From Gammaproteobacteria bacterium (lineage in GTDB: Bacteria > Pseudomonadota > Gammaproteobacteria > GRL18), in the NCBI GenBank assembly GCA_015231865.1, contig JADGAU010000015.1, forward strand, positions 1 through 35,875: a stretch of 35,875 nucleotides of DNA, read 5' to 3'. Shown piece by piece: positions 1 to 35,875 of this stretch. The notes under the pieces are model-generated. The model saw nothing but the letters and a program-made list of their open reading frames with translations, did not search any database and was not told the DNA's origin. Both the position numbers and the translations under genes were made by a program. Positions within the stretch are counted from its first letter, which is position 1. The number at the start of each line of letters is the position of its first letter.

Positions 1-1096
1 AACAAGAATGGGTTACTGGAAAGGGGGTACTGTCAGTGTATTTGGATATGGTGGTGGTATTATTCCTCGTTTTTCTGAAGTAGCAGAAGCTTACCCTGAG
101 TCAAAGGAGTTCCATACTGTACGTGTTCAACCACCTGCAGGTAACTACTACACAACTGATATGCTAAATCAATTAGCAGATAGTTGGGAAAAGTATGGTT
201 CTGGTTTGCAAACTTTCCACGGCCAAACTGGTAATATCATGTTTATTGGTACTACAACAGAAAATGTACAGCCATTTTTTGATGAAATCAATGCTTACGG
301 TTTTGATTTAGGTGGTGCAGGGCCATGTGTACGTACTGCAATGGCTTGTGTTGGTGCAGCGCGTTGTGAGCAATCATGTGCAAACGAACATGCTATTATG
401 CGTCACCTTGTTAATGAGTTCCAGGATGATATGCACCGTCCTGCGTTACCATATAAGTTCAAGTTCAAAGTTTCTGGTTGTCCAAATGATTGTACAAATG
501 CAATAGAACGTGCAGACATGGCAGTTATTGGTACATGGCGTGATGAAATGCAAATTGACCAGGACGAAGTTAAAGCTTTTGTTGCATCGAAAGGTCGTGA
601 TTATGTTTTAGATAACGTAACAAGTCGCTGTCCAACAAATGCTATTTCTTTAAATACAGATGATACAGTGACTGTGAATAATCAGGAATGTGTTCGTTGT
701 ATGCATTGTATCAATGTTATGAATAAAGCATTATCTCCAGGTAAAGATCATGGTATTACAATTCTAGTGGGTGGTAAACGTACACTTAAGATTGGTGACT
801 TAATGGGTACAGTTGTTGTTCCATTCATGAAGCTCGAAACTATGGATGATTATGAAGCTTTAGTTGAACTAGCAGCTGAAATGATTGATTTCTTTGCAGA
901 AAATGCATTAGAACATGAACGTACTGGTGAAATGATTGAACGTATCGGCCTTGTTAACTATCTGGAAGGTGTTGGTATAGAGTTAGACTCAAATATGGTT
1001 AGTGAGCCACGTCAATGTTCTTATGTTCGTATGGACGGCTGGGATGAAGAAGTGAAGAAATGGTACGACAAGCAAGCTGAAGCAGCAACTGCTTAA
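1..1096 (+). CDS. dsrA: Reverse-type dissimilatory sulfite reductase alpha subunit, 5'-truncated by window edge
   Basis: Siroheme/[4Fe-4S] cysteine pattern (CVGAARCEQSC...CPNDC), ferredoxin-like CVRCMHC, followed by dsrB. The reading frame is open upstream of the ATG at 8, so the listed start is probably internal. Confidence 0.96.
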   Translation, partial: TRMGYWKGGTVSVFGYGGGIIPRFSEVAEAYPESKEFHTVRVQPPAGNYYTTDMLNQLADSWEKYGSGLQTFHGQTGNIMFIGTTTENVQPFFDEINAYGFDLGGAGPCVRTAMACVGAARCEQSCANEHAIMRHLVNEFQDDMHRPALPYKFKFKVSGCPNDCTNAIERADMAVIGTWRDEMQIDQDEVKAFVASKGRDYVLDNVTSRCPTNAISLNTDDTVTVNNQECVRCMHCINVMNKALSPGKDHGITILVGGKRTLKIGDLMGTVVVPFMKLETMDDYEALVELAAEMIDFFAENALEHERTGEMIERIGLVNYLEGVGIELDSNMVSEPRQCSYVRMDGWDEEVKKWYDKQAEAATA

Positions 1097-1141
1097 TTTC
1101 ACTTAATCATAAATATTTAAAATTTAATATAGGAAAAAATT

Positions 1142-2215
1142 ATGGCTGATACTCCACAAATGCCTATTGAATCTGGCGCACCAGATGGGTTCCAATACAT
1201 GCACCCAACAATGCGTAGAAATTATGGACAATGGAAATATCATGATAGACCACAACCAGGTGTGTTAAGACATGTAGCACATAGTGGTGATGAAATTTAC
1301 ACTGTCAGAGCAGCTACTACACGTATTTTAGATGTTTTCTCATTGAGAAAACTAACTGAAATTGGTGATGAATTTGCAGATGGCTATGTACGTTTTACCA
1401 TTCGTTCAAATATTGAATATATGGTTGATACTGGTGAAAAAGTAGATGGACTTGTTAAAGCCCTTGAAGATAATGGCTATATTGTAGGTGGTACTGGTAA
1501 TTCAGTAGCTTCACTATCACATACTCAGGGTTGGTTACATTGTGATATCCCTGGTACAGATGCTTCTGGTGTAGTTAAGTCTATGATGGACGAATTAATA
1601 GATGAATTTAAGTCACAAAATATGCCTAATCGAGTTCATATGACAACATCTTGCTGTCAGATTAACTGTGGTGGACAAGGTGATATAGCTATTAATGTTC
1701 AACATACTAAGCCACCAAAAATTTCACACTCTTTAGTTGCAAATGCTTGTGAAAGACCAACTGTTGTTGCTCGCTGCCCTGTTGCAGCAATTAGACCTGC
1801 GGTTGTTGATGGTAATCCAACTTTAGAAGTTGATGAGAAAAAGTGTATTTGTTGCGGTGCTTGTTACCCTCCATGTCCTCCAATGCTAATTAATGATCCA
1901 ATTCATACTACATTAGCAATTTGGGTTGGTGGTAACCATTCTAATGCTCGTGGCAAACCAACATTCCAAAAACTTGTTGCTGCTGGTATCCCAAATAATC
2001 CACCAAGATGGCCTGAAGCAACTGCAATGGTCAAAAATATTCTTAAAGTTTATCAGGAAGATGGTAAAGATTGGGAACGTATCAATGATTGGATTGATAG
2101 AATTGGCTGGCCAAGATTCTTTGAAAAGACTGGTCTACCATTTACTAAGTTCCACATTGATGATTGGGTTGGTTCAAGAAAAAGCTTAAATGCTTCGACT
2201 CATATCCGCTTCTAA
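1142..2215 (+). CDS. dsrB: Dissimilatory sulfite reductase beta subunit
   Basis: CCQINCGGQGDIAI and ferredoxin CICCGACYPPCPP motifs; directly follows dsrA. Confidence 0.97.
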   Translation: MADTPQMPIESGAPDGFQYMHPTMRRNYGQWKYHDRPQPGVLRHVAHSGDEIYTVRAATTRILDVFSLRKLTEIGDEFADGYVRFTIRSNIEYMVDTGEKVDGLVKALEDNGYIVGGTGNSVASLSHTQGWLHCDIPGTDASGVVKSMMDELIDEFKSQNMPNRVHMTTSCCQINCGGQGDIAINVQHTKPPKISHSLVANACERPTVVARCPVAAIRPAVVDGNPTLEVDEKKCICCGACYPPCPPMLINDPIHTTLAIWVGGNHSNARGKPTFQKLVAAGIPNNPPRWPEATAMVKNILKVYQEDGKDWERINDWIDRIGWPRFFEKTGLPFTKFHIDDWVGSRKSLNASTHIRF

Positions 2216-2225
2216 GATTAGCGAA

Positions 2226-2253
2226 TTATGCCCCAGTTAAACATGGGGCATAA
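2226..2253 (+). promoter_or_regulatory. Intergenic hairpin between dsrB and dsrE
   Basis: Perfect 10-bp inverted repeat TTATGCCCCA (2226-2235) / TGGGGCATAA (2244-2253), 8-nt loop, followed by ATTTATT. Confidence 0.7.
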
Positions 2254-2284
2254 ATTTATTCATAAAGTTAAGGATGTATTGTAG

Positions 2285-2677
2285 ATGAAATTTACAATTT
2301 TAATTAATGAAGGGCCTTATCAGCATCAAGCAGCTGATTCTGCCTATCAATTTGCTAAGGCAGCACTTGAAAAAGGACATGAAATTTTTCGTGTATTTTT
2401 CTATAATGATGCTGTTAACAACGCAACTCGACTTGCTATCCCTCCACAAGATGATAGAAATATCACCGTACAATGGGCTGAACTTGCAGAACAAAACAAT
2501 TTAGATATGGTTGTCTGTATTGCTGCAGCACAAAGGCGTGGCATGCTTGATGATGATGAGAGAGATCGTCAGGGAAAGGATGCTAGTAATATTCATCCTG
2601 CTTTCAGAATTTCTGGTTTAGGTCAGTTAGTTGAAGGTGGTATTCAGTCAGATCGTTTAATTACGTTCGGCGATTAG
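2285..2677 (+). CDS. dsrE: Sulfur carrier/transferase subunit DsrE (TusD-like)
   Basis: DsrE/TusD-like fold sequence with the conserved Cys in VVCIAAAQRRGML; position in dsrEFH. Confidence 0.94.
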   Translation: MKFTILINEGPYQHQAADSAYQFAKAALEKGHEIFRVFFYNDAVNNATRLAIPPQDDRNITVQWAELAEQNNLDMVVCIAAAQRRGMLDDDERDRQGKDASNIHPAFRISGLGQLVEGGIQSDRLITFGD

Positions 2678-2693
2678 ACTTAGGGGTAGAAAA

Positions 2694-3110
2694 ATGGACG
2701 GTGAAGGTCAAACTAAAAAATTTATGTTTGTTAACCGTAAAGTGCCTTATGGGACAGTTTACGCGTTAGAATCATTAGAAGTCGTTTTAATTTCAGCTGC
2801 ATTTGATCAAGATGTAAGCTTGGCATTTGTTGATGATGGTGTTTACCAGTTAAAAAATGGCCAAAGCACGGATGGAATTGGAATGAAAAATTTCTCTCCT
2901 ACATACAAAGCTCTTGGTGACTACGACATAAATAAGCTTTATGTTGAAAAAGAATCTTTAGAAGAAAGAGGCTTATCACTAGATGACTTAATGGAACTAA
3001 CATATGAAGATGAGGATGATGATTGGGCTGAAAAGACATCGATTATTCTTGTTTCACGTGAAGAACTTGCTGAAGTAATGGATCAGCAAGACGTTCTAAT
3101 TAGTTCATAG
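2694..3110 (+). CDS. dsrF: DsrF (TusC-like)
   Basis: TusC/DsrF-like sequence (NRKVPYGTVYALESLEVVL...), located between dsrE and dsrH. Confidence 0.93.
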   Translation: MDGEGQTKKFMFVNRKVPYGTVYALESLEVVLISAAFDQDVSLAFVDDGVYQLKNGQSTDGIGMKNFSPTYKALGDYDINKLYVEKESLEERGLSLDDLMELTYEDEDDDWAEKTSIILVSREELAEVMDQQDVLISS

Positions 3111-3121
3111 GAGAAGTAAAA

Positions 3122-3430
3122 ATGGCAATGTTACATATTGTTAATAAGTCAGTATTTGAACGTGGAACACTTGACTCTTGCTTAAAATCATCGCTATCAG
3201 GGAGCTCAATTTTATTTATTGAAGATGCTGTCGTAAGTGCAGTAAACAATACAGCAGTTAGTGATAAAATAAAGGCAGAATTATCTAGTAAAAACTTTTA
3301 TGTATTGACCCCAGATTTAAATGCACGTGGTTTTACGGATGCTGATTTAATTGAAGGCATAAAAGGTGTTGATTATGCCGGTTTTGTAGACTTGGTTGCT
3401 GATAATTCAAATGTTCAATCATGGCTATAA
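3122..3430 (+). CDS. dsrH: DsrH (TusB-like)
   Basis: TusB-like sequence (MLHIVNKS...LDSCLK...SILFIEDAV); position. Confidence 0.93.
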   Translation: MAMLHIVNKSVFERGTLDSCLKSSLSGSSILFIEDAVVSAVNNTAVSDKIKAELSSKNFYVLTPDLNARGFTDADLIEGIKGVDYAGFVDLVADNSNVQSWL

Positions 3431-3480
3431 CACAAGTTATAAAATTTAAAACTAATAATTCTAATTGATAGGAGAATAAA

Positions 3481-3816
3481 ATGGCTACAATTTCTGTAGA
3501 AGGTAAAGACATCGAAGTTGATGAGGAAGGATATTTAGTAACACTAGCTGATTGGGTACCTGAAGTTGCTAAAGTTATGTCTGAAATTGATGAGATTGAA
3601 TTAACTGATGAACATTGGGATATTCTTAATTTCTTAAGAGAGTATTATGAAGAGTATCAAATTGCACCAGCTGTTCGTGTATTAACAAAAGCAGTAGCTA
3701 AAAAATTAGGTAAAGATAAAGGTAATAGTAAATATTTATACCAATTATTTCCTTATGGTCCTGGTAAGCAAGCTTGTAAATTTGCAGGATTACCAAAGCC
3801 AACTGGTTGTGTGTAA
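3481..3816 (+). CDS. dsrC: Sulfur carrier protein DsrC
   Basis: TusE/DsrC family with the diagnostic C-terminal arm KQACKFAGLPKPTGCV carrying both redox cysteines. Confidence 0.98.
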   Translation: MATISVEGKDIEVDEEGYLVTLADWVPEVAKVMSEIDEIELTDEHWDILNFLREYYEEYQIAPAVRVLTKAVAKKLGKDKGNSKYLYQLFPYGPGKQACKFAGLPKPTGCV

Positions 3817-3831
3817 ATAATCATTATGTAA

Positions 3832-3861
3832 ATATGGTCACTAATTAACTGGTGACCATAT
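3832..3861 (+). promoter_or_regulatory. Hairpin immediately 3' of dsrC
   Basis: Perfect 10-bp inverted repeat ATATGGTCAC (3832-3841) / GTGACCATAT (3852-3861), 10-nt loop. Confidence 0.7.
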
Positions 3862-3907
3862 ATATTTAAAGTTTTCGTTGAAGTTTCATACTTCATTAAT
3901 TGAGTAT

Positions 3908-3932
3908 TTATCATTGATTTTTTCATTGATAA
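3908..3932 (+). promoter_or_regulatory. Second inverted repeat upstream of dsrM
   Basis: TTATCATTGA / TCATTGATAA: 10-position stem with one T-T mismatch and a T-rich loop, directly upstream of the dsrM ribosome-binding region. Confidence 0.45.
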
Positions 3933-3955
3933 TATAATTTAGGTGGTAGGTAAAT

Positions 3956-4696
3956 ATGTCGGAGTTCTATGCCCTACTTTTTACAGTGGCTTTTTGGGTT
4001 TTAATAATCGGCTTAGGTTTAAAAATTTATCAATATATTAAAACACCTGCGCCTCTAAAGATTCCATTAACTCCAGCTCCATTAACTAAAACAGGTGTTG
4101 GGTTTCGTCTAGCAAAAGAAGCAATCTTTTTTGCCAGCTTATTTAAATCTAATAAGTGGATATGGTTATTTGGATGGTTGTTCCATATGAGCTTATTTAT
4201 AGTTCTTATAATTCATTTAAGATATTTTTTAGAAACTGTACCTGAATGGTTAGTTATGTTGCAATCAGTTGGTAAATATGCAGCATTTACCATGGTTATT
4301 GGTTTAGTTGGTCTATTAGTACGAAGAATTGCTGTCCCAAGAATTCGTTACATATCAGATCCTTCAGACTACTTATGGTTGATCTTATTAATAGTTATTG
4401 GCATCACAGGAATTACAATGAGATTCTTTAGCCACACTGACATTATTTCTGTAAAAGCATTTGCAATAGGCTTAGAATCATTTAATTGGCAACAATTGCC
4501 ACTTGATGGACCATTACTTATACATTTAGCATTAGTTGCTATTTTAATGATTTTATTACCATTTAGTAAGTTATTACATATACCTGGTATTTTCTTTGCT
4601 CCCACGAGAAATCAAGTGGATAATCCAAGAGAACAGCGTCATGTTTCTAAATGGGCTCTAAATCTTGAAGCAGAAAAAAACAAAAAGCAACCTTAA
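3956..4696 (+). CDS. dsrM: DsrM, membrane cytochrome b-type subunit
   Basis: Multi-TM NarI-like protein preceding dsrK. Confidence 0.93.
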   Translation: MSEFYALLFTVAFWVLIIGLGLKIYQYIKTPAPLKIPLTPAPLTKTGVGFRLAKEAIFFASLFKSNKWIWLFGWLFHMSLFIVLIIHLRYFLETVPEWLVMLQSVGKYAAFTMVIGLVGLLVRRIAVPRIRYISDPSDYLWLILLIVIGITGITMRFFSHTDIISVKAFAIGLESFNWQQLPLDGPLLIHLALVAILMILLPFSKLLHIPGIFFAPTRNQVDNPREQRHVSKWALNLEAEKNKKQP

Positions 4697-4746
4697 TTAT
4701 TGAATGTTTAAGATTATAAAATATCTATCAACTGAGGAATAAATAA

Positions 4747-6300
4747 GTGGCAGATTTCGAAACACCAAAAATTAGAGAATATCCGGTTGTACCCATAATT
4801 AAAGAAGGTGCGATGGAAGGAACTTCTCCATTTGTTTCAAGACCAGAATTTGATAATAAACTTGGTTACCCGGGTGAACTTCCTGAAGATTGGAAAGATA
4901 AAGCTCTTGCCAAAATGGGTGATTTGTTATCAAGATATCGATCCTTGCAAGTTTTTATGGATTCTTGTATTAAATGCGGGGCATGTACAGATAAATGTCA
5001 TTATTTTATTGGTACACAAGATCCAAAAAACATGCCAGTAGGTCGCCAGGATCTACTAAGAAAAGTTTATAGACGCTACTTTACTTTTGCAGGAAAATAT
5101 TTTCCTAAGTTAGTTGGTGCCGTTGACTTAACTGAAGAAGTATTAGATGACTGGTTTAGTTATTACCACCAATGTTCAGAATGTAGAAGGTGTACTGTTT
5201 TTTGTCCAATGGGTATTGATACTGCTGAAGTGACTATGGCAGCACGAGAAATTCTTGCTCATGTTGGTAAAGCATCAAAATATAGTAATGAAATTCTTAC
5301 CAAAGTTGATAGGATAGGTAATAATTTAGGTCTGCCTGGACCTGCTTTGAAAGGTATTTTAGAAGATTTAGAAGAAGAAATAGAAGAGGATACAGGTGTT
5401 GCGGTTAAATTCAATATGGATGCTGAAGGTTGTGATGCATTATTAATGACGCCATCCGCTGATTTTTTTGCTGAACCTCATATCGATGGATTAATTGGGT
5501 ATGGTAAGGTTCTACATGAAGCTGGCATCACCTGGACAGTTAGCTCTAAAGCTAGTGAAGCTGCTAACTTTGGCTTGTTTATTGGCAGTTATGAGAATAT
5601 GCAAAAAGTTTCAATGCGTATTCGTGAAGCTGCAATAGATTTAAAAGTTAAGCGTATTATCTTTGGTGAGTGTGGTCATGCCTGGCGTGTCGCTTATAGC
5701 TTTTTAAATACATTAGCTGGTCCGTTTGATTTTCTAGATCAAAATTATCCTATTCCACAGCATATTCTAGAAGTTACACATGGCATGCTTGAAAGAAATG
5801 AATTACGAATGAATAAGGAAGAGAATGATCATATGACATTAACTTTCCACGATTCATGTAATATTGCCAGAGCGTCAAGAATGGGTGACCAGCCAGGCGG
5901 TCAATTTGAAATACCAAGAGCTGTTATTAAGGCTGCATGTAATAATTACGTCGATATGGATCCATCTACGACACATGAAGTAACATTTTGTTGTGGTGGT
6001 GGTGGTGGAACCTTAACTGATGACTTAATGGAAGTAAGAGTTAAAGGTGCTTTACCCAGAATGGAAGCATTACGACAAGTTACAGATGAAAATGGGGTAA
6101 CTAATGTTGCTGCTATTTGTGCCATATGTAAGAGTCAATTTACTAAAATGTTGCCATATTACGGGTTTGAAATGGATGCTATTGTTAGCGTACATCAATT
6201 GGTAAGTAGTGCAATCGTTATGAAAGGCAGTGAACAAGAACAAGAGTTAGATGGTGCTGGCGATGAAGATAACTCCGCACCAGAGACTGACACCGATTAG
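4747..6300 (+). CDS. dsrK: DsrK, HdrD-like iron-sulfur subunit (GTG start)
   Basis: Two [4Fe-4S] motifs (CIKCGACTDKC, CSECRRCTVFC) plus CCG-type motif (CCGGGGG); position. Confidence 0.96.
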   Translation: MADFETPKIREYPVVPIIKEGAMEGTSPFVSRPEFDNKLGYPGELPEDWKDKALAKMGDLLSRYRSLQVFMDSCIKCGACTDKCHYFIGTQDPKNMPVGRQDLLRKVYRRYFTFAGKYFPKLVGAVDLTEEVLDDWFSYYHQCSECRRCTVFCPMGIDTAEVTMAAREILAHVGKASKYSNEILTKVDRIGNNLGLPGPALKGILEDLEEEIEEDTGVAVKFNMDAEGCDALLMTPSADFFAEPHIDGLIGYGKVLHEAGITWTVSSKASEAANFGLFIGSYENMQKVSMRIREAAIDLKVKRIIFGECGHAWRVAYSFLNTLAGPFDFLDQNYPIPQHILEVTHGMLERNELRMNKEENDHMTLTFHDSCNIARASRMGDQPGGQFEIPRAVIKAACNNYVDMDPSTTHEVTFCCGGGGGTLTDDLMEVRVKGALPRMEALRQVTDENGVTNVAAICAICKSQFTKMLPYYGFEMDAIVSVHQLVSSAIVMKGSEQEQELDGAGDEDNSAPETDTD

Positions 6301-6384
6301 TAATTAAAGGAATAAGTAATTATTCTTAATTAAGTAATTTGTATTAAACAATTAATATTTTTGAATGTTATTCAGGAGAAGTTA

Positions 6385-8343
6385 ATGTCAAGAGTAGAAA
6401 AGTCAAATGAATTAAAATTTCAGCGTTATGAGTCAACTCGAAACGAGCATAATGGAATGCAAGAGTATGATGATTTAACCGAAAAATTTTTTAAGGCGGG
6501 TTGGTCTTATAAATGTCCTACTTACATTAATAGAACACCTCCATGTCAGGGAAGTTGTCCTGCCGGTGAAGATATCCGAGGTTGGTTAGCAATTGTGCGT
6601 GGTATCGAAAAGCCACCTGTTGAAGGAATGCCATGGCAAGAATATGCATTTCAACGTTCAACAGACGCAAATCCTTTCCCAGGTGTTATGGGTCGTGTAT
6701 GCCCAGCTCCATGTGAAGATGGGTGTAATAGAAATGAATTAGAAGACTTTGTCGGTATTAACTCTGTTGAGCAATTTATTGGTGATTATGGTAGAGAACA
6801 TAACTTAAAATTTACCGCTGGAGCTGAAACAGGTAAAAAAGTTGCAGTTATTGGTGGTGGTCCGGCTGGAATGGCAGCAGCCTATCAATTGCGCCGTTTA
6901 GGACATGCTTGTACAGTCTATGATGATCATGCCAGTCTTGGTGGTATGATGAGCTATGGTATTCCAGGATATCGTGTGCCAAGAGAAGTTATTGATACTG
7001 AAAATCAACGAATTGTTGATATGGGTGTAGATGTTAAACTAAATACAAGAGTAGGAAAAGATGTTGCTCTTGAAGAAGTAGAAAAAAATCATGATGCAGT
7101 GCTTTGGGCTATTGGTTGTAAAGAAGGTAGAGGCTTACCTGTAGAAGGTTGGGATGAAGCTTCAAACTGTATTTCTGGGGTAGCATTTCTAGAAGCATTT
7201 AACGATGGCCGATTAAAAATATCATCAGAAAAAGTAATTGTAATTGGTGGTGGTGATACTTCAATTGACGTTGCATCCGTTGCACGCCGTATTGGTAATA
7301 TTTCTTCTGTTGCAGAAAAAGACTTAGCTGAAAATGTTGTACTTGGTTATACCGCACATGATGTTATGGACACAGCAACAAAAGAAGGAGCAAATGTCAC
7401 ATTAGTTTCAAGAGCTTCAATGGCTAATATGCCTGCAGCACAGCATGAAATTGATGATGCCTTACGTGAAGGTGTTGATATCAGAGATTGTTTGAGTCCT
7501 GTTGGCGTTGTTCTTGATGGAAATAAACGCGCAAAAGCATTACGCGTTATAAAATTAGAACAAGATGGTAAAACTCCAATTGAAGGTAGTGAATTTGATA
7601 TTGAAGCAACTTTAATTGTTTCGGCTATTGGTCAAAAAGGTAATATGGAAGGCATTGAAGGCTTTGATAATGGCAATGGTTTTATTGATAGTGATCAACA
7701 TTATCAAGTTAAAGGTAAGCCAGGTCATTTTGTAGCAGGAGATATTGTCAGACCACATTTATTAACGACAGCAATTGGTCAGGCATCAATTGCAGTTGAA
7801 ACTATAAATTTATATCTTAATAAAGTTGAAGAATTAGTTAAACGACCAAAAGTTGATAAACACCATTTTAATTTATTAGAAAAACTTAATGAAGTTAATA
7901 TGTCGCCTTCAGCTTTTGGAGAAGGTCAAACTCGTGGAACAAACGAAGCAGATTTCTCAGTCCATAACTATGAAGATAAGACTACAAGTGACATTATTAA
8001 TCATAGTAAATTATTTATGGGCCATTTCGAATTTACACCTAGAAATAAACGTGAACATATCGCCGTTTCTTCAGAAGAAGTTTTAGGTCATTTCCAGGAA
8101 AGACTAGTTGCACTTGATGAAGAAAAAATTGTTAAAGAAGCTGATCGTTGCATGAGTTGCGGTATGTGTTTTGAGTGTGATAACTGTGTTATCTACTGTC
8201 CTCAAGATGCTGTTAAACGTACACCAAAAGCTCAAGCAACTTTAGGTCGTTATGTTTATACTGATTATTCATTATGTATAGGTTGTCATATTTGTGCAGA
8301 TGTGTGCCCTACAGGTTATATTGACATGGGATTAGGAAGTTAA
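6385..8343 (+). CDS. dsrL: DsrL, NAD(P)H-dependent iron-sulfur flavoprotein oxidoreductase
   Basis: GltD-like FAD/NAD(P) motifs (VIGGGPAGMAAAYQL, VIGGGDTSIDVA) and C-terminal ferredoxin clusters. ORF track starts at TTG 6361; ATG at 6385 is in frame and preceded by AGGAG, so it is the preferred start. Confidence 0.95.
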   Translation: MSRVEKSNELKFQRYESTRNEHNGMQEYDDLTEKFFKAGWSYKCPTYINRTPPCQGSCPAGEDIRGWLAIVRGIEKPPVEGMPWQEYAFQRSTDANPFPGVMGRVCPAPCEDGCNRNELEDFVGINSVEQFIGDYGREHNLKFTAGAETGKKVAVIGGGPAGMAAAYQLRRLGHACTVYDDHASLGGMMSYGIPGYRVPREVIDTENQRIVDMGVDVKLNTRVGKDVALEEVEKNHDAVLWAIGCKEGRGLPVEGWDEASNCISGVAFLEAFNDGRLKISSEKVIVIGGGDTSIDVASVARRIGNISSVAEKDLAENVVLGYTAHDVMDTATKEGANVTLVSRASMANMPAAQHEIDDALREGVDIRDCLSPVGVVLDGNKRAKALRVIKLEQDGKTPIEGSEFDIEATLIVSAIGQKGNMEGIEGFDNGNGFIDSDQHYQVKGKPGHFVAGDIVRPHLLTTAIGQASIAVETINLYLNKVEELVKRPKVDKHHFNLLEKLNEVNMSPSAFGEGQTRGTNEADFSVHNYEDKTTSDIINHSKLFMGHFEFTPRNKREHIAVSSEEVLGHFQERLVALDEEKIVKEADRCMSCGMCFECDNCVIYCPQDAVKRTPKAQATLGRYVYTDYSLCIGCHICADVCPTGYIDMGLGS

Positions 8344-8345
8344 TC

Positions 8346-8771
8346 ATGATAAAAATTACAACTTATACTTTAGAAATTATAAAATTTAAAGTATTTATCA
8401 CATTATTGCTTATTATGATAATGGGAAGTTGTTTTGTACCTGTTGTTGCTGGAGACAAGATTGGACCTGAGATAACCGTTTCTAAAGCAGGAGGAGACGA
8501 ATGTGTTCTTCCTGCAGATGAAATTAGACGTTTACATCCAGGTTTATTAAAACACGACAGAAATTCTACCATGCGTGAAGGTATACGTACTTTAAGCGAT
8601 GGTGGACATTTAAAAGGAAGTTTAAAAGCATGTATTAATTGTCATGCCATTAAAGAAGATGGGAAGTACATTAATACTAGTAACCCCAATCACTTTTGTA
8701 CAAGTTGTCATGTTTATGCTGGTGTTTCCTTTGATTGCTTCCAATGTCATCGCGACACACCTGAAAAATAA
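8346..8771 (+). CDS. dsrJ: DsrJ, triheme c-type cytochrome
   Basis: Three CxxCH motifs (CINCH, CTSCH, CFQCH), N-terminal hydrophobic anchor, and an extra Cys (GDEC) consistent with the known His/Cys-ligated heme of DsrJ. Confidence 0.95.
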   Translation: MIKITTYTLEIIKFKVFITLLLIMIMGSCFVPVVAGDKIGPEITVSKAGGDECVLPADEIRRLHPGLLKHDRNSTMREGIRTLSDGGHLKGSLKACINCHAIKEDGKYINTSNPNHFCTSCHVYAGVSFDCFQCHRDTPEK

Positions 8772-8869
8772 TGTATTAAATATATAGTAAAATTTGAAAC
8801 CAACACTTAATACTACAAAATTAATTTTTGGAATATCAAACATAATCTGTTTATTTGGGATTAAATATA

Positions 8870-9643
8870 ATGTCAAGCAAAGCTTCTAATCAAACAACTG
8901 AACAATCAAAAACTGATTTAACAAAAAGAAAGTTTTTGTCTGGAACTGTAACTGGTTCAATGGTTGCAGCTGGAGTTTCAGTTGCTCCAGGTATATTCCT
9001 AACGCAAGTTGCACAAGCAAGAACAAATACATCTGCAGCAGTAACTTCCGATGTTCGATGGGGTATAGTAATTGATACTACAAAGAAAGTTGACTGGAAT
9101 AAATGTGTAGATGCTTGTAATCGTGAACATGGCTTGGGTAATGAAACAAAATCTAATCAAGAACAAAAAACTGAATATATCAGAGTAGTCAAAGTAAAAA
9201 ATAAAACGACTGGATATTCATCTACATTACCAGTAATGTGTCAACATTGTGAAACACCTCCTTGCGTTGATGTATGTCCTACTGGTGCCTCGATGAAAAG
9301 AGAAGATGGCATCGTTTATGTTGATCGTCACCTTTGTATTGGGTGTCGCTATTGTATGATGGCTTGTCCATATAAAGCTCGTTCATTCGTACACGAAACA
9401 TTAACTGATCAAAAAGAAAATACACCTCGTGGCAAGGGCTGTGTTGAATCTTGTAATATGTGTGTCAATAGAATTGATCAGGGCTTAAAACCAGCATGTG
9501 TTGATGCAAGCGAAGGGGCAATGATATTTGGTGATTTAAATGATAAATCTAGTGAAATATCTAAATTCTTAGCGATACAAAATACTAAGCAAATACGCGC
9601 AGATTTACGTTTAAATACTGGTGTTAGATATCAGGGGATCTAA
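8870..9643 (+). CDS. dsrO: DsrO, periplasmic ferredoxin-like iron-sulfur subunit
   Basis: DmsB/NrfC-like ferredoxin motifs (CQHCETPPCVDVCPTGA, CIGCRYCMMACPY) and a Tat-like leader. ORF track starts at TTG 8855; ATG 8870 is preferred. Confidence 0.94.
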   Translation: MSSKASNQTTEQSKTDLTKRKFLSGTVTGSMVAAGVSVAPGIFLTQVAQARTNTSAAVTSDVRWGIVIDTTKKVDWNKCVDACNREHGLGNETKSNQEQKTEYIRVVKVKNKTTGYSSTLPVMCQHCETPPCVDVCPTGASMKREDGIVYVDRHLCIGCRYCMMACPYKARSFVHETLTDQKENTPRGKGCVESCNMCVNRIDQGLKPACVDASEGAMIFGDLNDKSSEISKFLAIQNTKQIRADLRLNTGVRYQGI

Positions 9644-9649
9644 GGGAAT

Positions 9650-10855
9650 ATGAAATACTTACATTATCTTCAAATCAAAGGTAACTCGAAAGCTTACATA
9701 ACGTTTATTGTTTCTTTAGCGGTTATTATCCTGATTGGACTGCTGTCAGTTTATCAAATGGAACATCAAGGACACTGGATTACTGGTATGAATAACCAGG
9801 TAGTTTGGGGTTTACCACATGTGTTTGCTATTTTTCTAATTGTTGCTGCATCTGGAGCATTAAATGTGGCTTCAATTTCATCTGCATTAGGTAAAAAAGC
9901 TTACAAACCTCTGGCTAGGTTATCAGGAGTAATGGCAATTGGTCTTTTAGTCGGCGGTTTAGTTATTTTACTACTTGATTTAGGTAGGCCAGATAGATTA
10001 ATTGTTGCCATGACTGAATTTAATTTTACATCTATTTTCACCTGGAACATATTTCTTTATTCTGGCTTTATTGGAATAGTCGCAGTCTATTCATGGACTA
10101 TGCTAGATCGGCCATATAATAAATTTACCAATATGGTTGGTACAGTTGCCTTTGTATGGCGTCTTATTTTAACGATGGGTACTGGTTCTATCTTCGGTAT
10201 GCTAATTTCAAGAGAAGCCTATGATTCTGCATTATTGGCACCTATGTTTATAATTATGTCTTTCTCTTTTGGACTCGCTGTATATTTATTGTATTTATTA
10301 ACTGCATATCGACTATCTGAGAGGCCTTTAGGAGATTATATTGTTACCAGGCTTCGTAACTTATTAGGAATTTTTGTTGCAGCTGTTGCTTTCATGGTAC
10401 TCATTTATCATTTAACATTTTTATATTCTAGTGAGCATAGAGATGTATCTTTGTTTATTTTGCTTGATGGTGGTATTTATACATCATTATTTTGGATTGG
10501 ACAGATTATTTTGGGAACAATAGCACCACTTGCTATTATTTATACTCCGTCAATGAAAAATAACCGTAATCTTTTGTCTTTAGCTTCAGTTCTAATTATT
10601 TTAGGTGGTTTTGTCCAGTTATATATCATAATTATTGGTGGTCAGGCTTATCCCATACAATTATTTCCAGGGTATGAAGTAACCAGTACCTTTGCAGATG
10701 GCATTGTTGCCCAATACTCCCCAAGCATCAATGAGTTTCTACTTGGTATTGCAGGTGTTTCAATTAGTTTATTAATTATAACCATTGCATTACGATTATT
10801 TCATTTATTACCGCTGAGTTTAGAAGATAAGTACGCAAATCCTCATCATAGTTAA
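9650..10855 (+). CDS. dsrP: DsrP, NrfD-like integral membrane subunit
   Basis: Multi-TM NrfD/PsrC-type sequence (LLLDLGRPDRLIVAM...), follows dsrO. Confidence 0.95.
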   Translation: MKYLHYLQIKGNSKAYITFIVSLAVIILIGLLSVYQMEHQGHWITGMNNQVVWGLPHVFAIFLIVAASGALNVASISSALGKKAYKPLARLSGVMAIGLLVGGLVILLLDLGRPDRLIVAMTEFNFTSIFTWNIFLYSGFIGIVAVYSWTMLDRPYNKFTNMVGTVAFVWRLILTMGTGSIFGMLISREAYDSALLAPMFIIMSFSFGLAVYLLYLLTAYRLSERPLGDYIVTRLRNLLGIFVAAVAFMVLIYHLTFLYSSEHRDVSLFILLDGGIYTSLFWIGQIILGTIAPLAIIYTPSMKNNRNLLSLASVLIILGGFVQLYIIIIGGQAYPIQLFPGYEVTSTFADGIVAQYSPSINEFLLGIAGVSISLLIITIALRLFHLLPLSLEDKYANPHHS

Positions 10856-10857
10856 TT

Positions 10858-11304
10858 TTGAAATCTATTAAACTTTTATTATTATTATTTTTTAGCTGTA
10901 TCCTTTTTAATCAAGTAAAGGCAGATAATAATTCATACGCTCAATCGCATTATGTTTTCCAATATAATGCGTTTCCTTCTGACTCCTTATCATCTTTGAT
11001 GACAAATAAATATGGCTTTAAGCGTAGTAAAAATACTGCCTTAGTTAATATAACGATTATTGACAAGGATTCAGATAGTTTATTTAAAGGCATAAAAGCT
11101 GAAGTAAACGGCGCTATGAAAAATTTATTAGCTCAGGAAAGAAAATTAAAATTTAAAGAGATATTTGAAGATAATGCATATTACTATATTGCAGAAGTAA
11201 AAGTTGAACATAAAGATTTAGTCAATATGAACATAGAAGTTAAGCCATATAATGCTAATCAGCTTTTTACTTTTAAATTTACTAAGCAATTTATTACAAA
11301 ATAA
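10858..11304 (+). CDS. DUF4426-like secreted protein, TTG start
   Basis: Signal peptide (MKSIKLLLLLFFSCILFNQVKA) and DUF4426-like pattern HYVFQYNAFPSDSLSS...YGFKRSKNTALVNI...FKEIFEDNAYYYIAEV. Starts 2 nt after the dsrP stop. Confidence 0.75.
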   Translation: MKSIKLLLLLFFSCILFNQVKADNNSYAQSHYVFQYNAFPSDSLSSLMTNKYGFKRSKNTALVNITIIDKDSDSLFKGIKAEVNGAMKNLLAQERKLKFKEIFEDNAYYYIAEVKVEHKDLVNMNIEVKPYNANQLFTFKFTKQFITK

Positions 11305-11311
11305 GTATGAA

Positions 11312-12115
11312 CTAAGAGCATAGGTTTGATAACTGGATAAATTGTAGTATTGATAAATTCTCTGCTCTTTCTGAACCTTTAATTCCAATTAAATCAAATT
11401 GCTCTTGTGATATAATACCTTTTAAATTATTTCTGATTGTTTTTCTTCTTTGTTGAAAAGATAATTTAGATATTTTCTTGAACATTTCAATATTTTTTAC
11501 AGCTAAGCCATGTGCCTTATCTGTATTGTTATAGGGTGTTAAACTAACAATTGCAGAGTCTACTTTTGGCATCGGTGTAAAAGCATTAGGTGGGACAATA
11601 AATTTTTTATCAATTTGATAAAAATACTGCATCAAAATACTTAGACGGCCATAGTTTTTAGTATTTGGTTTAGCAACAAGCCTATCTACAACTTCATTTT
11701 GCAGCATAAAATGCATATCTTTAATACATTGTCTAAATTGAATTAAATGAATTAATAGTGGTGTACTAATGTTGTATGGTAGATTTCCAACTAATCTATA
11801 AGTAGGTGTGGTAATGTCATCAGCATATAATGTCGAAAAATCAAACTGTAAGGCATCATGGCTTATTATATCTAACTTGTTATGATATTCACTAAACTGT
11901 CTGATAAGTATTGGAATTAAATCTCTATCAAGTTCGATAGCAGTTAAATGTTTAGCTTGTTTAATTAAGTATTTAGTTATCGCCCCTTTACCCGGCCCAA
12001 TCTCAACTACAGACTGGTTTTTAGTGACAGACATCACCTGAATTATTTGATGAATAATCTGTTCATTATTTAAAAAGTTTTGTCCAAACCTTTTACGAGC
12101 TTTATGAGTAAACAT
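11312..12115 (-). CDS. rsmA: 16S rRNA dimethyladenosine transferase
   Basis: KsgA motifs KRFGQNFL, VVEIGPGKGAIT, GNLPYNIS, and F-QRRKTIRNNL. Confidence 0.97.
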   Translation of the reverse strand: MFTHKARKRFGQNFLNNEQIIHQIIQVMSVTKNQSVVEIGPGKGAITKYLIKQAKHLTAIELDRDLIPILIRQFSEYHNKLDIISHDALQFDFSTLYADDITTPTYRLVGNLPYNISTPLLIHLIQFRQCIKDMHFMLQNEVVDRLVAKPNTKNYGRLSILMQYFYQIDKKFIVPPNAFTPMPKVDSAIVSLTPYNNTDKAHGLAVKNIEMFKKISKLSFQQRRKTIRNNLKGIISQEQFDLIGIKGSERAENLSILQFIQLSNLCS

Positions 12116-12124
12116 TAAGCAACC

Positions 12125-13144
12125 TTATACATTATTTGTATTCATTGATTGTGCACATTCAATTGCATAAATCAGACTTCCTAAATTAATAGTATCTTTT
12201 TTTCCTGCTAAATCTAATGCAGTGCCGTGATCAACTGATGTTCTAATAAAGGGTAAGCCAAGCGTAATATTTACCGCATGACCAAACCCCAGGTGCTTTA
12301 AGACAGGAAGTCCCTGGTCATGATACATTGCAAGTACAACATCCGCTTTTGACATATATCCAGGTGTAAATATGGTATCTGCAGGAAAAGGTCCATAAGC
12401 TTCAATACCAATAGATTGGCAATATTGTATTGCCGGGATAATTTCATTAATTTCTTCCATACCTAAGTGACCATCTTCACCAGCATGTGGGTTTAGTCCA
12501 CAAACATATATTTGTGGTTGCTTTAAATTAAATTTATGTTTTAATTCCTGGTTTAATAAAGTGATAATTGTTTCAATTGCATGTTTTCTTATCTGTGCAG
12601 GGATTTCAGTTAAGGGTAAATGAGTGGTAACTAAGGCAACACGTAATTGCTCACATGCAAGCATCATAATGACATCTTTAGCCTGGCTTTTTTCTGCTAA
12701 ATACTCTGTATGTCCAGTAAAATCTGAGTCAGATAAATGTTCATACATATAATAATCATTGATTATGCCTTTATGTATTGGCCCAGTCACTAATCCCTTA
12801 ATATTAGGTTGACTAAGTGAAAGTTCGATTGCTAAATCTAATGTTCTGAGTACATAAGGTGCATTTTTGTAATTAAGTTCCCCAATTACAACTTCTGTTA
12901 CGATGGGTATATGAAGGCATAACAGCTGTTTGTTACCTGTGTAATAATGTTGTTCAGTAGTCAAAGAGCTTAAATCTTCAATAATATGGATATTAATATC
13001 ACAATCTAATATATTGGCACGTTGTTGTAATAAAAGGTAATCGGCAATTACTATGATTGGATATTTAGTATCACCATTAGCAAGTAAAACAGCAAGGTCT
13101 ACACCTATACCAGCAGGCTCTCCAGCAGTATATAATAAATACAT
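12125..13144 (-). CDS. pdxA: 4-hydroxythreonine-4-phosphate dehydrogenase
   Basis: TAGEPAGIGVDL, GLNPHAGEDGHLG, MYHDQGLPVLK, DHGTALD motifs; conserved lptD-surA-pdxA-rsmA order. Confidence 0.96.
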   Translation of the reverse strand: MYLLYTAGEPAGIGVDLAVLLANGDTKYPIIVIADYLLLQQRANILDCDINIHIIEDLSSLTTEQHYYTGNKQLLCLHIPIVTEVVIGELNYKNAPYVLRTLDLAIELSLSQPNIKGLVTGPIHKGIINDYYMYEHLSDSDFTGHTEYLAEKSQAKDVIMMLACEQLRVALVTTHLPLTEIPAQIRKHAIETIITLLNQELKHKFNLKQPQIYVCGLNPHAGEDGHLGMEEINEIIPAIQYCQSIGIEAYGPFPADTIFTPGYMSKADVVLAMYHDQGLPVLKHLGFGHAVNITLGLPFIRTSVDHGTALDLAGKKDTINLGSLIYAIECAQSMNTNNV

Positions 13145-13165
13145 TGATATATTAATTGCTATGAC

Positions 13166-14470
13166 TCACAAAATTTCTATATGTGCTTCATCACGGATTT
13201 GGCGAAGCCAATAAAGTTTTTTCTCAGAAATTGATTTTTGTCTAAGATTCTCTCGTATCTTATTACGAATAAATTCGTCACTATTATCTCTTTTCCTACG
13301 CTCAAGCACTTGAATTAAATGGAAACCAAAAGGAGTTTTAACAATAGGGCTTATTTCATTGATACTAAGATTTGTTAATGCCAAATCAAACTCTGGCACC
13401 ATTGTGCCCGGTTTAAACCAGCCTAGATCACCACCTTGAGATGCTGAAACTTTATCGTCTGAATGTGCTTTAGAAAGTTTAGCAAAGTCTTCTCCAGCAA
13501 CTAGTCTAACGCGTAGATTACTTAGGTGTTCTTTGGCTTGTTCATCATTAATGTTTAAGTTAGTTTTGATTAGAATATGACGAGCATGGGTTTCATTTAT
13601 TTCATGCTGCAAGGCATTTTTAGTTTCTAATAGCTTAACAATTATAAATCCAATATCAGAACGAATAGGTTTTGAAAATGAGCCAATAGTTAGTTTAGGA
13701 GTTACTTCAGCGATCATTGATGGTAGCTCATTACCCTTGCGCCATCCGAGATCGCCGCCTTCAAGTGCATTGCCAGCATCAGAAAATTCTATCGCAGTAT
13801 TTCTAAAATCAGCACCATCTAATAATTTTTTGTATACTTCATTCGCTCTAATTTTAAGTTCATCAATTTTGTCGGAGGAAGCACCTTCAGGAATTGAAAA
13901 TAAAATGATTGCAGGGTGATAAAGTGTATTAGCATCTATTTCATCTTTAAAGTTTAGCAGATAATTATCAACATCATGATTTGATATAATAACCTTACTA
14001 TCAACAAATTTTTGTTGTAAACGACTCAGAGTTATTTGTTGTTGAATTTGTAGGCGAAAATCTTCGTAATCAATATTTTGTTCTTTTAAGGCTGAAATAA
14101 AATCTGTTAGACTTAGATTGTTTTTTTCGGCCATTTTATGGATTGAACGATTAAGAGTCGTTTCATCTTGTCTAATACCGACTTGTTTAGCAAGATTCAT
14201 TTGAATTTTATCCATAATAAGTTTATCTAACACTTTTTTAGATAAAATATTGGCTGGGGGAAGACTTTTCCCCTGTTGCTTTAGGTTACCAACGATAGAT
14301 TTAAAATTTCGTTCAAGTTCAACTTTTGTAATGACATCATCATCCACAATGGCAACTATTCGGTCAAGTTCTTTCATATCTGCATAGCATGCAAATGGCC
14401 ATATGCTAATACAGATTACAATCATTTTATGGATAAAATTTTTGGGGTATGTCATTTTGATTCCTAGCAA
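13166..14470 (-). CDS. surA: Periplasmic chaperone / peptidyl-prolyl isomerase SurA
   Basis: N-terminal SurA domain (LDRIVAIVDDDVITKVEL) and two PpiC repeats (ARHILIKTN...GGDLGWFKPGTMVPEF); synteny. Confidence 0.96.
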   Translation of the reverse strand: MLGIKMTYPKNFIHKMIVICISIWPFACYADMKELDRIVAIVDDDVITKVELERNFKSIVGNLKQQGKSLPPANILSKKVLDKLIMDKIQMNLAKQVGIRQDETTLNRSIHKMAEKNNLSLTDFISALKEQNIDYEDFRLQIQQQITLSRLQQKFVDSKVIISNHDVDNYLLNFKDEIDANTLYHPAIILFSIPEGASSDKIDELKIRANEVYKKLLDGADFRNTAIEFSDAGNALEGGDLGWRKGNELPSMIAEVTPKLTIGSFSKPIRSDIGFIIVKLLETKNALQHEINETHARHILIKTNLNINDEQAKEHLSNLRVRLVAGEDFAKLSKAHSDDKVSASQGGDLGWFKPGTMVPEFDLALTNLSINEISPIVKTPFGFHLIQVLERRKRDNSDEFIRNKIRENLRQKSISEKKLYWLRQIRDEAHIEIL

Positions 14471-16858
14471 TTAATAAATACTCTTAGCACCTGGTATTTG
14501 TTCAGACAAATGTGTTGCATCAATGTTCCCAAAAGAGCTTAATCCTTTAAACATAATTCTAAACATGATGCTGTTATCAATTTCTCCTGTTAATGAATCA
14601 CGCTCATGTTCCAAAGCCAGGCGAATTGCATAACAGCAGCTATCATATTCAAAACCTAATAGCGCATTTGAAACATATTTTTGTTCGCTCTTATACTTAA
14701 GTGAACTTAACATTAGCCAATTAGGGACTAATTCCCAGTAATTAGAATAGCTAATTGTTTTATCAAGTGTTTCATTACTATCATCGTTATATGATAAATT
14801 AATTATATGATTGTTATCATGATAATATTGAAGATTGAAATTAGCTTGTCCAATTTGTTTGTTATTTGAGTTACCTTTAGCCTTATAATTATACAGTAAG
14901 GATAAGCGGGTACGCCAGTGAGAATGAAATTCTGAGGCAAGTTCTATAGCGGTTGCAGAATGCTTATCAGTTAAATCACTATAGGATTTATTTAGATGAA
15001 CATTTCTATCGTCAAAATACCAGATTTGACCAATAGAAGCACGAAATGATTCTAAACCATTTTCATTGATAAGACGTGTTGTTAATGCGCTGGTTAATTG
15101 ATTTGCATCTGCTAACCTGTCAACACCTGTAAAACGATTTTCTTTGAATAGTTGGCTAAAGCTAAAATTAGTTAAATCAGTATCAAATACAGGGAAATCT
15201 GACTGATTAACATCTTTAACATTAAGGTAATAAAGTCTTGGTTCAAGCGTATGAAGATATTGCTGCTCAAAAAAACTACTTTGACGTTCAAAAAACAAAC
15301 CAGTATCCAAACTAAAAAGGGGGATGGAACGGGAATAATCTTCAGTATTCGTATTATTTTCTGTTAAATGATATTTTAATAGATCCAAGGAAACTTTAGG
15401 TTTGATAAAGCTATAGTCATTAAGGAAATTTAGCATAAATGAAGGACGTAGGTGATAGCGATTACCTTCAGGTAAATTTAGGCTAGTATTACTATTTTTC
15501 TTAAAATTCACAAACTCTGAATCAATACTCAATTGTAGAGGGATTTGAGTCCTTAGAAATTGATTCCACTGTTTGTCATAATTAACTTTGAACTGTGGTA
15601 GCCTGCTATAAATATTGGTATTAACTGTGGTAACCTGATATTGTTGAAGTCGGCCAAGAACGGATAATGAACCGCCAAAAAGTTTATCACGGTGTGATAT
15701 GGTCAAAGAGCGGTTAAGGTTATTTTCATTGTTATTCAGTGTTTGCTGATTAAAGTCTCGGTTAAAATAATTATCAGAAAGGTAGTTATAATCAAGAGAT
15801 AGATCCCATTTTTCAGCCAAATGATGATGAACAACCGATAAAGCTTGTCTCTGAGATTCTATATCAGAACCATACTTAGATATTTCTTTTTCGCTTCGAA
15901 TTTGATCGTAGTCAGTATCATAAATATGATTGATATTGACAGTTGTCTTTGACTTGCTGCTTAAATGCCGTATTTCATGATTTAAAAACAATCCTCTTTT
16001 CGACATAATAGACGGCGTGATGGTGTAATCTTTATTGGCGGCAATGTTCCAATAATAAGGCAAACTTAAATTCATTCCTAAGTCACTTGAATAATAGACA
16101 GTTGGAAAAAGAACACCACTCATTCTTTCTTTACCCAGTGGGAATTGAATATAAGGTAAATAAAATACCGGTAAATCTTTAATATAAAATATTATATTTT
16201 TACCTTCACCAATATTTTTATTAGGGTAAAGACTTATTTCCTGCCCTCTTAATGCCCAGCTTTCATTTTCTCTCGGACAGGTAGAAAAACTTGCATCAGT
16301 TAAATGGCTTATATCAGGTGAAAATGTAATATTTTCTGCACGTCCCTGAAAGTTGTCAGTTATAGCTGTATATTCAGCATTCTTAATTTCTCCATTCTTT
16401 GTTTTAGTAAAATAAAACAGTTTATCGCCACTAATATTCATATCCTGATTATTAAAGGTAACGGCTTCATGGGCACTAAATAACTCTTGAGATAAATCAT
16501 AGCTGGCTTTATTTGATTGTATCCTATTGCCATTTTGTTGTATTTCAACATGACCTGAAAATTGAACAATATTTTCTGTATCTTTAGTAACTTCTTCGGC
16601 AAATATTTCAGTAAGCTTGTTTAATGGCTTTGTTAAAGTTTGGTGAGTATGATTGTTTGATTTTAACTGATGAACACAATTTAGTCTGTTTACAGAATAA
16701 AATTCAGTTGCAGTAATATTTTCAGGCAATCGTGTTTTATCAACAACATTATCTTCAATATTAACTATATTATGGGTAATGCTTGATGTATCAGCATTTA
16801 AAGAAATTGAAAAAAGAGGTAAAAATAGAATTAATATGGAAAAAATAAAATGAAACAT
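14471..16858 (-). CDS. lptD: LPS-assembly outer membrane protein LptD
   Basis: Signal peptide, OstA/LptA-like N-terminal domain (FSGHVEIQQNGNRIQSNKASYD), long beta-barrel C-terminal region; adjacent to surA. Confidence 0.95.
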   Translation of the reverse strand: MFHFIFSILILFLPLFSISLNADTSSITHNIVNIEDNVVDKTRLPENITATEFYSVNRLNCVHQLKSNNHTHQTLTKPLNKLTEIFAEEVTKDTENIVQFSGHVEIQQNGNRIQSNKASYDLSQELFSAHEAVTFNNQDMNISGDKLFYFTKTKNGEIKNAEYTAITDNFQGRAENITFSPDISHLTDASFSTCPRENESWALRGQEISLYPNKNIGEGKNIIFYIKDLPVFYLPYIQFPLGKERMSGVLFPTVYYSSDLGMNLSLPYYWNIAANKDYTITPSIMSKRGLFLNHEIRHLSSKSKTTVNINHIYDTDYDQIRSEKEISKYGSDIESQRQALSVVHHHLAEKWDLSLDYNYLSDNYFNRDFNQQTLNNNENNLNRSLTISHRDKLFGGSLSVLGRLQQYQVTTVNTNIYSRLPQFKVNYDKQWNQFLRTQIPLQLSIDSEFVNFKKNSNTSLNLPEGNRYHLRPSFMLNFLNDYSFIKPKVSLDLLKYHLTENNTNTEDYSRSIPLFSLDTGLFFERQSSFFEQQYLHTLEPRLYYLNVKDVNQSDFPVFDTDLTNFSFSQLFKENRFTGVDRLADANQLTSALTTRLINENGLESFRASIGQIWYFDDRNVHLNKSYSDLTDKHSATAIELASEFHSHWRTRLSLLYNYKAKGNSNNKQIGQANFNLQYYHDNNHIINLSYNDDSNETLDKTISYSNYWELVPNWLMLSSLKYKSEQKYVSNALLGFEYDSCCYAIRLALEHERDSLTGEIDNSIMFRIMFKGLSSFGNIDATHLSEQIPGAKSIY

Positions 16859-16892
16859 TGTGTTGTTAAAGAAAAATGTCGTTAAAGAAAAT

Positions 16893-17480
16893 TTAAGACT
16901 TAACTGTCATAGCAACAGTATAGGTTTTTCCCTGTTTAACTTTTTTATAGTTGCCAAAAATATCATTAAAGCTGCGTTGAATAAACTTTCTCATTCCGGT
17001 AATCGTAACAACATAGAAACGTCCACCTGGCGCCAGGTAATTATAGGCATCGATCATATATAGGGAAAGCATTTCATTACCAACTTTTGCAGGTAGATTT
17101 GATACGATTAGAGAAAAAGTTTGTGGTGGAATTTGATTAAAACCATTACTTAAAAAAATATCACAATTATCGAGCTTATTTAACTTCGCATTTTTTTTGC
17201 TGTAATCAATTGCAACAAAATCTTTATCAACCATCACGACTGAGTTGCTAGTGTTTTTTGCCATATAAAGACCTAATGGGCCATAACCGCAACCAACATC
17301 AAGACAATGATCATCTGCATTCATTGATAAGTTTTCGAGTAATAAACGACTACCTTCATCTAAGTTTCTAGGAGAAAATAGTCCCCAGGTAGTATTAAAT
17401 TTAAATGCTTGTTGGTTGATAGTTTCAGAGAAAGTTAGATCTTCTCGAAAGTTCTCAATATCCTTAAACGATGATGACAT
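16893..17480 (-). CDS. RsmC-like class I SAM-dependent methyltransferase
   Basis: WGLFSPRNLDEGSRLLL, CLDVGCGYGPLGLYMA motif I; atypical motif IV SNLPAK. Confidence 0.85.
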   Translation of the reverse strand: MSSSFKDIENFREDLTFSETINQQAFKFNTTWGLFSPRNLDEGSRLLLENLSMNADDHCLDVGCGYGPLGLYMAKNTSNSVVMVDKDFVAIDYSKKNAKLNKLDNCDIFLSNGFNQIPPQTFSLIVSNLPAKVGNEMLSLYMIDAYNYLAPGGRFYVVTITGMRKFIQRSFNDIFGNYKKVKQGKTYTVAMTVKS

Positions 17481-17487
17481 AGGGTTT

Positions 17488-18429
17488 CTATTTGAATAGT
17501 TTATTTTTTAATTGTGAAAATAAGCCCTTAGGCTTTTCAGGTACAAATGAGTCCACATCAGGCAGATTATCGATTTCATTTATTAAGATGTCACAATTTT
17601 GTGGTCGTGCTTCAGGATCAACTTCAGTAGCCCAGTCGATAATATTTAGGAATTCAGGTGAATATAAATTCATATAGGCCTTAACGGCTGGTACTAATTT
17701 GTCATCTTGTTTTCGCTCTTTTGAAGGGGGCAATGCACGACCATCAATACTACTTCTAATGGTTGCACCCATTGCATAAATATCCGTCCAGGGACCAAGG
17801 TAACCACGCTCAGTCACCTGTTCAATTGGGGCAAAACCTGCAGTCGCTACCAATTTATTATCATATAAACGACTTTCCTGAGTTTCTCTAACTGCTCCAA
17901 AATCTAATAATAAAGGCTTGCCACCGGGACGCAAATGTATATTTCCGGGCTTAATATCTAGATGAAGCATTTTTTGTTCATGGATAACCTTTAATGCTTT
18001 TAAGCTTTCTACAAAAACAATACGTAACAGTTTTTCACTTAATTGTCCTTGTTGCTTACGAATGTAAGATTGTAAATTAACCCCTTTAACCTCATCCATG
18101 ACCATATAGTTGGTGCCATTTGCCGGGAAGAAGGTGATGACATTGACAATATTTTCATGCTTTAGCAGTGCTAAGCTACTTGCTTCTTGAATAAATAGTT
18201 TTTTTCCTTTTACAAGTGATGATTCTTCAGCTTTTGATTTACTGACAACCTTACAGTCATCAATTCGTACGGCTAATTTTTGAGGCATATATTCTTTAAT
18301 AACAACAGGGTTGTCTGTCTCTTTGTGATGGGCCTTATAAACAATACTAAAACCGCCTCCACCAAGAACTGAATCAATGACATATTCATCAATCACAGTT
18401 CCACTTGCTAATGCATTATTTTTTTCCAT
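17488..18429 (-). CDS. Serine/threonine protein kinase
   Basis: Gly-rich loop VLGGGGFSIVYKA, VIKE, catalytic HLDIKPGNIHL, DFGAVRET, and TDIYAMGATI. Confidence 0.93.
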   Translation of the reverse strand: MEKNNALASGTVIDEYVIDSVLGGGGFSIVYKAHHKETDNPVVIKEYMPQKLAVRIDDCKVVSKSKAEESSLVKGKKLFIQEASSLALLKHENIVNVITFFPANGTNYMVMDEVKGVNLQSYIRKQQGQLSEKLLRIVFVESLKALKVIHEQKMLHLDIKPGNIHLRPGGKPLLLDFGAVRETQESRLYDNKLVATAGFAPIEQVTERGYLGPWTDIYAMGATIRSSIDGRALPPSKERKQDDKLVPAVKAYMNLYSPEFLNIIDWATEVDPEARPQNCDILINEIDNLPDVDSFVPEKPKGLFSQLKNKLFK

Positions 18430-18521
18430 AATAGTTCTATTATTTATTATTTGATTTCGTACATGTTTTTTATGATTAGAGGTATAATAACATTTGTTAA
18501 AACTTATCGTACATAAAATCT

Positions 18522-19151
18522 ATGAATTTAAAAAGAAAATCTGGAAATCTATTTATTATTAGTGCACCTTCTGGTGCAGGTAAGACATCATTAATCAAGG
18601 CTTTGTTATCAAATTCAGATGACATTCAATTATCAGTTTCGCATACAACACGTAATAAAAGAGCAACTGAACAGGATGGAGTCGATTATTTTTTTATCTC
18701 AGTTGATGAATATAAAGATATGGTCGATAAAGAGCAATTTGTTGAACATGCAAAAGTGTTTGATAACTTTTACGGAACCTCGTCAGCACATATACAGCAA
18801 GTGCTTGATACAGGTAAAGATCTTATTTTAGAAATTGACTGGCAGGGAGCTGAACAGGTCAGGCTTAAGTTTCCACATGCAATATCAATTTTTATATTAC
18901 CCCCAAGCAAACAGGAATTGGCAAATAGATTAAATAGCCGAGGCCTTGATAGTGAAGATGTTATTCAAAAGCGCATGGAGCAGGCAGAAAAAGAAATGTC
19001 ACATTGTCCTAATTTTGACTACATTGTTGTCAATGAACAGTTTGAGCAGGCATTAAATGAATTGAATGTAATTATTATCAGTCAAAGCTTAACTAAAGAG
19101 TCACAATTTAAAAATTTAGAGACACTTTTAAATGATTTACTTGCAAATTAA
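18522..19151 (+). CDS. gmk: Guanylate kinase
   Basis: P-loop SAPSGAGKTSL, SVSHTTRNKRATEQDGVDYFF, ILEIDWQGAEQVR. Confidence 0.97.
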   Translation: MNLKRKSGNLFIISAPSGAGKTSLIKALLSNSDDIQLSVSHTTRNKRATEQDGVDYFFISVDEYKDMVDKEQFVEHAKVFDNFYGTSSAHIQQVLDTGKDLILEIDWQGAEQVRLKFPHAISIFILPPSKQELANRLNSRGLDSEDVIQKRMEQAEKEMSHCPNFDYIVVNEQFEQALNELNVIIISQSLTKESQFKNLETLLNDLLAN

Positions 19152-19280
19152 TTAACTAAGTCTATTTGACGCTAGCCTCAGACAAGAGTTTTATTGTACA
19201 ATACGCAGTTCAAAAAATTATTTGTATACTGCTAATCTTTCATTAAAATATCACCAGTATAGTTACCTTAAGGAAATAAA

Positions 19281-19547
19281 ATGGCACGCGTAACCGTAGA
19301 AGATTGTTTAGAATATGTTGAAAATCGTTTTGAGCTTGTTAGAGTTGCAACTCAGAGAGCTCGACAAATAGCCAATGGTAGTGAGCCATTAGTCGAAGTT
19401 GATAAGGATAAGCCAACGGTGATTGCATTAAGAGAAATTGCCGAACAAAAGATTGATCCAAGAACTTTTGACGAAGTTAAAGCAACTAATCATGTTGGAG
19501 AGTCAGTAACGACTGAAGAAGAAAGCAGCGAAGAAATTTCTGCTTAA
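19281..19547 (+). CDS. rpoZ: RNA polymerase omega subunit
   Basis: [33 protein letters not shown]; located between gmk and spoT. Confidence 0.97.
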
Positions 19548-19570
19548 GTATCATTTTATAAGAACAAGCC

Positions 19571-21691
19571 ATGTTCTTAATTAGTGATTTATGTCTTATT
19601 TTAGAATCATACCTTGATAAAGAAGGTATTGAACTAGTCTATAAAGCCTACCTGTTTGGTGCAGAGGCCCATGATGGGCAAACTCGCATGTCGGGTGAGC
19701 CATATATCTATCACCCCATTGCCGTAGCCAGAATTCTCGCCGACATGCGTATGGATGCGCAAACACTTGTTGCTGCAATGCTGCATGATGTTATTGAAGA
19801 TACAGAAATAGCCAAAGAACAGGTGGCCGATGAATTTGGCCAGGAAGTGGCCGAAATAGTTGATGGTTTAACAAAACTTGATAACATTAAATTTAATAGT
19901 AAGGATGAAGCAAAAGCTGAAAGTTTCCGTAAACTAGTGTTAGCGATGGTTAATGACTTACGTGTTATTTTAATCAAACTGGCTGACAGACTTCATAATA
20001 TGCGTACTTTAGGGGCGATGGCCCAAGAAAAAAAGGTTCGTATTGCAAGAGAAACCCTGGATATTTATGCGCCGATTGCTAATCGTCTGGGTATGAGTCA
20101 TTTACGGTACGAATTGGAAGAATTGGGTTTTCAAGCCTGTAATCCAATGCGCTACAGGGTACTTAAAGAATCGGTTGATAAAATTCGCGGAAATCGACGT
20201 GAAGTGATTAGCAAGTTAAAGTTGGCATTTACAGAACGTCTTGAATCAGAAAAAATGCCAAGTATTGTTGATGGCAGAGAAAAACACTTATTTAGTATTT
20301 ATAAAAAAATGCGTACCAAGCATCTGCCATTTGATGAAGTTTTTGATGTTTATGGTTTTCGAATTTGTGTGCAAACGGTTGATGACTGTTATCGTACCTT
20401 AGGCATCATTCATAACTTGTTTAAACCCGTACCCGGTAAATTTAAAGATTATATTGCTATCCCAAAAATAAATGGCTACCAGTCCTTACATACTGTTTTA
20501 TTTAGCCCAATGGGAGTGCCGATTGAAGTACAAATTCGCACTAAGGATATGCATACAGTTGCCGAAAATGGTGTCGCTTCTCACTGGGTTTACAAAGCCA
20601 GTACAAATAGTGACGATGATATTTCATTAGCTCAAAAGCGTACTCGTCAATGGTTGCAGAACTTATTGGACATCCAGCAACATGCCGGTGATTCCATTGA
20701 ATTTTTAGAAAACGTCAAAATTGATTTATTCCCGGATGAAGTCTATGTATTTACGCCTAAAGGTAAGATTATGGAGTTACCCAGAGGTGCCACAGCGGTC
20801 GATTTTGCCTATGCGGTACATACAGGTGTAGGAAATTCCTGTGTGGGAGTAAAAATCAACCATCAGGTAGTGCCGCTAAATTCAGTATTACATAATGGCG
20901 ATACTATTGAGATAAAAACTGTCGAAGGTTCTAATCCTAATCCATCCTGGCTAAATTTTGTCTTTACTGCTAAAGCAAGAAGTAATATCAGACACACTTT
21001 AAAAGCAATGCATAAAGAAGAATCAATCGTTTTAGGTGAGCGACTGCTTAATAGATGTTTAAGTAAGGTGAATATGAACCTTTATGATATTCCTGAAAGT
21101 AAAATTGATGCACTTATTGATGAATATAAGCTAGACTCTTTAGATGATTTATTGTTTGACTTAGGCATGGGTAAACGATTGCCTCAACTTGTGGCTCGCC
21201 AACTCCTGCCTCAAGAAATAGTTGAAGAACAAGACCAAAATAATGAGCAATTATCATCTCTGGCAATTAAAGGAACTGAAGGTACGGTTGTTAGTTATGC
21301 TAAATGCTGTCACCCTATTCCTGGCGATGAAATTATTGGCAATATGAGTTCTGGCCGAGGACTAGTGATTCATACCAAGGATTGTGTCAATGTTCAGGAA
21401 ATGATTAAAATGCCTGAAAAGTGGTTCTCGGTGGAATGGAGTGATAATGTTGAAGGTGAATTCAATGTTGCTTTACGTTTACTGGTTGAACAGAAAAAAG
21501 GTGTGTTAGCTATTGTTGCCTCAATTATTTCCGGCGAAGAAGCGAATATCGAAAAGGTAACAACAACAGATAAAGAAGGCAATTACTCGTATATCGATTT
21601 TATAATCTCAGTGAGAAACAGAATTCATTTAGCGAATTTAATTAAAAAAATTCGTCATGAATCGTTTGTTGCCAGAATTAGTAGATTTTAA
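19571..21691 (+). CDS. spoT: Bifunctional (p)ppGpp synthetase/hydrolase
   Basis: HD hydrolase (AAMLHDVIEDT), synthetase (YKKMRTKHLPFDEVFDVYGFRI), TGS and ACT domains; gmk-rpoZ-spoT synteny. Confidence 0.95.
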   Translation: MFLISDLCLILESYLDKEGIELVYKAYLFGAEAHDGQTRMSGEPYIYHPIAVARILADMRMDAQTLVAAMLHDVIEDTEIAKEQVADEFGQEVAEIVDGLTKLDNIKFNSKDEAKAESFRKLVLAMVNDLRVILIKLADRLHNMRTLGAMAQEKKVRIARETLDIYAPIANRLGMSHLRYELEELGFQACNPMRYRVLKESVDKIRGNRREVISKLKLAFTERLESEKMPSIVDGREKHLFSIYKKMRTKHLPFDEVFDVYGFRICVQTVDDCYRTLGIIHNLFKPVPGKFKDYIAIPKINGYQSLHTVLFSPMGVPIEVQIRTKDMHTVAENGVASHWVYKASTNSDDDISLAQKRTRQWLQNLLDIQQHAGDSIEFLENVKIDLFPDEVYVFTPKGKIMELPRGATAVDFAYAVHTGVGNSCVGVKINHQVVPLNSVLHNGDTIEIKTVEGSNPNPSWLNFVFTAKARSNIRHTLKAMHKEESIVLGERLLNRCLSKVNMNLYDIPESKIDALIDEYKLDSLDDLLFDLGMGKRLPQLVARQLLPQEIVEEQDQNNEQLSSLAIKGTEGTVVSYAKCCHPIPGDEIIGNMSSGRGLVIHTKDCVNVQEMIKMPEKWFSVEWSDNVEGEFNVALRLLVEQKKGVLAIVASIISGEEANIEKVTTTDKEGNYSYIDFIISVRNRIHLANLIKKIRHESFVARISRF

Positions 21692-21729
21692 TAACAGTCT
21701 CACGTCATACTCTTTTATAACAATAAAAC

Positions 21730-24700
21730 TCAAATACTCAAGCTAAAAGAAAATTTATATTTATCTGCATTAATAGGCTCAATATTATAATCAATTGTTT
21801 TTGCAAGCTTTGCTATTTCATACAAACCCATACCGGCACTTTCTTCTTGATTGATTTTTCTTAATTCCCGATAACGTTTTCTAATGCTTTCTTTATCTAA
21901 AGACAAAATATGCTTTAATTCAGTTTCAATTATTCGTTTATCATCTATGGATATTATATTGTCAGAAGTAATTTGATATAAATCATCTTGAAGTCTCAGA
22001 ACTTCTATAAATCCAACAGGCTCAATTTCTCGTGAACCTTCTTTTTTCGTTTTAGCGTGACTCATAATATTTCGACATAACTCTATTATGATGGATTTTA
22101 ATTGATTCAGAATTTTTGTATCTTCAATATTTAATTTTAAATTATCTACACAGGTCTCTAAGAAATTTTGACTGATGACACCATGATAGTTCAATATTTC
22201 AATTTTTTCTTGAAGCTTAGTCAAGTTCTTCTCGACTGTAAAGGCAACCACTGTAATGTCATCATTACGTTCACTGTCACCTTGGTATTTTTCAAGCTCA
22301 TTAAGTAAAAATTCTTTTTGTTTTTCCATTTTGTTGTTATGAGCTTCTTTTAAAAGAGCTTTAAATCTGTTTTTACCAAAAGGAAAATCTTTATCGCCAC
22401 CATTTTGATCTAGGTAGCCGTCAGAAGTAATATATAGCTGTAATTGAGAAGTGATTTCTATGGTATGTTCAGTGAACTGATAATTATTGTCTGATTTTTT
22501 ATATCCAATAGAATGACGGTTCCCTTTTATCATCTTAAGTTCATTATCCTGAAAATAGAATAAAGGTGTTTCAGCGCCACTATATTTAATATAGTTTTGA
22601 TGCTTATTGTAGTACAAAACACCACCATCAAAGCCCGCATTAGAGATAGCTTCCTGATTATCCTGTTTTAAAAGATGTTTCATACTTTTATTAAATATTG
22701 AAAGAATTTTTGCAGGAGAGACTATTTCATCACTGTTAATAATTCTTGAGACCAGTTGTCTCTCAATGGACTTTACGAGCATCGTAACAAAAGCACCTGG
22801 TACACCATGTCCTGTACAGTCAATTACCATGATCAGTACCTCATCATTACGTAGTTCTGATACTAGATAGATGTCTCCTCCTACAATATCCTTAGGGTTC
22901 CACATGGTAAAATAGTCACTAAAATAAGTATTAAAAATGTCATTAGATGGAATCAAAGCTTGTTGAATAAAGGAGGCGTATTCAATTGATTCTCTTGTAT
23001 GACGATGCAGTTCTTCAAATTTATTTTTTGAGGCTTCGAGTTCTTTGTTATGCTCTAATATCGACTGACGCATACTGAAAAACTCTTGGATCATGTATCC
23101 AATTTCATCATTGTAATAAGATTGTTTTTCAATTATAGGCTTATTGCTTTGAAATGATTCAATCGCCCCGGTCAGGAATAAAACAGGTTTATTGACTTTT
23201 ATGCGTATTAAAATGAATATGAGAATGTTGCCAACTATAAACAATGTGCCGACTAACATAATGAGATAAAAATACATCAATACATTATCTTTTAGTGTCT
23301 TAATTTGAATTTCAGTGCGATCGTTTAACATAACCAGTAATTCATGAATTGGTAACATGATTTTCTGTTTCGCATTATAATATTGATCAGAGTGTAAGAT
23401 GGCCGTTGCATTATCTAGTTGCCCTTGTTCAATTTCTTTAAAAGCACGTTGTTCTAATTTAACAAGATCATCAGAATTGGTTTTTGACAACAATAGTTTT
23501 GCAAGTTCTTCATTGGTAAAAGGCAACTGCTTTATCAATGAGTCAATCGACTTTGCTTCTCCGTCAACATGTAAAAGCTCACGCATTTGTTTATCCAGAT
23601 CCCAGTAAATCCCGAAATATTTTACGGGGCGACTTTTTTCACCGTTTCTAATAGCAAGTACATCATCGAAATTATTTTTAAACGCTTTATCTCCAGTTGC
23701 AGCAAAATTGCGTGCAAAACGAGTCAGATCATCTGAACTTTGCCTTAATAAATCCGTAACCTTATACATTTCGTATCGTTCTTTATGTGCATTGGCCAGA
23801 GCGTTTTCCAGACGATCAAAAACAATAATCTCATAGATCAAAAAGACTGCGACAGTTAATTCAAAAATAATGATGCCGATAGTAAATTTTTGTAAGCTTA
23901 TATGAAGTAGATTGCTGTTGTGATAGGTATAAAAAGCAGTAAAAGCAAATAATATCAACAAGCCCGAGACAAAAAGTATTTCTTCAATTTGAAAAATCTC
24001 TAAAATTTTGACAGAGTGTTCTTTAACCTGGTTTTTTATATCGTGCTGATAAGTCCCAAACCATTTGTCTCGGATTAGCTTATGTTGTTCATGTGTCATA
24101 CTTTTTATCGATTTATCAATAATACTGTGAAGCAGGGGCATATCGGAACGAACGGCGGCATAAACCTTAATAGGATTTCGTTCAACTATAGGAGCATTTA
24201 AAATGATAGAATCTATAAAATTATTTTGTAGTACATAGCTTGTCGAAGGATTATCACCGATATAGGCTTCTGCTTCTCCTGTCATTACTTTACGCAAGGC
24301 ATCAAGAATATTAGGTGATGTAATGACTTTTATATCTGGATAGTTGGTTTTTACCCAAGAAACCACCTCAAAGCCTTCAACTAAAGAGATGGTTTGGCCG
24401 TTTAATTTGCTTAATTGGTTGTAGCGCTTGCTATCATTTTTTGTAAATAAAAACTCTGGCAATGTTAAGTAAGGGGTCGTATATGTTAAGTAGTTTTCAC
24501 GCTCTTTAGCATAATAAAGTGAGGGTAACATATCTATTTGACGAAGTTTTATCGCTTCAAGTAGTTCTATCCAGTTTTTCCCTGTTTCGACTTTAAACTT
24601 CAGTCCACTAATTGTTTCTATCAGAGCCAAATAGTCATTCGCTATGCCTTCATAATTACCGGAAACATTGACGAAATCAAAAGGAGCCCAATCCATTTCT

Positions 24701-25584
24701 CCGCCGACAATAACTTGAGGACGTTTTTTTATCCATGCCTGCTCTGCGGCAGTTAAATTCAATTTAACAGAATCATTTTTGTCTTTTATTTCAGTGATGC
24801 CAATCCATTTTTCTATCAGTTTATCTATGGTGGATTTTGGAATATCTGCTATAGCCTTATTCATAATTGAGAGCAATTCAGGGTACTCTGGTAATATCCC
24901 CATATGAACTGGATGTTCAGTTTCTGCTGTAAAAGATGGAACAATATCATCAAAAAGATACTTTCTAATTTGGTGATGGTAAGTTATGTATCCTAAAATA
25001 GCATCTACTTCTCCGTATTGAAGCATTTCCATTTGTTGTCGGGGTGAAGATGCACTCACAATATTGATATCTTGTATCTCATTTGCATACAGATTCATCA
25101 TTTGGTGACCATTGAGAACGGCTAATCTTTTGTTCTGTAAAGCACTAGTATTATTGATAGCTTGTCTTTGTTTTCTGGAAGTAAAAATATAAAGCGGAGT
25201 GTTGAAATAAGCGTGAGTATAACGGTAGAGTTTATCGTTGACTGGTGTTTTAAAGATTGAAAAAATACCATGCAAATTAAGTTCTTTTGCACGTTTTTTC
25301 ACTGCAACTGGATTATTTACAAGGTCTGAAATTCGTATTTTTTTATTAATTTTTTTTTCAATTATCTTTATGTAATCAGGAAAAAGTCCTTCTATTTGAC
25401 CATTTTGATTTTTAAATACTAAGGGTTCTTGAGAGCTTATTATAGAAAAGTGAATTTCACTTTGTTCTTGTAACCATTTTTGCTCTTTATCAGAAAACTC
25501 AATGTTATCAGTATTATCATTTGTGACAGCATATGATGTTACAACAAAAAATAAAAACAATATTGTGAAAAAGCTTTTAAACAT
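21730..25584 (-). CDS. Dual periplasmic SBP_bac_3 sensor fused to SiaA-like PP2C/SpoIIE phosphatase and SiaB-like (DUF6272) kinase domain
   Basis: Signal peptide; two SBP_3-like regions (FSIISSQEPLVFKNQNG...; IVGGEMDWAPFDFVNVSGNYEG...); two TM segments; SpoIIE phosphatase (MWNPKDIVGGDIYLV, VIDCTGHGVPGAFVTML, ITSDGYLDQNGG); C-terminal SiaB-like stretch (LSLDKESIRKRYRELR...SAGMGLYEIAKLAKTIDYNI). Confidence 0.82.
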   Translation of the reverse strand: MFKSFFTILFLFFVVTSYAVTNDNTDNIEFSDKEQKWLQEQSEIHFSIISSQEPLVFKNQNGQIEGLFPDYIKIIEKKINKKIRISDLVNNPVAVKKRAKELNLHGIFSIFKTPVNDKLYRYTHAYFNTPLYIFTSRKQRQAINNTSALQNKRLAVLNGHQMMNLYANEIQDINIVSASSPRQQMEMLQYGEVDAILGYITYHHQIRKYLFDDIVPSFTAETEHPVHMGILPEYPELLSIMNKAIADIPKSTIDKLIEKWIGITEIKDKNDSVKLNLTAAEQAWIKKRPQVIVGGEMDWAPFDFVNVSGNYEGIANDYLALIETISGLKFKVETGKNWIELLEAIKLRQIDMLPSLYYAKERENYLTYTTPYLTLPEFLFTKNDSKRYNQLSKLNGQTISLVEGFEVVSWVKTNYPDIKVITSPNILDALRKVMTGEAEAYIGDNPSTSYVLQNNFIDSIILNAPIVERNPIKVYAAVRSDMPLLHSIIDKSIKSMTHEQHKLIRDKWFGTYQHDIKNQVKEHSVKILEIFQIEEILFVSGLLILFAFTAFYTYHNSNLLHISLQKFTIGIIIFELTVAVFLIYEIIVFDRLENALANAHKERYEMYKVTDLLRQSSDDLTRFARNFAATGDKAFKNNFDDVLAIRNGEKSRPVKYFGIYWDLDKQMRELLHVDGEAKSIDSLIKQLPFTNEELAKLLLSKTNSDDLVKLEQRAFKEIEQGQLDNATAILHSDQYYNAKQKIMLPIHELLVMLNDRTEIQIKTLKDNVLMYFYLIMLVGTLFIVGNILIFILIRIKVNKPVLFLTGAIESFQSNKPIIEKQSYYNDEIGYMIQEFFSMRQSILEHNKELEASKNKFEELHRHTRESIEYASFIQQALIPSNDIFNTYFSDYFTMWNPKDIVGGDIYLVSELRNDEVLIMVIDCTGHGVPGAFVTMLVKSIERQLVSRIINSDEIVSPAKILSIFNKSMKHLLKQDNQEAISNAGFDGGVLYYNKHQNYIKYSGAETPLFYFQDNELKMIKGNRHSIGYKKSDNNYQFTEHTIEITSQLQLYITSDGYLDQNGGDKDFPFGKNRFKALLKEAHNNKMEKQKEFLLNELEKYQGDSERNDDITVVAFTVEKNLTKLQEKIEILNYHGVISQNFLETCVDNLKLNIEDTKILNQLKSIIIELCRNIMSHAKTKKEGSREIEPVGFIEVLRLQDDLYQITSDNIISIDDKRIIETELKHILSLDKESIRKRYRELRKINQEESAGMGLYEIAKLAKTIDYNIEPINADKYKFSFSLSI

Positions 25585-26078
25585 TTATTTCTCAGTCATT
25601 TTTTATGAAGAAAGAAAATAAGTAGATACAATTATAAACCAAAGATTTACAAAGTAATTTATATCCTTTCGTTTAAATAGTTAAATATCAAATGATGCTC
25701 CTGAATATTAAGATAGTTTAACTACAAATGAAATAAATACTATCATTTTTTCAGGTTCTTACTTTCTAATGGGGTTAAACAAATGGGGGGCTACTTTATG
25801 TGAAACAAGATGGTCAGGTGGTATTTATCAATTTCGTTTACATTTTAATTTTAATTTCAAGTTTTACCTCTTAATCCATTAGAAGACATCATAGTAAATA
25901 TTGACTTTCTAAGCAGAATCTTTATAATCGCTAGCAGCTAGAAAGAAAGTCTCATGTTTATTTTCTCCATTTCGTTGTTTCCTCGTAATACCACGTCCTG
26001 AAGTTTTTAAGTACCAGTCCATTTTTTTTGCTATACAAGCCTATTAAAGGCAAATTTTTTTAATTTTAGGATATTATT

Positions 26079-26288
26079 ATGTCAAATACAGTAAAAGGAA
26101 CCGTTAAGTGGTTCAACGAAGCTAAAGGTTTTGGTTTTTTAGAGCAACAATCTGGTCCAGATGTTTTCGCTCACTTTAGTGCAATTGCAAGTTCAGGTTT
26201 TAAGACTCTAGCGGAAGGTCAGAGTGTTGAGTTTATTGTAACTCAAGGACCAAAAGGCCCACAAGCTGAGAATATTGTAGCTATTTAG
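26079..26288 (+). CDS. Cold-shock domain protein
   Basis: [30 protein letters not shown] canonical CSD with RNP motifs. Confidence 0.97.
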
Positions 26289-26296
26289 TCTTCAAT

Positions 26297-26330
26297 AATA
26301 CTAAGATTTATTGAATTAAGTCTTAGTATT
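26297..26330 (+). terminator. Hairpin downstream of cold-shock gene
   Basis: Perfect 10-bp inverted repeat AATACTAAGA (26297-26306) / TCTTAGTATT (26321-26330). Confidence 0.55.
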
Positions 26331-26332
26331 TT

Positions 26333-26368
26333 AAAAAAGGGCAACCGTCAATAGGCTTGCCCTTTTTT
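26333..26368 (+). terminator. Rho-independent terminator, potentially bidirectional
   Basis: Perfect 12-bp inverted repeat AAAAAAGGGCAA (26333-26344) / TTGCCCTTTTTT (26357-26368) with a T-run on the plus strand and an A-run on the other side. Confidence 0.85.
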
Positions 26369-26695
26369 ATTGCTTGTAATTTGTTAAATACTTGCTGCAG
26401 TGATATCACTAACTTTTCACATAAATCAATCAAGCACCTGAAAGTTGAGACCTTAGATAAAAACAGTAAACTAAGGTAATAAAAAAATTGATCTGTACTT
26501 TTAATTTCACTTACCTTATTAAACCTACGATTACATCCTGAAACATAATTGACACCAACTTCAACCTTCTTCAATACTTCTCAATATCACTTGCCTTAAA
26601 ATCAATGGATTAATTATGTCATCATAAATGAATATGCTATGCTATATTTAAAGGTATAAAATTTCACTAACTTATCACTCAATTAAGGTAGTTCG

Positions 26696-29644
26696 ATGTC
26701 TCAATCTAATGCAACTAAAGAAGATCATATTGAGGTAAAAAATACCACCTGCTATATGTGTGCCTGTCGCTGTGGTATCCGCGTCACCTTAAAAAATAAT
26801 GAAGTTCGATATATTCAGGGAAATCCGGATCACCCGCTAAATAATGGAGTCATCTGCGCAAAAGGTTCTTCCGGAATTATGAAGCAATATTCTCCGGGAC
26901 GTTTGACTCAGCCTTTACGACGAAAACAAGGTGCAGAACGAGGTGATAATGATTTTGAAGTAATTTCCTGGGAAGAAGCCTTTGAATTTTTAGAAAATAA
27001 ATTAAAAGAGTTAAGAAAAACCGATCCTAAAAAGTTTGCTTTATTTACCGGTCGGGATCAAATGCAGGCTTTAACCGGTTTATTTGCCAAGCAGTTTGGT
27101 ACTCCAAACTATGCGGCTCATGGTGGTTTTTGCTCGGTCAATATGGCTGCTGGTATGATTTATACCATTGGTGGTTCTTTTTGGGAGTTTGGTGGCCCGG
27201 ATTTGGAGCGCTCAAAACTCTTTGTGATGTTTGGTACCGCTGAGGATCATCACTCCAATCCATTAAAAATTGAGCTTGCCAAGTTTAAACGCAAAGGTGG
27301 TCGTTTTATTTCGATTAACCCCGTTCGCACCGGTTATTCAGCGGTCGCAGATCAATGGGTACCAATTAGGCCAGGCACCGATGGCGCATTAATTTTAGCG
27401 ATTATTCATGAAATTATTCAACAAGGTCTTTATGATCGTGACTTTTTAATTCAATATACCAATTCAGCCGAGCTGGTCAATATTGATGAAGCAGATGATG
27501 AGCAAGGTCTATTTATTCGTGCAAAATCTAAAGACCTGGATGCCGATAGCTGTATTGACCCACAAAATAAGCTGTGGTGGGATAGACATGAAAATAGTGC
27601 GGTTGAAACACATTTACAAAGTGCCGATCCCTATTTATTAGGTGAATTTACCCTTGGTGCAGAAGTGACAACCCGAGAAGGTAAACAACAATGCTCGAAG
27701 GCTGGTACAAAAGTAAAGCCTGCCTTTCAATTACTCGTTGAGCGGGTTAAAGAATATACACCTAAATGGGCCGCAACGATTACCGGGATTGATGAAGAAA
27801 CCATTAAGCAGCTTGCTCATGAAATGGGTATAACGGCCCGTGATCAAAAAATTGAACTTCCCATTCCCTGGACTGATACCTGGGGTAATGAACATGAAAG
27901 TGTGACCGGGAATCCGGTGTCATTTCATGCCATGCGTGGATTAGCCGCTCATTCAAATGGCTTCCATAGTATTCGTTCTTTAGCTATTTTAATGACGCTA
28001 TTAGGTACTATTGACAGACCCGGTGGTTTTAGACATAAGGCGCCTTTTCCAAGACCCATCCCACCCTGTGCTAAAACACCCAAAGGCCCGGAAGGCGTTA
28101 AGCCTGATACCCCATTAGCAGGAATGGCCCTGGGTTGGCCAGCCGATCCGGATGATTTATTTGTGGATAATGATGGAGAGCCGGTGCGTCTGGATAAGGC
28201 ATTTTCCTGGGAATATCCATTATCGGTTCATGGGCTGATGCACAATGCTATTACCAATGCCTGGCGAGGTGATCCTTATCCGATAGATACCTTGATGATT
28301 TTTATGGCTAATATGGCCTGGAACTCGTCCATGAATACCGTTTCTGTTAGAGACATGCTCAAGGATAAGGATGAGCACGGCAATTATAAAATTCCTAACA
28401 TTGTTGTTTGTGATGCTTTTCAATCAGAAATGGTCGCTTTTGCAGATTTAGTGCTTCCTGATACCTCTTATTTAGAACGCCACGATGTGATGTCTATGCT
28501 GGATCGGCCAATTTCAGAATATGACGGCCCGGTAGACTCGGTTCGTATTCCTATTTTGCCGCCACTTGGAAATTCAAAACCCTTTCAGGAAGTGTTAATT
28601 GAACTTGGTTCGCGCTTAAAGCTTCCGGCTTTTGTTAATGATAAGGGGGATAGAAAATACCGTGATTATCCGGATTTCGTGATTAATTACGAAACTGAAG
28701 CGGGATCAGGTATAGGCTTTTTAGCTGGCTGGCGGGGAAAGGCGGGCGAAAAATTTATGAAAGGTGAGCCCAATCCCAATCAATGGGAGATGTATGAGAA
28801 GAACAATTGTGTCTATCAGTACCATTTGCCTAAGTCTTATCAATATATGCGCAACTTCAATAAGGGTTACTTGCAATGGTCTCGAAAGCACAGGCTGACT
28901 CGTTTTGCCGAGCCAATTACCATTCATGTTTATTCTGAAGTACTGCAAAAATTTAAATTAGCAGCGATGGGTAAACGACAGGGTAAGCAGCCGCCGGAAC
29001 ACCTCAGAGAACGAGTTAAAACTTTTTTTGACCCATTACCGCTATATTATGTGCCTTTAGAGTCTCAACTAACCGATACTCAAAAGTATCCTTTAAATGC
29101 GGTAACGCAAAGACCTATGGCGATGTACCATTCCTGGGATTCACAAAATGCCTGGTTGCGTCAGATCCATGCTCATAATTACCTTTATGTTAACCCCAAA
29201 ACAGCTAATGCCAGTGGTATTAGTGATGATGATTGGATCTGGATTGAATCGATGCATGGCAAGGTGCGTTGTCAATGTCGTTATAGTGAAGCAGTTGAGC
29301 CGGGTACCGTATGGACCTGGAATGCAATTGGCAAAGGTTCAGGTGCCTGGGGACTATCACCTAAGGCCAATGAATCGCAGCGAGGCTTTTTATTAAATCA
29401 TATTATTTCTGAAGAATTACCGCCCAATCATGAACATAAGCATTTATCAAATTCTGATCCGGTCACCGGTCAAGCAGCCTGGTATGATGTTAGAGTAAAG
29501 ATTTATAAAGCGGATGATCAGCATAATCAGAAAACCTGGCCGCAATTTAAAACCCATAAACAGATACCGGGAACAGTGAAAGATAAGCCAAAATGGTTTG
29601 CTTTTTTTGCCGGACTCGATAAGTTTAAAGGGGGACAGTCATGA
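26696..29644 (+). CDS. soeA: Cytoplasmic sulfite dehydrogenase molybdopterin subunit SoeA
   Basis: Molybdopterin oxidoreductase with N-terminal CYMCACRCGI...CAKG cluster motif, no Tat leader; followed by ferredoxin-like SoeB and DmsC/NrfD-like SoeC. Size and order match SoeABC. Confidence 0.88.
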   Translation: MSQSNATKEDHIEVKNTTCYMCACRCGIRVTLKNNEVRYIQGNPDHPLNNGVICAKGSSGIMKQYSPGRLTQPLRRKQGAERGDNDFEVISWEEAFEFLENKLKELRKTDPKKFALFTGRDQMQALTGLFAKQFGTPNYAAHGGFCSVNMAAGMIYTIGGSFWEFGGPDLERSKLFVMFGTAEDHHSNPLKIELAKFKRKGGRFISINPVRTGYSAVADQWVPIRPGTDGALILAIIHEIIQQGLYDRDFLIQYTNSAELVNIDEADDEQGLFIRAKSKDLDADSCIDPQNKLWWDRHENSAVETHLQSADPYLLGEFTLGAEVTTREGKQQCSKAGTKVKPAFQLLVERVKEYTPKWAATITGIDEETIKQLAHEMGITARDQKIELPIPWTDTWGNEHESVTGNPVSFHAMRGLAAHSNGFHSIRSLAILMTLLGTIDRPGGFRHKAPFPRPIPPCAKTPKGPEGVKPDTPLAGMALGWPADPDDLFVDNDGEPVRLDKAFSWEYPLSVHGLMHNAITNAWRGDPYPIDTLMIFMANMAWNSSMNTVSVRDMLKDKDEHGNYKIPNIVVCDAFQSEMVAFADLVLPDTSYLERHDVMSMLDRPISEYDGPVDSVRIPILPPLGNSKPFQEVLIELGSRLKLPAFVNDKGDRKYRDYPDFVINYETEAGSGIGFLAGWRGKAGEKFMKGEPNPNQWEMYEKNNCVYQYHLPKSYQYMRNFNKGYLQWSRKHRLTRFAEPITIHVYSEVLQKFKLAAMGKRQGKQPPEHLRERVKTFFDPLPLYYVPLESQLTDTQKYPLNAVTQRPMAMYHSWDSQNAWLRQIHAHNYLYVNPKTANASGISDDDWIWIESMHGKVRCQCRYSEAVEPGTVWTWNAIGKGSGAWGLSPKANESQRGFLLNHIISEELPPNHEHKHLSNSDPVTGQAAWYDVRVKIYKADDQHNQKTWPQFKTHKQIPGTVKDKPKWFAFFAGLDKFKGGQS

Positions 29645-29760
29645 ACTTAAACATAGAAAAAGTCATGAACCTAATTAAAGAAAAAGCCATGAACTTAAAC
29701 ATAGAAAAAGTCATGAACCTAAATATAGAAAAAGGCCTGAATCTATATAGGGAAACAAGC
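29641..29760 (+). repeat. Five tandem 24-nt repeats between soeA and soeB
   Basis: Units at 29641, 29665, 29689, 29713, 29737. Units 1 and 3 are identical (ATGAACTTAAACATAGAAAAAGTC); units 2 and 4 are close variants; unit 5 is diverged. Confidence 0.95.
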
Positions 29761-29766
29761 TTATGA
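29641..29766 (+). CDS. 41-aa repeat micro-ORF bridging soeA and soeB (MNLNIEKV MNLIKEKA MNLNIEKV MNLNIEKG LNLYRETS L)
   Basis: ATG at 29641 overlaps the soeA stop (ATGA); TGA at 29764-29766 overlaps the soeB ATG at 29763 (ATGA). The frame is open throughout. Below the length cutoff of the supplied ORF track. Confidence 0.5.
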   Translation: MNLNIEKVMNLIKEKAMNLNIEKVMNLNIEKGLNLYRETSL

Positions 29767-30509
29767 AACAGTATAAAACCTCTAAACAATTAGCTCTGGT
29801 TATTGACCTTAATGTATGTGTTGGCTGTCACGCTTGTGTCACCAATTGTAAAGAGTGGAATACATCCGGTTCTGCCGGTGCCTTAAGTGATGATAATCCT
29901 TACGATAAAGATCCGACCGGTACTTTTTTTAACCGGGTACAAACCTATGAAATTGGCGAGTATCCTAAAACGGAAACCATACATTTTCCTAAATCCTGTT
30001 TACATTGTGAAGAACCACCCTGTGTTCCGGTATGCCCAACAGGAGCCAGTTATAAACGAGAAGAAGATGGTATTGTTCTGGTGGATTACGATAAATGCAT
30101 TGGTTGTCGCTATTGCTCCTGGGCTTGTCCCTATGGTGCAAGAGAAATTGATGAACACCAAAAAGTGATGAAAAAATGTACCTTATGTGTGGATAGAATT
30201 TATGATACAGACTTGCCGGAAGAAGAACGTAAACCGGCCTGTGTTTTAGCCTGCCCGACTAGCGCCAGACTGTTTGGAGATGTTCATGATCCTGACTCGG
30301 AAGTATCAGAAGCGATTCGAGAACAAGGTGGTTATCAGTTAATGCCGGAATGGGGCAGTAAACCTTCCAATCATTACTTACCCAGACGCAAGCAAAAAGT
30401 GAAACATAGTCCGGAAGAGTTAGAACGCGTGGATAACCCGTTGAAGAAAGAAGATTATCAGGCTGAGGATAGTGCAGGGCCGTCACTGGATGATGTAACC
30501 AGTTGGTAA
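29763..30509 (+). CDS. soeB: SoeB, iron-sulfur subunit of sulfite dehydrogenase
   Basis: Four ferredoxin-type clusters (CVGCHACVTNCK, CLHCEEPPCVPVCPTGA, CIGCRYCSWACPYGA, CTLCVDRI...CVLACP); position. Confidence 0.9.
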   Translation: MKQYKTSKQLALVIDLNVCVGCHACVTNCKEWNTSGSAGALSDDNPYDKDPTGTFFNRVQTYEIGEYPKTETIHFPKSCLHCEEPPCVPVCPTGASYKREEDGIVLVDYDKCIGCRYCSWACPYGAREIDEHQKVMKKCTLCVDRIYDTDLPEEERKPACVLACPTSARLFGDVHDPDSEVSEAIREQGGYQLMPEWGSKPSNHYLPRRKQKVKHSPEELERVDNPLKKEDYQAEDSAGPSLDDVTSW

Positions 30510-30514
30510 CTATT

Positions 30515-30548
30515 GTTGTAGAAATTAAAGTGTTGTAGAAATTAAAGA
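30515..30548 (+). repeat. Perfect 17-nt tandem duplication between soeB and soeC
   Basis: TGTTGTAGAAATTAAAG at 30515-30531 and 30532-30548. Confidence 0.95.
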
Positions 30549-30570
30549 ATAGAGTAGCAAGGAAAAAACT

Positions 30571-31548
30571 ATGCAACCAGCATTTTCAGTAATATTTTTA
30601 ACCACCTTAATTGGTATGGGGCAGGGTGTGTTTTTAGCTATCTATACCGAGCATGTGTATTCTGTACTTAATGTGGTTCAGCAAAGCAATAATAGTCAAT
30701 TTTATGTTATTGGTAGCGTTGTTGCTCTGGGGTTATTAGTGCTAGGCTTGTTCGCATCATTTTTTCATTTGGGTCATCCGGAACGTGCCTGGCGAGCGGC
30801 TACTATGTGGCGTACTTCATGGTTGTCGCGTGAGGTTATTGTATTACCGATTGTGATGTTTTTTGTGTTTGTTTATGCAGTATTACATTTTTTTGAATTT
30901 AATATTGTATTAATCACGTTTGGTAGTATCGATGTTAATCTATCATTGGTAATTGGCGCTGTGGCGACTTTGACCGTTTTTGCATTGTATATTTGTACCG
31001 CTATGATTTATGCCAGCTTAAAGTTTTTACAAGAATGGCATTGTGTTTTAACGGTCTTAAATTATACCTTATTAGGTTCAGCCTCCGGTTTTACGGCAAC
31101 AGCCTTACTTAGTTTTTATACACAAGCTGATAAGTTTAATTTTTATCTGGGTTGGTCTCTTGTTTTGCTGGTATTGGCTTTTATTTCAAGAATAGCCAGT
31201 CTTTATCGTAATAGGCGCTTGCGTCCAATTTCTACGGTACAAACAGCAATCGGTATAAGACATAATCAAATCAAGCAGAAATCCATGGGGTTTATGGGCG
31301 GAGCAGTTAATACCCGAGACTTTTTTCATGGTAAAACCCGCCTGTTTATCCGCTCGATTAAGCAAATTTTTATATGGCTATTATTTATTGTTCCACTGTG
31401 TATTATGACACTGACATTTTATAGTCCAAGCTATGAAATGATTGGCTTGGCTATGATATCAATGTATTTAGGATTACTAGCAGAGAGATGGTATTTCTTT
31501 GCAGATGCTAATCATCCACAAAATATCTATTATCAGGTGATATCGTAA
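30571..31548 (+). CDS. soeC: SoeC, membrane anchor subunit (DmsC-like)
   Basis: Multi-TM protein with SFFHLGHPERAWRAATMWRTSWLSREV, typical of DmsC-like anchors; third gene of soeABC. Confidence 0.88.
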   Translation: MQPAFSVIFLTTLIGMGQGVFLAIYTEHVYSVLNVVQQSNNSQFYVIGSVVALGLLVLGLFASFFHLGHPERAWRAATMWRTSWLSREVIVLPIVMFFVFVYAVLHFFEFNIVLITFGSIDVNLSLVIGAVATLTVFALYICTAMIYASLKFLQEWHCVLTVLNYTLLGSASGFTATALLSFYTQADKFNFYLGWSLVLLVLAFISRIASLYRNRRLRPISTVQTAIGIRHNQIKQKSMGFMGGAVNTRDFFHGKTRLFIRSIKQIFIWLLFIVPLCIMTLTFYSPSYEMIGLAMISMYLGLLAERWYFFADANHPQNIYYQVIS

Positions 31549-31594
31549 TAAAGTTTCGCCCCCCTTTAAAGGAAATAGTATCAGTTTGACAGCA

Positions 31595-34246
31595 TTATTC
31601 ACCACAACGATCAAGCTTATTTAAACTAGTAAAAACAATCTCTAATTGCTTAATAGTTTCTTCAAATATAGCTTCAATATTATCTGAATTATTTTCGCAT
31701 GTGGTTTGCAGTGTAAAAGCAATTTGATATAGATCTGTCATCCCCAAATTTCCAGCTAAACCTTTAAGTGTATGAGCGATATGAGAGGCTGCTTCTGTTC
31801 CATCCTTATCTAAGCTATCAAGAAATCGCTGTTTAAAATTTTTCTGATTATCGTAGAATTTTAATAATAAACGCTTATACAAATCAGTATTATTTTGTGT
31901 GGTAATTAAGCCTGCCTGGATATCTATTCCAGCGAGTTTAGGCAACTCATAATGATTATTACATGTTTCAGCGTTTATTTTACCTGTATTATCAGAAGTT
32001 ATTTTTACTTTGCTTCTTATCCACTTTGCCATAGTCGTGAACATAACATCCGGATTAATGGGTTTAGCAATATGAGCATTCATTCCAGAGGCAAGAACTT
32101 TGTTTATATCATTTTTCATGACATTAGCAGTTAATGCGATGATAGGTAAATCTTTGAGCCTATCTTGTGAACGGATTTTACGTGTTGCCTCATATCCATC
32201 CATTACCGGCATTTGACAATCCATTAACACGCCATCAAAAGTCTGATTTTCTAATAAATCCAGTGCCTCCTTACCATTATTTGCTGTTTCAACTTCTATG
32301 TTATCCATACGAAGTAGCTCTACAGCTAGTTCCTGGTTAAGTTCATTATCTTCAACTAATAATATTTTTGCACCACATAAATGTTTTGCTGCATGCTTTA
32401 AGTTGTTTTGATTATCTGATAATTTACCTGGTACCACGTCTTCTTGTTGTTCTTTTAGACAAACATTAAAATGAAAGGTACTGCCAATACCCAGCTTACT
32501 TTCTAACCAGATTTTACCATTCATAAGCTCAACAATTTTTTTACTGATGATAAGACCTAAGCCTGTTCCACCATATTGGCGAGTTGTTGAATTATCTGCC
32601 TGGGTAAACGCATTAAACAACTTATCCTGTTGTTCAGCTGTCATACCAATACCGGTATCTTTAATAGAAAAGCATAAGATTATTTTGGAACCCTGGCGCT
32701 TTATAAGTTTTACATGTAAAGTGACTGTGTCGCCAGAATGGCTGAACTTGATAGCATTATTACCGAGGTTGATTAAAACCTGACTCAAACGTAAAGGGTC
32801 TCCATTTATAACATTGGGCACATCTGGATCAATTTTCACCTCAAACTGTATGCCGTTTTCATCTGCCTTAAATTGAGTTAAATTTACCATATTGCTAATA
32901 GCATCACTAAGGTAAAAATCAATCTTTTCAAGTTTAAGTTTATTGGCTTCTATTTTAGAAAAGTCAAGAATATCATTAATTATTCCTAATAAAGACTCAG
33001 CGGCACCATTAACTTTTTTGATATAATTTTCTTGTTTAGGAAGTAGTTTTGTTTGTAAAGCGAGGTGCGACATGCCAATAATAGCATTCATCGGTGTTCG
33101 TATTTCATGGGACATATTGGCTAAGAAGTGAGACTTAGACTGATTTGCTTCTACAGCCTGTTGCTGGCTCTTTTGCAATTTTTTTCTGTCTTCATTGATA
33201 GCCTCTAATAATTGATTAAATGCATTTCCTAAATTTACTATTTCAGTCGAGCCTTTATTGCTAAAAGAAACGTTAAAATTATGATTATGTGTGATCTCTT
33301 TAGCGGTTAGTGCAAAATATTTTAGTTCCCGACTTAGATAACGTCCCAGAAAAAAACCAGTAAAAATTGCTAAAACTGTAGTAAAAAGAGCAATGAAACT
33401 ATTTGATAAAAATAGTTGATGAAGAGGCTGTTCAAGTTTATCCGGATGAATTATTAATTCAATTTCAATGGCTACTTCATCTACTGTATTTGAAAGTAAC
33501 AGTTTCTTCTTGTATTTTAACCAATTCTGGTACTTTTTTTTGAGTATATGACGAGGTAAAGAATGGTTTAGCTCATCATGTATGCCACCTTTAATATCGT
33601 AGTGTAACTGCTGATCATTTATTAATAAAGAATAGCCAATTAATTGCTTTTCCTCATTCATATCGACATGTCGCTTTATTATATCCATATTAAATAAATC
33701 ATGAATTCTATATTGAAAAATCAGGACGCCTTCAGCAAAGCCGGTCTCAGGTAAAACAATGGGTTTGGCAGAAATTAATAGCTCATCATCATCACCAACG
33801 ATAAAGGTCATTTTAGTCTGTTTATTATCAACTACTTCCTTAATCCATGATGCGGGTAGCTCCATTTTTATTTCTTCACGATTTTTGATAATAGGCTTAG
33901 CCATAAAATCAGTCATAATTATATCAAGACTGATATTATCAATTACTTTTAAGTCTTTAATAAAACCGGATAAATAAATATCTCGGTTAATATCATCGAC
34001 TAAAGCATTACTTAATAATGGGTGGGATGTCATTTCCTGATGACGATTATCAATCTGTGTCAGAATATTTCTTAAATATTCATTAATGTCTACCACTTCA
34101 TTTCTGATTTGATTGTTTATTGAACTAAGAAGTTGAGCTTTTAAACTTTGGTAGGATGTAATGCTAAAACCAGCAATAAATAGTATAACTACCAGCGTTA
34201 CGGCTAGGGTTATCCTGGAAGAAAAACTATGGATAGGTAGCTGCAT
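31595..34246 (-). CDS. Hybrid sensor histidine kinase (periplasmic sensor, HAMP, HisKA, HATPase, REC, HPt)
   Basis: [43 protein letters not shown], receiver [11 protein letters not shown]...[20 protein letters not shown], HPt [12 protein letters not shown]. Confidence 0.94.
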
Positions 34247-34258
34247 TATGCTATTAAT

Positions 34259-35434
34259 TTACTCATTAGTTTGTAATGGAACAATAACACCATCTTTTTG
34301 ATAACGGGTCATAAAAACTTGTTCAGCGTTTAAAGCATCATGATCCTGAGCACTAAACACCTGGCCATAATTTCGCACCAGACCCTGATAATTTTTTACT
34401 TTCTCAAGTGCATTACGAATAGATTCTCGATCAGTCGAGCCCGCGATTTTAATTGCTTTTGCCAGAATATGTACTGCATCATAGGCATGACCAAAGCCAA
34501 CCGGAGATTTAATCTGGCTAACATCATCAATATCATACAATTTCTTTGCAATTAACATTACTTTGTTACGTATTACCGGATTAGCTTTATATAAACTAAA
34601 GGTTTGCACCATGACTAAATCAACCTTATTAATGGCTCCATTAGTCTGTTCAAAAAAAGTACCACCACTAATTCCCCAATGAGAAATAATTGGCAACAGT
34701 GGCAGTTCTGCTTTTTCGACCATTTGCCTGACTAAGGCAGAACCTACTTTCGAAGTGCCAATAAAAATAATTGCCTGCGCACCAGCTTGCTTCAATTCAT
34801 TATAGGCTGCGAGCATATTCGTTTCACCATGATAGTGCCAAATTTCTTTAACAACTTCCATATCAGGATGTGAAATAACATATCGATTTATTTCCTTGTG
34901 ATTACTTCTACCCCAGGTGCCATTAATTAGTAATACGCCTATTTTTTTTAATCCTCTGCTACGAGCATAGTTAAGCATTGCAGGTATAGCAATATCGTCC
35001 TTAAGCGAAACGCGAAAGGTATAACTTGGTTGAAAATCATGATCGGTGATGCCATTAGCAGAACCCCAAACATCGAGTAAGGGTATTTTTAAATCATGTA
35101 ATAGTTTTAATTGTTTTAAAATAACTGGACTAAAGCGGCCACCCAATACAGCAACCAGATTAGGATCTTTAGCAAATTGTTTTAGGTTTTCCAGACCCCG
35201 TGGAGGAGACATTCGATTGTCAGTAGTAATTAATTTTAATGGTCTGCCATTTAAAACACCGCCAGCTTCATTAATTTCTTCAATAGCAATCTGTGCACCT
35301 CTTTCTATGGCTGTGGCTGAAGTAGCTCCTTTTAGGCCATAAGTGCCATCAAAGCCAATAACTACAGGATCTAGTGCAAAGCTGTTACTGCTTATCAAGC
35401 CTAGAAATATTAATAAAATTATTTGTTTATTCAT
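34259..35434 (-). CDS. Periplasmic branched-chain amino acid-type substrate-binding protein (Peripla_BP_6)
   Basis: Signal peptide MNKQIILLIFLGLISSNSFA; VVIGFDGTYGLKGATSATAIERGAQIAIEEINEAGGVLNGRPLKLITTDN. 12 nt upstream of the hybrid kinase on the same strand. Confidence 0.92.
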   Translation of the reverse strand: MNKQIILLIFLGLISSNSFALDPVVIGFDGTYGLKGATSATAIERGAQIAIEEINEAGGVLNGRPLKLITTDNRMSPPRGLENLKQFAKDPNLVAVLGGRFSPVILKQLKLLHDLKIPLLDVWGSANGITDHDFQPSYTFRVSLKDDIAIPAMLNYARSRGLKKIGVLLINGTWGRSNHKEINRYVISHPDMEVVKEIWHYHGETNMLAAYNELKQAGAQAIIFIGTSKVGSALVRQMVEKAELPLLPIISHWGISGGTFFEQTNGAINKVDLVMVQTFSLYKANPVIRNKVMLIAKKLYDIDDVSQIKSPVGFGHAYDAVHILAKAIKIAGSTDRESIRNALEKVKNYQGLVRNYGQVFSAQDHDALNAEQVFMTRYQKDGVIVPLQTNE

Positions 35435-35875
35435 ATCAGTACCTAAATTTAAGCGGTAGTAAATATTATATTGAATTTTAGATGGTCAAAGAGGGCTATG
35501 AATTAACCTTAATTGTATTCAATTGTTATCATCAATTTCTATAGAGATCGAGTTTAATTCTATAAATATTAAAATTAGTAAACTGTTTATTATCAGCATG
35601 AATATACTCTATTTTGATAATAGTTTAAATAGATAGTTATCCAGCTAAGCTTTAGTTTTTATCCATTTCGACATGATTCATTATCTTAGCTGTGATTGTT
35701 ATATATAAAAACTTTTTGGCAGATTCAAGTTAGCGCTATCCTAACATTCAATACTATAAATGTTCCTTATCACAAGTGTGATTATTATATTGTATAATCC
35801 TAGAAAACGCAGTAGCCATCTATTACGATAGCCTAAAGCACTAAATCTTATGGATTTTCTGGAACATTTAGACTG

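Follow-up and report, generated by a model that had tools for sequence, protein, structure and literature searches.

A gammaproteobacterial membrane protein joining periplasmic sensor domains to a SiaA-type phosphatase and a SiaB-like domain

Can one membrane protein carry both opposing enzymes of the SiaC phosphorylation switch? In the SiaA-SiaB-SiaC-SiaD system of Pseudomonas aeruginosa, a biofilm switch, SiaA and SiaB are separate proteins. An initial annotation of the stretch of gammaproteobacterial DNA analysed here (the window, 35,875 nt) proposed that a phosphatase and an antagonistic kinase are joined in one chain behind two substrate-binding domains. The locus raises three questions: whether each enzyme is likely to function, what they act on, and what the switch controls.

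The description of a 1284-residue protein with two SBP_3 regions, transmembrane segments and a SpoIIE/PP2C domain holds on the minus strand, according to the open reading frame, Pfam matches and hydropathy (Table 1). This frame contains no internal stops, and the plus strand across the same interval contains many. Pfam identifies SBP_bac_3 twice (E 3.4e-32), SpoIIE at residues 914-1117 (E 8.8e-21), and DUF6272 at residues 1151-1276 (E 1.7e-19; 70.3 bits, cut-off 26.6); every one of these matches exceeds the curated Pfam cut-off. The second periplasmic loop is present in relatives too. An AlphaFold model of the PP2C-SiaB part (residues 848-1284; mean pLDDT 88) matches, by fold search, 6K4E (SiaA), 3KE6 (the Rv1364c RsbU-RsbW fusion) and the SiaB of 6KKO. 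RNA families were sought throughout the window, and none was detected.

Table 1. Features of the fusion gene, in window coordinates
Feature	Positions	Strand	Basis
Whole gene: VFT-VFT-TM-periplasmic loop-TM-linker-PP2C-SiaB fusion, 1284 aa	21730..25584	-	Pfam and NCBIfam profile matches
Signal-peptide-like hydrophobic N-terminus, residues 1-20	25525..25584	-	Hydropathy scan
VFT1 (SBP_3), residues 25-265	24790..25512	-	Pfam, NCBIfam, solved relatives
VFT2 (SBP_3), residues 271-512	24049..24774	-	Pfam, solved relatives
TM helices 533-551, 571-589 and 775-793, flanking the second periplasmic loop (590-774)	23206..23988	-	Hydropathy scan
Membrane-proximal linker, HAMP-like plus coiled-coil region (794-895)	22900..23205	-	SiaA model span 793-1118; long helix at linker end in AlphaFold model
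SiaA-type PP2C phosphatase (896-1118); D904, D922, D1055, D1059, D1108; loop F1067, R1073	22231..22899	-	
SiaB/DUF6272 kinase-like domain (1123-1284); E1168, N1172, N1209, G1251, G1253 kept	21733..22218	-	

The sensor half has familiar relatives. NCBIfam places the periplasmic part near EvgS, and the solved relatives of the VFT (Venus-flytrap) region, by direct sequence match, are the periplasmic domains of BvgS and EvgS. These proteins share the tandem VFT region, but their output is a histidine kinase, whereas here it is PP2C-SiaB. Alignments with solved relatives show that the Arg characteristic of amino-acid binders is absent from VFT1. VFT2 contains both an Arg (AKERENYL, 359-366) and an Asp (YIGD, 441-444), presumably the residues typical of amino-acid-binding SBPs. 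Judging from these residues, the VFT2 ligand is probably amino-acid-like. In RmcA, L-arginine sensed by a VFT domain influences c-di-GMP turnover (PMC9028604).

The phosphatase half is the more secure of the two enzymes. The NCBIfam SiaA model aligns to residues 793-1118 with 231 bits, far short of its whole-protein equivalog cut-off of 700, and the N-terminal region is unrelated to that of SiaA; this is therefore a SiaA-type domain rather than a SiaA orthologue. Its sequence matches the SiaA PP2C structure 6K4E (E 2.4e-37), as does its predicted fold. In SiaA, the metal-binding residues are D457, D474, D600 and D653, plus D604, and a nearby loop was modelled as holding phospho-SiaC (PMC7647112). 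The window protein has all five Asp (D904, D922, D1055, D1059, and D1108), which are invariant in an alignment of 49 related PP2C domains. The SiaC-contact loop residues E609, F612 and R618 correspond to D1064 (a conservative change), F1067 and R1073. Because all metal-binding Asp and the loop Phe and Arg are kept, the phosphatase is very probably active, and the SiaA-like assignment made in the initial annotation is borne out. Coiled-coil linkers that dimerise PP2C domains relay signals from many types of sensor (PMC12143880).

The SiaB half is less straightforward. The proposed resemblance of the C-terminus to SiaB/DUF6272 is sound: apart from the Pfam score, the sequence matches 6KKO, a structure titled SiaB-SiaC complex, at E 7e-8 to 2e-7, and it keeps the ATP-site residues that are invariant across 54 SiaB domains: Glu (E1168), Asn (N1172) and the Gly-x-Gly (G1251, G1253). 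However, six positions conserved among those domains are changed (Q1171R, Y1176H, K1248E, G1249S, F1254L, and F1268I). The ATP-lid before G1251 is three residues shorter than in a paralogue encoded on contig C241 of the same genome, a second PP2C-SiaB fusion with its N-terminus cut and about 55% identity to the window protein over both domains. The NCBIfam SiaB_fam_kinase model aligns to residues 1123-1282 with 77 bits, narrowly missing its cut-off of 85. Because the domain diverges from its family around the ATP-lid, it is doubtful that this copy acts as a kinase. Of what was initially proposed, the fusion itself and the phosphatase residues stand, but the antagonistic kinase is in question.

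Perhaps, then, the SiaB domain merely docks SiaC, holding it beside the PP2C domain, and leaves kinase work to stand-alone SiaB proteins (contigs C136 and C279) and to other fusions. The altered residues and short lid favour such a phosphatase-only sensor, as do the profile scores, since the C241, C136 and C279 domains all exceed the NCBI kinase cut-off. Nevertheless, none of the invariant residues (Glu, Asn and two Gly) is lost, and the alignment shows that the conserved Lys preceding the Gly motif is missing from P. aeruginosa SiaB as well. Contig C286 presents the reverse case: a REC domain precedes a degenerate PP2C remnant lacking metal-ligand motifs and an intact SiaB, which speaks for an enzymatic role of fused SiaB domains. 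A phosphatase-only sensor is a candidate, albeit a less likely one, and the preferred explanation developed below keeps SiaB as the opposing kinase.

What might these enzymes act on? The 299 contigs of the genome total 3.54 Mb and come from a sulfur-metabolising bacterium. As the initial annotation had stated for the window, the gene's contig contains neither a SiaC nor a GGDEF match, and a co-located Sia operon is absent. Profile searches of the genome located three SiaC genes elsewhere: on C279, where SiaB-SiaC lies at the contig end and the next gene falls beyond it; on C136, where SiaB-SiaC accompanies a 263-residue HD_5 (HD-GYP) protein; and on C265, beside a cut SiaA-type PP2C. In all three SiaC proteins, N-S-S takes the place of N67-T68-S69 of P. 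aeruginosa SiaC, which puts a phosphorylatable Ser at position 68. The genome also has 78 GGDEF matches, seven DUF6272 matches (six exceed the cut-off), and ten SpoIIE domains, of which seven resemble the window domain and are on that basis SiaA-type. On C33, a SiaB precedes a REC-PAS-PAS-HK protein. The remaining SiaA-type phosphatases have FIST, PAS, Cache-like or REC inputs. On C70, a match extending beyond the stop hinted at a SiaB remnant behind a FIST-PP2C protein; inspection found none.

The genes beside SiaC on C136 point to an output. In P. aeruginosa, SiaD is bound by SiaC at its helical stalk: SiaC T68 touches SiaD S82 and Q86, and residues neighbouring T68 touch D83 and Q86 (PMC8457831). 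The C136 HD-GYP protein has an N-terminal helix with these SiaC-contact residues, S-D-x-x-Q, and its HD, HH and GYP motifs are intact. In its model a single helix of 78 residues leads into an HD-GYP fold, and the closest match is the c-di-GMP phosphodiesterase 4MCW (46% identity). In an alignment of 15 HD outputs, stalk residues D41, R43 and Q44 are invariant, S40 is almost so, and the HD-GYP motifs are invariant. A genome-wide stalk search returned this protein as its sole convincing match, and no convincing S-D-x-x-Q stalk was found in the GGDEF frames from 20 fetched loci, which are part of the 78 matches and so fall short of full exclusion. Given the stalked HD-GYP protein on C136 and the want of a convincing GGDEF stalk, the output of this sub-branch is likely to be an HD-GYP phosphodiesterase, and hence c-di-GMP breakdown rather than synthesis by a SiaD-like cyclase. 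Of the partners that the initial annotation had in mind, then, SiaC is present in three copies, and the place of SiaD is likely taken by an HD-GYP protein.

A classical SiaD-like diguanylate cyclase would instead have the sensor act on the C279 or C265 SiaC and raise c-di-GMP synthesis, as in P. aeruginosa. The many GGDEF matches, the end of C279 just past SiaB-SiaC with the following gene out of sight, and the position of the C279 SiaB outside the HD-GYP-linked branch of the SiaB tree are all consistent with this arrangement. It is nonetheless improbable: neither the GGDEF frames of the 20 loci nor the genome stalk search yielded a SiaD-like cyclase, and the fusion-type SiaB lies nearer the HD-GYP-linked branch.

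The explanation favoured here, with moderate confidence, is a ligand-gated membrane sensor of the partner-switching kind, in which the PP2C domain and an opposing SiaB kinase set the phosphorylation of SiaC in trans and thereby HD-GYP-catalysed hydrolysis of c-di-GMP. The two VFT domains and the second periplasmic loop would send their signal through the membrane and the coiled-coil linker to a dimeric SiaA-type PP2C, with ligand at VFT2 setting its activity. The phosphatase would dephosphorylate at least one SiaC encoded elsewhere in the genome, at the Ser found in place of Thr68, and the C-terminal SiaB domain would act as the opposing kinase, resetting SiaC; ligand binding to the VFT region would gate both activities. 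Unphosphorylated SiaC would then grip the helical stalk of its output, most likely the C136 phosphodiesterase, and the breakdown of c-di-GMP would thereby be adjusted. In which direction SiaC shifts c-di-GMP is read by analogy with SiaD.

Since the window gene adjoins no SiaC gene, SiaC is only the presumptive substrate. Moreover, the genome is fragmented, and a SiaA belonging to the partner operon may be encoded in a part that is missing, which counts against the favoured explanation. Another candidate target is a different STAS-like protein, in a switch like that of RsbU and RsbW. Contig C52 encodes such a protein, along with a weak DUF6272-like ATPase (26.1 bits, below the cut-off), a SpoIIE phosphatase and a GGDEF protein, and fusions of the Rv1364c type act on STAS domains (PMC9138534). 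Yet C52 already encodes a divergent kinase and phosphatase of its own, the window PP2C retains the SiaC-contact Phe and Arg, and near relatives adjoin SiaC. A STAS target is thus very improbable, and SiaC is retained.

A stronger form of the favoured explanation is tentative, and on balance we do not expect it to hold in full: one transmembrane protein would put both opposing enzymes of the SiaC switch under one periplasmic ligand input; a SiaC-activated HD-GYP protein would hydrolyse c-di-GMP, the mirror image of SiaD; and several sensors (VFT, FIST, PAS, Cache-like, and REC) would converge on a few SiaC proteins in the same cell. If so, control of both arms of a Ser/Thr phospho-switch by one periplasmic ligand would be the counterpart of bifunctional histidine kinases, SiaC proteins could steer c-di-GMP breakdown besides synthesis, and the S-D-x-x-Q stalk would serve as a marker for other kinds of SiaC outputs in Campylobacterota and Gammaproteobacteria.

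How does this protein compare with known systems? Both sequence and fold show its PP2C and SiaB domains to be homologous to P. aeruginosa SiaA and SiaB, the genome encodes homologues of SiaC, and SiaD and the C136 HD-GYP protein have their stalk contact residues in common. It differs in combining both domains in one chain, in the VFT sensor that replaces the SiaA N-terminal region, in its location outside a SiaC operon, and in its likely HD-GYP rather than GGDEF output. Rv1364c of Mycobacterium tuberculosis is a characterised fusion in which a PP2C phosphatase and, after it in the chain, a GHKL-type kinase act on the same phosphoprotein (PMC9138534). The chain order is the same, and 3KE6 provides the fold match. 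However, Rv1364c includes the STAS substrate in the same chain, has a PAS domain in the cytoplasm and regulates a sigma factor, whereas the window protein has a separate substrate and a periplasmic sensor. A 2022 survey predicted pathways in Campylobacterota that combine a PP2C bearing a periplasmic sensor with a kinase, a STAS protein and an enzyme of c-di-GMP turnover, as well as a REC-PP2C-kinase fusion (PMC9239204). In the literature searched, no mention of DUF6272 was found, and DUF1987 was named in one paper. Related fusions are already on record in these publications.

The PP2C-SiaB junction is no assembly artefact, since it recurs on C241 and in unrelated genomes, including Campylobacterota and Methylococcaceae. 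A SiaB-profile scan of a species-genome collection yielded 37 loci; the scan relied on one peptide pattern, and its counts are not frequencies. The order (VFT-)PP2C, SiaB, SiaC, HD protein recurs in Campylobacterota and Gammaproteobacteria. Fusions comparable to that of the window occur at several loci: FIST-PP2C-SiaB (L058), PAS-PP2C-SiaB (L062), PP2C-SiaB (L063), and REC-PP2C-SiaB with SiaC and an HD-GYP protein encoded behind it (L052). L058 and L062 have assembly prefixes in common with L086 and L067, both of which carry SiaC. A further one (L057, from an Arcobacteraceae MAG) has three VFT domains, PAS, PP2C and SiaB in one chain, and heads an operon that continues with SiaB, SiaC and an HD-GYP protein. 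Its domain order is that of the window protein, and their fusion-type SiaB domains share one clade; the window copy, however, is an orphan with two VFT domains and a more diverged SiaB. The architecture is therefore not unique. It is nonetheless rare in the samples: among 369 Gammaproteobacteria, 11 genomes passed the DUF6272 cut-off and only the present one has the domain in clearly long frames, and among 399 Pseudomonadota, true PP2C-SiaB fusions were found only in the present genome and at L052. Two apparent fusions in long open frames (G595 and G567) were set aside, their SiaB and PP2C lying in different overlapping frames.

Do the fusions have a single origin? In the SiaB tree, 9 of 11 SiaB domains from long proteins, the window copy included, fall in one clade (100/99 support), together with two stand-alone SiaBs; L053, counted among the 11, is not a true fusion but an overlap of frames. 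This tree fits one sub-branch, but the PP2C tree does not, and a single origin of all the fusions is rejected. In the PP2C tree, the window PP2C is sister to that of the C70 FIST-PP2C protein, which lacks SiaB. By these phylogenies, SiaB of the fusion type forms an old sub-branch, in front of which domains have been exchanged.

SiaB domains also occur outside the phosphatase-kinase fusion, in proteins that place the kinase beside other signalling modules. On contig C286 of the window's own genome, a receiver-containing protein retains an intact SiaB domain behind a PP2C remnant from which the metal-ligand motifs are gone; apparently, this is a kinase-only derivative of the PP2C-SiaB fusion. 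It has as neighbours a gene for a REC-GGDEF protein and one for a hybrid histidine kinase. On contig C33, the SiaB domain forms the amino terminus of a histidine kinase. In a Helicobacteraceae protein (locus L061), LapD_MoxY_N, GGDEF (weak), and EAL domains precede a SiaB domain of the fusion-type sub-branch; this protein may be a c-di-GMP receptor that phosphorylates SiaC, forming a feedback loop. (The molecule field of PDB entry 6KKO reads "putative serine phosphatase" for the chain that is SiaB in the SiaB-SiaC complex.)

SiaC may have a kinase output too. At loci L047 and L048, genes adjoining SiaA-SiaB genes encode histidine-kinase-like proteins with HATPase and weak Hpt matches, along with a stalk; in SiaD, the stalk is the helix that SiaC grips.

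The L042 gene row is a local expansion of sensors: four SiaA-type PP2C genes lie on one strand, three of them encoding VFT domains, with one SiaB gene interspersed.

Within the window, a gene for a periplasmic branched-chain-type binding protein, noted by eye, lies directly upstream of a hybrid histidine kinase gene; the kinase is probably another periplasmic-ligand sensor. The cold-shock-protein-like ORF is flanked by the fusion gene and a divergent molybdopterin oxidoreductase gene.

Coordinates of the features discussed
Feature	Location	Strand	Source or basis
Histidine-kinase-like protein, 718-719 aa, KIIRISDRQQ stalk	L047:5707-7863; L048:588-2741		
REC, PP2C remnant, SiaB	L014:4186-5769		own contig C286
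SiaB, REC-PAS-PAS-histidine kinase	L015:6149-8611		own contig C33
LapD-like protein, C-terminal fusion-type SiaB	L061:3111-5492		Helicobacteraceae MAG GLR69
SiaA-type PP2C gene row	L042:3123-18325		genome G005, same family as window's genome
Cold-shock-protein-like ORF, 69 aa	window 26079-26288	+	
Hybrid histidine kinase	window 31595-35434	-	by eye
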